Below, piece after piece: positions 1 to 64,000 of a stretch of 64,000 nt of DNA. Made by a program: the position numbers and the translations under genes. The DNA comes from an uncultured Clostridia bacterium (GTDB taxonomy: Bacteria > Bacillota > Clostridia > Christensenellales > Borkfalkiaceae). Numbering within the stretch: the stretch's first letter is position 1; every line of letters starts with the position of its first letter. The stretch is taken from NCBI GenBank assembly GCA_947624005.1, contig CANQHV010000004.1:1-64000 (forward strand). The letters are read 5' to 3'. Below the pieces are notes generated by a model, which did not search any database, was not told where the DNA came from, and saw only the letters and a program-made list of their open reading frames with translations.

Positions 1-42
1 ACGGAGTGATTCTGTCATCTTTAACGGCATTAGCCTTTACTG

Positions 43-66
43 AACCCCCAGACTATCTGGGGGTTT
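43..66 (+). terminator. Intrinsic terminator of a gene lying upstream of the window
   Basis: aacccccagactatctgggggtt stem-loop followed by ttttcgtt. Confidence 0.6.
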
Positions 67-80
67 TCGTTATACAATAA

Positions 81-112
81 AACGCCCTGCGGCAACTGCC
101 GCAGGGCGTTTG
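81..112 (-). terminator. Terminator of the pyrophosphatase gene
   Basis: aaacgccctgcggcaactgccgcagggcgttt inverted repeat just after the stop codon. Confidence 0.65.
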
Positions 113-123
113 AGTTTTAAGTT

Positions 124-2331
124 TTATACGGCGATATTTAGAATATCGAAAAGGTTGTGTTCGCTGAATACCACCACCGCTACGAGCGATACGGTTGACA
201 TTATTTTGATAAGAATATCGAGCGAAGGACCTACGGTATCTTTGAGGGGGTCGCCTACGGTGTCGCCGACGACCGACGCGTCGTGCGCGGAACCGCCTTT
301 GGCTTCGCCTTCGACGCCGCCCGATTCGATATACTTCTTCGCGTTATCCCACGCGCCGCCCGAGTTGCCGCAGAATACGGCGAGCATTATCGCCGTTATC
401 GTGGCTCCGATAAGCACGCCGCCCACAAATTCGGGTCCGAAGATAAAGCCCGTTACAAGCGGGAAGAGTATACACATTATGCAGGGTATGCGCATTTCTT
501 TGATTGCGCCCGAGGACGAAATTTTTATGCACGTCCTGTAATCGGGCATAACGCCCTCCTGTCCTTCGAGAAGTCCCGGGATTTCGTTGAACTGACGGCG
601 TACTTCGTCTACCATCTTTCTCGCCGCTTTTGCGACGGCGTTTATAAGCATACCCGAGAACAGGAAAGGAAGCGCGGCTCCCACAAGCGCGCCGCACAGC
701 GTGAGGGGCTGTATAAGGTTCAATACAAGGTCGCCTATGTCTATTGCGGCAAACGCATACAGGTACGAAGTCATCATCGACAGAGCGGCGAACGCCGCCG
801 AGCCGATTGCAAAGCCCTTGCCGATAGCCGCCGTGGTATTGCCTACGGAGTCGAGCTTGTCGGTGATTTCGCGCACTTCGGGGTCGAGGAAAGACATTTC
901 CGCAATGCCGCCCGCGTTGTCCGAAATGGGTCCGTAAGTATCTACCGATACGGTCGCCGCGACGAACGAAAGCATACCGAACGCCGCGCACGCAACGCCG
1001 TACATTCCCGCCAGAGCGTAGCTGCCGAAAATCGCAACCGCAAGTATTACAACGGGAAGCATACAGCTTATCATACCCGTCGCAAGACCTTGGGTTATGG
1101 TGAGCGCGGGACCTTCTTTCGAGGCTTTTGCTATGTTTTTGGTGGGTTTATAGTCGTAGCTTGTGTAGTATTCGGAAACGATTCCTATAAGTATGCCCGC
1201 GAGTATGCCGCAGACAGCCGCAAGCCAGGGCGAGAACACGCCCGCTTTAAACCCTACGTCTTTAAGGACCGCGCCGCCCGAAACGTCGGCGTCTTTGAAG
1301 ATAAGCCAGCTTATAAGACAGCCTACTCCCACCGTAACGCCCGCGGAAATCCACGTCGCTATATTGAGTTCCCTGTGCGCGTTTTCAGACAGTCGGGGTT
1401 TTATGACTATGTACGAAATACCTATTACGCACGCGAGAAGTCCGCAGCCCGAGAACACGAGCGGGAACATAAGCATTGATTCCAAAAGTTTGGTATCAAC
1501 AAATTTACCGTGCAAAAACAGCTCGCACGCGAGTATTATCGCCGACATAAACGCGCCGACGTACGATTCGAGCAAGTCGCTTCCGAGGCCCGCCACGTCG
1601 CCTACGTTGTCGCCGACGTTATCTGCGATAGTCGCGGGGTTGCGGGGGTCGTCTTCGGGTATGTGCGCCTCGGTTTTACCTACGAGGTCAGCGCCCATAT
1701 CCGCCGCTTTTGTATAAATGCCGCCGCCCACGCGGTTGAACATCGCAATAATCGAACAGCCCAACGCGTAGCCCGAAAGGGTCATTGTAAACGAGGATTT
1801 AAGCCCCGTAATGAAGTTTTTGCCTACCGTGCCGAGGGCGATATCCTCTATCTGACCCGCGGCTATGCCGAATATGCAGAAAACGATGATTGCGCCGAGA
1901 AGCGCGAACCCCGCTACGCAAAGCCCCATAACCGAGCCGCCCTTGAACGCCACTTTAAGGGTTTTGCCCAAATCCTTGGTTTCCCTTGCGGCGTTGGTCA
2001 CGCGCACGTTGGCGTACGTCGCTATCTTCATACCGACGAAGCCCGCCGCCGCGCTCATTACCGCGCCTATTATAAACGCTATCGCCGCCTGCCAGCTTAT
2101 GACGATAAATACTACTACCGCAATAACCGAACCTATTATCGCGACGACTTTATATTCGTACTTTATAAACTCGTTCGCGCCGATACGTATTGCGCCCGCT
2201 ATCTCGCCCATTCTGTCGGTGCCTTCTTCAAGCTTTCTTACGCAGAAATAGTTGAAAGCGGCGTAAGAAACGGCGAAAAGAATCGCCACACCGACGATAA
2301 CGAGCAACAGCGTTGCCGTGCCGAAATCCAT
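124..2331 (-). CDS. hppA: Membrane-bound, sodium/proton-translocating pyrophosphatase
   Basis: 735 aa multi-TM protein with EDDPRNPATIADNVGDNVGD and GNTTAAIGKG motifs; the A in GNTTAA suggests the K+-dependent class. Confidence 0.95.
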   Translation of the reverse strand: MDFGTATLLLVIVGVAILFAVSYAAFNYFCVRKLEEGTDRMGEIAGAIRIGANEFIKYEYKVVAIIGSVIAVVVFIVISWQAAIAFIIGAVMSAAAGFVGMKIATYANVRVTNAARETKDLGKTLKVAFKGGSVMGLCVAGFALLGAIIVFCIFGIAAGQIEDIALGTVGKNFITGLKSSFTMTLSGYALGCSIIAMFNRVGGGIYTKAADMGADLVGKTEAHIPEDDPRNPATIADNVGDNVGDVAGLGSDLLESYVGAFMSAIILACELFLHGKFVDTKLLESMLMFPLVFSGCGLLACVIGISYIVIKPRLSENAHRELNIATWISAGVTVGVGCLISWLIFKDADVSGGAVLKDVGFKAGVFSPWLAAVCGILAGILIGIVSEYYTSYDYKPTKNIAKASKEGPALTITQGLATGMISCMLPVVILAVAIFGSYALAGMYGVACAAFGMLSFVAATVSVDTYGPISDNAGGIAEMSFLDPEVREITDKLDSVGNTTAAIGKGFAIGSAAFAALSMMTSYLYAFAAIDIGDLVLNLIQPLTLCGALVGAALPFLFSGMLINAVAKAARKMVDEVRRQFNEIPGLLEGQEGVMPDYRTCIKISSSGAIKEMRIPCIMCILFPLVTGFIFGPEFVGGVLIGATITAIMLAVFCGNSGGAWDNAKKYIESGGVEGEAKGGSAHDASVVGDTVGDPLKDTVGPSLDILIKIMSTVSLVAVVVFSEHNLFDILNIAV

Positions 2332-2447
2332 CTTTAATTTTCTCCTCTTTAATATTTTTTCCGAACTGCTTTAAAAGCCGCCCGTACCGTTACAATATTA
2401 TACGCAAAAAAAGCGTTCAGGGCGCGGAGAAACTCCGCGCCTTGAAT

Positions 2448-3677
2448 TCAGTTGTCTTTGGGAAGCGATTGCAGGTATTCGTGCATAGCCTGCGCCACGC
2501 GTTTAGAGGTTTCCACCGCCTCGACCACCGTTTTTGCGCCCCTTACCACGTCGCCCGAGGCGAACAGCCCGGGACGGGAAGTTTCGCCGTTTTCGGTAAT
2601 CTTCGCAAGACCCCTTTCGTTTACTTCGAGCCCCTCTGTATTTTTAAGAATAAGGTTTGAAGGGCGTTGCGAAACGCATATCATTACCGTGTCCGCCCGC
2701 ATAAGCTCGGTCTTGTCCGAAACGGATATCACGCGGTGATTTTCGTCGCAGACGGTATCCGCGAACAATACGCCGTCGTCTGTGATTTCCACGGGCTGTT
2801 TATTGTAGATAAACTGCGCGCCCTCGATTTCGGCGTATTCCTTTTCTTCGTCGCTCGCCGAATATTTGTCGCTGCGGACGGTGATTTTTACGTCCTGCAC
2901 GCCGCGGCGGAGCGCCGTCCTCGCAACGTCCATAGCCACGTTGCCCGCGCCTATTATTATCATTGATTTGCCCAGCTGATATACTTCGGGCTTTTCCAAA
3001 AAGTGTACGCCGTAGTGTACGTGCCCCAGCGTTTCGCCCTTTATGTTAAGGGCTATGGGCCATGTTACGCCCGTGCCTATCGAAATAGCCTTGAAGCCGT
3101 CGCGGAACAGCTCGTCCACGCCGAACGCCTTGCCTATTGTGACGTTGAACTTTATCTTAACGCCCAGCTTGCGCATTAAAACTTCGTACCTGTCCACTAT
3201 TGCCTTGGGCAGACGGAATTCGGGAATACCGAACCTTAAAACGCCGCCGAGGCTGGTTTTGGACTCGAATACGGTAACGTCGTAACCGAGCTGCGCCATT
3301 TTAATGGAAATGGTTATGCCCGCGGGACCCGAGCCGACTACCGCCACTTTAATTCCGTTGCTTACGGGCTTTTCGAACTGCAAACTGTCGAGATAGTTGC
3401 TCGAAACGAAGTTTTCGATAGAGCTTATCTCGACGGGTTCGCCCTTAATCCCGCGCACGCAGTGACCCTGACACTGGTTGCCGTGGTTGCAGACTATCGA
3501 GCAGACTACGGACAGCGGGTTGTTGTCGAATACCATTTCGCCCGCGCCCTTTATGTCGCCGTTTAAAAATTTGGAAATCATCTGCGGTATGGGCGTCGAT
3601 ATGGGACAGCCCTTACGGCAGAGGGGATTTTTACAGTTGAGGCATCTTTTAGCCTCGGCAATTACGTTATGCGCCAT
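2448..3677 (-). CDS. NAD(P)-binding oxidoreductase, glutamate synthase small-subunit (GltD)-like
   Basis: N-terminal CLNCKNPLCRKGCPI Fe-S motif, GSGPAGITISIKMAQLGYDVTVFE FAD motif, GAGNVAMDVARTALRRG NAD motif. Confidence 0.85.
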   Translation of the reverse strand: MAHNVIAEAKRCLNCKNPLCRKGCPISTPIPQMISKFLNGDIKGAGEMVFDNNPLSVVCSIVCNHGNQCQGHCVRGIKGEPVEISSIENFVSSNYLDSLQFEKPVSNGIKVAVVGSGPAGITISIKMAQLGYDVTVFESKTSLGGVLRFGIPEFRLPKAIVDRYEVLMRKLGVKIKFNVTIGKAFGVDELFRDGFKAISIGTGVTWPIALNIKGETLGHVHYGVHFLEKPEVYQLGKSMIIIGAGNVAMDVARTALRRGVQDVKITVRSDKYSASDEEKEYAEIEGAQFIYNKQPVEITDDGVLFADTVCDENHRVISVSDKTELMRADTVMICVSQRPSNLILKNTEGLEVNERGLAKITENGETSRPGLFASGDVVRGAKTVVEAVETSKRVAQAMHEYLQSLPKDN

Positions 3678-3692
3678 TTTTTATGCCCCCCT

Positions 3693-4112
3693 TTAAAGCG
3701 CTTTTTTGATATCTTCTATCATCTTGGCGTATTCTGCGTCGGAAAGAAAAGTCTTCTGCGGGTTCATCTGGAATATGCCGCCCCATTCGTCGCCGCCCTT
3801 GTATTTGGGGCAGAGGTGAACGTGAAGATGACAGCCCGTATCGCCGTATGCGCCGTAGTTGAGTTTGTCGGGCTTGAACACCTTGTGTATAGCCCTTGCC
3901 GCGTGCGCGACGTCCTCGATGAAAAGACGCCTTTCTTCTTCGGAAATATCCACTATCTCGGAAACGTGGTCTTTATACGCGACTATGCACCTGCCGCGCT
4001 TGGATTGTTCCTTGAATAAAATAAGCGAGCTTACCTGCAAATCGCAGATATATATGCCGAATTTATCGAGCAATTCTCCGCGCATACAGTAGCCGCAATT
4101 TTTATCTTTCAT
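3693..4112 (-). CDS. HIT family protein
   Basis: GCHLHVHLCPKY histidine-triad motif. Confidence 0.85.
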   Translation of the reverse strand: MKDKNCGYCMRGELLDKFGIYICDLQVSSLILFKEQSKRGRCIVAYKDHVSEIVDISEEERRLFIEDVAHAARAIHKVFKPDKLNYGAYGDTGCHLHVHLCPKYKGGDEWGGIFQMNPQKTFLSDAEYAKMIEDIKKAL

Positions 4113-4239
4113 ATAATTTTCCCCCGTAACTTTTCATTTACCGCTAATCATTATAACACACGATTTTCAAATATTCAATAGATTGCGGGAAATTTTAGCG
4201 ACTTTTTCGGTCCGATTGAATTTTCCGTACCCTAACCGC

Positions 4240-4274
4240 GAGCCGCCGCCCGCAACCTGCGGGCGGCGGCTCGC
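4240..4274. repeat. GC-rich intergenic hairpin
   Basis: cgagccgccgcccgcaacctgcgggcggcggctcg inverted repeat. Confidence 0.6.
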
Positions 4275-4582
4275 TCGGGTCGGGCGTTATGCCGCGGGCG
4301 TTGTGTGCGAAGCGGGGCGCAAAGCGTGTAAGTCGGCTGATATTACGCGGCGTTTGCGGCGCGGCGGGGCGGCGGTTGCGGCGGCGTGTAAATGAGCACG
4401 CGAAGTAAATCGGCTGATATTATGCAGCGTTTGCGGGCGGTGAGTAAGGGCGCGGCGTATAGCGCGCGGCGCGGCGGAGTGCGGCGGGGCTTACGGCGTT
4501 TGCGGCTTGGCGTAGGGATAAACGGCTTGGCGGTGCGGCGGGGGCGGCGGGGAGAAATTTAAAGTAAAGCGGATAAAATCGA

Positions 4583-4618
4583 TGTGCGCCCGCGAGCGGT
4601 AAGCTCGCGGGCGCACAT
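4583..4618. terminator. Hairpin/terminator after hydA
   Basis: tgtgcgcccgcgagcggtaagctcgcgggcgcaca inverted repeat downstream of the hydA stop. Confidence 0.55.
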
Positions 4619-4693
4619 AATTACGTTTTATATTTTATTTATATACTGCGCGGCAAAAACGCGCCGTATATTCCGCAAAAACGCCGTACGTTT

Positions 4694-6418
4694 TCAGTAT
4701 TTTTCCCTCTTTTCGTACGAGGTATGCAACAGTTCGTGCGATTTATGCGAGAGGGGCGCGCCGAAATACTCTTTGTAAAGCATATCGACGGCGGGAGTTT
4801 CGTGCGAACAGCGGTATTTGTTTTCTCTGTCGCAGTCGTACAGCGCCTGCGCGCGCACGGTTTTAAGGTCTACGGAGTTGCGGATTTCGTCGTGAACGTA
4901 AGGCTGACCGCCGCCGTTTATGCAACCGCCGGGGCAAGCCATAATTTCGATGAACGTATAGTCCTTTTCGCCCTTTTTGACGCGTTCGCAAAGCCGTCTT
5001 GCGTTGTCAAGACCGCTTGCGACGGCAACCCTTACAGTCTTTCCGCCCAGAGTATATTCGGCTTCTTTAACGCCCTTTGTGCCGCGCACTTCGGTAAATT
5101 CGACGGGCGCGCCGTCGCCGCCGAGTTTATATGCCGCTGTTCTGAGCGCCGCTTCCATAACGCCGCCCGTCGTGCCGAAAATTGCGCCCGCGCCGCTCGC
5201 CTCGCCGAAGGGCGTGTCAAACTCCGCGTCGGGGATATTAGCGAAATCTATGCCCGCTTCCTTTATCATCTTGGCAAGTTCGCGGGTGGTAAGCGCCGCG
5301 TCCGTGTATCCTTTGAGCGCGTCGCGCGTGATTTCGAATTTTTTCGCCGTGCAGGGTATTACCGATACGACGTACAGATTTTCGGGCTTTATGCCGTTCT
5401 TTTCGCAGTACCAGGTTTTAAGCACCGCAGAGAACATCTCCTGCGGGGATTTACAGCTCGAAATATTGGGCAGAAGTTCGGGGTAATAATGTTCGGCGAA
5501 CTTGACCCAGCCGGGACAGCAGCTTGTGAACATCGGGAGCGTGCCGCCCGTCTTAATGCGTTCGAGCAGTTCGTGCGCCTCCTCCATTATAGTGAGGTCG
5601 GCGGTAACGTCCATATTGAAGCACTTTACGTCGCCGAGCTGTTTTATCGCGGCGACCATCTTGCCCTCTACGTTGGTTCCCACGGGCAGACCGAAAGCCT
5701 CGCCCAAAGTCGCCTTAACCGAGGGAGCGGTGAAGAACACAACCTCTTTCGAGGGGTCCACTATCGCGCCCCAGACGTCGGCAACCGCACTCTTTTCGTA
5801 CAGCGCGCCGACGGGGCAGGCGACTACGCACTGACCGCAGTTTACGCAAGGGGTAAACGCAAGCGACACGTCGTACGGCGAGCCTATTACCTTGGCGTAG
5901 CCCCTGTGTTTGGGTCCTATCGCGCCTATCGTCTGTCTGTTGCACGCCGCGACGCAACGCGTACACATTACGCACTTGGAGTTGTCGCGCACTACCGACG
6001 CCGAAAGGTCGTCTATGGGCTTTTCGTCGTGGTCGGTGCCGAACCTGTCCTCTTCCGCGTTGTATTCGAGCGCGAGCTTTTGAAGTTCGCAGTTCATCGA
6101 ACGCACACAGCTTAAACACTTTTTCTTATGGGTCGAAAGCAGAAGTTCGACCGTTGTCTTTCTCGATTTTCTGACTTTTGGTGTATTGGTGCGCACTTCC
6201 ATACCCTCGGAAACGGGGTACACGCACGCCGCCACAAGACCTCTCGCGCCCGTAGCCTCGACAAGGCACATACGGCAGGAACCTACGCACTGCACGTCTT
6301 TGAGATAGCACAGGGTGGGTATTCTGACGTTGGCGAGCTTCGCCGCCTGCAATATTGTCGAGCCCTCGGGAACGGATACGGGTATGCCGTTGATTTTCAA
6401 ATTAACCATTGTACTCAC
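4694..6418 (-). CDS. hydA: [FeFe]-hydrogenase catalytic subunit, group A (HydA/HndD-like)
   Basis: 2Fe-2S N-terminus, 4Fe-4S clusters, H-cluster motifs TSCCPGW, IPCTAKKFE, MACPGGCINGGGQP. Confidence 0.95.
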   Translation of the reverse strand: MSTMVNLKINGIPVSVPEGSTILQAAKLANVRIPTLCYLKDVQCVGSCRMCLVEATGARGLVAACVYPVSEGMEVRTNTPKVRKSRKTTVELLLSTHKKKCLSCVRSMNCELQKLALEYNAEEDRFGTDHDEKPIDDLSASVVRDNSKCVMCTRCVAACNRQTIGAIGPKHRGYAKVIGSPYDVSLAFTPCVNCGQCVVACPVGALYEKSAVADVWGAIVDPSKEVVFFTAPSVKATLGEAFGLPVGTNVEGKMVAAIKQLGDVKCFNMDVTADLTIMEEAHELLERIKTGGTLPMFTSCCPGWVKFAEHYYPELLPNISSCKSPQEMFSAVLKTWYCEKNGIKPENLYVVSVIPCTAKKFEITRDALKGYTDAALTTRELAKMIKEAGIDFANIPDAEFDTPFGEASGAGAIFGTTGGVMEAALRTAAYKLGGDGAPVEFTEVRGTKGVKEAEYTLGGKTVRVAVASGLDNARRLCERVKKGEKDYTFIEIMACPGGCINGGGQPYVHDEIRNSVDLKTVRAQALYDCDRENKYRCSHETPAVDMLYKEYFGAPLSHKSHELLHTSYEKREKY

Positions 6419-6419
6419 C

Positions 6420-8312
6420 TCACTTCTTCACTATTGCGTTGAATTTGCAATGCGCAATACACTGTCCGCACTTTATGCACTTCGTAACGTCGATTTCGTG
6501 CGGGCTTTTAACCGCGCCCGATATCGCGGAAACGGGGCAGTTGCGCGCGCAGAGCGTACAACCGCGGCATTTATCGGGCTGAATATAGTAGTTGAGAAGG
6601 GATTTGCACACGCCCGCGGGACATTTTTTGTCGATTATGTGCGCTCTGTATTCGTCCCCGAAATGCGCCATCGTCGAAAGTATGGGGTTGGGCGCGGACT
6701 GCCCGAGCGCGCAAAGGCTGGAACTCTTCATATGTTCCGCTATTTCCTTTATCTTTTCGAGGTCCTGCTCTTCGCCCTTGCCCTCGGTAATCTTTTTCAG
6801 AAGTTCGAGCATTCTTTTGGTGCCTACGCGGCAGGGCGTACATTTGCCGCAGCTTTCGTCCGCGGTAAATTCGAGATAGAATTTCGCGATATCCACCATA
6901 CAGGTGTCCTCGTCCATTACGATAAGTCCGCCCGAGCCCATCATCGAGCCTATCGCGACGAGGTTGTCGAAATCCATTCCTATATCTATATATTTATCGG
7001 GGATACAGCCGCCCGAAGGACCGCCCGTCTGGGCGGCTTTGAACTTTTTGCCGTGGGGTATGCCGCCGCCGATATCGTATATTATCGTGCGCAGAGTGGT
7101 GCCCATCGGAACTTCGACAAGTCCGACGTTGTTTATTTTGCCGCCGAGCGCGAATACCTTTGTACCCTTGCTCTTTTCGGTGCCTATCGAGGCGAACCAC
7201 TTGCTTCCTTTCAAAATTATGGGGGAAACGGACGCCCACGTTTCGACGTTGTTCAAAACGGTGGGTTTGCCGAACACGCCGCACTGCGCCGAGAACGGCG
7301 GGCGGGGTCTGGGTTCGCCGCGGTGACCTTCGATTGACGCCATAAGCGCCGTTTCTTCGCCGCAGACGAACGCGCCCGCGCCGAGGCGGACGTGAATGTC
7401 GAAATCGAAGCCGCTTCCCAGAATGTTTTTGCCGAGCAGACCGAGTTTTCTCGACTGCTCTATCGCTATATTAAGTCTTTCTACCGCTATGGGGTATTCC
7501 GCGCGCACGTAAATATAGCCCTCGCTTGCGCCCACGGTATAGCCCGCTATCGTCATAGCTTCGAGTACGGTGTGGGGGTCGCCTTCGAGAACGGACCTGT
7601 CCATAAACGCGCCGGGGTCGCCCTCGTCGGCGTTACAGCAGACGTACTTCACGTCGCCCTCAGCCTCTTTTGTGAACTGCCATTTAAGCCCCGTGGGGAA
7701 GCCCGCGCCGCCCCTGCCGCGCAGTCCCGCCGCCTTGATTTCGGCTATTACTTCGTCGGGGGTCATTTCGAACAGCACTTTCGCAAGCGCGGCGTAGTCG
7801 CCTGCGCCTATCGCCTCTTCTATGCTCTCCGCCGCGATAACGCCGCAGTTGCGGAGCGCGATGCGCATCTGGTGCTTATAGAAGGGAATTTCCGCGAAAG
7901 GTATTACGCTTCCGTCCTCGTGCACGGTGGGAGCGTATAAAAGTTCCTTTACTATCTGCCCGCCCTTTACAAGGTGCTTTTCGGCAACCGTTTTGGCGTG
8001 CTCGGGGGTCATCTGGGAATAGAACGCGCCCTCGGGATAAACTATCATAATGGGACCGAGCGCGCAAAGACCGAAACAGCCCGTCTTGACTATAAGAACG
8101 TCGTCTATTCCAAGCTCTTTGAAGCTTATTTCGAGCTGTTCGATGACTTTAAGCGATTTGGACGAAGTACAGCCCGTGCCGCCGCAGACGAGAACCTGCT
8201 TTCTGTATCCCGTGTTTACCGCGAGTTTTTCCGCCTGTTCGCGGATTATCCTGCGGACGTTTATAAGGTCGGCTTTTTCAGCCGCGATTTTTTTAAGTTC
8301 CTGAACAGTCAT
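6420..8312 (-). CDS. NuoF-like NADH-binding hydrogenase subunit (HydB/HndC)
   Basis: Thioredoxin-like N-terminus, GLRGRGGAGFPTGLKW, GPSGGCIP, SCGKCTPCRVG, C-terminal 2x[4Fe-4S] ferredoxin domain. Confidence 0.93.
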   Translation of the reverse strand: MTVQELKKIAAEKADLINVRRIIREQAEKLAVNTGYRKQVLVCGGTGCTSSKSLKVIEQLEISFKELGIDDVLIVKTGCFGLCALGPIMIVYPEGAFYSQMTPEHAKTVAEKHLVKGGQIVKELLYAPTVHEDGSVIPFAEIPFYKHQMRIALRNCGVIAAESIEEAIGAGDYAALAKVLFEMTPDEVIAEIKAAGLRGRGGAGFPTGLKWQFTKEAEGDVKYVCCNADEGDPGAFMDRSVLEGDPHTVLEAMTIAGYTVGASEGYIYVRAEYPIAVERLNIAIEQSRKLGLLGKNILGSGFDFDIHVRLGAGAFVCGEETALMASIEGHRGEPRPRPPFSAQCGVFGKPTVLNNVETWASVSPIILKGSKWFASIGTEKSKGTKVFALGGKINNVGLVEVPMGTTLRTIIYDIGGGIPHGKKFKAAQTGGPSGGCIPDKYIDIGMDFDNLVAIGSMMGSGGLIVMDEDTCMVDIAKFYLEFTADESCGKCTPCRVGTKRMLELLKKITEGKGEEQDLEKIKEIAEHMKSSSLCALGQSAPNPILSTMAHFGDEYRAHIIDKKCPAGVCKSLLNYYIQPDKCRGCTLCARNCPVSAISGAVKSPHEIDVTKCIKCGQCIAHCKFNAIVKK

Positions 8313-8322
8313 ATAATCCTCC

Positions 8323-8811
8323 TCAATCGGATATGTAACCGTTTAGAATTTCGGTTACTTCGGCGGGCGTAAGTTTGCCGTAAACTTCGTCGTCCACAAT
8401 CATAACGGGCGCAAGCCCGCAGGCGCCCACGCACCTGCAACTGTCGATTGAAAACTTTCTGTCGGGCGTACATTCGCCGCAACCTATGCGCAGTTCCTTT
8501 TCGACCGCTTCCAAAATTTTGTCGCTGCCCTTTACATAGCACGCGGTGCCGAGGCAAACGGAAATTTTATGCTTGCCCTTGGGGTTTAAAGTGAACTGGG
8601 AATAGAATGTAGCCACTCCGTATACTTCCGCGAGGGGAATGTTGAGTTCTTCGGCGATAACCGTCTGAACTTCCGCGGGCAGATATCCGTAAATCGACTG
8701 CGCCTCGTGCAGAATGGGCATAAGCGCGCCCGCTTCGCCTCTGTGGGCGTTTATGCAGTCCGTAAGCTTCTGCGCCTGTTCCGCCGTTCCTTCGAATAAA
8801 TTCTGTGACAT
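8323..8811 (-). CDS. NuoE-like 2Fe-2S hydrogenase subunit (HydC/HndA)
   Basis: AEVYGVATFYSQF and CLGTACYVKG...C...CVGACGLAPV motifs; operonic with the NuoF-like and HydA genes. Confidence 0.93.
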   Translation of the reverse strand: MSQNLFEGTAEQAQKLTDCINAHRGEAGALMPILHEAQSIYGYLPAEVQTVIAEELNIPLAEVYGVATFYSQFTLNPKGKHKISVCLGTACYVKGSDKILEAVEKELRIGCGECTPDRKFSIDSCRCVGACGLAPVMIVDDEVYGKLTPAEVTEILNGYISD

Positions 8812-9008
8812 TGTTTACTCCTCGAATTAATACCTGTATTAAAGATATTTTTGTAACGGTTTCATTATATCACGCCGCAGTGAAAAAATAAAGTTAATTT
8901 TATACCTTTTTGACAAAAATCGCGCTGTAATATTAAGGCATTTACGTCAATTTAAGCCACCGCGGAAAAATATGCGTTTTCCGCCCCGCGGCAAAGCGCA
9001 AAAAACGG

Positions 9009-9043
9009 CGCGCCCGCGGCGGTAAGCCGCGGGCGCGCCGTTT
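9009..9043 (-). terminator. Terminator of the ABC exporter operon
   Basis: cggcgcgcccgcggcggtaagccgcgggcgcgccgtttt. Confidence 0.6.
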
Positions 9044-9065
9044 TACACATTTTTATAACGCCCTT

Positions 9066-10856
9066 TTAAAAACTTTCGAACTGCGAATTGTAGAGTTCGG
9101 CGTAGTACCCGCCCGCTTTAAGCAATTCCGCGTGCTTACCCTGTTCCGCCACGTTGCCGTCGCGCATCACAAGGATATTGTCCGCGTTTTTTATGGTCGA
9201 AAGGCGGTGGGCTATTACAAAGCACGTCCTGCCCTTCATAAGCTCGCGCATAGCCGACTGTATTATCTGTTCGGTGCGGGTATCGACGTTGCTTGTCGCC
9301 TCGTCGAGAATGAGCATAGGCGAATCGAGCAGCATTGCGCGCGCTATCGTCAAAAGCTGTTTCTGACCTTTCGAGATATTTACCGCGTTGTCGGTAAGCA
9401 CCGTGTCGTACCCCTGCGGCAGACAGGTTATGAACGAATGTATTTTCGCCGCCTTGCACGCGTTTATCACCTCTTCGCGCGAAACGTCCGAGCCGTATAC
9501 AAGGTTTTCGTACACCGTGCCCGCGAACAGCCACGAATCCTGCAAAACCATTGTAAAACAGCGGCGCAAAGACGCGCGCGTAACCTTGGAAATGTCTTTG
9601 CCGTCTATTTTTATTACGCCCGAATCGGGGTCGTAAAAGCGCATAAGAAGATTTATTATCGTCGTTTTCCCCGCGCCCGTATGCCCGACTATGGCGATTG
9701 TTTCGCCCTGCTTTGCGTGAAGAGTGAAGTCCTTTATTACGGGAACGCCCGAAACGTACCCGAACGAAAGATTTTCGATATCCACGTCGCCGCGCACGCC
9801 CGTAAGCGTTTCCGCGCCCTCCGCGTCGGGCTTTTCGGGCTTTTCGTCGGTCACTCTGAACACCCTTTCGGCGGCAGCTATCGCGGATTGGAACTCGCCC
9901 ATAATGTTGGCGGTTTCGTTTATGGGACCCGAGAATTTGCGCGAATACAGCACGAACGACGATATGTCGCCCGGGGTTATTACGCCGCGCATAAACATTA
10001 TCGCGCCGAACACCGAAACGAGCGCGAGCGATATGTTGTTCACGAGTCCGACGCACGGACCCGAAACGGTGCCGTAATATTCGGCGCGCGCGTACGCGTC
10101 TATCGCGTCGCGGTTCTTTTCTTCGAAGCGCGAAATTATCTTTTCTTCGCAGCCGTAGGCTTTGGTGGTCTTCTGCCCCGTCGTTATTTCCTCGACGAAG
10201 CCGTTAAGCTCGCCGAGCTTTGCGCTCCTCTTTCTGAAAAGGGGCTGTACGCGCTTTACTATAAAGCGGGTCAGAATTACCGAAACGGGTATGGTTACGG
10301 CGAACACAAGCACCAAAAGCGGGGCTATCGAAAGCATCATTATAAGCGAGCCGACGACAAGCACTACGCTTTTAAGCACTATTATTATGTCGTTCGCCAC
10401 CGATTCGCCCACCGTGTCGATATCGTAGCTTAAAACCGAGATTATGTCGCCCGCCTGCCGCTCGTCGAAAAAGCTTACGGGCAGGGTGGTAAGCGTGCGG
10501 AACACGTCGTTGCGCATTCTGAACACCATTCCGCGCGAGATATATCCCATACCTATCGTGGAAAGGTACAAAAGTATCGCTGACAGCAGATATACGCCCG
10601 CAAGTATGGCCGAATAATAGCCTATAAGTCGGAAATCGGGTCCGCCCTCCGCGCCTATCGCGTCTATCGCAAGTCCGCAGATTTTGGGACCGAGCAGGGA
10701 AAACACCGTGCTTAAAATATTGGCGAGGAACACGAAAACAAGAAGCGCCGAATAGGGTTTGAGGTACTTCAAGATATTTTTAAGCACGTATTTTTTGTCT
10801 ATTTTTTTACCTTTTATCGAGCGGGTGTCGCGCACGTTAAGTCTGCGTTCAGGCAT
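9066..10856 (-). CDS. ABC transporter ATP-binding/permease protein
   Basis: TM domain plus GHTGAGKTT Walker A, VNISKGQKQLLTIARAM signature, LILDEATS. Confidence 0.93.
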   Translation of the reverse strand: MPERRLNVRDTRSIKGKKIDKKYVLKNILKYLKPYSALLVFVFLANILSTVFSLLGPKICGLAIDAIGAEGGPDFRLIGYYSAILAGVYLLSAILLYLSTIGMGYISRGMVFRMRNDVFRTLTTLPVSFFDERQAGDIISVLSYDIDTVGESVANDIIIVLKSVVLVVGSLIMMLSIAPLLVLVFAVTIPVSVILTRFIVKRVQPLFRKRSAKLGELNGFVEEITTGQKTTKAYGCEEKIISRFEEKNRDAIDAYARAEYYGTVSGPCVGLVNNISLALVSVFGAIMFMRGVITPGDISSFVLYSRKFSGPINETANIMGEFQSAIAAAERVFRVTDEKPEKPDAEGAETLTGVRGDVDIENLSFGYVSGVPVIKDFTLHAKQGETIAIVGHTGAGKTTIINLLMRFYDPDSGVIKIDGKDISKVTRASLRRCFTMVLQDSWLFAGTVYENLVYGSDVSREEVINACKAAKIHSFITCLPQGYDTVLTDNAVNISKGQKQLLTIARAMLLDSPMLILDEATSNVDTRTEQIIQSAMRELMKGRTCFVIAHRLSTIKNADNILVMRDGNVAEQGKHAELLKAGGYYAELYNSQFESF

Positions 10857-12543
10857 ATTCCCCTCCCATCTGCGCCGAGAATATGTTTTTATATTCCCCG
10901 CAGGAACGCAAAAGGCTTTCGTGCGTGCCGCTGCCTATCACCTCGCCGTCGTCCATAACGAGGATAAGGTCGGCGTGCCGCACCGAACTTACGCGCTGGG
11001 CGACTATGACTTTGGTCGCGCCCGCATACTCCGCGGCAAGCGATTTTCTGAGAGCCGCGTCCGTCGCGTAGTCGAGGGCGGACGAACTGTCGTCCAGAAC
11101 AAGGATTTCGGGGTTCCCCGCAAGCGCGCGGGCTACCGCAAGCCGCTGTTTCTGCCCGCCCGAAAGATTGGAAGCTTTTTGCGAAAGGTCGTAATCGAGC
11201 CCGACCGCCGAAACGAAATCGTCAGCCTGCGCCGCCTTTACGGCTTTTACTATATCTTCATCGGCAAGACCGCGCCCGTAATCTATGTTTTCGCGCACGC
11301 TCGCCGCCATAAGAAAGTCGCTTTGGAACGCGACACCGAATTTTTTGCGGAGTACGTCCGAGGGTATCGAACGGACGTTTTCGCCGTCCACGAAAATCTC
11401 GCCCTCGCGCGCGTCGTAAAAACGCAGCATAAGGTTGACAAGCGTCGATTTGCCGCTGCCCGTCGCGCCCAAAATGCCGAGAGTCGCGCCTTTTTTAATA
11501 GCGAAGTTTATGTTTTTTACGTTGTCGCGCACGCCGTTATACGAAAAACTTACCGAGCGGAATTCGAGCTTATACTGCGGATCCCCCGCGGGATATTGCC
11601 CGATTTCTTCGGTTACGTCCTCGTCCAAAACGCTTTCTATTCTCGCCGCGCTCGCCGCGCCGCGCGACATCACGACGAAAATTTTCGAAAGACCTATCAT
11701 GGCGTTTAAAATTATAACGAAGTACGAAAGGAACGCAAGCACCGTTCCCATACTGTTGCCCCTGAACGCGCCCACGACTATTACGGCGATAAGCCCGATA
11801 TTCAGTATAAGGGTCGCAAGCGGATTTGAAAGCGACATTATTTTATTCGCTTTAAATTCGCGGCTTGCAAGTTCTTTGGTGATATCGCCGAAACGCCCGC
11901 ACTCGTATTCCGATTTCGACAGCGCCTTTACAACGCGCACGCCCGAAACGTTTTCCTGCGTGACGCGCACCATATCGTCCTGCTTTCTCTGCACCGAAAA
12001 ATAGACGGGTATGCTCCTTTTTGTGATGAAGTATATGGTAAGCCCGACGAAAGGCACGCACGCAAGCAGTACGCATGCGAGCATAACGTCGCGCGTAAAG
12101 GCGATAATTACGCCGCCGAGGATAAGTATGGGCGCGCGCACGCCGAGGCGCAACGTCCTTGCCACCATCTGGTTGACGTAGTACGTGTCGCTTGTCAGCC
12201 GCGATATAAGCGAGGACAAACCGAACTTGTCAACCTGTCCGCATTTTAAGTAAGAAGTTCTGCGGAAGAGTTCGAGCCGCAAATCGTGGGTCATATTGCC
12301 CGACGAACGCACGGTAAGTCTGTTTGCGTAGACGTTTGAAAGAAGCGCGACAAGCGAACATATAAGCATAACGCCGCCGAGGATAAGTATCATATTCATA
12401 TCCCGTCGGGGCACCACGTCGTCTATTATGTATTCGAGCAGCATCGGTAAAAACAGCTCCGCAACCGCGCCTATGAGTTTGAGCACAAGCCCCCAGAAAA
12501 CCGTGACCCCGTAGGGTTTGAGGTATTTAAGCGTTTTTGTCAA
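10849..12543 (-). CDS. ABC transporter ATP-binding/permease protein (heterodimer partner)
   Basis: GATGSGKST, NLSGGQKQRLAVARAL, LVLDDSSSALD; overlaps the next ABC gene by 8 nt. Confidence 0.93.
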   Translation of the reverse strand: MTKTLKYLKPYGVTVFWGLVLKLIGAVAELFLPMLLEYIIDDVVPRRDMNMILILGGVMLICSLVALLSNVYANRLTVRSSGNMTHDLRLELFRRTSYLKCGQVDKFGLSSLISRLTSDTYYVNQMVARTLRLGVRAPILILGGVIIAFTRDVMLACVLLACVPFVGLTIYFITKRSIPVYFSVQRKQDDMVRVTQENVSGVRVVKALSKSEYECGRFGDITKELASREFKANKIMSLSNPLATLILNIGLIAVIVVGAFRGNSMGTVLAFLSYFVIILNAMIGLSKIFVVMSRGAASAARIESVLDEDVTEEIGQYPAGDPQYKLEFRSVSFSYNGVRDNVKNINFAIKKGATLGILGATGSGKSTLVNLMLRFYDAREGEIFVDGENVRSIPSDVLRKKFGVAFQSDFLMAASVRENIDYGRGLADEDIVKAVKAAQADDFVSAVGLDYDLSQKASNLSGGQKQRLAVARALAGNPEILVLDDSSSALDYATDAALRKSLAAEYAGATKVIVAQRVSSVRHADLILVMDDGEVIGSGTHESLLRSCGEYKNIFSAQMGGEYA

Positions 12544-12971
12544 TGCGCGCCCTCCATATATTCCACCGCGTTTTTATAGAGCTTTTCCGTAAGCCGCATA
12601 AGCGTTTTAAGTTGCTCTTCGGAAAACCCGCGGGTAATCTCGTTTCGCCAGCCCTCGTTCAAAGCGTGCAGTTTTTTCCGCGCCTCCTCCGCTTTTTCGG
12701 TGGGATATATAAGCGTTTTCCGCTTATCTTCCCCGCTTTCGCGCCGCAGTATGTACCCGTGTTTGGAAAGATACTTTATCTGCCTTGCGACGTTGGACTT
12801 GTTGACGAAAATCGAACGCGCGATTTCCTCTTGCGAGAACCCGGGGTTCGCGCATATGCAAAAGATATACTTCGCGTGATAACCCCTTAAATCGCCGTCT
12901 TTCAGCTTTTGGTCGAGGTACAGCGTGGACGACCTCGAAACCATATTCACGTTCTTTAAAAAAGTAGCCAT
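12540..12971 (-). CDS. MarR family transcriptional regulator
   Basis: wHTH (SQEEIARSIFVNKSNVARQIKYLSKHGYI), first gene of the ABC operon. Confidence 0.88.
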   Translation of the reverse strand: MATFLKNVNMVSRSSTLYLDQKLKDGDLRGYHAKYIFCICANPGFSQEEIARSIFVNKSNVARQIKYLSKHGYILRRESGEDKRKTLIYPTEKAEEARKKLHALNEGWRNEITRGFSEEQLKTLMRLTEKLYKNAVEYMEGAH

Positions 12972-13014
12972 ACTCCACCGCGCAATCGCGGGTCAATGCC
13001 CGCAGACCGCAAAA

Positions 13015-13036
13015 ATTAGTTGCGTGCGCAACTAAT
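13015..13036. promoter_or_regulatory. 22-bp palindrome, candidate MarR operator
   Basis: attagttgcg-tg-cgcaactaat, immediately downstream of the -10 of a TTGACA-17-TAATAT promoter (minus strand). Confidence 0.7.
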
Positions 13037-13039
13037 TAT

Positions 13040-13068
13040 ATATTATAACAGCCTGCGGAATTTGTCAA
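13040..13068 (-). promoter_or_regulatory. Sigma70-type promoter of the marR-ABC operon
   Basis: minus strand TTGACA (13068-13063), 17-nt spacer, TAATAT (13045-13040). Confidence 0.7.
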
Positions 13069-13084
13069 GCGGGCGAAGAAAAAT

Positions 13085-14593
13085 TCACGGTATTTTGCGC
13101 GCGGTTTTTCTTTTTACGGCTTTGGGGCGGAAGAAAAATGCGATTGCAAAGCCCGAAAGCGCGCACAGCGCGACGGGCGTCCAGCCGAAAGCGAACTGCG
13201 CCCATACGGGGTAGCCGCCGTACAGCCCGCCGAACGCGCAGAGTTCGGCGATATTCCAAATTGTAAGCGAAACGAGCGCGGCGGGGCAGACGAATTTTAC
13301 CGAAAACGTAAAGGCGGCGCGGTTGAGTTTAAGTCTGCCCGTAAATCTGTTTATTTCGTCCGCAAGCCCCCCTCTTCCCCCGCCGTAGCCTATAAGCGCG
13401 CTTTCCGCCGCGCCGAGCGCGAGGATCAGATAGCAGTTGCAGAATTTATCGCCTATGTCTACCAATACGGGCGCGGCGGTGGTCGAACACACGCAGCATA
13501 CGGCCGCGCAGACGGCGCAGACGACGGCGGAAAGCCGTTTTTTGCCAACGCCCGAAACTTCGGCAAGGGGCGAAAGTGCGGCTTCCGCCATAGACACGGC
13601 CGACTGTATAGCCATAAGCGCAAGCGAAAGATAAAACGCGCACCCCGTCGCCGCCGAAAGCCATTTGCAGTCCCCGAAAAGGCGCGACAGCGCGACGGGG
13701 TAGACTTCGAACGCGGTATTCAGCCCGCCCGACAAAAGCGAGTTTTCGAGGTTGTTGCCGTAAAGGGTAGTAAACAGCACGACCGACGAAAGGAGCGACA
13801 CGCAGAAATCCGCCGCCGAAATTATAACGGAGCATTTGAAAATGTTTGTGCGCTCGGGCAGGCACGCGCCGAAAGCGGGCATAATTCCCGCCGCCACCGA
13901 CAGCGAAAAGAATACCTGCGAAAGCGCGGTAGCCCAGAGTTCGGGCGATAAAAACGCGGAAAAATCGGGCGTGAACAGCGCGTAAAGCGCCTCGCCGCAC
14001 CGCGGGTAAAACAACCCTCTGACGGCGAGGAACAAAAGCAGTAAAAGCGGCAGATATACGCTGTACGCCGCGACTTTCGCGACCCTTTTTATCCCGCCCG
14101 CAAGGCAGAAAAAAATTGCCGCCCAAGTTGCGAGAATACATACGAGCACAAGGGGCGAAAAGCCCGAAATCACGCCGTCCTTGCGCGAGGGCAGAACCTC
14201 TGTGAAAAAATAGTCGCGGGCATTACCGCCGCCCGACAGCGACAGCGGGAATATCTTTACCGCCATAGAAAGAATCCAGCCTATAAGCCCCGCGTAGATT
14301 ACCGCGACGAACAGCGAGTTGAAACTTACCGCCCACCCCGCCTTTTCGCCGCGCGGCGAAAGCGAGGCGAAGCACTTCGGCGCGCCCCCGCCCGTCCTTC
14401 TGCCGAGCGCTATTTCGGCGCATAAAAGGGGCACGCCCAGAACGGCGAGCGCAACTATGTAGACGGTGAGGAACGCGCCGCCGCCGTATTTTGCGCACAA
14501 GCCCGGAAAACGTACCGCGTTGCCCAGCCCCACCGCCGCGCCTATCGACGACAGCACAAAGCCCTTTGAATTTTCGAAACGCTCTTTCGGCAT
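13085..14593 (-). CDS. Sodium-dependent transporter, NSS (SNF) family
   Basis: SSIGAAVGLGNAVRFPGLCAKYGGGAFL N-terminal NSS signature, about 11-12 TM. Confidence 0.92.
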   Translation of the reverse strand: MPKERFENSKGFVLSSIGAAVGLGNAVRFPGLCAKYGGGAFLTVYIVALAVLGVPLLCAEIALGRRTGGGAPKCFASLSPRGEKAGWAVSFNSLFVAVIYAGLIGWILSMAVKIFPLSLSGGGNARDYFFTEVLPSRKDGVISGFSPLVLVCILATWAAIFFCLAGGIKRVAKVAAYSVYLPLLLLLFLAVRGLFYPRCGEALYALFTPDFSAFLSPELWATALSQVFFSLSVAAGIMPAFGACLPERTNIFKCSVIISAADFCVSLLSSVVLFTTLYGNNLENSLLSGGLNTAFEVYPVALSRLFGDCKWLSAATGCAFYLSLALMAIQSAVSMAEAALSPLAEVSGVGKKRLSAVVCAVCAAVCCVCSTTAAPVLVDIGDKFCNCYLILALGAAESALIGYGGGRGGLADEINRFTGRLKLNRAAFTFSVKFVCPAALVSLTIWNIAELCAFGGLYGGYPVWAQFAFGWTPVALCALSGFAIAFFFRPKAVKRKTARKIP

Positions 14594-14694
14594 AATATTA
14601 ATATATATTCGCGCAAAACGGTAAAATTCGCGCCGACGGCAATTTTGCCGTCGGCGCGTTTACCTTTTACGTTATTTTCGGGGCGGGGCGTTAA

Positions 14695-17600
14695 TCAAGC
14701 GTTCTCCGCCTGCGCGCTTTCTTCCCGCGCGTCCTCCGCCGACGGGCGTTTGCCCTTTTTGCCGTCGGGGTATTTCTTCGATATGCGGTTGACCGCGCAA
14801 TATACGCAGGGCACAAGCACGAGAGTTACCATGGTTCCTATAAGCAAACCGCCTATTACCGTGATTCCAAGCGGTTGCATAAGCTCGCTTCCCGCGCCCA
14901 CGCCTATCGCGAGGGGTATGAGGGCGAGAATGGTAGTAAGCGTAGTCATAAGTATGGGGCGCAGACGTTCGCGGCAGGCCGAAAGCACGCTGTCGTAGTG
15001 CGACATTCCGCCGTCTTTAAGCTGTTTTATCTTTTCGAGCATAACTATGGCGTTGTTTACCACTACGCCCATAAGCATAATAAGACCTATGAACGAAACG
15101 ACGTTCAGGCTCGAACCCGTTATGACGAGCGCGAGGAACCCGCCCGTAAACGAGAATGGTATGCTCGCCATAATTATAAGCGGCTTTACCGCCGAACCGA
15201 ACTGCACCGCCATTACCGCGTACAAAAGGAAGAACGAAACGACGAGGGCGACGGCAAGACCGCGGAACGCGTCGGAAAGATAGCTTGAAATGCCGCTCGC
15301 CTCGAAGCCGTATCCGTCGTATTCTTTTAAAACCGACGAGGCGATATCCGACATTTTTTCGCTTGCGCTTCCCGTATCCGAACCGGGGAGGGTTGCCGAT
15401 ATCGAAATCATCTTTCTGCCGTCCGAACGGCGTATACACGTATCCACCTGCTCTTCCCGCACGAAATTACCTTCCGAGTCGGGTTTCAACAGGTCTTTGA
15501 GGCGTAAAATTCCGCCCTCCGCCGTAGCCCCGAACGCAAAGTTTTCGAGGTCGGACTTATCTTTTACCGCGTCCTTGTCGAACGCCACTTTAAGGTTGTA
15601 AACCTCGCCGTCCGTTTCGAACGTGCAGGCGGTATACGACGCCATTCCTATGCGGAGAGTAAGCGCCACCGTCTGATAATCAAGCCCCGCCGCGGCGATT
15701 TTCGCGCGGTCGAATTCGAGGGTATACTGCGTGGATTTGCCCGTCGAGGTGTCGGTTATATCTTCGAACGACCGTTCTTTCAGCTTTGCCTCTATCTTCG
15801 CGGCGATTTCGGAAAGTATTTCTTCGTCGTCGCCGACTATCGTAACCGACATATCGGTCGAACCCGACATAAGCGACGCGACTACGCCGTCTATCTCGCG
15901 CACGGTCGCCGAACGCTTGTGCGCGTTGCCGTGTAAAAGCGAATACTGTTCCAAAAGCCCGCGTATTTCCTCCGCCTTACGATAAGTGCGGCGGTTGGTT
16001 TTGAGTTGAACGGTGATAATGCCCGAATCGGTAAGCGCGAGAAGTCCGTTTTTGCCCACGCTTATCGACATATAGTCCACGTCTTTCACGTTTTCCTGCA
16101 AATATTCGCTTAATCCGAACACGTCTTGTTCGACTTCGGAAAGTTGCGTGGACGCGGGATAGGAAACGTTGACCTCTATCTGCCCCTTGTCTATCGACGG
16201 CAAAAATTCGGTGCCCGTCAGAAACAGCAGACCTATGCTTGCGCCGAACAGCGCGACCGCCACTAAAATTGTGACGAGTTTTTTGCCGAGAACGGCGGGC
16301 AGAATTTTGGAATACGCCTTTTCGACGCGGCTCATTATCACGGGCTGACGGAGAGCCGCAAGCCTCTGCCCGAACGGTTTACGCGCCTTTTCGGGCTTTT
16401 GCGGTTCGCCCTCTTCGGGCGTAACTTCCGCGGCTTTTGACGTCGGCTCCGTTTGCGCGTTTTCAAACGCCCCGCCCGTAAGCATTTTTTTGCGCCCCGA
16501 AGTAAACAGCGCGTACAGCGTGGGAATTACGGTAAGCGCCACTATAAGCGAGAACGACAGCGAGAATATTACCGCAAACGCAAGGTCAGTGAATATTTCG
16601 GCCGTAAGCCCGCCCGAAAAGATTATGGGTATGAATACGCACACCGTGGTAAGCGTCGAGCCGAACAGCGCGCCGCCCACTTCGCACGCGCCGTCCACCG
16701 CCGCCTCCCGCGCGGTTTTGCCCGCGTCGCGGTGTTTCGAAATACACTCGATTACTACTATGCTGTTGTCCACAAGCATTCCTATGCCTACGGCAAGCCC
16801 GCCGAGCGACACCATATTCAGGGTTATGCCCATAAGATAAAGGCATATCAGCGAGGCAAGCACCGAAAGGGGCATTGTTACAGCGATTATAAGCGACGTG
16901 CGCCACTTTTTAAGGAACGCGAATATCACCACGACGGCAAGCGCGCCGCCTATCAGCATACTTATCAATACGTTGGAAACGCTGTCGGAAATAAAGCTCG
17001 ACTGGTCGTCCAAAAGCGCGAACGTAAACCCTTCGTCCCCGTCCGACCTGTACACCGACTTTATTCTGTTTACGACCGCCGACGAATTTGCGCCGTTCGC
17101 CTTGTATACCTCGATTACCGCGCCCTTTACTATTTTTACGCCGTCCGCGTAATAGACGTAAGACGAAAATTCGGGCTCGTACGAAATCTGCGCTATGTCG
17201 CCCACGCTTAAAACTATCGGCTTTGCGCTCTCTGCGGGCAATATCCGTTCGTCGGTCATTAAAAATTCGAGAAACTCGCGTGAAAACTTTATTTTGTAAA
17301 ACTGTTCTGCCAGCTTTATTATTCCGTCATAATCATATTCTTCGGATTCAGACTCGCCCGGCTTCTTCTGTATGAAGGGGCTTATCCTGCTTTTAATGCC
17401 GTACAGCGAGCCGACGTTTTCGGCGGTAAGCGTAACGGGCATAACCGCGATATCGTCGGGGCTTTTTATGTCGGAGTTGTTGCGCACCTGAATTTCGCCG
17501 CCGTCGCCTATGTTGCCGAGGGGAATATCGAGCGCGCCGTAAGAAAACGCCTCGACTATAAGCGGAGCGAACAGCTCGAAGCCCGCAAAGGGGCGCACGG

Positions 17601-18159
17601 CAAAGGCTTTGTCCGCGCCGCCCTTGACCTCGACGCGTTCAACCCCGTCCTTTGCCGCCATTTTGCCCGCGAGTTCGTTCGCTTTTTTATATGCGCTGTC
17701 AAGTTTTTCGTCTTCCGTTTCCCCGTTTTCGGACGTAACTGAAACGACCGCGAGAGCCTGCGCGTTAAGGTCTATGTCGTACACCGAAACCTGCGCGGTA
17801 TCGGGCAGGTCCATAGCCGAAATTTTCGACTGTATTTCGCTTTTCGCGTCGTCTGCGTCGGTGCCGTAGCCGAACGAGAACACGACCGCGGACAGGTTGT
17901 CGTAGGAATAGCTTTGGACTTTTTCGACGCCCGCAAGCGACGAAAGCCCCTCCTCTACGGGCGCGGTTATGTCGCTTTCGACCGAGGGCGCGTTTGCGCC
18001 CGGGTAAATTATCTGCACGCAGACCATAGGCACGTTAATATCGGGCAGCAGGTTTATAGCCATACTGCCCGCGGAAAACGCGCCGAAGCCGATTATAAAC
18101 GCCACGGCGAGTATAACGGCAACCGTCTGCCTTGTTACGAATGCGAAAAATTTTTTCAT
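14695..18159 (-). CDS. RND-family efflux transporter permease (AcrB/MMPL-type)
   Basis: 1154 aa; INLLPDINVPMVCVQIIYPGA, LVDNSIVVIECI, GVVVNNAIVMLEKI. Confidence 0.92.
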   Translation of the reverse strand: MKKFFAFVTRQTVAVILAVAFIIGFGAFSAGSMAINLLPDINVPMVCVQIIYPGANAPSVESDITAPVEEGLSSLAGVEKVQSYSYDNLSAVVFSFGYGTDADDAKSEIQSKISAMDLPDTAQVSVYDIDLNAQALAVVSVTSENGETEDEKLDSAYKKANELAGKMAAKDGVERVEVKGGADKAFAVRPFAGFELFAPLIVEAFSYGALDIPLGNIGDGGEIQVRNNSDIKSPDDIAVMPVTLTAENVGSLYGIKSRISPFIQKKPGESESEEYDYDGIIKLAEQFYKIKFSREFLEFLMTDERILPAESAKPIVLSVGDIAQISYEPEFSSYVYYADGVKIVKGAVIEVYKANGANSSAVVNRIKSVYRSDGDEGFTFALLDDQSSFISDSVSNVLISMLIGGALAVVVIFAFLKKWRTSLIIAVTMPLSVLASLICLYLMGITLNMVSLGGLAVGIGMLVDNSIVVIECISKHRDAGKTAREAAVDGACEVGGALFGSTLTTVCVFIPIIFSGGLTAEIFTDLAFAVIFSLSFSLIVALTVIPTLYALFTSGRKKMLTGGAFENAQTEPTSKAAEVTPEEGEPQKPEKARKPFGQRLAALRQPVIMSRVEKAYSKILPAVLGKKLVTILVAVALFGASIGLLFLTGTEFLPSIDKGQIEVNVSYPASTQLSEVEQDVFGLSEYLQENVKDVDYMSISVGKNGLLALTDSGIITVQLKTNRRTYRKAEEIRGLLEQYSLLHGNAHKRSATVREIDGVVASLMSGSTDMSVTIVGDDEEILSEIAAKIEAKLKERSFEDITDTSTGKSTQYTLEFDRAKIAAAGLDYQTVALTLRIGMASYTACTFETDGEVYNLKVAFDKDAVKDKSDLENFAFGATAEGGILRLKDLLKPDSEGNFVREEQVDTCIRRSDGRKMISISATLPGSDTGSASEKMSDIASSVLKEYDGYGFEASGISSYLSDAFRGLAVALVVSFFLLYAVMAVQFGSAVKPLIIMASIPFSFTGGFLALVITGSSLNVVSFIGLIMLMGVVVNNAIVMLEKIKQLKDGGMSHYDSVLSACRERLRPILMTTLTTILALIPLAIGVGAGSELMQPLGITVIGGLLIGTMVTLVLVPCVYCAVNRISKKYPDGKKGKRPSAEDAREESAQAENA

Positions 18160-18160
18160 A

Positions 18161-18757
18161 CTATATCATACTTGCAAGCACCGCGAGATTTGCCGCGACG
18201 TCGAGATTGCGTACCGTTATTCCCTCCGCGCTTACCTGCGCGGGAGCAAAGTTTAAAATAGCCTTTACGGGCGTACCTTCGAGCGAAGCCGCCGCTTCAC
18301 GTGCGGCGGACGCGGGAACGCACAGCATTATAAGGCTTACGCCGAGCTGTTCAAGGCTTTCGCGCATCGCGCTTTCGGCGATTACGGGCTTACCCGCGAT
18401 TTCGGCGCCCGTTTTCAAGGGGTCTATATCGTATGCCGCCACCACCTCTATACCGTAGCGCGAAAACCCGCCGTAAGCGAGCAGCGCGCGACCCAGGCCG
18501 CCCGCGCCGAGTACCGCCGCGCGCTTTAAATTTCCGCATGTCAGCTTTTCTTCGATAGCCTTTTTAAGCTCTTCCACCGAGTATCCGCGGCGGGGCTTGC
18601 CCTCCGCGGGCGTGTAAGCGAGGTCTTTCCTTACAAGCACTTCGCCGTACCCCAGCGCTTTCGCTATTTCGCGCGAGGAAATATACTCCGTCCGAACGGT
18701 GCGCAGATAATTTAGATACACGGGCAGCCGCGAAAGACATATTTCGGGAATTTTCAT
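18161..18757 (-). CDS. rex: Redox-sensing transcriptional repressor Rex
   Basis: MKIPEICLSRLPVYLNYLR...VRKDLAYT...GAGGLGRALLAYGGF; start trimmed from the ORF-track start to the ATG at 18757, giving a 4-nt overlap with the ROK gene. Confidence 0.92.
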   Translation of the reverse strand: MKIPEICLSRLPVYLNYLRTVRTEYISSREIAKALGYGEVLVRKDLAYTPAEGKPRRGYSVEELKKAIEEKLTCGNLKRAAVLGAGGLGRALLAYGGFSRYGIEVVAAYDIDPLKTGAEIAGKPVIAESAMRESLEQLGVSLIMLCVPASAAREAAASLEGTPVKAILNFAPAQVSAEGITVRNLDVAANLAVLASMI

Positions 18758-19692
18758 TTTAAAAACAGCGCGGCGGCGCCGTAAACCCCCGCCTTGGCGC
18801 CGAGAGAGGCGCAAACTACTTTTACGGGCGCGTAATCCGAACCGCCGAAAATTTCTTTGTCCACGGCTTTTTGCAGGGGCGCGGTAAGCCGCGAACCCTG
18901 CGCCGCCACTCCGCCGCCGAGCATTACCGCCTGAGGACGGAAGATATTGCACAGATTTATCACTCCGCACGCAAGACGGTCGATATACCATTCGGCAACC
19001 TTGCGCGCGGTGCGGTCGGTGTCCATATACTCGAACGCCGTCGCGCCGTTACAGCTGTCGTAGGAATAGGTCTTCCACATTTCGCTTGCGGTATCGTCTT
19101 CCATTGCGTCGCGGGTGCGTTTTGTAAGCGCGCGGGCAGAGCAGTACGCCTCGAAACAACCGCGCCTGCCGCAGGTACACCTGTCGCCGCCGCGTTCTAT
19201 AACCATATGCCCTATCTCCGCGCCCGCGGATTTATATCCCTCGAACAGCTTGCCGCCTATGACTATGCCGCCGCCTACCCCCGTGCCGAGGGTTATAAGC
19301 ACGCTGTCGGAATATTCCTTGCCCGCGCCGAAACGCGCCTCGCCCAAAGCCGCGGCGTTGGCGTCATTTACTATTTTTACGTCCAGACCGCTTTTGCTTT
19401 TAAGCAGTTTGCCCAAAGGGTAATTGTCGAGCAAAAGGTTAGCCGCGTACACCACCGTGCCGTTTGCCGAGTCGATTATCCCCGGACAGCCTATGCCCAC
19501 GCCCTTTACGTCGGAGTATACCCCGCCCGAAAGTCTGACGAGTTTTTCGATAAGCGCGTCTATGCAGTCCGCAAACCCCTCGCCTATCACGGTGTCTACC
19601 GCGTTCTCGGCGAGGACTTCGCCCGCGCCGTTCAAAGCTATTCCCTTTACCGTCGTGCCGCCTACGTCCACGCCTATATATATTTCCATCAT
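18754..19692 (-). CDS. ROK family protein / glucokinase-like
   Basis: GVDVGGTTVKG ATP motif, CTCGRRGCFEAYCS zinc motif. Confidence 0.9.
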   Translation of the reverse strand: MMEIYIGVDVGGTTVKGIALNGAGEVLAENAVDTVIGEGFADCIDALIEKLVRLSGGVYSDVKGVGIGCPGIIDSANGTVVYAANLLLDNYPLGKLLKSKSGLDVKIVNDANAAALGEARFGAGKEYSDSVLITLGTGVGGGIVIGGKLFEGYKSAGAEIGHMVIERGGDRCTCGRRGCFEAYCSARALTKRTRDAMEDDTASEMWKTYSYDSCNGATAFEYMDTDRTARKVAEWYIDRLACGVINLCNIFRPQAVMLGGGVAAQGSRLTAPLQKAVDKEIFGGSDYAPVKVVCASLGAKAGVYGAAALFLK

Positions 19693-19733
19693 TACACCCT
19701 CGTTAATTATTCTATAATTAAAGTTTAAACAAA

Positions 19734-19760
19734 AAAAGGGTCTGTGTCAAGACCCTTTTG
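19734..19760 (-). terminator. Terminator after dut
   Basis: aaaagggtctgtgtcaagaccctttt. Confidence 0.65.
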
Positions 19761-19765
19761 AAAAT

Positions 19766-20203
19766 TTATTTACGCCCCGTCGAGCCGAAACCGCCCTCGC
19801 CGCGCCCCGTGTCCGAAAGCGCGTCCGCCTCGGAAAATTCCGCGGCGAGATAGGGCGCGATTACCATTTGAGCGACCCGCTCTCCCGCCTCAACCGTCTG
19901 CGGACGGTCGGTATGGTTCAAAAGAGCGACTTTTACCTCGCCGCGGTAGTCGCTGTCCACTACCCCGACTTTATTGGCGGGTGCAAGCCCCTTTTTGGTG
20001 GCAAGTCCGCTTCGCGCGTAGATAAAGCCCGCATACCCCTCGGGAATTTCCATCGCAAGTCCCGTGGGTATAAGCGCCGTTTCGTGCGGGGCTATCGTGA
20101 GTTCGCCGTCTATGCAGGCGCGAAGGTCCGCGCCCGCCGCAAATTGACTGCCGTAGGTGGGAAGAACAGCGTCGGCGTTGAGTTTTTTTACTTTGATTTT
20201 CAT
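19766..20203 (-). CDS. dut: dUTP diphosphatase
   Basis: GFIYARSGLATKKGL, NKVGVVDSDYRGE, GERVAQMVI, C-terminal GRGEGGFGSTGR. Confidence 0.95.
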   Translation of the reverse strand: MKIKVKKLNADAVLPTYGSQFAAGADLRACIDGELTIAPHETALIPTGLAMEIPEGYAGFIYARSGLATKKGLAPANKVGVVDSDYRGEVKVALLNHTDRPQTVEAGERVAQMVIAPYLAAEFSEADALSDTGRGEGGFGSTGRK

Positions 20204-20269
20204 ATGTTACCTTGCGTTTAAGCCGCAAAAACGCGCATATATATCGGCTTTTTTATAATTTTGCGGGCG

Positions 20270-20803
20270 TTACTGCTCTTTCGAGCCGTCCCAGAGTTTT
20301 ATTTCGTCGCAATCGAGCGAGGGCTTGACGAGAATTATCCGTTGGTTGGACGAGCCGCGGAACCTTAAATTTCTGTCGTTGAGCGCCTCTACATACCGTC
20401 CGTCCACCAGAACGTCGATGCACGCGAGCATACGCATAACCGTGTCGGCGTCGCCCTGCTTGCCCGTAAGAAGGTCCTTTTCGAAGTCGTAACCCGTAAA
20501 GCACCAGAACGATTTTTGGGGGAACTGTTCGCGGAGCCTTTCCAGAAAGGGCGCGAGAACTACCTGATTTTCAGGCTCGAACGGGTCGCCGCCCAAAAGC
20601 GTAAAGCCCTTGATATAGTCGGGAATCATTCCCTTTATTATGCTGTTTTCCACTTCGCGTGTAAAGGGCTTGCCGTAAGCAAAGTCCCACGTTTCGGGAT
20701 TGAAACAGTTTTTGCAGTGATTGCGGCAACCGCTTACGTACAGAGATACCCTGACCCCCGGACCGTTGGCGACGTCAAACCACTTTATATTCGCATAATT
20801 CAT
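20270..20803 (-). CDS. nrdG: Anaerobic ribonucleoside-triphosphate reductase activating protein
   Basis: Radical SAM CRNHCKNCFN, MNYANIKWFDVANGPGVRVSLY start; start trimmed. Confidence 0.93.
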   Translation of the reverse strand: MNYANIKWFDVANGPGVRVSLYVSGCRNHCKNCFNPETWDFAYGKPFTREVENSIIKGMIPDYIKGFTLLGGDPFEPENQVVLAPFLERLREQFPQKSFWCFTGYDFEKDLLTGKQGDADTVMRMLACIDVLVDGRYVEALNDRNLRFRGSSNQRIILVKPSLDCDEIKLWDGSKEQ

Positions 20804-20899
20804 AAACCGACCCCGTCGTTTTAAAATTTTTTGCCGCTTTGCGCTGCGGCGCAAAGCGGCAATGGTAAAATCCGCTGTATTTACTTCCGCCCCGACGGC

Positions 20900-23026
20900 T
20901 TATAAGTGAAGCACGCGCGCCTTTATTTCCTTGGTTTTGCCGACGTTCCAGAAATTTTCGCCGAGATAACCGCAGGTGCGGCGGGTGACGTTCATCTTGC
21001 GCTGGTCCTTGTTATGGCAGACGGGACATTCCCACTCGTTGTCGTCGTTTATTATTATCTCGCCGTCGAAACCGCAGACGTGGCAGTAGTCGGACTTGGT
21101 GTTGAATTCGGCGTACTGTATGTTGTCGTAAATGAACTTTACCACGTCTTCGAGAGCGGTCAGGTTATGGCGCATATTGGGAATTTCGACGTAAGAAATG
21201 GCTCCGCCCGAAGATATCTTCTGGAATTGGCTTTCGAACTTGAACTTCGAGAAAGCGTCGATATTTTCCCTTACGTCCACGTGATAGCTGTTGGTGTAAT
21301 AACCCTTGTCGGTCACGTCCTTTATGGTACCGAAACGCTTTTGGTCTATGCGCGCGAAACGGTAGCACAGCGATTCGGCGGGGGTGCCGTAAAGACCGAA
21401 CCCAAGCCCCGTTTCCTTCTTCCACTTCTCGCAGTGAGCGCGGAGCGAGTTCATTACTTTAAGCGCGAACTCCTGACCCTCGGGGGTGGTATGCGACACG
21501 CCTTTTATAAGCTTTGTCAGCTCGTAAAGTCCTATATATCCCAAAGATATTGTAGAATACCCGTCAAGAAGATATTTGTCTATCTTTTCGCCCTTGTCGA
21601 GGCGCGCTATTGCGCCGTACTGCCAATGCACGGGAGATACGTCGCTTGTAACGCCCATAAGCGCGTTGTGACGGCACATAAGAGCCTCGAAGCAGAGTTG
21701 AAGTCTTTCTTCGAGAATTTCCCAGAACTTCGCCTCGTCGCCCTTTGCGAGTATTCCGCACTGCGGGAGGTTGATGGATACGACGCCCTGATTGAATCTG
21801 CCCTCGAATTTATAGTTTCCGTTTTCGTCTTTCCAGGGCGAAAGGAACGAACGGCAGCCCATAGGCGAGAATACGTTGCCCTCGTAATTTTCGCGCATCT
21901 TTTTCGCGGAAATATAGTCGGGGTAAAGGCGCTTCGATGAACATTTTACGGCGAGTTTGGTAAGGTAGTCGTACTTGCCGCCTTTAAGGCAGTTGTTTTC
22001 GTCGAGAACGTATATAAGCTTGGGGAACGCGGGCGTAATGAAAACGCCCTTTTCGTTTTTGATACCTTCGTAACGCTGTTTCAAAATCTCCTCTATTATC
22101 ATAGCGTTTTCTTCTATATACTCGTCGTCCTTGTCGAGATAGAGGAAAAGCGTTACGAAAGGAGATTGACCGTTGGTGGTCATAAGGGTGTTTATCTGAT
22201 ACTGAATGGTCTGAACGCCCGCTTTAAGAGCTTCGCGTACGCGCATATCCACGAAACGCGCCTTTGTCGCCGCGTCTATGGTTTCGCCAAACTGCTCTTC
22301 GCACTGCGCCGCGTACTTTTCGCGGGTGCGGCGGAGGTATTTGCCGAGGTGCGCCACGTTTACCGACTGACCGCCGTACTGCGACGACGCAACCGAGGCG
22401 ATAATCTGCGTGGTTATGGTGCAGGCGGTCTGGAAAGACTTGGGGCTTTCAATCATCTTGCCGTTCATAACCGTGCCGTTGTCGAGCATGTCCTTAATGT
22501 TTATAAGGCAGCAGTTGAATATGGGTTGGAGGAAATAATCCGCGTCGTGGAAATGAATGGCGCCCTCGTCGTGCGCCTTTGAAATGTGCTCGGGCAAAAG
22601 TATTCTGCGCGTAAGGTCTTTCGAAACCTCGCCCGCGATAAGGTCGCGCTGGGTAGAAGCCGTGCGCGCGTTTTTGTTGGAGTTTTCCTCCATTACGTCC
22701 TTATTCGAGTTGCGGATAAGCGAAAGTATGCTTTCGTCCGTGGTATTGGCTTTACGGACAAGCGCGCGTTCGTACCTGTACAGAATGTAAGCCTTCATAA
22801 GCTGATATTTTTGAAGTTCCATCAGCTTTTCTTCGACCATATCCTGTATATCTTCGACAAGAAGACGGGGTCTGTGGCGGCAGGCTATATCGTCTACGAT
22901 AGTTTCTATCTGGGCGTCGGTTACTCTGTCCTCGAAATCGACCGCTTCGTTTGCCTTTTGTATGGCTACGACTATTTTGTTTCTGTCAAAATCCGTCGTA
23001 CTGCCGTCACGCTTTATAACTTTCAT
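20900..23026 (-). CDS. nrdD: Anaerobic ribonucleoside-triphosphate reductase
   Basis: ATP cone N-terminus, C-terminal CHVCGFDGEIIINDDNEWECPVCHNKD zinc site, RRTCGYLG glycyl radical loop; start MKVIKRDGS. Confidence 0.95.
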   Translation of the reverse strand: MKVIKRDGSTTDFDRNKIVVAIQKANEAVDFEDRVTDAQIETIVDDIACRHRPRLLVEDIQDMVEEKLMELQKYQLMKAYILYRYERALVRKANTTDESILSLIRNSNKDVMEENSNKNARTASTQRDLIAGEVSKDLTRRILLPEHISKAHDEGAIHFHDADYFLQPIFNCCLINIKDMLDNGTVMNGKMIESPKSFQTACTITTQIIASVASSQYGGQSVNVAHLGKYLRRTREKYAAQCEEQFGETIDAATKARFVDMRVREALKAGVQTIQYQINTLMTTNGQSPFVTLFLYLDKDDEYIEENAMIIEEILKQRYEGIKNEKGVFITPAFPKLIYVLDENNCLKGGKYDYLTKLAVKCSSKRLYPDYISAKKMRENYEGNVFSPMGCRSFLSPWKDENGNYKFEGRFNQGVVSINLPQCGILAKGDEAKFWEILEERLQLCFEALMCRHNALMGVTSDVSPVHWQYGAIARLDKGEKIDKYLLDGYSTISLGYIGLYELTKLIKGVSHTTPEGQEFALKVMNSLRAHCEKWKKETGLGFGLYGTPAESLCYRFARIDQKRFGTIKDVTDKGYYTNSYHVDVRENIDAFSKFKFESQFQKISSGGAISYVEIPNMRHNLTALEDVVKFIYDNIQYAEFNTKSDYCHVCGFDGEIIINDDNEWECPVCHNKDQRKMNVTRRTCGYLGENFWNVGKTKEIKARVLHL

Positions 23027-23143
23027 ATTTCTCCTCCGCAAGTGAAATAATTCTCGGGGCGTTTCCGCTATTATATAATATCGGAAAACGACCGCGTTAT
23101 GATTAATAATTTCTTTGTGTGCTTTTTTTGTCGAGCATAGTTA

Positions 23144-23172
23144 AGTATACTACGACCTTTTGTGTAAGTCAA
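23144..23172 (-). promoter_or_regulatory. Promoter of nrdD
   Basis: minus strand TTGACT (23172-23167), 17-nt spacer, TATACT (23149-23144). Confidence 0.7.
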
Positions 23173-23180
23173 GTGCCTCG

Positions 23181-23196
23181 GCACAATATCTTGTAT
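23181..23196. promoter_or_regulatory. NrdR box upstream of nrdD
   Basis: gcacaatatcttgtat closely matches the NrdR consensus acaCwATATmTwGtgt. Confidence 0.7.
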
Positions 23197-23364
23197 GAAA
23201 ATTTTTAACGCGTTTACTATATATAGTATTTAACATTTTATCATAAAAAATTGTTTTTTTCGCGGAAAACGTGAAAAAACGCGCCCGTTCGCGCGCGTTT
23301 TTCCGTGAAACATAACATTTTATTAAACATTTTGCCGAAATCGGGAAATTTGTGAAAGAATTTA

Positions 23365-23793
23365 TCAGATAAATTTTTTAAGGTACGACAAATCGAGCTT
23401 CCACTCGGGCACAAGGTTAAGGCGGCGGTGCCGTTCGTTCGCCTCGCCCAACGCCTTGCGGTACTCGGCGTAAGTACAGCCGTTTACCCGCATAAAGTGT
23501 TCGCTTGCCTCGCGTTCGCGCCCCATAAGCTGGGTTCTGCCGATATGCACGACCTCGTGGCAGGCGTGGCACAGCGCGACGACGTCTTCGAGCTTCTGCA
23601 CGGCGTTTTTTTCGTCGTAAGACCATCTTTCGTGCGCTTCGAGGCGGGTACACCGTCTGCCGCAGACCGTACACCTGCCGCCCGCGCGCGAGTACGCCTC
23701 GCGCCTTACCGCGTCCCACTGTGCTTTTGAAAGCAGACTTCTAAGATTTGAATACCAGCACCCGTCGGGTACGAGTTCGATATCGAGCTTCAT
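23365..23793 (-). CDS. HNH endonuclease family protein
   Basis: CTVCGRRCTRLEAHERW...DVVALCHACHEVVHIGR HNH motif with paired CxxC. Confidence 0.85.
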   Translation of the reverse strand: MKLDIELVPDGCWYSNLRSLLSKAQWDAVRREAYSRAGGRCTVCGRRCTRLEAHERWSYDEKNAVQKLEDVVALCHACHEVVHIGRTQLMGREREASEHFMRVNGCTYAEYRKALGEANERHRRLNLVPEWKLDLSYLKKFI

Positions 23794-23883
23794 AATTCCA
23801 TTATAGCGCGGCGAGGCGAAAATTTCAAGCGAAAACTCTTGACGGGCGCAATCGGAAAAGTTACAATATATAAAAGGTGTTTT

Positions 23884-24495
23884 ATGGTTCTCGACCCCGA
23901 AAAAATAAAAAAATTAAAACGCGGCGAACTTATAGGCACGGTTGCGACGGTTTTTTGTCTGGCAGTGTTCCTTTACTTTGTCGCGGGATTTTCCGCGGCG
24001 TTCGCGCTTAAAAACGACGTTTTGAAAGTCGTTATCGCCTCGACCGCGGGCGGACTTTGCGCCGTCGGCATAGGCGTCGCCGCTTTCAGCAATTTCAGAT
24101 ACGGCGCGGCGATGGACAGGCTTATAGACGAATATATACTTTCAACCTTTGTCGAAAACGCCGAAAAACTGCACCCCGAGCGCGCTTCGATTACTTTCAG
24201 CCTCGACCTGAAACCCGACAGAATGGAGATTACGGCGAACAATTTCAAGCCCCTTACGCTCGATTTTTCGGCTCTCGGCAAGCTTACGCCCTCGCGGCGG
24301 TCGACGATATTTTCGTCCGTCGAAACGCGGCTTACGGTAAGCTTTATAAGGCTTTGGGAACGGGGCGGAAATTATCAGTCGGTGAGTTACAAAATCATAG
24401 GCGGCAACCGCCGCAGAAAGGGCAAAGCCGTCGATATTATAAAGGACGGCGAACCCGAAAAAAGAGCGCTTCGACTGTATGTCAAAAACAAATAA
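23884..24495 (+). CDS. Hypothetical membrane protein
   Basis: Start MVLDPEKIKKLKRGEL, two N-terminal TM segments and a soluble domain; one of few plus-strand genes in this half. Confidence 0.65.
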   Translation: MVLDPEKIKKLKRGELIGTVATVFCLAVFLYFVAGFSAAFALKNDVLKVVIASTAGGLCAVGIGVAAFSNFRYGAAMDRLIDEYILSTFVENAEKLHPERASITFSLDLKPDRMEITANNFKPLTLDFSALGKLTPSRRSTIFSSVETRLTVSFIRLWERGGNYQSVSYKIIGGNRRRKGKAVDIIKDGEPEKRALRLYVKNK

Positions 24496-24500
24496 ATCGT

Positions 24501-24528
24501 CGCCGCGCGGGGCAAGCCCCGCGCGGCG
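24501..24528 (+). terminator. GC hairpin after the hypothetical membrane protein
   Basis: cgccgcgcggggcaagccccgcgcggcg. Confidence 0.55.
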
Positions 24529-24610
24529 TTTCTCTATTCGTCCTCCGTGTATTGCTTCCGAAAATTTATAACTCGTCCGCGCGGGTCTACCCCCCCCGCG
24601 GCGTTTATTT

Positions 24611-24757
24611 TTAGTCGTCCTCCGTGTATTGCTTGTGGTACTTTGCCACTTCGTCGGTATCGAGCGAAACTTTGCTGTACAGCCCCGTACACTCGTTCGC
24701 CGAAGCACAGCCCTCGAACAGGTCTTCCTTTAATTTTTTGATTTTCTTCTTGCTCAT
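24611..24757 (-). CDS. Small hypothetical protein (48 aa, Cys-containing)
   Basis: MSKKKIKKLKEDLFEGCASANECTGLYSKVSLDTDEVAKYHKQYTEDD; protein-like composition; its 3' end is duplicated downstream. Confidence 0.5.
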   Translation of the reverse strand: MSKKKIKKLKEDLFEGCASANECTGLYSKVSLDTDEVAKYHKQYTEDD

Positions 24758-25270
24758 ACCACTATTTTGCGCGTTTTTGCGCAAAATATTACGCAAAATT
24801 TTGCCCTACCGCACAGAAAAACGCTACCCTCTCCCAACCCCTTCCCCGCCGAGGCTTTCAGCCTCGGCGGGGATAGGAATATAATAACTTATAACCACTA
24901 TATAGTATGTAAAGGTAAAACACGAATACCTACATTTTCACTTTTTTCTTATCGGCGCGCTATGCGCGCCGATAAGAAAAATGAAAGCACAAAAACACTA
25001 TCCTTGCTTTCTCTACCAACCTCCTATATATCCCTGCCGAGGCTTTCAGCCTCGGCGAGGATAAAGGATATATAACTATATAAACACTGCAATACAAAAA
25101 TTCTCGTTCCCTCGCACCAATCTCACCCTTTTTTCTCCCTGAAATTTCCTATTTCTTACTCCCCAAATTCCCACCCTCCGCGCGCCCGCAAGTTGCGGGC
25201 GCGCGGAGGGTGAGTAGAATAAGGCTGTCACTTCGTTCGAAATAACAGCAGAACTCTCGGTGTGCGGCAG

Positions 25271-25519
25271 TTGCCGCGCACCGAGAGTTTTAATAATAAA
25301 ATCGAAAAAATAAATAATTATATACTCATTTCCGCCCCGATACGGGGGCGGAGAGGTATATAAAAATATGTGCGTGCGCCCGCGGTTTTCAACCGCGGGC
25401 GCACGCACTGAACCTTAACCCACTGCCGCTGCACGTAATCGCGCGACAATTGCCGCGCACCGAGAGTTTTAATAATAAAATCGGAAAAATAAATAATTAT
25501 ATACTCATTTCCGCCCCGT
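25271..25519. repeat. About 70-bp direct repeat, period 179 bp
   Basis: ttgccgcgcaccgagagttttaataataaaatcgRaaaaataaataattatatactcatttccgccccg at 25271-25340 and 25450-25519, one visible mismatch. Confidence 0.9.
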
Positions 25520-25871
25520 ATCGGGGCGGAAATGAGTATATAGTAGAGTGTATATGGTGCGGTTATTATTATAAAATAGTGTGCCACGTTTCTATTATAT
25601 ATAAATAACAGAATAATGAGTGCTCGCCCGCAATCTGCGGGCGCGCACACTCAACGGTCACTTACTATCCGCCGCGCGCGTTGCGCGCGGCGGATAGTAA
25701 GATTATTATATTAAAGTTACATACAAAGTGTATTGCGACGTTTATTATATATAAATAAAAAGTATGAGAGCCCGCGAGCGGAAGCTCGCGGGCTCTCATT
25801 CACATTACGTTTATACCGCCGCGCGGGGAAGTTCCCCGCGCGGCGGGCGGTGGAATTTTTGTATTAAACAC

Positions 25872-25900
25872 TTGACAAAACAATAAAAACGTCGTAAAAT
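25872..25900 (+). promoter_or_regulatory. Consensus-like promoter, left end of the convergent cassette
   Basis: TTGACA 25872-25877, 17-nt spacer, TAAAAT 25895-25900. Confidence 0.7.
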
Positions 25901-25945
25901 AAAATCACAAAGAGGAACCCAAAGCGGTTGACCTCGTTATAAGTT

Positions 25946-25987
25946 AAAAATAACCGCTAACGACTGCAACTTCGGGCGGTTATTTTT
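25946..25987. terminator. Bidirectional terminator shared by two convergent transcripts
   Basis: aaaaataaccgc ... gcggttattttt, A/T tracts on both sides. Confidence 0.75.
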
Positions 25988-26096
25988 TTGTGCGCTTAAT
26001 TACTATGTACTCGATACTATCGAGCAGTGTAGCGAACTTTTTGTAAAAATTTAAAAGCTCGACAAGTTTTGCGAGTGTTTCGCGAAGCTCGTCCAT
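25980..26096 (-). CDS. Putative 38-aa small peptide of the convergent cassette
   Basis: MDELRETLAKLVELLNFYKKFATLLDSIEYIVIKRTKK; preceded by gaaggaggtggtgctt (strong SD) and a TTGACA-17-TATAAT promoter; below the ORF-track size cutoff. Confidence 0.65.
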   Translation of the reverse strand: MDELRETLAKLVELLNFYKKFATLLDSIEYIVIKRTKK

Positions 26097-26183
26097 AAGC
26101 ACCACCTCCTTCAAAAGAAAATGTTTCCATTTCCCCCCTCGGGAGGTCAACCGCCTGCAAGGGTTCCTCCTTGCTTACCCTAT

Positions 26184-26212
26184 ATTATAATTATTATGTC
26201 GAATATTGTCAA
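26184..26212 (-). promoter_or_regulatory. Perfect-consensus sigma70 promoter of the small ORF
   Basis: minus strand TTGACA (26212-26207), 17-nt spacer, TATAAT (26189-26184). Confidence 0.8.
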
Positions 26213-26374
26213 GTGAATATAATCGCCGCCGCGCGGGGAAGTTCCCTGTGCGGCGGCGATTAAGATATTTAATAAAATTCAGTAAAATATTAAATACGAA
26301 GTCGGCGGGCGGGATTATAAGGCGAGAATTTATTTTGTACGGGGCGAGGGTACGGGTACAGGTATACGGGGTGG

Positions 26375-27769
26375 TTATAAGGCGGTTAAATCGTAATAGT
26401 CTTTGAGATATTCTTTCGTCGCGGAAACCATTTCCGCGAAAAGGGCGCGGGCGCTGTCGACGGACAGCCGCGAGCAAAGCGGCTGATTGACGAACGAGGC
26501 GAAAATTTCGTCGAGGTCGCGGCGTTTTATTCCGTCGTAACAGGTTAAAATGTTCATACCGTTGCGCAAAACAAGGTTTAAAACCGCGGGAGGGAGTTTA
26601 TTCGCCATAACGGGCTTTACGCTGTCGGCGTCGAAAACGCAGTTGGTTTCGACGACAAGACCCGCGGGCATTCCCGGCATTTGACCGCGGTTGGGAACGT
26701 TGACGTTGGACACGATTTTGCCGCGACCGAGTATTGAAAGCATAAGATTTACGACTTCCTCGTCCGAGCGCACTACCGCGACGGGCTTATTACCCGCCGC
26801 CATCGCCTCGGCGTCGGCGATTTTAGCGGCGCAGTCGGCGCGGCGGTAATCGACGCTTGTAAGGTGAAACAGCCATTTTTCGGCGGTTTCGGGGTCCTTT
26901 AAATACCAATCACCGTTCATAAATTCGACAAGGTGTCTGTCGCCCGCCGCCGCAAGCGCGCCGTAGCGATTAAACAAATCCATTTTTACTTTATTGCCGT
27001 ACAAAAACGGGTTCGACATAAAGTCGTCGGGCGCGTGCCCTATCTGCTCGCCGTAACCTTTATCGTAAAACTTTTCAATAAACGGCGGCAGAAGTTTTAA
27101 AAGGTCCACGCCCTTATAGCTTGCCTCGGTTATCCAAGTGAAGTGGTTTACGCCGCTTGCGTCTATCGTGATTTCGTGCCTGTCGGGGCGGGGTATGCCC
27201 AGCTGTTCGTGCGCGACGCAGGACAAAAATTCCTGCGCGTGGAATACCTCGTGGCAGCAGCCGAACGCCTTGATTTCGGGGAATACGTCGAAAAGGGTCT
27301 GCGTGCACGCCGTCATCGGGTTTGTCAGATTTATGACCCACGCGGCGGGGCAACGTTCGGCTATCGCGCGGGCGAAGCCCTCGTATATGGGCACGGTGCG
27401 CATTGCGCGCAGTACGCCGCCCGGTCCCACCGTGTCGCCGACCGACTGGTATATGCCGTATTTTTCGGGCAGATGCACGTCCGACTGCATTTCGTCGAAA
27501 GTGCCCGGAAGAATCGAGCAGATTACGAAATCCGCGCCGTCGAGCGCGTCGCCCAACCTTTCGGCTACGGTGTAATTCCACTTTGAAACGGTGCGTTTGT
27601 CGGCGTTGATACGCTCGCCGACCCGCCTGTTGCGTTCAGCCGCGGGTTTGTCGATATCGTACAGCGCGATTTCGCCGCACAAATCTTCGGTGAGGGCGAG
27701 GTCGTACTGGAACACCCTGCACCAAAGTTTGGAACCGCCGCCTATATACGCTATTTTTATATTTTTCAT
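26375..27769 (-). CDS. Glycoside hydrolase family 4 protein (alpha-galactosidase/glucosidase-like)
   Basis: KIAYIGGGSKLW NAD motif, VINLTNPMTACTQTLF, GCCHEVFHAQEF. Confidence 0.88.
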   Translation of the reverse strand: MKNIKIAYIGGGSKLWCRVFQYDLALTEDLCGEIALYDIDKPAAERNRRVGERINADKRTVSKWNYTVAERLGDALDGADFVICSILPGTFDEMQSDVHLPEKYGIYQSVGDTVGPGGVLRAMRTVPIYEGFARAIAERCPAAWVINLTNPMTACTQTLFDVFPEIKAFGCCHEVFHAQEFLSCVAHEQLGIPRPDRHEITIDASGVNHFTWITEASYKGVDLLKLLPPFIEKFYDKGYGEQIGHAPDDFMSNPFLYGNKVKMDLFNRYGALAAAGDRHLVEFMNGDWYLKDPETAEKWLFHLTSVDYRRADCAAKIADAEAMAAGNKPVAVVRSDEEVVNLMLSILGRGKIVSNVNVPNRGQMPGMPAGLVVETNCVFDADSVKPVMANKLPPAVLNLVLRNGMNILTCYDGIKRRDLDEIFASFVNQPLCSRLSVDSARALFAEMVSATKEYLKDYYDLTAL

Positions 27770-27860
27770 AATATATATCCTTATATATGCCTTTTTTACG
27801 CTTCGCCGCCCGAAGCGGCTTTATTTCACTTCGCCGACGTTTTACCCGAAGGTTTTTAAA

Positions 27861-27889
27861 ATTATACACCCGCCGCCCTTTGTTGTCAA
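27861..27889 (-). promoter_or_regulatory. Consensus promoter of the GH4 gene
   Basis: minus strand TTGACA (27889-27884), 17-nt spacer, TATAAT (27866-27861). Confidence 0.75.
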
Positions 27890-27901
27890 GGGCGGCGGGT
27901 G
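27867..27901 (-). terminator. GC-rich hairpin after the capD-like/small-ORF pair, overlapping the GH4 promoter
   Basis: cacccgccgccctt-tgttgtc-aagggcggcgggtg. Confidence 0.6.
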
Positions 27902-27914
27902 TGCGCTATTTCCG

Positions 27915-28094
27915 CTATTTCCGCTTTTTGCGTTTTGCGCCGTCGGCGGATTCCGCCGAGGGTTTTGTTTCGTCTTTTAAATTTTTATCTTCGGCGTTCA
28001 GAAGTTTAATCATTTCTTCCAGCCGTTCCCCCGAAACGTCTTCGCGTTCGGGCGAAAGCTTGCCGTAAGCCAATTTGTCGTGATGAATTGTCAT
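27915..28094 (-). CDS. Small hypothetical protein (59 aa), ATGA-coupled to the capD-like gene
   Basis: MTIHHDKLAYGKLSPEREDVSGERLEEMIKLLNAEDKNLKDETKPSAESADGAKRKKRK; start overlaps the upstream stop by 3 nt. Confidence 0.6.
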   Translation of the reverse strand: MTIHHDKLAYGKLSPEREDVSGERLEEMIKLLNAEDKNLKDETKPSAESADGAKRKKRK

Positions 28095-29929
28095 AAATTT
28101 TCCGTGATTTTATAGGTAGGCACAAGTTGAGTAAGAAGTTCTTTCATATTATCCGTTTCGGCGTAAGCCGCCTTATACAGCTCGTCGAGCGTCGTCCACA
28201 GCGAATCTTCGTCGATTTTAAGCGGGCGCGCGATATTTATAAGACCGTTAGCCGTCTTCTGAAGCCCCTCTTCGTCCATAAGCCTTTCTTCGTACAGTTT
28301 TTCGCCGGGGCGGAGTCCCGTGCATACTATGTCGATATCCACGCCCGGTTCAAGTCCCGAAAGCTTGATAAGATTTACTGCAAGGTCGTAAATTTTTACG
28401 GGTTCGCCCATATCGAGGACGAATATCTGCCCGCCTTTCGCGTAAGCGCCCGCTTGCAGGACGAGCGACACCGCCTCGGGTATGGTCATAAAGTAGCGGA
28501 TTATATCCTTGTGCGTGACCGTGACGGGACCGCCCTCGGCTATCTGTTTTTCGAACAGCGGTATAACCGAGCCGTTCGAACCCAATACGTTTCCGAAACG
28601 CACCGCGACGAAGTTGGTGTTTTTGCTGTGGCGGCCTATCGTCTGGATTATCATTTCGCAGATACGTTTGGTCGCGCCCATAACGTTTGTGGGGTTTACG
28701 GCTTTGTCGGTGGATATCTGCACGAAAGTTTTCGCGCCGTATTTGTCGGCGCACCTTGCCACGTTCAGAGTGCCGAAAACGTTGTTTTTCACCGCCTCGT
28801 TGGGGCTGGTTTCCATCAACGGCACGTGTTTGTGAGCGGCGGCGTTGAAAACTATCGCGGGTTTGTACTTTTTGAATACGTCCTCCATCTTGCCCTTGTC
28901 GCGCAGGCTCGCGATAAGCGTTATAAGATGCAGGTCTTTATGCTGACGTTTAAGCTCTTGCTCTATGTCGTACGCGTTGTTTTCGTATATATCGAGTATA
29001 ATAAGCGTTTTGGGGTTGCGGGTTGCTATCTGGCGGCAGAGTTCGCTGCCTATCGAGCCGCCGCCGCCCGTTACAAGCACTACCTGATTTTCGATATATC
29101 CCATTATCTCGTCGAGGTTTACGCGCACCTGGTCGCGCCCGAGCAGGTCGGTTATGCGCACTTCGCGGAGGGCGGAAACGGTCGCGTCGCCCGCCACTAT
29201 CTGATAAATTCCCGGCAGGGTTTTGACCTTGCAGTCGGTCTTTTTGCAGATGGCGTAAATCCGCGCTATATCCGAGCGTTTTGCCGTGGGTATGGCTATG
29301 ATTATTTCGTCTACCGAATATTTGCCGACATACTTGGGTATTTCTTCGGTGTCGCCGACTATCTTTACGTTATTTATAGTTCTGCCCTTTTTGGCGGGGT
29401 CGTCGTCGATTACGCAGACGGGCAGATAATCTATTTTGTCGGTGGTCTGAATTTCGCGTATAAGCATCGCGCCCGCGTCGCCGCCCCCGACTATCATTAC
29501 CCTTACTCTGTCTTTGAACTGTTTGGTTATCGAATACTTTATCGAAACGTACAGCCTTTTCGAAAAGCGTATCGCAAGCGCGAACAGCGTTACGAACACG
29601 CCGCATATTATCGAAAAGCGTATGTTGCCCTCTACTTTGAAAATCACCGAAAACAGCGCGCTTATCGCGAGAACGCAGATATTCGCGCCTATTATTTTAA
29701 GCGTGTCGATTATGCCGACCGACGTAAAAACTATCGAATATAATCTGAAAAGCGAAAAGAATGTGAAAAACGTGCCCAGCTCGATAAGGTACACCCACAG
29801 AAGTTCGAGGCTTAACGTGAACCTGCCGTTGACGATGAGGTACGCGAACAGCAAAGAAAGCGTGATTGCGACAAAATCGCACGCGACAAGCAGTAATATA
29901 TCTTTTACTTTGGTATAATTCTTTTTCAT
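28091..29929 (-). CDS. Polysaccharide biosynthesis protein, CapD/WbpM-like nucleoside-diphosphate-sugar epimerase/dehydratase
   Basis: N-terminal TM region, VTGGGGSIGSELCRQI, FNAAAHKHVPLME, STDKAVNPTNVMGATKR; start trimmed to MKKNYTKVKD. Confidence 0.92.
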   Translation of the reverse strand: MKKNYTKVKDILLLVACDFVAITLSLLFAYLIVNGRFTLSLELLWVYLIELGTFFTFFSLFRLYSIVFTSVGIIDTLKIIGANICVLAISALFSVIFKVEGNIRFSIICGVFVTLFALAIRFSKRLYVSIKYSITKQFKDRVRVMIVGGGDAGAMLIREIQTTDKIDYLPVCVIDDDPAKKGRTINNVKIVGDTEEIPKYVGKYSVDEIIIAIPTAKRSDIARIYAICKKTDCKVKTLPGIYQIVAGDATVSALREVRITDLLGRDQVRVNLDEIMGYIENQVVLVTGGGGSIGSELCRQIATRNPKTLIILDIYENNAYDIEQELKRQHKDLHLITLIASLRDKGKMEDVFKKYKPAIVFNAAAHKHVPLMETSPNEAVKNNVFGTLNVARCADKYGAKTFVQISTDKAVNPTNVMGATKRICEMIIQTIGRHSKNTNFVAVRFGNVLGSNGSVIPLFEKQIAEGGPVTVTHKDIIRYFMTIPEAVSLVLQAGAYAKGGQIFVLDMGEPVKIYDLAVNLIKLSGLEPGVDIDIVCTGLRPGEKLYEERLMDEEGLQKTANGLINIARPLKIDEDSLWTTLDELYKAAYAETDNMKELLTQLVPTYKITENL

Positions 29930-29949
29930 ATTCTTCCAAATAAATAAAT

Positions 29950-31776
29950 TTATTCGACGGTTACGCTTTTTGCGAGGTTCCGCGGTTTGTCCACGTCGTT
30001 GCCGCGGAGTACGCTTAAATAGTATGCGAAAAGCTGTAAGGGTATTACGGTTACGCTCGCCGCGAAATAAGGGCAAGTTTCAGGCACGAAAAATTTCCGA
30101 CCCGCCTTTCCGTAGACGTCGTTAAACGAAAAGGTTGCGCAATACGCGCCGCGGGTTCTGGTTTCTTCGAGGTTGCTTACAGTCTTTTCCACCGTTTCGG
30201 GCTGGGTAAGCGCGCCTATTACAAGCGTGCTGTCCTCTATAAGGCTTATGGTGCCGTGTTTAAGCTCGCCCGCGGCGTAAGCTTCCGAGTGCATATAGCT
30301 TATCTCTTTCAATTTCAGACTGCCTTCGAGGCATACGGCGTAGTCTATGCCCCTGCCGATAAAGAAAACGTCCTTTTTCGCTATCATCTCGGAGGCGAAA
30401 CGCTGGATTTCGTCCTTGTTCTTCAAAACCGAGTCTACCTTTGCGGGCAGGGTTTTGAGTTCGGAAACGAGAGCGGAATATTCTTTGTCCGTAACCGTTC
30501 CCCTGACTTTCGCAAAGCGGAGAGATACAAGATACGCCGCTATAAGCTGCGCCGAATACGCCTTTGTGGTGGCGACAGAAATTTCGGGTCCCGCCTTGGT
30601 GAAAAAGGTCTTGTCCGCTTCGCGGGCTATAGACGAGCCGACGACGTTGACGACGGAAAGGGTGTCGAGCCCCCTTTCTTTCGCAAGCCTTAAAGCCGCC
30701 AGACTGTCCGCCGTTTCGCCCGATTGGCTTATTACAATAAACAGTTGCGATTTGTCTAAAATGGGGTCGCGGTAGCGGAATTCTGAGGCGAGCTCGACCC
30801 TGACGGGAACGCGCGCAAGCTTTTCCATTACGTATTGCATAACCACGCCGACGTGATATGCAGAGCCGCACGCGGCTATGATAACGCCCGTATACGAGGC
30901 GATTTCGCAATCTTTCAGCCCCACCTCTTTTTCAAGGTCTATGTCGCCGCCGCCCATAAAATAACTTAAAGTGTCCGCGATTACCTTGGGCTGTTCGTGT
31001 ATTTCTTTAAGCATAAAATGCTCGAACCCGCCCTTTTCGGCAGTTGCGACGTCCCAATCTATATGCGACGGCTGCTTTTCGTGCGGTTCGCCGTCGATAT
31101 TGTAAAAAGCCGCCTTACCCTTTTCAAGGCGCACTATTTCGCCGTTGTCGGTATAGTAAACCGTGCGGGTATAGCTTAATATCGCGGGCACGTCGGAGGC
31201 GAGAAAGCTTTCGCTTTCGGTAACGCCGATTATCATCGGGCTGTCCTTTCTGACCGCGTAAATTTCGTCGGGTCTGTCCGCAAACATTACGGCGAGGGCG
31301 TACGAACCCCTTACTTTGAGTATGAAATTCGCGATAGCCTTTACGGGGTCCGCATATTTCGCGTAGTAGTAGTCCACGAGCTTTGTGGCGACTTCCGTGT
31401 CCGTTTCCGAATAAAACGTATAGCCGCGCCTTTGGAGTTTGGCTTTCTGCTCGGCGTAATTTTCTATTATTCCGTTGTGTACGGCGACGATTGTGCCCGA
31501 ATCGTTGGCGTGCGGGTGTGCGTTGAGTTCGGACGGCTCGCCGTGGGTAGCCCAACGGGTATGACCTATGCCGCAGCAACCTGCGGGCGTTTTTCCGTTC
31601 CCCGTCTTTTCGCGGAGAATTTCGAGTTTGCCTTTCGCCTTTACGACCTCTATACGTTTGCCGTCCGAAACGGCGATTCCCGCCGAGTCGTATCCCCTGT
31701 ATTCGAGGTGTTTAAGCCCGTCGAGAAGAATGGGCGCCGCCTGTCTTCCCCCGATGTAGCCTACTATGCCGCACAT
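29950..31776 (-). CDS. glmS: Glutamine--fructose-6-phosphate aminotransferase (isomerizing)
   Basis: MCGIVGYIGGRQAAPILLDGLKHLEYRGYDSAGIA, two SIS domains, C-terminal KPRNLAKSVTVE. Confidence 0.97.
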   Translation of the reverse strand: MCGIVGYIGGRQAAPILLDGLKHLEYRGYDSAGIAVSDGKRIEVVKAKGKLEILREKTGNGKTPAGCCGIGHTRWATHGEPSELNAHPHANDSGTIVAVHNGIIENYAEQKAKLQRRGYTFYSETDTEVATKLVDYYYAKYADPVKAIANFILKVRGSYALAVMFADRPDEIYAVRKDSPMIIGVTESESFLASDVPAILSYTRTVYYTDNGEIVRLEKGKAAFYNIDGEPHEKQPSHIDWDVATAEKGGFEHFMLKEIHEQPKVIADTLSYFMGGGDIDLEKEVGLKDCEIASYTGVIIAACGSAYHVGVVMQYVMEKLARVPVRVELASEFRYRDPILDKSQLFIVISQSGETADSLAALRLAKERGLDTLSVVNVVGSSIAREADKTFFTKAGPEISVATTKAYSAQLIAAYLVSLRFAKVRGTVTDKEYSALVSELKTLPAKVDSVLKNKDEIQRFASEMIAKKDVFFIGRGIDYAVCLEGSLKLKEISYMHSEAYAAGELKHGTISLIEDSTLVIGALTQPETVEKTVSNLEETRTRGAYCATFSFNDVYGKAGRKFFVPETCPYFAASVTVIPLQLFAYYLSVLRGNDVDKPRNLAKSVTVE

Positions 31777-31779
31777 ATT

Positions 31780-33174
31780 TTACCTCCGCAATACGCCGTA
31801 GCCCTTGTCGATAAACACGTTTGCGATTTCCATCGCGGTTTGTTCGCATATTTTCGAAGTTTCCGCCTCGACCATTATACGCACGAGCGGTTCGGTGCCC
31901 GATTCGCGCACGAGCACTCTGCCCGCGTCAGCAAGCTTTTTTTCGGCGCGCGCCACAGCCGCCTTTACGTCGCCGTCCGAAAGCGCCGCCGCCTTGTCGG
32001 TTACCTCGACGTTTATAAGTTTCTGCGGATAAATTCTTACAGGCTCGCACAGCTTCGAAAGCGTGGTTTTGCGCGCAAGCACCGCCTCCATTACTTTTAG
32101 GCTCGTAAGTATTCCGTCGCCCGTCGTGGCGTACTTCGAAAAGATTATATGCCCCGACTGCTCGCCGCCCAGCCTGTTTCCGTGCGCCGACATATATTCG
32201 TATACGTATTTGTCGCCCACCGCGGTTTTTACGTAGTCCACGCCTATTTCGTCCAAAGCCTTATAAAGCCCGATATTCGACATAACGGTTGTTACCACAG
32301 TGTTGGTTACAAGCTTTCCGCGCTCTTTCATATATCTTGCGTAAAGATAGAGTATTTTATCGCCGTCCACCACATCGCCGTTTTCGTCCACGGCTATGCA
32401 TCTGTCGGCGTCGCCGTCGTAGGCAAAGCCGATATCGAGGGAATTATCCTTTACAAGTTTGCACAGCCCGCCTATATGGGTCGAGCCTGCGTTGTCGTTT
32501 ATGTTGAATCCGTCGGGTTCGGCGTTTATCAGATACACTTTCGCGCCCAAAGCCTCGAAAACGGATTTTGCGATATTCCACGACGAACCGTTGGCGCAGT
32601 CAAGCCCCACTTTCATTCCCCTGAACGAATAAATGCCGAGCGAAATAAGGTAGGCGATATATCTGTTTCTGCCCGAGCAGTAGTCCACCGTCTTGCCGAT
32701 TTTATCGCGCTCGGCAAAGGGCACTTCCGTATAGACCTTTCCGAACACTTCCGCCTTGCCGTCGAGGTAGTCCTCTATCAAAGCTATTGTGAACTCGTCC
32801 ATTTTTTCGCCGTGGCTGTTAAGAAGTTTTATGCCGTTGTCGAAATAGGGGTTGTGGCTTGCCGAAATCATTATGCCGCAGTCGAAGTCGTCCACCCGCG
32901 CGACGTACGACACCGACGGCGTCGTCGTAACGTGAAGCATATACGCGTCCGCGCCCGAAGCCGTAAGCCCCGCTATAAGCGCGTATTCGAACATATAGCT
33001 CGAACGGCGTGTATCCTTGCCTATAACCACTCTCGGCGGGTTGTCGTCGCCGTGTCTTTTTCTGATTTCGCCGAGATACCACCCGAGAAATCTGCCGACC
33101 GAAAACGCGTGGTCGGCGGTTAAACTTTTATTGGCTTCCCCGCGGAAGCCGTCCGTTCCGAAATATCTTCCCAT
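31780..33174 (-). CDS. glmM: Phosphoglucosamine mutase
   Basis: YFGTDGFRGEAN, ISASHNPYFDNGIKL, DGDADRCIAVD. Confidence 0.96.
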   Translation of the reverse strand: MGRYFGTDGFRGEANKSLTADHAFSVGRFLGWYLGEIRKRHGDDNPPRVVIGKDTRRSSYMFEYALIAGLTASGADAYMLHVTTTPSVSYVARVDDFDCGIMISASHNPYFDNGIKLLNSHGEKMDEFTIALIEDYLDGKAEVFGKVYTEVPFAERDKIGKTVDYCSGRNRYIAYLISLGIYSFRGMKVGLDCANGSSWNIAKSVFEALGAKVYLINAEPDGFNINDNAGSTHIGGLCKLVKDNSLDIGFAYDGDADRCIAVDENGDVVDGDKILYLYARYMKERGKLVTNTVVTTVMSNIGLYKALDEIGVDYVKTAVGDKYVYEYMSAHGNRLGGEQSGHIIFSKYATTGDGILTSLKVMEAVLARKTTLSKLCEPVRIYPQKLINVEVTDKAAALSDGDVKAAVARAEKKLADAGRVLVRESGTEPLVRIMVEAETSKICEQTAMEIANVFIDKGYGVLRR

Positions 33175-33839
33175 CAGTTTTTCCTTTTTACTACATTGTC
33201 GCCCGATTTTATTATGCAGTCGGGGGGATACGCCCCGCGGAGGGACGTAAGGGGGTATACCGAGGTGTTTCTGCCTATTACGGTACCGGGGTTCAGAACG
33301 CAGTTGCAGCCGACCTCGGTAAAGTCGCCGAGAATAGCGCCCAGCTTTTTAAGCCCCGTAGATATTACTTTATCGCCGTACTTTACGGTTACGCACTTTT
33401 TGTCGGCTTTGACGTTCGAGGTTATCGCGCCCGCGCCGAGGTGGGCTTTGTAACCCAATATGCTGTCGCCGACGTAGTTGTAGTGCGGAACCTGAACTCC
33501 GTCGCAAAGTATTACGTTTTTGAGTTCGGTAGAGTTGCCGACTACGCAGTTTTCGCCTATTATCGCCGAACCGCGTACAAAGGCGCAATGCCTTATTTCC
33601 GCGCCCGCGCAGACTATTGCCGGCGCGCCCAGATACGCCGTGGGGGCGACGCGCGCACTCTTATGCACCCATACCCCCTCCGAAACCTGCGCAAATTCGG
33701 AAGAAAGCTGCGCGCCCGCCGAAAGTATAAAGTCTTTAAGCCCCGCAAGCGCCTCGAATGGATAAGCGAATTTTTTTATATATTCCCCCGCTATCGTGTG
33801 CGTGAAGTCCGAAATCTCGGAAAAAACGTCGTCCGTCAA
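33174..33839 (-). CDS. Left-handed beta-helix acyltransferase, stand-alone GlmU C-terminal-like
   Basis: Hexapeptide repeats, VPHYNYVGDSILGYKAHLGAGAITSNVKADKK resembling GlmU acetyltransferase active-site region; no pyrophosphorylase domain. Confidence 0.8.
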   Translation of the reverse strand: MTDDVFSEISDFTHTIAGEYIKKFAYPFEALAGLKDFILSAGAQLSSEFAQVSEGVWVHKSARVAPTAYLGAPAIVCAGAEIRHCAFVRGSAIIGENCVVGNSTELKNVILCDGVQVPHYNYVGDSILGYKAHLGAGAITSNVKADKKCVTVKYGDKVISTGLKKLGAILGDFTEVGCNCVLNPGTVIGRNTSVYPLTSLRGAYPPDCIIKSGDNVVKRKN

Positions 33840-34027
33840 TTTGCCCGTCCTTTTTATGCGGAATAAACCGAATTTTATATCATTCTAATTTTACCATTAG
33901 CTTATACAATTGTCAAACGTATAAATTGAAATTTATACGTCGGGCGCATTTAGCCGTAATTTTAAAAATCCGTAAGATTTTTTCATTCGCTTTTATGCGG
34001 GGCGGGCGCGCCCCGCCCCGCAATAAA

Positions 34028-34063
34028 AATACCCGTCGGAGAGCGTACTCCGACGGGTATTTA
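34028..34063 (-). terminator. Terminator of rlmD-like gene
   Basis: aaatacccgtcggagagcgtactccgacgggtattt. Confidence 0.7.
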
Positions 34064-34075
34064 CGCCTTACGGCG

Positions 34076-35452
34076 TTATTTATTAAGTACGAGAACGGCG
34101 ACCGCTTCGACGTGTTTCGTCTGGGGGAACATATCGAACGGCGTGACCGAAACAAGCTTATAAGCACCGCTTGCCTCGGGCGACTTTACAAGCTTTCCGC
34201 CCTTTTCTTTAAGCGCGCCCGTCAAAATCCCGAGGTCGCGGGCGAGGGTCGCGGGGTTGCACGACACAAGCGCGACCTTTTCCGCACCCGAACGCGCAAC
34301 CGCCTCTGCGGCGGAACGTTCCATACCCTTTCTCGGCGGGTCGCAGACTATGAACTTTTTTCCGTCCGCGCCCGAGAGTACGCGCGATATCTCGTCCTCT
34401 ACCCTGCCGCATATATTGTACATATTGTCAAGCCCGTTCAGCCGCTTTAAGCCGTCGGCGCACCGCGAAGCCTCGGCGACCGCCTCGACGCCGTAAGCCT
34501 TTCGGCATTTTTTCGCGAGCATTGCGGTAAGCATACCGCCGCCCGAATACAAATCGAGCGCGACTGCGTCCTCTTCCGCTTCTTGCAGAATACGCGCATA
34601 TAATTTTCTGCGCACGCCGTCGTTGACCTGCAAAAAAGTGTTTGCGCCCGCCAAAAATTTTATACCGCAGTCCTCCGCCTCGAAAACGCCGTCGCCGCGG
34701 CATATGTGCCACTCATTTGAAAAAATCGCGTTGGTTTTGGCGGGGTTTACGTTAAGCAAAAGCGTGAAATTTTCAAACTTTCCGTCTAAAATTTCAGCAA
34801 GCGGAGAAAGGTCCAATTTCCTTGTGGCGACGACGGCGAAGATAAATTTTCCGTTTATTTCGCGCACGGTGATATGCCTTAAATCGCCGCCCTCTTCGTC
34901 TGAATAACCCGTAAGATTTTTAAGTTTTGCAAACTTTTTTACGGAATATATTACGTCTTTTACCCATTCCGACTGAATAGGGCAGTCGTCTACGGGTATT
35001 GCGCGATGGCTGGCGCGGGCAAAAAATCCGAGGAACGCGCCCGAATTTCCGCGCGATATCGGCATAACGAGTTTGTTGCGGTATCTGTATTCTTTTTCGC
35101 AGGGCACGCACGCGTCTACAGGAAAACTTACGCCCGCTATCTTTTTAAGCGCGTTTTCCACAAGCCCGCGCTTTATTTTAAGCTGTTCGGCGTAACAAGC
35201 GTGTTGAAGATTGCACCCGCCGCACTTCCCGAACACGGGGCAGGGCGGCGAAACGCGGGCGGGCGAGGGGCGAAGAACGCGGCTTAACTTGCCGTAAGCT
35301 ATGCCGCCCTTTACTTTGAGGGCGAGAAATTCCACCTCTTCCCCTTCAAGACAAAAAGGCACGAACGCCGTCGTGCCGTCTGCATATATTACGCCCTCGC
35401 AATCCGAACCGATTGCAAAAACCGTGCCTGTATATTGCGAGTTTTTTATCAT
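34076..35452 (-). CDS. rlmD: 23S rRNA (uracil-C5)-methyltransferase, RlmD/RumA family
   Basis: CPVFGKCGGCNLQH Fe-S site, ALDLYSGGGMLTAMLA, CDPPRKGME, VSCNPATLARDL; start trimmed. Confidence 0.88.
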   Translation of the reverse strand: MIKNSQYTGTVFAIGSDCEGVIYADGTTAFVPFCLEGEEVEFLALKVKGGIAYGKLSRVLRPSPARVSPPCPVFGKCGGCNLQHACYAEQLKIKRGLVENALKKIAGVSFPVDACVPCEKEYRYRNKLVMPISRGNSGAFLGFFARASHRAIPVDDCPIQSEWVKDVIYSVKKFAKLKNLTGYSDEEGGDLRHITVREINGKFIFAVVATRKLDLSPLAEILDGKFENFTLLLNVNPAKTNAIFSNEWHICRGDGVFEAEDCGIKFLAGANTFLQVNDGVRRKLYARILQEAEEDAVALDLYSGGGMLTAMLAKKCRKAYGVEAVAEASRCADGLKRLNGLDNMYNICGRVEDEISRVLSGADGKKFIVCDPPRKGMERSAAEAVARSGAEKVALVSCNPATLARDLGILTGALKEKGGKLVKSPEASGAYKLVSVTPFDMFPQTKHVEAVAVLVLNK

Positions 35453-36006
35453 TTTCTTATCCTGTACACAAGCTTGTTCACCCAATTCTGGCAGGAAAAA
35501 ATAAGGTAGTCGTAGGGCCAGAAAATAAGCGTGCCGCCGACGAAGATGAAAAGCAGTATATATTTATTTACGAATTCGTATACGTTTACGGGCAGGAACG
35601 CGCCGCCGAAAACGCCGTCGAAAACCAAAATATACGCGACCCAAAGCGTGAAGTCGAAAAGCGCCGCCTTGACGACAAGCGCAATCCACTTGTTTATTTT
35701 GAACCTGACTTGCAGAGCGTTAAGCAGGGGATGCAAGCCGAAAAACATTATAAACGGCACTATATCCCAGAATCTTCCTATCGCGCCGAACAGTATCGTA
35801 AGCACGCACGTTCCCGCGTACGCGAGGAAGTCGCCGACGTAAAACTGTTTGGAAAGCGGAATCATAAGCGCGATAACGCCGCAAAGGTATCCCGTTGCGA
35901 GCAGTATGCCGCTGAAAAAGCCGAGCGACAGAAATACCGAGGCTATGGCGCAGGAGATTGCGGAAAGCGCTATTTCAAAAGATTTCGAATATTTGCGCTT
36001 GCCCAT
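35449..36006 (-). CDS. Hypothetical multi-TM membrane protein
   Basis: 186-codon ORF, about 5 hydrophobic helices, operonic. Confidence 0.75.
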   Translation of the reverse strand: MGKRKYSKSFEIALSAISCAIASVFLSLGFFSGILLATGYLCGVIALMIPLSKQFYVGDFLAYAGTCVLTILFGAIGRFWDIVPFIMFFGLHPLLNALQVRFKINKWIALVVKAALFDFTLWVAYILVFDGVFGGAFLPVNVYEFVNKYILLFIFVGGTLIFWPYDYLIFSCQNWVNKLVYRIRK

Positions 36007-36009
36007 AAT

Positions 36010-36618
36010 TTAACGACAGCAGTTGCACAGGCAGTTTATGCACATATTTATATAACAGCACTGAATACACCACGAGCAGAAATTCCCGCCCATCTGGTCG
36101 TCGGGCGTTTCCGCCATTGTCTGACCCTGATATGCGCTCCCCGCGCCCGCGTTGGTATTCTGATTTTCCGCCTTTTCGGAAAGCCGCCTGTAAGTTTCTT
36201 TGTATTTTGCGTTTTCGGGGTCGAGCTGTATGGCTATTTCAAGCTGTTTTTTGCTTTCGTTGACCCAATTCTTGCGATAGAATACAAGGCTCTGCAAAAA
36301 ATGCCACTGCGCCGTGCGCTCGTCGAAGCTGTCCAAAACGCGCTGGGCTTCCTGCAAGTCGCCCGCCTTTATAAGCTCTTCGACGCGAGTATAAGACGCG
36401 CCGCCGCCGTCTGACGCCGCGCTTTCGGAAAGTTCGGTCATAAGCGAATTGTACGCCGTTTCGATTTTGGTGAGCATCTTTGCGGCGTTATTGCCCTTTT
36501 CGCCGTCCATAAACCGCTCTTCGAGGTATTTGGCGCGCAAAGATTCGTAGGCGGCTTTTATCTCTTCCTCGGTCGCCCCGTCGGAAAGTCCCAATATTTC
36601 AAGATTCTTTTTGTTCAT
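36010..36618 (-). CDS. J-domain/TPR-like protein with Cys-rich C-terminus
   Basis: N-terminal DnaJ-like helix region, TPR-like middle, C-terminal FCSWCIQCCYINMCINCLCNCCR. Confidence 0.75.
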   Translation of the reverse strand: MNKKNLEILGLSDGATEEEIKAAYESLRAKYLEERFMDGEKGNNAAKMLTKIETAYNSLMTELSESAASDGGGASYTRVEELIKAGDLQEAQRVLDSFDERTAQWHFLQSLVFYRKNWVNESKKQLEIAIQLDPENAKYKETYRRLSEKAENQNTNAGAGSAYQGQTMAETPDDQMGGNFCSWCIQCCYINMCINCLCNCCR

Positions 36619-37471
36619 TTTTCACCTTTTTCGCGCCGCCGTAGAACAGAGCGCGCGTTTTTACGGGTATTCCGCGCAGGATTATGTTATCCGTCAAATC
36701 GCGGTTGAAATAAAATTTGATTTTAAAAAGTCGCTCGCGCATATCCGCAAACAGCGCGTCGAACAGAAAAACCATTTCCTTTTCGTGCGATTTTGCCATT
36801 TCCGCGCGGGTTTTTTCGCCGAACGCGTTGAAAAGCACGTTATATGCGCCCTTTTTAACGTCTTTGTCGTAATCGTCCACGGCGTCGATAAGATATACCC
36901 ACTTGCCGAGGTCGTAGAACAGCCCGTCTGTGTCGGCGGTCGCTTTACCGCCCAGAACGAGCGCGGAAAGCTCTTTCATCATAAGCGCGGACGGCTCCGC
37001 CGCCTCGTCTATAACGGCGCAACCCCTTTTTTCGAGGGCGTCCTGTTCCGCCGTGTGGCGTTCGATTATTTCGACTATATCGGGGCGGGTTTTACGGGTA
37101 ATTTTATACGCCTTATAGTAAAGCCGCCGCAATATTCCTTTTTTGTCGCCGTCCTTTTTGTCGTCGGTAAGTTTGAAATACGCAAGCGTAGCGTTTATTT
37201 TGCCGACGGTAAGCATTATGTCGTCGCAGGCGACGACGGGACGGCGGCGTATCCAATGCAGACAGCATCTGCGCCTTATTATTTTTACGTCCTCGCCCGC
37301 TATATTATGAAGAATAGCCGCGAAAAACGCCATATCGTAAGTAAGCGACGTGCGGGCTTTCTGTCCGCAACCCTTGCCTATGCTTTTGCACAGCCCGCAG
37401 TAAAGCGCCTTATACAGCGTTTCGTCCTTTTTGAAAAGATACGGCGCGTCGGGGTTGATATATCCGAACAT
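36599..37471 (-). CDS. DUF5685-like protein
   Basis: MFGYINPDAPYLFKKDETLYKALYCGLCKSIGK N-terminus. Confidence 0.75.
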   Translation of the reverse strand: MFGYINPDAPYLFKKDETLYKALYCGLCKSIGKGCGQKARTSLTYDMAFFAAILHNIAGEDVKIIRRRCCLHWIRRRPVVACDDIMLTVGKINATLAYFKLTDDKKDGDKKGILRRLYYKAYKITRKTRPDIVEIIERHTAEQDALEKRGCAVIDEAAEPSALMMKELSALVLGGKATADTDGLFYDLGKWVYLIDAVDDYDKDVKKGAYNVLFNAFGEKTRAEMAKSHEKEMVFLFDALFADMRERLFKIKFYFNRDLTDNIILRGIPVKTRALFYGGAKKVKNEQKES

Positions 37472-37474
37472 ATA

Positions 37475-38476
37475 TTATATCTGATAAAAACCTATTTTTT
37501 TATACACCTTCGCAAGCGTTTTGTTCGCAAGGCGCGCCGCTTTTTCGGCGCCGCTTTTCAAAACGCCGTCGAGATACTGTCTGTCCGCCTCTAACCTCAC
37601 CTGCTCGGACTGTATGGGACCGAGCTTGTCGGCTACGACTTCGCCCACGGCGAGTTTGAAATCGCCGTAACCCTTGCCCGCAAAATCCGCCTCGGCTTCC
37701 GCGACCGTCTTGTCGGAAAACACCGAATAAATCGAAAGCAGATTGCTTACGCCCGGTTTTTCCGCGGGGTTATAGCGTATTTCCGAACCGGAATCGGTGA
37801 CGGCGCGCTTGAATTTCCTTATTATCGTATCGCGGTCGTCGGTCAGAAATATCGACCCGTTGGGGTTTTCTGCCGACTTCGACATCTTTTTGTCGGGGAA
37901 TTGCAAATCGTTTATCTTCGCGCCGACTTTCATATACACGCCCTCGGGCACGGTGAACGTAGGCGAAAAGGCGTTGTTGAAACGCTGGGCTATATTGCGC
38001 GTGATTTCGAGGTGCTGGCGCTGGTCCTCGCCGACGGGAACCACGTCCGCCTGATAAAGGAGTATATCCGCCGCCATAAGCACGGGGTAGTCCATAAGCC
38101 CCATATTTATGTTGTCGGCGTGGCGCGCGCTTTTGTCCTTGAACTGCGTCATTCTCTCCATTTCGCCGACATAGGTTATAGTATTAAGCACCCACGCGAG
38201 CTCGGCGTGCGCGGAAACGTGCGATTGAAGGTACAGAACGCACTTTTCGGGGTCGATACCGCAGGCAATGTACAGCGCGAGCAAAGACAGAGTTTTCTGC
38301 CTTAACTTCACGGGTTCCTGACGCACGGTTATAGCGTGCATATTGGCTATACCGTAATAACAATCGTACTCGCTTTGCAGATTGACCCAATTTTTAATCG
38401 CGCCGAGGTAGTTGCCGATTGTAAGATTATTTGTCGGCTGAATAGCCGAATACAGCTTTTTTCTTTCGGTTTCCAT
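37475..38476 (-). CDS. trpS: Tryptophan--tRNA ligase
   Basis: AIQPTNNLTIGNYLGAIKNW, MSKSAENPNGSIFLTDD. Confidence 0.95.
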   Translation of the reverse strand: METERKKLYSAIQPTNNLTIGNYLGAIKNWVNLQSEYDCYYGIANMHAITVRQEPVKLRQKTLSLLALYIACGIDPEKCVLYLQSHVSAHAELAWVLNTITYVGEMERMTQFKDKSARHADNINMGLMDYPVLMAADILLYQADVVPVGEDQRQHLEITRNIAQRFNNAFSPTFTVPEGVYMKVGAKINDLQFPDKKMSKSAENPNGSIFLTDDRDTIIRKFKRAVTDSGSEIRYNPAEKPGVSNLLSIYSVFSDKTVAEAEADFAGKGYGDFKLAVGEVVADKLGPIQSEQVRLEADRQYLDGVLKSGAEKAARLANKTLAKVYKKIGFYQI

Positions 38477-38653
38477 ATTCTCTTTAAAAAATTATAAACT
38501 TTTACGGCTATATAATAACATACCTTTCGGCAAAATGCAAAGATTTTCGGGCGGTTGGCGTTGCAAATCACCAAATTGCCTTAAACTTACACGCCGTTTA
38601 CACAAAAAAAGGCGCCGCGCGGCAAATCGCCGCACGGCGCAAAATATTTGTAA

Positions 38654-39037
38654 TTATTCCAAAACCGCGGTTGCGCCGGCTGCTTTGAGGTCCGCAAGAA
38701 TCTTTTCCGCCTCTTCCTTCGCAACGTTTTCTTTGAGCACGCCGCCCTTTTCCACAGCGGTCTTCGCTTCGACAAGTCCAAGACCCGTGAACGCGCGTAC
38801 GACCTTGATAACGTCGATTTTCTTTGCGCCCGCGTCTTTGAGGACTACGTTGAACTCGGTCTTTTCTTCTGCCGCGGGAGCCGCGCCCGCCGCTGCGGGA
38901 GCCGCGCCTGCCGCCGCTACCGCTACGGGAGCCGCCGCGGAAACGCCGAATTCCTTTTCCAATTCTTTAACCAGCTCGTTGAGTTCGAGTACGGTCATAT
39001 TTTTGATTTCTTCGATAAATTTAGCTACGTCTGCCAT
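38654..39037 (-). CDS. rplL: 50S ribosomal protein L7/L12
   Basis: Ala-rich hinge, [39 protein letters not shown]. Confidence 0.97.
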
Positions 39038-39113
39038 TTTTATTACTCCTTAAAATTTAATATTCCGCGCCTTTTTCGGGCGGCGCGACCCGCTTGCCGC
39101 GTTATGCGGCGGT

Positions 39114-39635
39114 TTACGCTTTGCTTTGGGCTATGCCGTTAAGCACGCGCACGATACCGGAAACAAGATTCGAAAGCACTCCCGCAAGATTTGCGACGGG
39201 CGCGTTCATAGAACCGAGCATCTTCGCTACCAGCTCTTCCCTTGAAGGCATCGTGGCGAGCGCGGTTATGCCCGCCTTGTCCACGTACGCATTGTCAACG
39301 AACGCGCTTTTCAACGTAATTTTGTTTTCAAGGTCTTTTGACGCCTGCACCATAACTTTTGCCGCCGACGTTTCGTCGGAACCGAAAGCCACCGCGGTGG
39401 GCCCGTTGAGGTCCGCGTCGAAATCCTTGACGCCCATTTCGTTTAAAGCTTTTCTTACAAGGGTATTTTTATAGACCTTGTATTCGCAGCCCGATTGCCT
39501 GCATTTATTTCTCAATTCCGACGCTTCCGCAACGGTAAGCTGGTTGTAATCAACGAACACGACCGATTTGGAAGAGGCGAGCTTTTGCGAAATTTCAGCC
39601 ACAACCGACTTTTTAGCTTCTAAATTAGCTGACAA
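39114..39635 (-). CDS. rplJ: 50S ribosomal protein L10
   Basis: L10 sequence; likely TTG start (LSANLEAKKSV) behind aaggaggtgcaaa SD. Confidence 0.93.
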   Translation of the reverse strand: MSANLEAKKSVVAEISQKLASSKSVVFVDYNQLTVAEASELRNKCRQSGCEYKVYKNTLVRKALNEMGVKDFDADLNGPTAVAFGSDETSAAKVMVQASKDLENKITLKSAFVDNAYVDKAGITALATMPSREELVAKMLGSMNAPVANLAGVLSNLVSGIVRVLNGIAQSKA

Positions 39636-39661
39636 TTTGCACCTCCTTATTTTTATAAACA

Positions 39662-39790
39662 AATTTCCCCGCCGCCGTAAGGCGCGGGGAAACGACGAAA
39701 GGAAATACCTTTTACAATCTTTTCCACCACCTCCGCGGGATATTGAGCTTTGCGCACCCGCCTTCTACGGCACGGAAATTTATTTTACGT
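39662..39790 (-). ncRNA. L10 ribosomal protein leader
   Basis: minus strand ...gtagaaggcgggtgcgcaaagctcaatatcccgcggaggtgg... resembles the L10 leader consensus, directly upstream of rplJ. Confidence 0.75.
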
Positions 39791-39851
39791 TGGTATTATA
39801 TTCGCAAAACAGACTTATGTCAACTTATTTTAAGCCCGTTTCGCAATTTCT

Positions 39852-40541
39852 TTACTGCTTGTTGTAATTGACCTTGACGCCGGGTCCCATCGTGGAAGCG
39901 AGCGTCACGCTCTTTATATACTGACCCTTTGCGGTCGCGGGCTTCGCTTTTACTATCGCGTCCATAAGGGCGTTGAAGTTTTCGCAGATTTTTTCCACGC
40001 CGAACGACTTTTTGCCTATTACGCAGTGTATAATGGCGGTTTTGTCAAGACGGTATTCCACTTTACCCGCTTTGACTTCCTGAACGGCTTTCGCAACGTC
40101 CATCGTGACGGTGCCGCTCTTGGGGTTGGGCATAAGTCCCTTGGGTCCGAGGATACGTCCTATACGTCCTACGACGCCCATCATATCGGGGGTGGTTATC
40201 ATAACGTCGAAGTCGAACCAATTGTCGCGCTGAATACGCTGAATGGTTTCTTCCGCGCCGACGAAATCCGCGCCCGCGGCGGTAGCCGCGTCCGCTCTGT
40301 CGCCCTTCGCTATGACGAGAACCCTCTTCGTCTTACCCGTACCGTTTGGAAGCACGAGAACTCCGCGCACCTGCTGGTCGGCTTGTCTGGGGTCTACGCC
40401 CAGACGGACGTGCAATTCTATTGTTTCGTCGAACTTTGCCTTTGCCGCGTCGATAACTATTTTAGCCGCCTCTTCTACTTCGTAAGCTTTCGAACGGTCG
40501 TATAACTTTAAGCTTTCGGCGTAATTTTTCGATATCTTCAT
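39852..40541 (-). CDS. rplA: 50S ribosomal protein L1
   Basis: L1 sequence with [23 protein letters not shown]. Confidence 0.97.
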
Positions 40542-40552
40542 AGCGCGCCTCC

Positions 40553-40978
40553 TTACTCTTCAACCGTCACGCCCATCGAGCGCGCAGTGCCCTTGACCAT
40601 GCTTTTAGCCGCTTCGATATCGGTGCAATTCAAGTCGGGCAGTTTGGTCTTTGCGATTTCTTCGACCTGCGCCTTGGTAAGCTTGCCTACCTTGTCGCGG
40701 TTGGGACGCGCCGAAGCCGTGTCGATACCCAGCGCCTTTTTGATAAGAACGGGCGTAGGGGGCGTTTTAAGCTCGAACGTGAAGCTTCTGTCCTGATAGA
40801 TTGTTACGACGCAAGGAATGATAAGTCCAGCCTGCGCCGCGGTTTTTGCGTTGAACTCCTTGGTGAATCCGGGAATATTGATGCCGTGGGGACCCAGCGT
40901 AGAACCTACGGGGGGCGCGGGCGTCGCCTTTCCTGCGGGGAGTTGCAGTTTGACTACCGCGGTAATCTTTTTTGCCAT
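40553..40978 (-). CDS. rplK: 50S ribosomal protein L11
   Basis: [35 protein letters not shown]. Confidence 0.98.
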
Positions 40979-41069
40979 TTTAAAATCCTCCCGGTGGTAA
41001 TAGCGGGCGCGTCAGTGCATTGAAAATTTAACGCGCTCTTCCACCTTATAATCAAACGCGTGCGCGCTT

Positions 41070-41600
41070 TTACGCGTCCGCTTTGCTTATCTGAATATAT
41101 TCCACTTCGACGTCGGTATTTCTGCCGAACATCTCGATATTTATCTTCGCTTTCTGCGAAACGTCGTTAAGCTCGGTAACTATGCCGCTGAACCCTTCCA
41201 AAGGTCCCGAATCGACGTTTACCTTGTCGCCTACGGCGAAGTTTGCGTCCACGACCGTTTCTTCAAGCCGCATTTTGCGGATTTCGGCTTCTTTAAGGGG
41301 AATAGGTCTTCCCTGCGGACCGACGAAACCCGTTACGCCGCGGGTGTTGGTTATAAGATACCAAAGCTGGTTCGAGTAAATCATCTTTATGAAAACGTAG
41401 CAGGGCAAAAGCTTGCGCTCGACAATCTTCCTTTTGCCGTTCTTTTCCTCTATGGTCTTTTCCATAGGAATTTTCACGTCGAAAATCATGCTCTGCAAGT
41501 TATTGTTTTCCATAAGACGGAAAAGGCTGTCCTTAACCATCGACTCGTACCCGGAATAGGTATGCAGAATATACCAACAGGGTTTTTCCATTTCTTCCAT
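41070..41600 (-). CDS. nusG: Transcription termination/antitermination protein NusG
   Basis: WYILHTYSGYE, FVGPQGRPIPL, KOW GDKVNVDSGPLEGFSGIV. Confidence 0.97.
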   Translation of the reverse strand: MEEMEKPCWYILHTYSGYESMVKDSLFRLMENNNLQSMIFDVKIPMEKTIEEKNGKRKIVERKLLPCYVFIKMIYSNQLWYLITNTRGVTGFVGPQGRPIPLKEAEIRKMRLEETVVDANFAVGDKVNVDSGPLEGFSGIVTELNDVSQKAKINIEMFGRNTDVEVEYIQISKADA

Positions 41601-41609
41601 TTATGGCTC

Positions 41610-41834
41610 CTATATACCCGTAATAACGTCCAAAAGCGCGTTTAATCCGTAGTTGATGCCCGTCACCACGACGGTGAACGTCAACACTACCACGAGCACG
41701 ACGCAAGTAGCTTTTACCACTTTGGGGAAAGTGGGCCAGGTTACCCTTTTCAGTTCGGAAAAGGTTTCTTTAAGCCGTCTGCCCATGCGGACAAAGATAT
41801 TGGGTTTTTTCTGCGTATCGTTTTTGGCTGCCAT
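41610..41834 (-). CDS. secE: Preprotein translocase subunit SecE
   Basis: Position between rpmG and nusG; ELKRVTWPTFPKVVKATCVVLVVV. Confidence 0.95.
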   Translation of the reverse strand: MAAKNDTQKKPNIFVRMGRRLKETFSELKRVTWPTFPKVVKATCVVLVVVLTFTVVVTGINYGLNALLDVITGI

Positions 41835-41844
41835 AATCTACCTC

Positions 41845-42012
41845 TTATTTGCTTTCCTTATGCTCGGTGTGCTTTTTGCAGAACGGGCAATACTTGGAGA
41901 TAGTCAGTCTGTCAGGGTCGTTGCGCTTGTTTTTATAGCTGTCGTAATTGCGGCGCTTGCACTCGGTGCATTCGAAAGTTATTTTCGCCCTGGTTGATGC
42001 TTTACTCGCCAT
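41845..42012 (-). CDS. rpmG: 50S ribosomal protein L33
   Basis: [45 protein letters not shown]; start trimmed. Confidence 0.95.
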
Positions 42013-42142
42013 TTTAAAAACTCCGTACAAAAAAATTACACCCCCGAAGAGTGTAACGAAAGTTTAACACATACTTTTAACGCCGTCAAGCGTTTTTGCC
42101 GCTTTTAAAAAAAATTTTTCGTTTTCTATTATATAAATTACG

Positions 42143-42185
42143 GGCGCGCGGACCGCGCGGGGCGCCCCCGCGCGGTCCGCGCGCC
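42143..42185. terminator. Long GC hairpin between pdxY-like gene and rpmG
   Basis: ggcgcgcggaccgcgcggggcgcccccgcgcggtccgcgcgcc. Confidence 0.6.
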
Positions 42186-42193
42186 TTACGCGT

Positions 42194-43000
42194 TTACTTT
42201 TCCGAAAGCGCCTTTTCGAAGTTCACGCCGTAGAAATGTTTTTCGGCGTCGGTGTTTTCGATGCACCCGATTATAAAGGCTCCCGCCTCGGCGCAAGCCG
42301 CGTCTATATCGCCCGTGTTCAGATAAACGGCGGTAAAGACCGCGGCGAAAATATCGCCCGTGCCGTGGAAACGGACGGGAAGTTTTCTGTCCCAAACGTA
42401 CGAAAAATTTTTGCCGTCGTATATTATTTCGCCTATCTTTCCGTCCTTCTCTGCGCCCGTCAGAACTACGGTTGCCCCCGTACTATTATGGAGTTTCGCG
42501 CAGATTTTACACATTCTATCCATCGTGGGCGCCTCTTCGTAACTCTCGCCCGCAAGCAGACACGCTTCGGTGAAATTGGGTAAAATCACGTCGGCGCTTT
42601 TAATTAAATCCGCCATCGCTTCGACGTATTTTCCGTCGAACCCGCCGTAAAGCTTTCCGTTGTCCGCCATCGCGGGGTCGATTATTATCTTCGCGCCGTC
42701 AGCCGAAAATTCCTTGAAACACCTTTTCGCCACGGGCATAAGCGAAGTCTTGCCGAGGTACCCCAAAAGGAAACCGTCGAACAGAAAACCGTTGTCTTTC
42801 CAGCCCTTTAAAATGTTGTCCATCTCGGGCGCGAGGTCCAAATACGACCATGTTCTGAACATAGTATGGTTGGAAAGCACCGCCGTGGGCAGTACCGCCG
42901 CCTCTATGCCGTAAGCCGACAGCACGGGCAAGGCCACCGTAAGCGAACATTGCCCCACGCAGGAAAGGTCCTGCATCGTAAGTATTCTTTTACTTAACAT
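42194..43000 (-). CDS. pdxY: Pyridoxamine/pyridoxal kinase
   Basis: MQDLSCVGQCSLTVALPVLSAYG, FHGTGDIFAAVFTA. Confidence 0.88.
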   Translation of the reverse strand: MLSKRILTMQDLSCVGQCSLTVALPVLSAYGIEAAVLPTAVLSNHTMFRTWSYLDLAPEMDNILKGWKDNGFLFDGFLLGYLGKTSLMPVAKRCFKEFSADGAKIIIDPAMADNGKLYGGFDGKYVEAMADLIKSADVILPNFTEACLLAGESYEEAPTMDRMCKICAKLHNSTGATVVLTGAEKDGKIGEIIYDGKNFSYVWDRKLPVRFHGTGDIFAAVFTAVYLNTGDIDAACAEAGAFIIGCIENTDAEKHFYGVNFEKALSEK

Positions 43001-43195
43001 ATCATTCTCCGTTTTTTCGTTACAACTTGCATTTTAACTCTTTTTTGATTATATTCGTATACCCAAATCAATAAAATTTTATAATACCAGACTGCGATTT
43101 AACCGATTGCGTTCCCGCCGCGCGTAAAAATCCCGCGGCTTGCGCCGCGGGATTTTAAAAAATTATGCCGCCGAACATTTTAAAGGCGTTTTACA

Positions 43196-43234
43196 AAAGG
43201 CGCGCCCACGGACTGTACCCGCGGGCGCGCCTTT
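43196..43234 (-). terminator. Terminator of the response regulator gene
   Basis: aaaggcgcgcccacggactgtacccgcgggcgcgccttt. Confidence 0.65.
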
Positions 43235-43237
43235 AAG

Positions 43238-43876
43238 TCACATTTTCGATTTTATTTTTTCGGTTGCCGAGGCGCGGCTGTCCGCGCCGAGTTTAAGATA
43301 TATCGAACTGATATAATTGCGGGCGGTGCCGTCGGAAAGTTTCAGGGCGGAAGCTATCTGGCGGTTGGTGAAGCCGTCCGCTATCATAAGCGCAATTTCG
43401 ACTTCGCGGTCGGAAAGGTCGAACGCCTTTTTGAGTTTTATCTGTTTGTCGCTTGAAACCATCATAGCCGCGTCCGTAATTTTTTTCGCGATTTTGCCCG
43501 GCAGAATGGTATCGCCCGCATAGGCGTTTTTAATTGCGTCGATAAGTGCGGTCGCGCCTATATCTTTAAGAAGATAACCGCTTGCGCCGTTGTTTATCGC
43601 GCTTAAAATATAGTCGCTGTCGTCGAAAGTGGTTAATATAAGCACTTTTATGTCGGGGTCAAGCTCTTTGATTCTTTTGGTTGCGACGACGCCGTTCATA
43701 TTGGGCATACGGATGTCCATAAGCACCACGTCGGGGCGGTATTTTTCGCAGTCTTTTACCGCCTCGGCTCCGTCTAAAGAAATGCCGCAGATTTCGAAGT
43801 CGGGGCACGTGGAAAGCACGCTTTTTATCCCCTCGGCGAGTATCATCTGGTCGTCCACAAGTAAAATTTTAATCAT
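43238..43876 (-). CDS. NarL/LuxR-family response regulator
   Basis: REC (VVLMDIRMPNMNG) plus LuxR HTH (LSDREVEIALMIADGFTNRQIASAL). Confidence 0.95.
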   Translation of the reverse strand: MIKILLVDDQMILAEGIKSVLSTCPDFEICGISLDGAEAVKDCEKYRPDVVLMDIRMPNMNGVVATKRIKELDPDIKVLILTTFDDSDYILSAINNGASGYLLKDIGATALIDAIKNAYAGDTILPGKIAKKITDAAMMVSSDKQIKLKKAFDLSDREVEIALMIADGFTNRQIASALKLSDGTARNYISSIYLKLGADSRASATEKIKSKM

Positions 43877-45134
43877 CGTCTTTCTCCTTTACGGCAACGC
43901 CGTTCTCCTGATTTTTCAAAGGCAGGGTTATCTGGGTTTCGAAGCCCTCGCCGTCCTCGCTGCCGAACACGCACGAGCCGCCCAGCTCCGCCGCTTTTTT
44001 GCGTATGCCGCTCAATCCGAAGCCCTCTTTTATCTTAACCGTGCCGAAGCCGTTGTCCGAAATAATCACCTGAAGATTGCCGAGCGACTTTTTCACCTCG
44101 ACGTAAAACGCCGTGGCGCGACCGTGGCGTATGCCGTTTGAAAAGCTTTCCTTTATCGTGTCGCACACGAATCTGTGCGCGTCCTCGGAAAGTTCGACGT
44201 CTTCCAAATCGCACCTTATTTTAAGGTCGGTGCCGTCGATTGTCTGGGCTATTATCTCTTCTATGTCGGCTTTAAGCGAATTGCCCGTGCCCCTGCCCGC
44301 GAGAAGATGTACGCTTTCGCGCATTCTTTCAAGCGCGTCGCGGGCTTGCAGATTTGCGGATATAATGCGGTTTTTCGCCTCGGCGGGGTCGGTGTCTATA
44401 AGCAGTTTCGCCGCTTCGGTCTGCATAATAACCGTCGTCATCGAGTGCCCCGCGTTGTCGTGGATTTCCTTTGCGATGCGGTTGCGTTCTTCGTAAACCG
44501 CGGTCTTCGAAAGCTGTTCGTACACCTCGCGCAGTTTTTCGCGGTTCTGCTCCGCCTCGTCAAGCGCGGCGCGGAGTTCGACGTTGGTGACGTAGAATTT
44601 TATAAGGAAATTCGCGACGACGTAATGCACGCCCAGCACGAAAAGACCGAATATGCAGCCGCCGAGAATATCGACTATCGAGCTGAAAACAGACGCGCCC
44701 TCGTTTACGGTCACCCAGCCCACAATAAACGAAACGATATAAAAGCCGCACGCCGTGCCGAAAAGTATGGTTCTGTCTTTGAATTTTGCGACCGACAGAT
44801 AAAACTGAGTAAGCACTATGCAGTAAAGCGTGGACAGAAACGAATTGCCCGTAATTGCGCTTATCGCGAGCAGAAGCGCCGATTCCATACCGTAAAACAC
44901 CATTTCGAGGGGAAACAGCGCGACGAAAAAGGCGTGTACGAATTCGAGCACGGTAAGCACGAAGCAACACGCTATGACCGCCACAAGAAGCCATACGCGC
45001 GAACTTATGCCGACGACCGTCGCAAACTGCGCGCACACCACTATTTCGATGACGACAAGCAGCGCAAGGCAGGTCATTCTGACGTATTTGACGAATTGGC
45101 TTTTATTTAAAGTTATATCTTCCGAGGTACGCAT
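43869..45134 (-). CDS. Sensor histidine kinase (HisKA_3/NarX-DesK type)
   Basis: N-terminal TM region, RNRIAKEIHDNAGHSMTTVIMQ, VISDNGFGTVKIKEGFGLSGI. Confidence 0.94.
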   Translation of the reverse strand: MRTSEDITLNKSQFVKYVRMTCLALLVVIEIVVCAQFATVVGISSRVWLLVAVIACCFVLTVLEFVHAFFVALFPLEMVFYGMESALLLAISAITGNSFLSTLYCIVLTQFYLSVAKFKDRTILFGTACGFYIVSFIVGWVTVNEGASVFSSIVDILGGCIFGLFVLGVHYVVANFLIKFYVTNVELRAALDEAEQNREKLREVYEQLSKTAVYEERNRIAKEIHDNAGHSMTTVIMQTEAAKLLIDTDPAEAKNRIISANLQARDALERMRESVHLLAGRGTGNSLKADIEEIIAQTIDGTDLKIRCDLEDVELSEDAHRFVCDTIKESFSNGIRHGRATAFYVEVKKSLGNLQVIISDNGFGTVKIKEGFGLSGIRKKAAELGGSCVFGSEDGEGFETQITLPLKNQENGVAVKEKDDD

Positions 45135-45832
45135 ATTTTGACTATATTACCCACCGTAAACTTTGATTTTATCGAATCTATACGGCAGGAATCGAAGTAA
45201 CTGAAAACGCCGTCGTCGGCGACAATGCAGTGGTCGAGAAGCCGTACGTTGTTCATACTGCATATCAGTTGAAGTTGTTCGGTAAAAACGTCGTCGTCCG
45301 CGGACGGAAAGCAACCCGAGGCGGGGTGATTGTGCGCGAACGCAACAGCCCACGGGCGGTTTTCGGAAAAGGCGCGGATTATCTCTTCGGGACGGAGCGA
45401 AATTTTGTGACTGTCGAGGTCGGTAAAGGGATATATGCGTTCCAGAAGCGAATCTTTACGTATAAGATACAGCTCGGCGTATTCCGATTTGCGGCCCGAC
45501 AGCCTTTCCTTTGCAAACTGCTTGACGTCGCCGAAATTTTTAAGATATCTGCCGCTTTCGCAGGGTATTGAAGTGCGCGAGATACAGGCTCCCACCACCG
45601 CCAGAAAATCCGCGGTGCGCGCGCCCACGCCTTTTACCGACATAAGCTCGTCCGCGGAGGCGTTAAGCACGCCCGAAAGCGTTCGGAATCTGTCGAGAAG
45701 GTCGTGCGCGAGCGGATTGGTGTTCACCCTCGGCAATGCGGTAAACAGCAACAGTTCCAGAATTTCGTGGTCGGCGAGTTGCGAACCGCTTTTAAGTTTG
45801 TCGTAAAGACGCTGTCTGTGCCCTTCGTGCAA
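45113..45832 (-). CDS. radC: RadC/JAB-domain DNA repair-like protein
   Basis: KGVGARTADFLAVVG HhH, AVAFAHNHPASGCFPSADD JAB metal site. Confidence 0.9.
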   Translation of the reverse strand: MHEGHRQRLYDKLKSGSQLADHEILELLLFTALPRVNTNPLAHDLLDRFRTLSGVLNASADELMSVKGVGARTADFLAVVGACISRTSIPCESGRYLKNFGDVKQFAKERLSGRKSEYAELYLIRKDSLLERIYPFTDLDSHKISLRPEEIIRAFSENRPWAVAFAHNHPASGCFPSADDDVFTEQLQLICSMNNVRLLDHCIVADDGVFSYFDSCRIDSIKSKFTVGNIVKICVPRKI

Positions 45833-45933
45833 AAAATTTTACCCCGCGTAAAAATTATTACTTTTTTATTTTACCATAAATTTAAAAAAGTGTATAATAT
45901 TTTTAGAACAAATTTTCAAAGGTTGATTAAATT

Positions 45934-47190
45934 ATGCGCGATATTACGCTTGAAATGGCCCAAAGCCTGTCAAAACTTATACGGTTCCCCTCCGTCGGGG
46001 GCGAACCCGCAGATGGCGCGCCCTTCGGCGCGGACGTAAAAGACTGTCTGAATTATTTTCTGTCGCTTGCCGAAAGTTTCGGCTTCGGAACGCGGAATTA
46101 CGACGGTTATGCGGGCGAAGTCGTGTTCGGCGAGGGCGAAGATTTCGCAATTTTGTGCCACCTCGACGTCGTTCCCGCGGGCGGAAACTGGTCGCGCCCG
46201 CCTTTTTCGGGCGATATCGATTTTTCCGAAGGCAGAATTTACGGCAGAGGCGCGGTGGACGACAAGGGCCCCGCGATAGCCTGCCTTTTTGCGATGAAAG
46301 CCTTGAAAGACGGGGGTTTCAGACCCGCGCGCACCGTAAAACTTATCGTAGGTTGCAACGAAGAAAGCGGCTGGCGGTGCCTCGAACATTATAAAAAATG
46401 CGCGCGCCTGCCCGAAGAGGGCTTTTCGCCCGACGCCGAATTTCCCGTAATCTATGCCGAAAAGGGCATAATGCACGTCGAATTCCGCTTCCCTGCCCAC
46501 GGATTTTCCGACCTTACGGGCGGCGGTGCGACAAACGTCGTCTGCGACTTATGTTCGGTCGTATGCCCCGCCGACGAGGCAAAATTAGCGAAGTATATGC
46601 TGACTTTTGAAAACGGCAGGGTGATTTCGCGCGGGAAAAGCGCGCACGGTTCGACGCCCGAACGCGGCAAAAACGCGATATCGCCCGTACTTTTGTATCT
46701 CGGCGAATATAAGGCGCACGAATTGCTGTTCGAAAACTTTTTCCACCTTAAAGGCGTGCGCGACGAAACGGGCGAGCTTACCTTTTCGCCCAACGTCGTA
46801 AGGCAGGAAAACGGCTTCTATTACGTAGCCTGCGACATACGCTATCCCGTGACTTACGACCGACTGAAAATACTTGAAAAGTTCGAAAGTGAGCATATAC
46901 CTTACAAAATTCTGCACGAACAGGCTCCCTCTTACGTTGACCGCGATTCGCCGCTTGTTAAAAATCTGTGCGCGGTTTACGAAGAGGTTACTCGCCGCCG
47001 CGCCCAACCCGTGGCGATAGGCGGCGGCACTTATGCGCGCGCACTTTCGCGCGGGGTCGCGTTCGGTCCCGTGGACGTTGGCGACGCCGACGTCGTTCAC
47101 AGACCCGACGAATTTATAACCTTTTCGCAACTTGAAAAATGTTACGATATATACAAACTTGCGCTTGAAAGATTGACAAAATCGCGATAA
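45934..47190 (+). CDS. M20/Sapep-like dipeptidase
   Basis: FAILCHLDVVPAGGNWSRPPF, GRGAVDDKGPAIACLFAMKAL, GCNEESGWRCLEHY. Confidence 0.92.
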   Translation: MRDITLEMAQSLSKLIRFPSVGGEPADGAPFGADVKDCLNYFLSLAESFGFGTRNYDGYAGEVVFGEGEDFAILCHLDVVPAGGNWSRPPFSGDIDFSEGRIYGRGAVDDKGPAIACLFAMKALKDGGFRPARTVKLIVGCNEESGWRCLEHYKKCARLPEEGFSPDAEFPVIYAEKGIMHVEFRFPAHGFSDLTGGGATNVVCDLCSVVCPADEAKLAKYMLTFENGRVISRGKSAHGSTPERGKNAISPVLLYLGEYKAHELLFENFFHLKGVRDETGELTFSPNVVRQENGFYYVACDIRYPVTYDRLKILEKFESEHIPYKILHEQAPSYVDRDSPLVKNLCAVYEEVTRRRAQPVAIGGGTYARALSRGVAFGPVDVGDADVVHRPDEFITFSQLEKCYDIYKLALERLTKSR

Positions 47191-47207
47191 CGTGTGATAA
47201 TTTTCGT

Positions 47208-48074
47208 ATGACAAAACGCAGACTTCCGAAAAAAATAATCGCGCTTATAGTATGCGGCAGTATAATTTTTGCGATAGGCGTCGTCGCGCTCGGCTTTTAC
47301 TTCCACTTTTTAAGCGCGCACAGGCTTAAAGTCATAAAGCCCGACTATGCGCGCGAAGAAATTGCGGCGATTCTCGACAAAGACGAGCTGTCGGAGGACG
47401 ACTACGCGCTTTTATACAGACAGACGGGGCTGACGAAGATAGGAATCGACCGCGCGCGCGAACACGGCGAATACGGCAAGTCGCGCGTTCTTGAAATTCA
47501 GGACGACGTATTTGAAGAACACGAGGTGGTTCACGACCTGTTCGCGCCCTACGTCTGTCAGGACGACATAAAGGACTCGGTGACCAATATCTACCTCGAA
47601 CCGGGCGATATAATCGTCACCTCCTCCACCCATATCGCGGGTTTCAGAATAGGGCACGCGGGGCTTGTCTGCGACAGTCTGAACGGCGGCGCGAACGGCA
47701 GGATTTTACAAGCGTCGCAAATAGGCTCGACAAGCGATTTCGGCGATTTTTCGGACTTTTCGTCGCGTATAAATTTTATGATTCTACGCCCCAACCCCGA
47801 ACTTATCGACGCGCAGACCGTGGCGGACGTATGCGAATTTGCCAAAACCGAGCTTACGGGGCTTTCGTACTTCCCCGCGGCGGGCGTGCTTTCGAAAAAG
47901 AGCAACGTCAAAAAAACGCAATGCGCGCATATAGTCTGGTACGCCTATAACAAATTCGGGTATGATTTGGACAGCAACGGCGGCGCGGTGGTCACGCCCA
48001 AAAATCTGGCTGATTCGGAATATCTCGAAGTCGTGCAGGTGTTCGGCTTCGATTTCGGCAAGCTTTGGAAATAG
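47208..48074 (+). CDS. YiiX/NlpC-P60-like cysteine hydrolase, membrane anchored
   Basis: N-terminal TM, GDIIVTSSTH...RIGHAGLV, TQCAHIVWYAYNKFG. Confidence 0.65.
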   Translation: MTKRRLPKKIIALIVCGSIIFAIGVVALGFYFHFLSAHRLKVIKPDYAREEIAAILDKDELSEDDYALLYRQTGLTKIGIDRAREHGEYGKSRVLEIQDDVFEEHEVVHDLFAPYVCQDDIKDSVTNIYLEPGDIIVTSSTHIAGFRIGHAGLVCDSLNGGANGRILQASQIGSTSDFGDFSDFSSRINFMILRPNPELIDAQTVADVCEFAKTELTGLSYFPAAGVLSKKSNVKKTQCAHIVWYAYNKFGYDLDSNGGAVVTPKNLADSEYLEVVQVFGFDFGKLWK

Positions 48075-48109
48075 CGCGCACATATTTCGCGATTTGCGCG
48101 CAAAACGGG

Positions 48110-48138
48110 TTGCAATGCGCGCCCGCAAATGATATAAT
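48110..48138 (+). promoter_or_regulatory. Promoter of tRNA-Val
   Basis: TTGCAA, 17-nt spacer, TATAAT. Confidence 0.65.
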
Positions 48139-48147
48139 ATAAACGTC

Positions 48148-48224
<77 letters not shown>

Positions 48225-48457
48225 CGTCGCCGCAAGGCGTTTTAAAAGGGTTGCCGAAAGGGGCAACCCTTATGCTTTTAACGCCCGTAGCGGCTTTTCC
48301 GAAAAATCTTTGCCTTTTCGGACGGCGATTTTAAACTTTGAAACGCGCCGCGCCGCGCGAAGTTCCCCGCCCGACGGCGGGATTTGATTTGGGCGCGCGT
48401 TTCAAGGTCGCACCGAAAACGCGCGGACGGTTTTTGCGCGCAAGACGGTTAAAACGT

Positions 48458-48486
48458 TTGACAAACCGCGCGATTTCTAATAATAT
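48458..48486 (+). promoter_or_regulatory. Promoter of tRNA-Ala
   Basis: TTGACA, 17-nt spacer, TAATAT. Confidence 0.7.
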
Positions 48487-48516
48487 ATTGTTGTAAAGCG
48501 CGAAGCGGAAAAATAC

Positions 48517-48592
48517 GGGGATATGGCTCAGTTGGTAGAGCGATGCGTTCGCAACGCATAGGTCGCCGGTTCGAATCCGACTATCTCCACCA
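48517..48592 (+). tRNA. tRNA-Ala (anticodon CGC)
   Basis: ggggatatggctcagttggtagagcgatgcgttcgcaacgcataggtcgccggttcgaatccgactatctccacca; atgcg-ttcgcaa-cgcat anticodon arm. Confidence 0.95.
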
Positions 48593-48751
48593 CGTCGCCG
48601 CAAGGCGCGTTTTGCAAAGGGTTGCCCAAAGGCAACCCTTATGCTTTTAACGCCTGCGGCTCCTTTTCCCAAAAAATCTTTGCTACGCAAATCTTTTTTG
48701 GGAGCCCTATGGGTGATTTTACCGTGTTCGAATTTGAGACACGGTGCTCCG

Positions 48752-48790
48752 CCATGAAAAACAGAGGTCACCCACCTCTGTTTTTTCATG
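48752..48790. terminator. Long AT/GC-mixed hairpin upstream of the metallophosphoesterase gene
   Basis: ccatgaaaaacagaggtcacccacctctgttttttcatgg. Confidence 0.65.
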
Positions 48791-48944
48791 GCTAAATTTC
48801 TTACTTTGAACCCGCCATTTATTATAAATTGACTTATAAATCAGAAGTGCGTATTTACTGTTAAATAAACTTTGGTACCCTATTCACGTATTATTGATTT
48901 TCATGTTAAGAAAGCGTATAATTTACTTTAATAGAGGTCACCTT

Positions 48945-51335
48945 ATGAAGAACGAAAGCGAAAATGCAAATAGCAATTTAAGCCTTATTGCAAAGCAAAA
49001 AGATATTAAAAATTTAATTGCAAAGTTAAAACGTAAGACTGCCTATTTTTGTGATATCCCTAAAGAATACAGGTATCACCCTAAAATTGTATCTTGTGAA
49101 AGGGAATGCGGGATAAGAAAATCTTCTAAACGTGGCTATGACGTAATCTGCAACAACTTTTTTGTGGAAGAATTGATTTTAGTAAAAGAGTGGTCGAGCA
49201 AAGTAGTAGAAAAACATATTACAAGTTTCTTTGCGGATTTTACATCCTTTTATAAGTTTTTACAAGGCGATATTTATGAAAATGCCTGCTATTATAAATA
49301 TAATTTTTCAACTGACGAAATTGCCGAATTCAAAATAGATATTGAAAAAATCAACACAAAATCGCTTATTGATTATGATATAGATAGTTCTAATTTAAAT
49401 TCTCGCACAAACTTAATATTTTCTATAAATAAGGGATATGACCGAAATACCTCTAACTTTTATGTCGAACAGATTTTTTATGATGAAAAAGGGCAAGTTA
49501 TCAGAACAGATAGACAATCATTTAAATATTTCTTTGATTTCGTACATTTTTTAAAGTGCGATTTATCCGACGCCGATTTACTGTTTTGCGATGGTTTGGA
49601 AAATATAACCGATTTCGGCGATTTAAATTTAAACAATGCGAAGTTAAGAAGCAGTATACTTGACAGATTGGGAATTAAATACGAAATCTGTTTTAATGAT
49701 AATACCGTAGATTTCCCTGCAATTCAAAACAACGAATTAGAAACAATAGACGCTTTGACTGCCGAAAGGACTTTAAATTCCCAAGATGCTTTTAAATGTC
49801 AAAAGATTTATTATATTTCTGACCTACATTTATTACATAGATTAATAAATGCTAATAGTAGAAATCTATTTGATGCCGTTTATATAATTCAAAAAATCAT
49901 TGATAACCTGCTAAAAGACATTCAAGAATTGGAAAAGAATATTATTTTGATAGGTGGCGATACAGCCTCGCATTTGTCGCTGTTTGAGTTGTTTATAAAA
50001 TCTTTACGTACTTCTATCGATAAAAAAAATTTAGACGTGCAAGTTATTTTCACACTTGGAAATCATGAGTTGTGGGATTTTAGCGGGATTCCGTTTGATG
50101 AGATTGTAGAAAAATATAGAAAAGTTATAAAAGACAATGGCATGTATCTTCTTCAAAACAATCTTATTATTAAATATGATTGGAATAAAATTGAAGAAAT
50201 AAGTACAGACGAGTTAAAAAACATGACAAAAACCGAACTCGCAAATCGACTTAAAACCGCAAGGCTTATTTTATTCGGGGGGTTAGGTTTTGCAGGATAT
50301 AACGAAGAATTTAACGCAAATCAAGGAATTTACAGATTTGCTTTAAATCGTAAACAAGAGCTTGAAGAAAGTAAAAAATTTGAATTGCTTTATGATAAAG
50401 TTTGTACGGATTTAATCGGAAAACGTGTAGTAATATTTACCCATATGCCCCAAAAAGATTGGTGTTCTCATAATAAACAATGCCCTGGATTTGTATATGT
50501 TAACGGACATACTCACAGAAACTGTTTTTACGACGACGGCGATTACAGAATATACGCAGACAATCAAATCGGGTATTATAAAAAGAGTTGCCGCTTAAAA
50601 TATTTTTATTTGGAAGATGATTTTGATTTATTTGTTGACTATAAAGACGGGGTATACGAAATCACAAGAGAACAATACATAGATTTTTATTGCGGTAAAA
50701 ATATCTTTATGTCATTCGAAAGAAATTTTCATAAACTATATATGTTAAAAAAGAACGGTTATTATTTGTTTATTTTACAATCCGCAAACGGTAATTTAAA
50801 CATTTTAAACGGCGGTAACTTAAAAGAGTTAAAACATAAAACCGTATATTATTATTTTGAAAATATGGATAGCGTGATTGCCGAGATTAAATCCCCGTTA
50901 GCTAATTTTAGTAATTACCAAAAACGTATTTCCGACGAAATTAAAGCAATTGGCGGTTATGGCACTATTCACGGCGCAATTGTAGATATAGATTTTTTTA
51001 ACCATGTTTATGTCAATCCACTCGATTTGTCGATTACCGCTTATTATGCGACCGATATTATCAAAAAAGTAATTTTTCCTAATACATCCGCATTATTAAA
51101 AAATAACTGCCCCGAACTTTATTTGACCTATTTAAAGTTACTTGAAAATAGCTCGTCGACTGAACTTGCTTTAAGCGGTTCTGATTCAAAATTGACGGAA
51201 GCTCCGCAGATTTACTTGGATACGGATATTTATCGGGCATCGAGAGAAATTAAGAAAATGCAAAAGTTAAACTCGAATATTTTAAGTTTTTGGACTGAAC
51301 CTACAAATAATATATTAAGCGATACCGAAAAATAA
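48945..51335 (+). CDS. Large metallophosphoesterase-domain protein of unknown role
   Basis: Calcineurin-like motifs YYISDLHLLHR, ILIGGDTASH, FTLGNHELWD, VVIFTHMPQ, VYVNGHTHRN in an AT-rich ORF; start at SD-preceded ATG. Confidence 0.85.
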   Translation: MKNESENANSNLSLIAKQKDIKNLIAKLKRKTAYFCDIPKEYRYHPKIVSCERECGIRKSSKRGYDVICNNFFVEELILVKEWSSKVVEKHITSFFADFTSFYKFLQGDIYENACYYKYNFSTDEIAEFKIDIEKINTKSLIDYDIDSSNLNSRTNLIFSINKGYDRNTSNFYVEQIFYDEKGQVIRTDRQSFKYFFDFVHFLKCDLSDADLLFCDGLENITDFGDLNLNNAKLRSSILDRLGIKYEICFNDNTVDFPAIQNNELETIDALTAERTLNSQDAFKCQKIYYISDLHLLHRLINANSRNLFDAVYIIQKIIDNLLKDIQELEKNIILIGGDTASHLSLFELFIKSLRTSIDKKNLDVQVIFTLGNHELWDFSGIPFDEIVEKYRKVIKDNGMYLLQNNLIIKYDWNKIEEISTDELKNMTKTELANRLKTARLILFGGLGFAGYNEEFNANQGIYRFALNRKQELEESKKFELLYDKVCTDLIGKRVVIFTHMPQKDWCSHNKQCPGFVYVNGHTHRNCFYDDGDYRIYADNQIGYYKKSCRLKYFYLEDDFDLFVDYKDGVYEITREQYIDFYCGKNIFMSFERNFHKLYMLKKNGYYLFILQSANGNLNILNGGNLKELKHKTVYYYFENMDSVIAEIKSPLANFSNYQKRISDEIKAIGGYGTIHGAIVDIDFFNHVYVNPLDLSITAYYATDIIKKVIFPNTSALLKNNCPELYLTYLKLLENSSSTELALSGSDSKLTEAPQIYLDTDIYRASREIKKMQKLNSNILSFWTEPTNNILSDTEK

Positions 51336-51386
51336 AAACGGAATGTTTTACTTGCGTTTATTCGTATCATATTATTTATTTGCACT

Positions 51387-51427
51387 ACAATGCGGCAGGC
51401 GTCAAACAGACGTCTGCCGCATTGTAA
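51387..51427. terminator. Hairpin between convergent metallophosphoesterase and ligD genes
   Basis: acaatgcggcaggcgtcaaacagacgtctgccgcattgt. Confidence 0.65.
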
Positions 51428-51465
51428 TAATAACCGTATAAAAAAGCCGAGGCTCGATAAGCGGG

Positions 51466-53916
51466 TTAAGAGCGAAGGGTTTGGGTGGATTTGACGGCGA
51501 AAAAGTCGGACCACGGGTCTTGTCCGAGGAGGCTTAAAGCCGTGCGTAAAGTTACGGAAGCGGGCGGAGTTTTCGGCAACTGTTCCCAGAAAACGGGCAT
51601 CGAAACCGCCGCGCCCGCGCGGGCGCGCACGCTGTAAGGCGCGACGCTTGTCGCGCCCGCGCCGTTCCTTTGCCAATCGATGAAAATTTTGCCCGCGCGC
51701 GACTTTTTGGACATAACCGCGGTATATCTCGACGGGAATTTCGCCGCCAGCAGTTCGGCGACGCGCTTTGAAAAGTTGCGGAACATATCGCCGTCCACGC
51801 CCGAGCGGAAAGGCACGACGACGTGATAACCCTTTCCGCCGCTCGTCTTTAAAAACGACTTCAAATTAAGACCGTCGAGGATTGATTTCAGGTCGAGCGC
51901 GCCGCGCGTTACGGCGGAAAGCGGCAGCCCCTCGTCGGGGTCGAGGTCGAAAACCATGATTTCGGGCTTATACGGCGAGGTCTTGCGGCTCCCCCATACG
52001 TGGAACTCGACGGCGTTGTATTGCGCAAGGCGCACGATGGCGCGAGGGTCCGTAACGTAAAAATATTTTTGCTCGGAAGAGCGCGAAACTCCCGCATAGT
52101 CGCCGTCCAAATGCCGTCTGAAAAATTTTTCGCCGTCGATTCCCGACGGACAGCACACAAGGCTTAAAAACCTGTTTTTAATATACGGGAACATTCTGTC
52201 GGCGACGGCGGCGTAGTAGCGCGCAAGTTCCGCCTTGGTTATCCCCGAGTCCGAAAACATAATTTTCTGCGGGTTGGTTATCTCCACTCCCGCCGTTTCG
52301 CCGCTTCCGACTGTCGTATTTTTCTTTCCGCGGGCGGGCGCGCTATTTTTTGCTTTTTCGCTATCCGAAGTCGGTTTTTCGCCCTTTTCAGCCGCGGATT
52401 TTATGCGCTGTTTAAGCGTTTTGCGGGGCGCGCGTTCCTCCGCCGCTATCTCGCTTATTGTTTTATCGAAGCGAAGTCCCTTGAAACTCGCCTGCCGCAG
52501 TACCCCCGATTTTGTCACTTCGGCGAACTCCACCTGCGCGACGAATACGGGACGCGTCCACACCGAGCCCTTTTTGTATTTTTCGCAAATATTTGAAAAC
52601 GGCGGCGTTTTACGGACCGCCCCCGCGAACTCCGACGGCAGATTACGGCGGTCGGAAGAGGTAAAGCCCGTACCCACAAGCCCCGAAAAGCGCAGTTTTG
52701 CGCCCTCGGGAACGCCTAAAAGCAGGGCGCGCAGATTGCCGTCCGCAGACAGCGTATACCCGCCTATTGCAAACTCGCCGTCCTTTCTGAATTTGAGCTT
52801 TTTCCAATCGCCGTTCCTGCCCGCGGAGTACGCGGAATTTTTGTTTTTTGCTACCACGCCCTCGATATTTTTTTGTTTAAGCGCGGCAAGTTCGCGCGCG
52901 CTCAAATCCGACGTATGTTCGCTGTAAAAAAGCGTTTCGGGCGGATTTTTCAGAAGATTTTTAAGCCTTTTTTTGCGCTCTGCAAGCGGCAGCGGACGAA
53001 GGTCCTCGCCGTCGAGGGCGAGCAGGTCGAATACAACGTACCCAAGCCCGCCTTTGCCGCCTTTTATATAGGCTTGCAACGCGCCGAAGTCGGGCAGTCC
53101 GTCCTTGTCCGCAACGCAGATTTCGCCGTCAAGAACGGCAGAACGCCCGCGTAAAAGCTCGGTCACGGCGTCCGCGACGGGCGCGAACGCGGCGGGGCAA
53201 TCGAGGTTATTGCGCGAAAGAAGGCGCGTTTTTACGCCCTCGGAAAACGCAAGCGCGCGGTAACCGTCGTACTTGATTTCGTACACCCATTCCCCGCCTT
53301 GCGGGAGTGCGGAAACAAGTTCGCAGAGCATAACGGGCGCGCTTTTAAAGGGGTTTTCGGGCGATTTTGCAATCTCGGAAATACTTTTGCCCGAGCGCAC
53401 GCCGCGCTTAAAACGGCTGATACCCGCGCCCGTCCGCGAAAATCCGTCGCGCTCCTTAATAAGCAGCCACGCGTCGTTTTCCGCGCCTTTCATTCTGACA
53501 AGCGCCCAATCGCCTTTAAGCCGTTTTCCGTCGAGGTTGAATTTCAACGAGCCGTCTTTAAGCCCTTTTTCGGGGTCGGAGCGCGGCGTCCAGACCCCTT
53601 CGTCCCACAGCATAACCGTGCCGCCGCCGTATTCGCCGCGGGGAATGACCCCCTCGAAGTCCATATAGTCGGTCGGGTGGTCCTCTACCCGCACGGCAAG
53701 CCGCTTGTCGGCGGTATTGAACGACGGGCCCTTTGGTATAGCCCAGCTTAACGCCACGCCGCCGAGTTCGAGCCGCAAATCGTAGTGTTTTGCGCGCGCC
53801 TCGTGATACTGCACGCAAAATTTGAGAACGCGCGATTTGCCGCGGGTAATTCTGCCTTTCGGCTCGGGCGTGACGGCAAAGTTGCGTTTACTTTTGTATT
53901 CCTTTAATTTTTCCAT
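51466..53916 (-). CDS. ligD: ATP-dependent DNA ligase LigD (phosphoesterase-ligase-polymerase)
   Basis: N-terminal PE domain (HYDLRLELGGVALSWAIPKGPS), ligase EIKYDGYRAL, C-terminal LigD polymerase domain. Confidence 0.95.
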   Translation of the reverse strand: MEKLKEYKSKRNFAVTPEPKGRITRGKSRVLKFCVQYHEARAKHYDLRLELGGVALSWAIPKGPSFNTADKRLAVRVEDHPTDYMDFEGVIPRGEYGGGTVMLWDEGVWTPRSDPEKGLKDGSLKFNLDGKRLKGDWALVRMKGAENDAWLLIKERDGFSRTGAGISRFKRGVRSGKSISEIAKSPENPFKSAPVMLCELVSALPQGGEWVYEIKYDGYRALAFSEGVKTRLLSRNNLDCPAAFAPVADAVTELLRGRSAVLDGEICVADKDGLPDFGALQAYIKGGKGGLGYVVFDLLALDGEDLRPLPLAERKKRLKNLLKNPPETLFYSEHTSDLSARELAALKQKNIEGVVAKNKNSAYSAGRNGDWKKLKFRKDGEFAIGGYTLSADGNLRALLLGVPEGAKLRFSGLVGTGFTSSDRRNLPSEFAGAVRKTPPFSNICEKYKKGSVWTRPVFVAQVEFAEVTKSGVLRQASFKGLRFDKTISEIAAEERAPRKTLKQRIKSAAEKGEKPTSDSEKAKNSAPARGKKNTTVGSGETAGVEITNPQKIMFSDSGITKAELARYYAAVADRMFPYIKNRFLSLVCCPSGIDGEKFFRRHLDGDYAGVSRSSEQKYFYVTDPRAIVRLAQYNAVEFHVWGSRKTSPYKPEIMVFDLDPDEGLPLSAVTRGALDLKSILDGLNLKSFLKTSGGKGYHVVVPFRSGVDGDMFRNFSKRVAELLAAKFPSRYTAVMSKKSRAGKIFIDWQRNGAGATSVAPYSVRARAGAAVSMPVFWEQLPKTPPASVTLRTALSLLGQDPWSDFFAVKSTQTLRS

Positions 53917-54015
53917 ACTTTAAGTATGCGGAATACGCGCGCATTTTATCGGGCGGACGGAATATTACGCCGAAAATCGCAGATAATTTTAGTAAACTCT
54001 TGCGGAAGGTGAATT

Positions 54016-54831
54016 ATGGCTGTCGTTTTGAAAAGCGCAATATCGTTCGGGCTTGTCTATATACCCGTCGGGTTATACACGGCGACGCAGGACGCGGACA
54101 TAAGCTTCAATCAACTCCACAAAACCGACAAATCGCGCATACGCTATAAAAAAGTGTGCGCGCATTGCGGCAAGGAAGTCGAGGCAAAGGACATTGTGCG
54201 GGGATTTCAGTACGCAAAAGACCAATACGTTATAATTACCGACGAAGAATTGGAAAAAATCAAGACAGAAAAGGACCGCTCGATAACCATTTTGAACTTT
54301 ACTCCCCTCGACGGAATAAGCCCCGTCTATTACGACAAGGCGTACTATGTCGCGCCGCAGAAAGGCGGGGCGAAATCGCTTGAACTTTTGAGGCGGGCGA
54401 TGATTAAGACCAACCGCGCCGCGCTGGGCAGAACGGTTTTCAATAATTCGGAAAAACTGCTTGTAATAATACCGCGCGACGACGGTATGCTTATTCAGAC
54501 CCTTTTATACGAGGACGAAATCAAAGACATACCCGCGTTTGAAAAGCCAAAGGTATCCGAGGCGGAGCTTAACATGGCGACTCAACTTATAAAGAGTATG
54601 GAGGAAAGTTTCGCGCCCGAAAAATACAAGGACGGGTTCCGCGAAAAGCTGAAAGAACTGATAGACGATAAAATCGCGGGCAAAACCGTGGAAAAGCCCA
54701 AGGAAGAAAAACCCGGCAGAATTATAGACCTTATGGAAGCGCTTAAAGCGAGCGTTAAAAGCGCAGACGCGGCGAAAAGTGCAAAAACGGGCAAGGCGAA
54801 AAAAAGCGCCGCGCGCAAAAAAGGAGCTTGA
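54016..54831 (+). CDS. ku: Non-homologous end joining protein Ku
   Basis: AISFGLVYIPVGLYTATQDADISFNQLHK, Lys-rich C-terminal tail; divergent from ligD. Confidence 0.96.
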   Translation: MAVVLKSAISFGLVYIPVGLYTATQDADISFNQLHKTDKSRIRYKKVCAHCGKEVEAKDIVRGFQYAKDQYVIITDEELEKIKTEKDRSITILNFTPLDGISPVYYDKAYYVAPQKGGAKSLELLRRAMIKTNRAALGRTVFNNSEKLLVIIPRDDGMLIQTLLYEDEIKDIPAFEKPKVSEAELNMATQLIKSMEESFAPEKYKDGFREKLKELIDDKIAGKTVEKPKEEKPGRIIDLMEALKASVKSADAAKSAKTGKAKKSAARKKGA

Positions 54832-54887
54832 ATTTAAAGCTTTGAATGCACCCTTTACGCAAAACTTTTTAAATTTCAAACGGCGCA

Positions 54888-54932
54888 AACTCGCGGGCGG
54901 GCTGACAAAAGTCAGCCCGCCCGCGAGTTTTA
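54888..54932 (+). terminator. Terminator of ku
   Basis: aactcgcgggcgggctgacaaaagtcagcccgcccgcgagtttt. Confidence 0.7.
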
Positions 54933-54989
54933 ATCTGAATTTCCGAAAAATCCGTTGAACGATATCTTTATTTTGCCGCGGCAAGAACA

Positions 54990-55026
54990 AACGGCGCGCA
55001 TCTTTAAGATGCGCGCCGTTTTTGTT
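54990..55026. terminator. Hairpin after small minus-strand ORF
   Basis: aacggcgcgcatctttaagatgcgcgccgtttttg. Confidence 0.65.
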
Positions 55027-55038
55027 TGAGGTTACGGA

Positions 55039-55203
55039 TTATTCGTGGTCCATTACCCAATAACCGCCCTCGTGCTGTAAAGGCGGGAACTTTGTACCCT
55101 TTTCGAGAAAGGTTTTTTCGTCGTCGTGGCTTCTGCCGTTTTTGTCGTACGCCTTATAGTGGCAGGACATAGGCACTGTTTCGCCCGATCTGAATTTTTC
55201 CAT
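55039..55203 (-). CDS. Small hypothetical protein (54 aa)
   Basis: MEKFRSGETVPMSCHYKAYDKNGRSHDDEKTFLEKGTKFPPLQHEGGYWVMDHE behind GGAGGG SD; the ORF track lists only a different-frame ORF here. Confidence 0.65.
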   Translation of the reverse strand: MEKFRSGETVPMSCHYKAYDKNGRSHDDEKTFLEKGTKFPPLQHEGGYWVMDHE

Positions 55204-55477
55204 ATCAATACCCTCCATACTCCTATTCTGCGCAAATTTTTGCGTTTTATGCGGAATATATTGCGACTTTTTGTCTTTCGCGTCTTAATTGAAAACTCAT
55301 TTCGGAAAAACGCACAAAAATTTTTTGCAAAAACGTTTAAAATTCAAAAAGTGCGTTATATAACTAATGAACAAAGGAAGACGGTAGGCGTCGGGCGGCG
55401 ACACGGCACAAAAAGCCGTTCGGCACAACCGCAGCCTCCCCAAGTTATAAAAATTTATAATTGAAGGAGATTTTATT

Positions 55478-55894
55478 ATGAAACACTATTTACAACCCAA
55501 ACGTACTGAAAATTACGACATATTCGACGCGTTCGACGACTGGTTCAAGCCGATGTTCTTCGACGAAAGCAAGGATTTGAGGACGGATATCAGGGAAACC
55601 GAGTCGGATTACGAACTCGACCTCGAACTGCCCGGCTATGCGAAAAACGAAATCAGAATTTCGCTTGAAAACGGCTACCTTACGGTGGAAGCCGAAAAGC
55701 AGAAAAAGGAAGAAAATTCTAAAAAGTACCTGCGCAGAGAGATTTCCGAGCGCACTTCGAGAAGCTATTACGTCGGCTCGGACGTTACCCGCGAACAGAT
55801 AAAGGCGAAGTTCGACAACGGCATACTTTCGCTTACCGTACCCAAGGAAAAGCCCAAGAGTTCGCACGCCGACAACTTTATCGAAATAGAATAA
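55478..55894 (+). CDS. Hsp20/alpha-crystallin small heat-shock protein
   Basis: DIRETESDYELDLELPGYAKNEIRISLENGYLTVEAEK, ACD C-terminal FDNGILSLTVPKE. Confidence 0.94.
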   Translation: MKHYLQPKRTENYDIFDAFDDWFKPMFFDESKDLRTDIRETESDYELDLELPGYAKNEIRISLENGYLTVEAEKQKKEENSKKYLRREISERTSRSYYVGSDVTREQIKAKFDNGILSLTVPKEKPKSSHADNFIEIE

Positions 55895-55942
55895 AAAGGC
55901 ATAAAAAAAAGGGGCGCGTATCCCGCGCCCCTTTTTTTATGC

Positions 55943-56848
55943 TTAATTGTTTTTCATAGCTTCGATTTGTTTTGCGACTTCGTCCTGAAGATTTTCGTTT
56001 TTCTTTTCAAGACCTTCGCCCATTTCGAAACGCGCGAAACGCGAAACTTTGAATTTGTTGCCGATTACCTGCGAAACTTTAAGGCTGTCGTCCTTGACGA
56101 AAGGCTGTTCGGTAAGGCAGTTTTCGGAATAGAACTTACCGAGCTTGCCCGCCACTATCTTTTCGAGGATATCCTTGGGCTTGTTCGCGTTTTTGGGGTC
56201 CGCCTGCATCTGCGCAAGCAGTATTTCCTTTTCCTTGTCGAGTACTTCGGCGGGAACTTCGTCGCGTCCGACGTACGAGGGATTTGACGCCGCTATCTGA
56301 AGCGCTATGTCGTGCAGAGTTTCTTCCGAGCCTTGGGTGAAGTCGAGGGCTTCGACCATAACGCCCACTTTGCCGCCCATATGAATATAGGTTTCGATTT
56401 TACCCGAAGTTTTGAAAATTTCGAAGCGGCGTATTGAAATTTTTTCGCCGATTATCGCCGTCTGGTTGGTTATAAAGTCCTTTACCGTGCCGTTTTCGAA
56501 GGGGAGCGCATACAGCGCGTCTACGTCGGCGGGCTTTTCCTTTGCGACTAATTTTGCAACCTCGTCAACTATCGCGTGGAATTTTTCGCCGCGCGAAACA
56601 AAGTCCGATTCGCAGTTTATTTCAAGCAATACGCCCGTATTGCACTTTTCGCAGACGAACGCGCCTACCGCGCCCTCCGCCGCTATTCTGCCTTCCTTTT
56701 TGACTGCTTTAGCTATGCCGCGCTCGCGTAAAAGCTCGGCGGCTTTTTCCATATCGCCGTCGGCGTCGGTCAACGCCTTTTTGCAGTCGAGCATGCCTGC
56801 GCCGCTTTTATCGCGCAACGCCATTACGTCCTTTGCCGTGAATGCCAT
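55943..56848 (-). CDS. tsf: Elongation factor Ts
   Basis: FTAKDVMALRDKSGAGMLDCKKALTDADGDMEKAAELLRERG. Confidence 0.97.
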   Translation of the reverse strand: MAFTAKDVMALRDKSGAGMLDCKKALTDADGDMEKAAELLRERGIAKAVKKEGRIAAEGAVGAFVCEKCNTGVLLEINCESDFVSRGEKFHAIVDEVAKLVAKEKPADVDALYALPFENGTVKDFITNQTAIIGEKISIRRFEIFKTSGKIETYIHMGGKVGVMVEALDFTQGSEETLHDIALQIAASNPSYVGRDEVPAEVLDKEKEILLAQMQADPKNANKPKDILEKIVAGKLGKFYSENCLTEQPFVKDDSLKVSQVIGNKFKVSRFARFEMGEGLEKKNENLQDEVAKQIEAMKNN

Positions 56849-56857
56849 ATATCCTCC

Positions 56858-57814
56858 TTACTCCGCCGCCTCTTCGGTTGCGGTCTTCTTTTTTCTCGTC
56901 TTTTTGGGAGCTTCTTCTGCCGCGGGAGCTTCTTCTGCCGCGGGGGCTTTGTCTGCTTCCTCTTTGTCTTCCTTTACCTCTTTCGCCTCGGTCTTCTTCG
57001 CGCGCTTTGCGGGCTTCTTTTCTTCAACCGCCTCTTCTTCCGCCGCGGGCGCTTCAACCGCGTCGATTGCCTCGTCGCTCATCGCTTCCGCAGGCTCGTC
57101 GGAAGATTCCGCGCTTTCGATTACGGGAGTTTCGCCCTGATTTGCCTCGATTACGGCGTTCGCTATAACCGAAGATATAAGTTTTACCGCGCGGATTGCG
57201 TCGTCGTTGCCGGGGATTACCCAATCTATAAGGTCGGGGTCGCAGTTCGTGTCGGTGATAGCCACGATGGGAATGTTGAGTTTGCGCGCTTCGGAAACGG
57301 CGATATCTTCGTTGTTGGGGTCAACTACGAACATTACGCCGGGAAGCTTGGTCATATCCCTTATGCCGTTTAAGTTTGTCTGCAATTTTTCAAGCTCTTC
57401 ACGAAGCTTTGCGACTTCCTTTTTGGGCAGAAGGTCGAACTCGCCCGAAGTTTCCATCTTTTCGATTTTGACCATTCTGTCGATACGCGAACGAATGGTT
57501 TTGAAGTTGGTAAGCGTGCCGCCCAGCCAACGCGAGTTGACGTAGTACATACCGCAACGCTCCGCCTCTTCCTTTATCGCGTCCTGCGCCTGCTTTTTGG
57601 TGCCGACGAAAAGGAGCGTTTTGCCCTCTTTCACCGATTCTACCACAAACTTGTACGCGTCTTCGATAAGCCCCACGGTAAGCTGTAAGTCGATAATGTG
57701 TATATCGTTGCGCGCCGCATAAATGTACTTTGACATTTTGGGGTTCCATTTTCTTGTCTGGTGCCCGAAGTGGACGCCCGCTTCGAGCAGTTGTTTCATT
57801 GTTATAACCGCCAT
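56858..57814 (-). CDS. rpsB: 30S ribosomal protein S2 with C-terminal extension
   Basis: [35 protein letters not shown]; acidic/Lys-rich tail. Confidence 0.97.
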
Positions 57815-58043
57815 TTCAATTCCTCCGTTTTACCTCCCCGCGAACGCGGCTTTTCGGCGCTTATTGCGGCATTTGGGATTTACCGCCACGGAGCGCCCGC
57901 TTCGCAGGTGTGAATTTTTACAGCCTTGTTATTTTAACAGATATTTAAAAGTCTGTAAAGCGTTTTCGGACGGGTTTGAAAAAATTTACGGCGCATTTTG
58001 CGTCCGCGAGGAATTTAAAAAGTAACGTCGCCGAAATTGTTTG

Positions 58044-58139
58044 CGGCGTAAAGGGGCGCCGCGGCTGTACGCCGCGGCGCCCCTTTACGCCGTATGATTG
58101 CCGCAAGCCGCCGCGGCTGTACGCCGCGGCGGCTTGCGG
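58044..58139. repeat. Two adjacent perfect hairpins sharing one core
   Basis: 22-bp stem 58044-58065/58071-58092 and 17-bp stem 58101-58117/58123-58139, both with tgtac loop. Confidence 0.85.
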
Positions 58140-58182
58140 CGCGGAAAATATCGGAATATATCCGCGCTTTTACAATTTAAAA

Positions 58183-58485
58183 TCAATTCTTTCCGTCGGC
58201 GAACTCGTCGGCTTCGGACTGGTAGAAAGCGAACACCTCTTCGAGCAACGCCTCGTCCTCGACGGGTTCGAGAACTTCGTCCTTTTCGTTAAGTCTGAAA
58301 ATCAGCACCTCGTCGTCGGCGAGGTCGGCGTTGGGTTCGGCGGCAAGCAAAAGGGTGTATTTTTCGCCCTTGTACTCGGTAACGTCCAGAAGTTTGAATT
58401 TTACCGTCTTCCCCGCGTCGTCGATAAGCTCTATAATTCCGTCTTCGAGTTCTTCTTCGTCTTCTTTCCGCTCTTTTTCCGTCAT
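58183..58485 (-). CDS. DUF1292-family protein
   Basis: GKTVKFKLLDVTEYKGEKYTLLLAAEPNADLADDEVLIFRLNEKDE. Confidence 0.8.
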   Translation of the reverse strand: MTEKERKEDEEELEDGIIELIDDAGKTVKFKLLDVTEYKGEKYTLLLAAEPNADLADDEVLIFRLNEKDEVLEPVEDEALLEEVFAFYQSEADEFADGKN

Positions 58486-58495
58486 AATTTCTCCT

Positions 58496-58918
58496 TCAAG
58501 TCGATTTTTTTATCGCCGCCAGATAGCCGTCGAGGATATTTGCGGCGGCAAGCGCGTCTACGTAATTTTTGCGCTTTTCGCGGCTCATTCCCTCGGATAT
58601 AAGCGTTTCGTGCGCCATTTGTGTGGTAAAACGTTCGTCGCAGCACTCGACGGGAATATTCAGCCTTTTTTCAAGCTCCGCGATAAACCGACGGGTTTTG
58701 ACCGTCTGCACCGACTCGGTGCCGTCGAAATTCACGGGAAGCCCGCAAATTACTTTTGTCGCGCCCTTTTCGCGGATTATCTTTACTATTCCGTCGAGGT
58801 CGGCGGCAAGATTTTTGCGCGTATACGTCGTCGAGGGCAAAGCGTAGGTGTTGAACGGGTCCGAAATTGCCACGCCTATGCGCTTGTCGCCCACGTCGAG
58901 AGCCACATACCTTTCCAT
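58496..58918 (-). CDS. ruvX: Putative Holliday junction resolvase RuvX/YqgF
   Basis: ALDVGDKRIGVAISDPFNTYALP, VICGLPVNFDG, DERFTTQMAHETL. Confidence 0.94.
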   Translation of the reverse strand: MERYVALDVGDKRIGVAISDPFNTYALPSTTYTRKNLAADLDGIVKIIREKGATKVICGLPVNFDGTESVQTVKTRRFIAELEKRLNIPVECCDERFTTQMAHETLISEGMSREKRKNYVDALAAANILDGYLAAIKKST

Positions 58919-59002
58919 AGCGTAAGTATAACATATCCGCCGACGTTTTTCAAGCGTTTTTAAAGAGTATTGCCGCCGCAGGTGCTCCGCGGCGGCAATC
59001 GG

Positions 59003-59200
59003 TCAGTTTTTCTGCGCTTTCTGTGCTTGCGACTTGTCTTTCTGTTCAAGTTCTTCAAGCTTGTTGTCGATATACTGTTCGGCTTTCTGCATCAGGTCCT
59101 CCTGATTCTTTTTTATAAGATTGCGAAGCTTACAGTTGTTGGCAACGATAACCGCGCCGCCCGCCATACCTATGGCGAGCCCGATAATAAACTTATCCAT
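59003..59200 (-). CDS. Small single-TM hypothetical protein
   Basis: MDKFIIGLAIGMAGGAVIVANNCKLRNLIKKNQEDLMQKAEQYIDNKLEELEQKDKSQAQKAQKN. Confidence 0.65.
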   Translation of the reverse strand: MDKFIIGLAIGMAGGAVIVANNCKLRNLIKKNQEDLMQKAEQYIDNKLEELEQKDKSQAQKAQKN

Positions 59201-59326
59201 TTTCTCTCCTTACGGGGTTCACCCCGTTATAAGTATGAGAAAATAAAAGCGCGCTATGAATGTAAAAATTTGTATTAAACCGTTTTGCCCGTCTTTACAA
59301 GCGCCGCGCCGTCCGCCCAAAGGGCG

Positions 59327-59893
59327 TCAATCTCTTTTTCGGTCATACGCGAAAAGACTTATTAAAACTACCGCCGCGGGAACTATTATAAGTTGCAGAT
59401 ACAGCCCCGTAAGCCCCGCCTGAACGGACGTCCAGAGTTCGGAAAAACTCCTGCCCGCTATAAGATTATAGATTACGTACGCCGTTCTGCCCGCCGCCTG
59501 CGCCGCCGCGACCGCGGGGAACGCAAGCCATACGTTTTTGCGGATTTTTTCGGACAGAAGCCCCGTCACAAGACCGTACAGACCTATTTCTATAGTCATA
59601 TAAGGAAGTCTTTGAACCGCGGGCATAGCCGAGCCCATAAAAAGCGACGTGAACCCGAAGCTGAAAACGGGCGAAAGAACGCCTACGCCAAGCCCCCAAC
59701 GCCAGCCGAGCAGACAGCCCGCAAGGAGCGCGGGCGCGTACATCGGCATATACGTCGTGCCCGCCTGCACGCCTCCCGCCGCGTGCGCTATCTGCGGCAG
59801 AACCGCCGCAAGCAATACGCATACGGCGCTTAAAAGCCCCTTTACCGTCAACCTTACGGGCGCGGAAAATTTTTCAAGAACCGAATCGAGCAT
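59327..59893 (-). CDS. ECF transporter S component-like membrane protein
   Basis: About 6 TM; MYAPALLAGCLLGWRWGLGVGVLSPVFSF, EIGLYGLVTGLL. Confidence 0.75.
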   Translation of the reverse strand: MLDSVLEKFSAPVRLTVKGLLSAVCVLLAAVLPQIAHAAGGVQAGTTYMPMYAPALLAGCLLGWRWGLGVGVLSPVFSFGFTSLFMGSAMPAVQRLPYMTIEIGLYGLVTGLLSEKIRKNVWLAFPAVAAAQAAGRTAYVIYNLIAGRSFSELWTSVQAGLTGLYLQLIIVPAAVVLISLFAYDRKRD

Positions 59894-59895
59894 AT

Positions 59896-62550
59896 TTACC
59901 TCCCGGACCGCGCGCTTTTTGCGGCGCGGTTATGCTTTACGGATTTATTATAACGCTTACGGCGCGACAAGTCAAGCCCCCCGAACCTGCGCGAGGCGCG
60001 GCGCACCGCAAATTTGTAAAGTTCGGCTACGGGAACCACCGAAAGGGGCGCAAGCAACGCCAAGGCCCACTGCGCGGCGTTCATATGCGCCAACCCGAAC
60101 GCGGGCGCGAGCGGGCTTACGCATAAAATAACGTTTAAAATCACGCCCGCCGCCACCGTGACGTCCAGAATAACGTTTTTGAAAATCCCCGTCTTCAGAA
60201 CCGACGCGCTTTCGGAACGTATGTTGAAAGCGTGGAACAGCTCGGCAAAGGATATGGTCATAAACGCGAGCGTCGTCGCTATGGCGTTGCCCCAGAGTTT
60301 AAGCCCCAAAGCGAACACTCCGACCGTTAAAACCGTCATATATATGCCGAAAAACAGCATATTCGCCACGCTGCGCTTTGAAAAAAGACTTTTTTCGGCG
60401 CGCTCGGGCGGGCGGGTCATTATATCCTCTTCCTCGCGCTCCGCGCCCAAAGCGAGGACGGGGAACGAGTCGGTTATAAGGTTCAGCCATAAAAGTTGAG
60501 TGGACGCGAAAAACGCGTATTTCGGGAAAAATACAGCCGCAAAAAGTATCGCAAGCACTTCGGCGAGGTTGGTGGACAGAAAAAAGCGCACGGTTTTGCG
60601 GACGTTTTCGGAAATTCTGCGCCCCTCGCGCACGGCGGCGACTATTGTCGGGAAATTATCGTCCGCAATCACCATATCCGAGGCGGACTTGGTAACTTCC
60701 GCGCCCGATATCCCCATCGCTATGCCTATATCCGCGCTCTTCACGCTTGGAGCGTCGTTCACGCCGTCGCCCGTCATAGCCACCACTTTGCCGCGCTTTT
60801 GCAACGCCCGGACTATGACGTTTTTATGCCTCGGGGAAACGCGGGCGAACACGCTTGACGAAAGTATCGCCTTTTCGCGCTCGCGCGAGTTCATTTTATC
60901 GAGTTCGTCGCCCGATATTACCTCTTTTTCGTCCGAGGCTATGCCGAGGGCGGACGCTATCGCAAACGCCGTCCGCACGTGGTCGCCCGTTATCATTACC
61001 GTTTTTATGCCCGCCGCCTTACATTCGGCGACAGCCTCTTTAACGCCCTCTTTAAGCTCGTCGCGAAGCCCCGCAAGCCCCGTAAATATAAGATTTTCCT
61101 CTTTTATTCCGCCGCCCGTATACGCACATTCGGCAAACCCGAGAACGCGCAGGGCTTTCGCCGCCATTTCGTCGCACTGCCCGAAAATCGCGCGCCTGTC
61201 CTGCTCGGTAATTGGTCTTACGCCCGAAAACGTCGATATATATGCGCACTTTTTAATTAAAACGTCGGGCGCGCCCTTGGAATATACCCGCGCGCCGTCC
61301 GCGCATTCCACGGCGACGGACATCATTTTACGCTCGGAGGAAAACGCCTCTTCGGCAAGGCGCGCGCCCTGCGCGGCGCACCCCCTTTCGTCGGCGTAAT
61401 TTTTAAGAGCTGTTTCGGTGGGGTCGCCGACGTATTTGCCGCGCTCGCCCTTGACGTCCGAACACGCCTGCATACACTTTAAAATTTTTTCCTCGTCGGC
61501 GGCGCGCACCTCGACTACTTTCATTTTGTTTCGGGTAAGCGTGCCCGTCTTGTCCGAACATATTACCGAACAGCCGCCCAAAGTTTCGACCGACTGCAAT
61601 TTGCGTATAACCACTTTTTTGCGGCTCATCTTCTGCACGCCCATAGCCATTATAATAGTGACGACGGCGGGCAGACCTTCGGGGATTGCCGCGACCGCGA
61701 TGGCGACGGCCGTCATAAAGTTAGGCATAAGACCGTCGCGGCGCACGAACACGCCGAGCGCGAACACGAACGCGGTTATGAAAAGCACGAATACCGTAAG
61801 GATTTTTCCGAGTTTATTAAGCGTTTTTTCAAGCGGGGTAAGCGTTTTTTTGTTTTCGCCTATTATAGAGGCTATCGCGCCTATTTCGGTAGCCATACCC
61901 GTAGCGTAAACCACCGCCTCGCAACTGCCGCGGACGACGAAAGTGGAATTATATATGCAATTTTCCCTGCCCGAAAGGGGCGCGTTCTTTTTAAGCGTAC
62001 GGGAATTTTTAGCCACCGCGGCGGATTCGCCCGTAAGCGCGCTTTCGTCTACGTACAGCGAGCGGCTTTCGAGAATTCTGCAATCGGCGGGCACCACGTC
62101 GCCCTCGGAAAGCAGTACTATATCTCCCGCCGTCACGTCCTCGGACGGCACGCTCGAAACCCTGCCGTCCCGCCTTACGTTGACGTTGCACGCCGACATT
62201 TTTTTAAGGCTTTCGATAGCTTTGTCCGCGCGGAACTGCTGTATCGCGCCGACGACGGCGTTAAGTATCACTATAAAAACTATAATACCCGTGTCGGTCA
62301 GGTCGCCGACGTCTTTCGAAATATAGGCTATGACCCCCGAAACTACCGCCGCGGCGATTAAAAGAATGGTCATAAGGTCTTTGAACTGCGAAAAAAACAA
62401 GGCGGCAAAGCCCCTTTTTCTGCCCTCGTCGAGGACGTTTTTACCGCCCTCTTCAAGCCTTTTTTCCGCCTCGCCCGACGACAGCCCGTCCCGCGACGAA
62501 CGTAGAATTTCAAGCGACTTTTCGCCGCTTTCCAACCAAAATTCACGCAT
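59896..62550 (-). CDS. Cation-translocating P-type ATPase (P2-type, Ca2+-like)
   Basis: CSDKTGTLTRNKM, AMTGDGVNDAPSVKSADIGIAMG, AAIPEGLPAVVTI; start trimmed to MREFWLESGEKSLEIL. Confidence 0.93.
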   Translation of the reverse strand: MREFWLESGEKSLEILRSSRDGLSSGEAEKRLEEGGKNVLDEGRKRGFAALFFSQFKDLMTILLIAAAVVSGVIAYISKDVGDLTDTGIIVFIVILNAVVGAIQQFRADKAIESLKKMSACNVNVRRDGRVSSVPSEDVTAGDIVLLSEGDVVPADCRILESRSLYVDESALTGESAAVAKNSRTLKKNAPLSGRENCIYNSTFVVRGSCEAVVYATGMATEIGAIASIIGENKKTLTPLEKTLNKLGKILTVFVLFITAFVFALGVFVRRDGLMPNFMTAVAIAVAAIPEGLPAVVTIIMAMGVQKMSRKKVVIRKLQSVETLGGCSVICSDKTGTLTRNKMKVVEVRAADEEKILKCMQACSDVKGERGKYVGDPTETALKNYADERGCAAQGARLAEEAFSSERKMMSVAVECADGARVYSKGAPDVLIKKCAYISTFSGVRPITEQDRRAIFGQCDEMAAKALRVLGFAECAYTGGGIKEENLIFTGLAGLRDELKEGVKEAVAECKAAGIKTVMITGDHVRTAFAIASALGIASDEKEVISGDELDKMNSREREKAILSSSVFARVSPRHKNVIVRALQKRGKVVAMTGDGVNDAPSVKSADIGIAMGISGAEVTKSASDMVIADDNFPTIVAAVREGRRISENVRKTVRFFLSTNLAEVLAILFAAVFFPKYAFFASTQLLWLNLITDSFPVLALGAEREEEDIMTRPPERAEKSLFSKRSVANMLFFGIYMTVLTVGVFALGLKLWGNAIATTLAFMTISFAELFHAFNIRSESASVLKTGIFKNVILDVTVAAGVILNVILCVSPLAPAFGLAHMNAAQWALALLAPLSVVPVAELYKFAVRRASRRFGGLDLSRRKRYNKSVKHNRAAKSARSGR

Positions 62551-62590
62551 ACGGTTATATATTATTCGGCGCGGGAAGAAAAAAGAATAA

Positions 62591-62613
62591 GGGCGCCGAA
62601 GTTTTCGGCGCCC
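62591..62613 (-). terminator. Terminator after flavodoxin-like gene
   Basis: gggcgccgaagttttcggcgccc. Confidence 0.6.
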
Positions 62614-62627
62614 CCTCAATTCTTTCG

Positions 62628-63251
62628 CTATCTTATAAAGTTTGTGCGCACTTTCGGCTCGGCTGCGGGCGGTGTTACGCCCGCCTCTTTTCCCGCACGT
62701 ATGCACTTTAAAATCCACGCCATATTGCGCCCGAGCACGCGCATAACCTGCATACCCTCTTCGTCGCGCCTTACCTCTTCGGGATTGTTGCCGTGCACCA
62801 TATTCCAATAGGTCGAGCAGACCTGCGGCATCTGGTTTATCGAAAAATATTTGCTTAATACGTCGTAGGAAGCCGTAGTTCCCGCGCGCCGCGCCGAAAC
62901 TACCGCCGCGCCCGGTTTATGCGCAAAATATTCGCCGCCCGCGTAAAAAATTCTGTCGAGTACGGCGAGAATCTGACCCGAGGGGTGCGCGTAGTACACG
63001 GGGGTTCCGAATACAAATCCGTCGGCGGTTTTTGCCTTTTCTATAAATTCGTTTACGACGTCGCCGCAAAAGACGCACTTCCCCTTGCCCTTGCAACCGC
63101 CGCAGGACGAACAGTCGCGCACGGGACCCGCGCCCATCTGCACAATCTCGGTTTCGACTCCCTCTTTGTTAAGCGCTTCCGCCACTTCGCAAAGCGCGGT
63201 ATATGTACAGCCGTTTTTCCTCGAACTGCCGTTAAGCATAAGAACCTTCAT
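62628..63251 (-). CDS. Flavodoxin family / NAD(P)H-dependent FMN reductase-like protein
   Basis: VLMLNGSSRKNGCTYTAL, DGFVFGTPVYYAHPSGQILAVLDR. Confidence 0.88.
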   Translation of the reverse strand: MKVLMLNGSSRKNGCTYTALCEVAEALNKEGVETEIVQMGAGPVRDCSSCGGCKGKGKCVFCGDVVNEFIEKAKTADGFVFGTPVYYAHPSGQILAVLDRIFYAGGEYFAHKPGAAVVSARRAGTTASYDVLSKYFSINQMPQVCSTYWNMVHGNNPEEVRRDEEGMQVMRVLGRNMAWILKCIRAGKEAGVTPPAAEPKVRTNFIR

Positions 63252-63255
63252 ATTT

Positions 63256-64000
63256 TCACCTCTTTTTTATTTCCTCTTCCAATTGCTCGGCGTACCTTAC
63301 GGTCGCCATAGCGTCGGCGCAGTATTTGTCCGCGCCTATCGAACGGGCGTATTCCTCGGTTATTACCGCCCCGCCCACAGCCGTTTTACATTCGGAAAGT
63401 TCGGATTTTATAAGCCCGACAGTCTGTTCCATCGCCGCGACGGTCGTAGTCATAAGCGCGGAAAGCCCGACGAGGTCAGCCCCGCATTCTTTCGCCGCTT
63501 TTAAAACCTTTTCGGGCGGAACGTCTTTGCCGAGGTCGAGAACGCAAAAGCCGTAATTTTCAAGCAGCGATTTTACTATGTTCTTTCCGATATCGTGTAC
63601 GTCGCCCTTGACGGTGGCAAGCACTATTTTCAGCTTTTTTTCAACCGCGCCCGCGGGAAGCGCGCGCTTTATAACGTCGAACGCCGCGCCCGCCGCCTCG
63701 GCGCTCATCATAAGCTGGGGAAGATATATCTTCTTTTCTTCGAAGCCCTTGCCTACCTCGTCGAGCGCGGGAACTATATGCCCCTCTATCACCTCGACGG
63801 GCGGTATGGTTTTTAAAAGCGCCGCGGCTTGTTCCGCCGCCCGTTCCTTAAACCCGCGCAGTATGCACTTTTCAAGCCCCGCCTCGCCGACTTTTTCAGC
63901 CTCGCCTAACTTTTCAGCCGACGGCGCAATCGCTTGGGTCGGTTGCACGCGCGAGGCGTAGTCGATATATTCGAGGCACCCCTTGTCGCGACCCGAAAGC
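63256..64000 (-). CDS. Cobalamin-dependent methionine synthase-like protein, C-terminal part (5' end outside window)
   Basis: B12-binding domain KGDVHDIGKNIVKSLLENYGF; frame stays open to the window edge (LSGRDKGCLEYIDYASRVQPTQ), resembling the end of a pterin-binding domain. Confidence 0.75.
   Translation of the reverse strand, partial: LSGRDKGCLEYIDYASRVQPTQAIAPSAEKLGEAEKVGEAGLEKCILRGFKERAAEQAAALLKTIPPVEVIEGHIVPALDEVGKGFEEKKIYLPQLMMSAEAAGAAFDVIKRALPAGAVEKKLKIVLATVKGDVHDIGKNIVKSLLENYGFCVLDLGKDVPPEKVLKAAKECGADLVGLSALMTTTVAAMEQTVGLIKSELSECKTAVGGAVITEEYARSIGADKYCADAMATVRYAEQLEEEIKKR

Follow-up and report, generated by a model that had tools for sequence, protein, structure and literature searches.

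Toxins of type I toxin–antitoxin (TA) modules are usually hydrophobic peptides that insert into the membrane. In the par/Fst system, two RNAs are transcribed from convergent promoters towards a common terminator, which is the site of their first contact, and the Shine–Dalgarno (SD) sequence lies under a 5′ stem-loop (PMC7472228). In Bacillus subtilis, the mRNAs of txpA, bsrE and bsrG hide their ribosome-binding sites (RBS) (PMC6562991), and in Clostridioides difficile the pairs CD2517.1-RCd8, CD2907.1-RCd9 and CD0956.2-RCd10 are clostridial examples of convergent type I TA modules (PMC6563280). Hydrophobicity is not universal among type I toxins, SymE and RalR being cytosolic (PMC6562991). Since type I modules have been found mainly via hydrophobic toxins, modules with other peptides would be invisible.

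The window, i.e. the whole 64,000-nt stretch of DNA that was analysed, holds a cassette of ~350 bases which resembles these systems in its arrangement. As in par/Fst of pAD1, which belongs to the Fst/Ldr superfamily, promoters are convergent, the predicted RNAs overlap at the terminator and the SD is covered by a predicted 5′ stem-loop. As in TxpA/RatA, BsrG/SR4 and BsrE/SR5 of B. subtilis, the putative antisense RNA is convergent and overlaps at the 3′ end, and the RBS would be hidden in the mRNA. The TxpA, BsrG and BsrE toxins are membrane peptides, unlike the window peptide, and Fst/Ldr toxins have a transmembrane helix, a conserved W (V in Fst of pAD1) and a charged C-terminus, whereas in the window peptide neither a transmembrane segment nor a W was found from hydropathy and sequence. 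The C. difficile pairs are set apart by their description, in which a long complementary region is reported, whereas in the window it comprises only the ~45 nt of the terminator. Moreover, the direct repeats of par-type DNA (DRa/DRb) are absent from the window, where two weak, short and chance-like direct pairs were found. The par repeats are direct, so that the par RNAs are complementary there, whereas the window repeats are inverted, so that both window RNAs carry the same self-pairing element. The best Rfam relation to the B. subtilis systems was negligible (BsrG, 9.0 bits against a gathering score of 55), and no credible match of the cassette to Rfam was found at the gathering score or at relaxed thresholds. 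Assignment of the window peptide to Fst or Hol_Tox was considered and rejected, as it has no family match and no transmembrane segment.

Layout of the cassette

The promoter of the peptide-encoding (sense) transcript, TTGACA-17-TATAAT, lies at 26212-26184 on the minus strand and agrees with the consensus at 12/12 positions; the antisense promoter, TTGACA-17-TAAAAT, lies at 25872-25900 on the plus strand and agrees at 11/12. A preliminary description of this DNA had given both promoters with coordinates and spacing that proved correct to the base, and the common context in which it had placed them is a 10-nt perfect inverted repeat, CACTTGACAA (I8). In a 4-kb scan, 11 promoter-like sites were found versus 4.4 ± 2.1 expected, the two of the cassette being among the best three. 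From the promoter positions, transcription would start near 26177 (minus strand) and near 25907 (plus strand).

Between the promoters, at 25946-25987, is an intrinsic terminator whose stem is perfect (12/12) and which has T-runs on both strands; it is bidirectional, as had been claimed, and common to both predicted RNAs, and it is the region of ~45 nt in which they overlap. On the minus strand, the SD sequence AGGAGG (26105-26110) stands 8 nt 5′ of the ATG of a 38-codon ORF, MDELRETLAKLVELLNFYKKFATLLDSIEYIVIKRTKK (25980-26096), whose TAA stop codon is within the terminator stem. A search of the plus transcript for SD-led ORFs found none, so the earlier attribution of such an ORF to the minus transcript alone holds. 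The predicted plus-strand RNA is made up of a leader hairpin and of the common terminator in the opposite sense; it would span ~85-90 nt (25905-25994) and scores 76.4 bits to R1, a covariance model for the antisense RNA that was built solely from genus sequences including the window family.

The leaders of both transcripts are near-identical, as the preliminary description had noticed, owing to two pairs of inverted arms. One pair, GCGGTTGACCTC, is perfect over 12 nt (25924-25935 and 26143-26154), and the other, CAAAGAGGAACCC and CAAGGAGGAACCC, matches at 92% over 13 nt (25908-25920 and 26161-26173). The motif GGAGGAACCC..GCGGTTGACCTCC of the sense leader (26141-26173, minus strand; inverted repeats I3 and I4) is hence a copy of the antisense leader, in which fold prediction and the inverted repeats define a hairpin, GAGGAACCC-AAA-GCGGTTGACCTC (25908-25935, plus strand), with the anti-SD element of the sense leader. 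Judged from sequence, this arrangement is not due to chance, because the whole of it recurs in relatives.

The surroundings of the cassette are rich in palindromes. Nine perfect GC-rich ones with different cores (arms 12-21 nt, loops 3-4) occupy 24501-25846, ~1.35 kb with no plausible gene, in an array which ends just left of the cassette, and 25 such palindromes were counted in the whole window; an imperfect palindrome lies on the other side of the cassette at 26226-26260. A 12/12 sigma70 promoter at 27889-27861 (minus strand), upstream of an ORF at 26375-27769 (minus strand), is located inside a palindrome with 15-bp arms (27866-27902). The window also holds a ribosomal protein L10 leader (RF00557) at 39649-39788 (minus strand; 45.6 bits versus a gathering score of 44).

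Folding of the transcripts and likeness of the leaders

In the minimum-energy fold of the minus transcript (z = -6.1 versus shuffles), ACCTCC covers the SD within a predicted hairpin at 26104-26147, where ACCTCC:GGAGGT pairs around an 11-bp inner stem. The preliminary description had both leaders fold by gagg-aacc facing ggtt-ga-cctc, which stands for the plus (antisense) leader but not for the minus transcript, whose fold puts ACCTCC on the SD. The predicted probability that the SD is unpaired is 0.19 in the window mRNA. Over 28 cassettes, its mean is 0.23 versus 0.39 with shuffled leaders, the native leader giving the lower value in 25 of the 28; L032 is the sole locus in which the SD is predicted to be open. 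What recurs in the antisense leader is the cis element by which the SD is hidden, GGUUGACCUC in the case of the window.

The sense leader was compared with the promoter-trimmed antisense leader in 60 cassettes (29 from the genus, 14 from the class and 17 Hol_Tox loci), and the antisense leaders were permuted among loci. Local alignment scored 32.9 for cognate leaders versus 20.0 ± 0.70 for permuted ones (0/10,000 permutations), and the likeness beats permutation within each of the three sub-sets, with relatedness inside a sub-set contributing to the test. In these alignments, a change of the leader on one strand is clearly accompanied by a change on the other, locus by locus.

Measures of pairing between the two RNAs gave mixed results. 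Perfect pairing of the SD with the antisense leader was no longer than with shuffled leaders (5.6 nt versus 5.7 nt), and the duplex energy of the whole leaders had no cognate specificity. Cognate pairs had a modest advantage in the duplex energy of the SD region (-12.7 versus -11.8; 31/5000), with no single locus significant and relatedness possibly contributing, and likewise in the pairing of the antisense terminator loop with the sense leader (69/5000). As read from the sequence, and with G-U pairs counted, the core octamers GGUUGACC and GGUUAGCC are self-complementary, and therefore the sense and antisense leaders could also pair mutually. An RNAalifold analysis of the antisense alignment, for which covariation had been looked to as a check, gave 14 pairs with two-sided change in one of them; this covariation supports the stem weakly, because the stem hardly varies.

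Distribution of the cassette and of the antisense RNA

The evidence comes from genomes, mostly MAGs. The genome that contains the window (1.22 Mb in 18 contigs, 77% complete) has five cassettes, i.e. that of the window and four more with matching promoters, flanks and terminator, which encode a different ORF of 34 aa (MRTQLILFLLSLLDKGYIASVRVTKDKIFLTIKK and variants); two of these four stand in tandem. Cassette DNA was matched in 18/94 genomes of the same genus and R1 in 27/94, with up to 11 copies per genome. In the ~28 cassettes extracted from the genus, promoters, leader and ORF are conserved together, the absence of which had been set beforehand as a refutation; the promoters are near-consensus and convergent (in relatives, where they could be scored), and the terminator is conserved in all. 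The genus peptides are of two kinds, A (window type) and B (sister type). At L010 (G000 contig C14, 17.4-17.9 kb), two B-type cassettes stand in direct tandem, with near-identical leaders and peptides that differ at few residues.

Beyond the genus, R1 matched 62 of the 196 genomes of a class sample at E ≤ 0.01, often with several matches in one genome. At E ≤ 1e-4, it matched 27/195 other genomes of the class versus 3/199 others in a phylum-wide sample, and thus the antisense RNA is enriched in this class. In one single-contig genome (L087; G245 contig C1, 2362-2364 kb), five R1 matches within ~1.6 kb form a tandem array of cassettes for tiny hydrophobic peptides.

A-type peptides elsewhere were found in uncultured Clostridia MAGs only, the majority from isolates that bear the label Lapin, the French for rabbit, and presumably of gut origin. 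Searches of phages by tblastn (A-type), of plasmids by tblastn (B-type) and of viral contigs (A-type) gave no match, so that the cassette has no demonstrated link to prophages or plasmids. Cassettes are multi-copy, patchy in distribution and located in unrelated gene neighbourhoods, and the flanks of the window cassette match no flank of other A-type loci.

Peptides encoded by the cassettes

A-type peptides consist of a long helix-like stretch and a conserved tail, IEYIxIKRTKK, and B-type peptides of a leucine-rich stretch followed by xIxSxRVTKDKIxLTIKK, which reads as a helix plus beta-like sequence. The KK at the end of both types stems from the terminator, whose A-run is translated immediately before the embedded TAA. 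The dN/dS was 0.42 in the window subfamily (pooled pairwise Nei-Gojobori, three sequences only) and 0.15 (A, 35 aa), 0.40, 0.16 (B core), 0.25 and 0.27 in the other sets. By this measure, the peptides are under purifying selection (0.15-0.42), and the SD keeps a fixed place across the peptide sets.

No match of the window peptide was found in Pfam, NCBIfam, PADLOC or the PDB, nor to Hol_Tox (PF16935) up to E = 10, which agrees with the earlier suggestion of a different family. It also appears to be amphipathic rather than a classic single-transmembrane toxin, as had been supposed: it is predicted to form a single amphipathic helix, and it departs from the hydrophobic, membrane-inserting kind of toxin with a GRAVY of -0.07 and a 19-residue hydropathy maximum of 0.78, compared with 2.8-3.0 for Hol_Tox. 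AlphaFold2 run on the single sequence gave one continuous helix over residues 2-37 with a pLDDT of 95, a lone helix being an easy and little-informative prediction.

Opposite the class-wide R1 matches, other small ORFs occupy the corresponding place and end in KK or similarly (MAYIIVYMITLMLLIMTIKK, MEYVYIMIYIITLIVLIITIKK, MENDYIISFMIILLLLVISIKK, MLDVFTLFFMLALALSINIACWIIIYYITKK and others); these peptides are hydrophobic, of 20-31 aa, in the manner typical of type I toxins, and matched no family above its curated cut-off. Profile comparison detected no homology between window-type and sister-type peptides or between the sister type and the tiny hydrophobic type, the profiles being very short, so that distant homology is possible.

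Hol_Tox loci share the plan of the cassette

Matches to PF16935, the family named 'putative holin-like toxin', were found in 24/196 genomes of the class and none in the genome that contains the window. The clear Hol_Tox loci that were read out have the same plan, with the leader copied on both strands: like the window, these clostridial loci have convergent promoters, a bidirectional terminator with the toxin stop codon in or beside it, a sense leader copied in the antisense leader and an SD facing a CCTC/CCACCTC element. The Hol_Tox peptide differs from that of the window in having a transmembrane helix. The closest resemblance was read at L081, where the peptide MSDYEILSLVLAIGMLSIAVVALCTNTKK scores 27.6 bits to Hol_Tox (cut-off 23.3), the sense leader GGCGGTTGACCTC and the antisense leader ACGGTTGACCTC are nearly letter-for-letter GCGGTTGACCTC of the window, and the antisense RNA scores 40.3 bits to R1 (E 5e-6). 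Elsewhere among the Hol_Tox loci the motif differs (GGTAATCGG...GTGGTTGCCACCTC) but is again present on both strands, and the R1 scores are lower and come in part from the terminator alone. Across the group of 17 Hol_Tox loci, the twin leaders are significant.

Discussion

We consider it likely that the cassette is a chromosomal type I TA-like module, in which an antisense RNA silences a small peptide via the terminator and an anti-SD leader. The conserved layout, in which a putative antisense RNA gene overlaps a putative small-peptide gene on the other strand, and the class-wide occurrence of the predicted antisense RNA argue for the type I TA-like or RNA-regulated small-peptide locus of the preliminary description. 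The window module, whose layout is that of par/Fst, the TxpA-type and the clostridial systems, would work like a type I TA. The mRNA, starting near 26177 and ending in 25946-25987, would encode the 38-aa peptide, and since its leader is predicted to fold over its own SD, it would be born poorly translatable. The plus RNA, starting near 25907, would be an untranslated antisense RNA of ~85 nt. Both RNAs may make initial contact at their complementary terminator stem-loops, as in par; and because the 5′ end of the antisense RNA copies the mRNA leader including the anti-SD (G)ACCUC, it would pair with the leader/SD region of the mRNA. Translation would then be locked off, or the duplex exposed to RNase. 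Unrepressed peptide would harm the cell, and the probable agent is an amphipathic helix that acts at the membrane surface or on a target in the cytosol. We infer transcription, antisense repression and harm by the peptide.

The harm is the point at which a different reading could enter: an antisense-regulated, soluble regulatory peptide of 34-38 aa, which binds a cellular partner such as a membrane enzyme, the ribosome or a transporter and is no toxin. The non-transmembrane, amphipathic character of the window peptide, the helix plus beta-like sequence of the sister type, the conserved IEYIxIKRTKK tail and purifying selection would all suit such a peptide; nevertheless, we regard it as unlikely, since multi-copy, patchy occurrence in unrelated neighbourhoods fits TA modules better than a housekeeping regulator, and the same chassis elsewhere carries hydrophobic peptides and Hol_Tox.

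The twin leader could also be a DNA operator pair bound by a repressor, with the likeness at the RNA level incidental, as the repeats are DNA-level dyads that start a few bases past both predicted transcription starts. A common repressor, however, would fix one sequence, whereas the repeat varies by locus together with its partner, and for the sense copy the predicted pairing with the SD is better than that of shuffled leaders, which makes this reading very improbable. Slighter still is the chance that the cassette is a MITE-like or selfish repeat in which the ORF is incidental. Its copies are multiple, dispersed and once in tandem, GC-rich palindromes flank it in its own genome and no flanking genes are common to other A-type loci, but selection on the peptide is purifying in every set with the SD at a fixed place, the similarity stops at both promoters, and no transposase link was seen.

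The window peptide being neither Fst nor Hol_Tox, one RNA chassis carries several peptide types without detectable mutual homology. No description of the twin leader was found in the literature searched, subscription papers and preprints lying outside it, and an earlier description is possible. Tentatively, and with somewhat more doubt than confidence, we propose an uncatalogued, Clostridia-wide antisense-RNA chassis, consisting of a twin leader and a common terminator, with an interchangeable cargo of peptides among which no homology is detectable and which include non-membrane amphipathic ones. With the RNA model, the chassis is found in about a third of the sampled Clostridia genomes, though it has no Rfam model and its peptides have no Pfam or NCBIfam model. 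The conserved and searchable part here is the RNA, not the peptide, and the RNA model links Hol_Tox loci with unnamed peptides of 20-38 aa. The reason for having the same leader on both transcripts thereby becomes testable, and, if the proposal is true, type I control would be modular and able to govern peptides with non-membrane targets.
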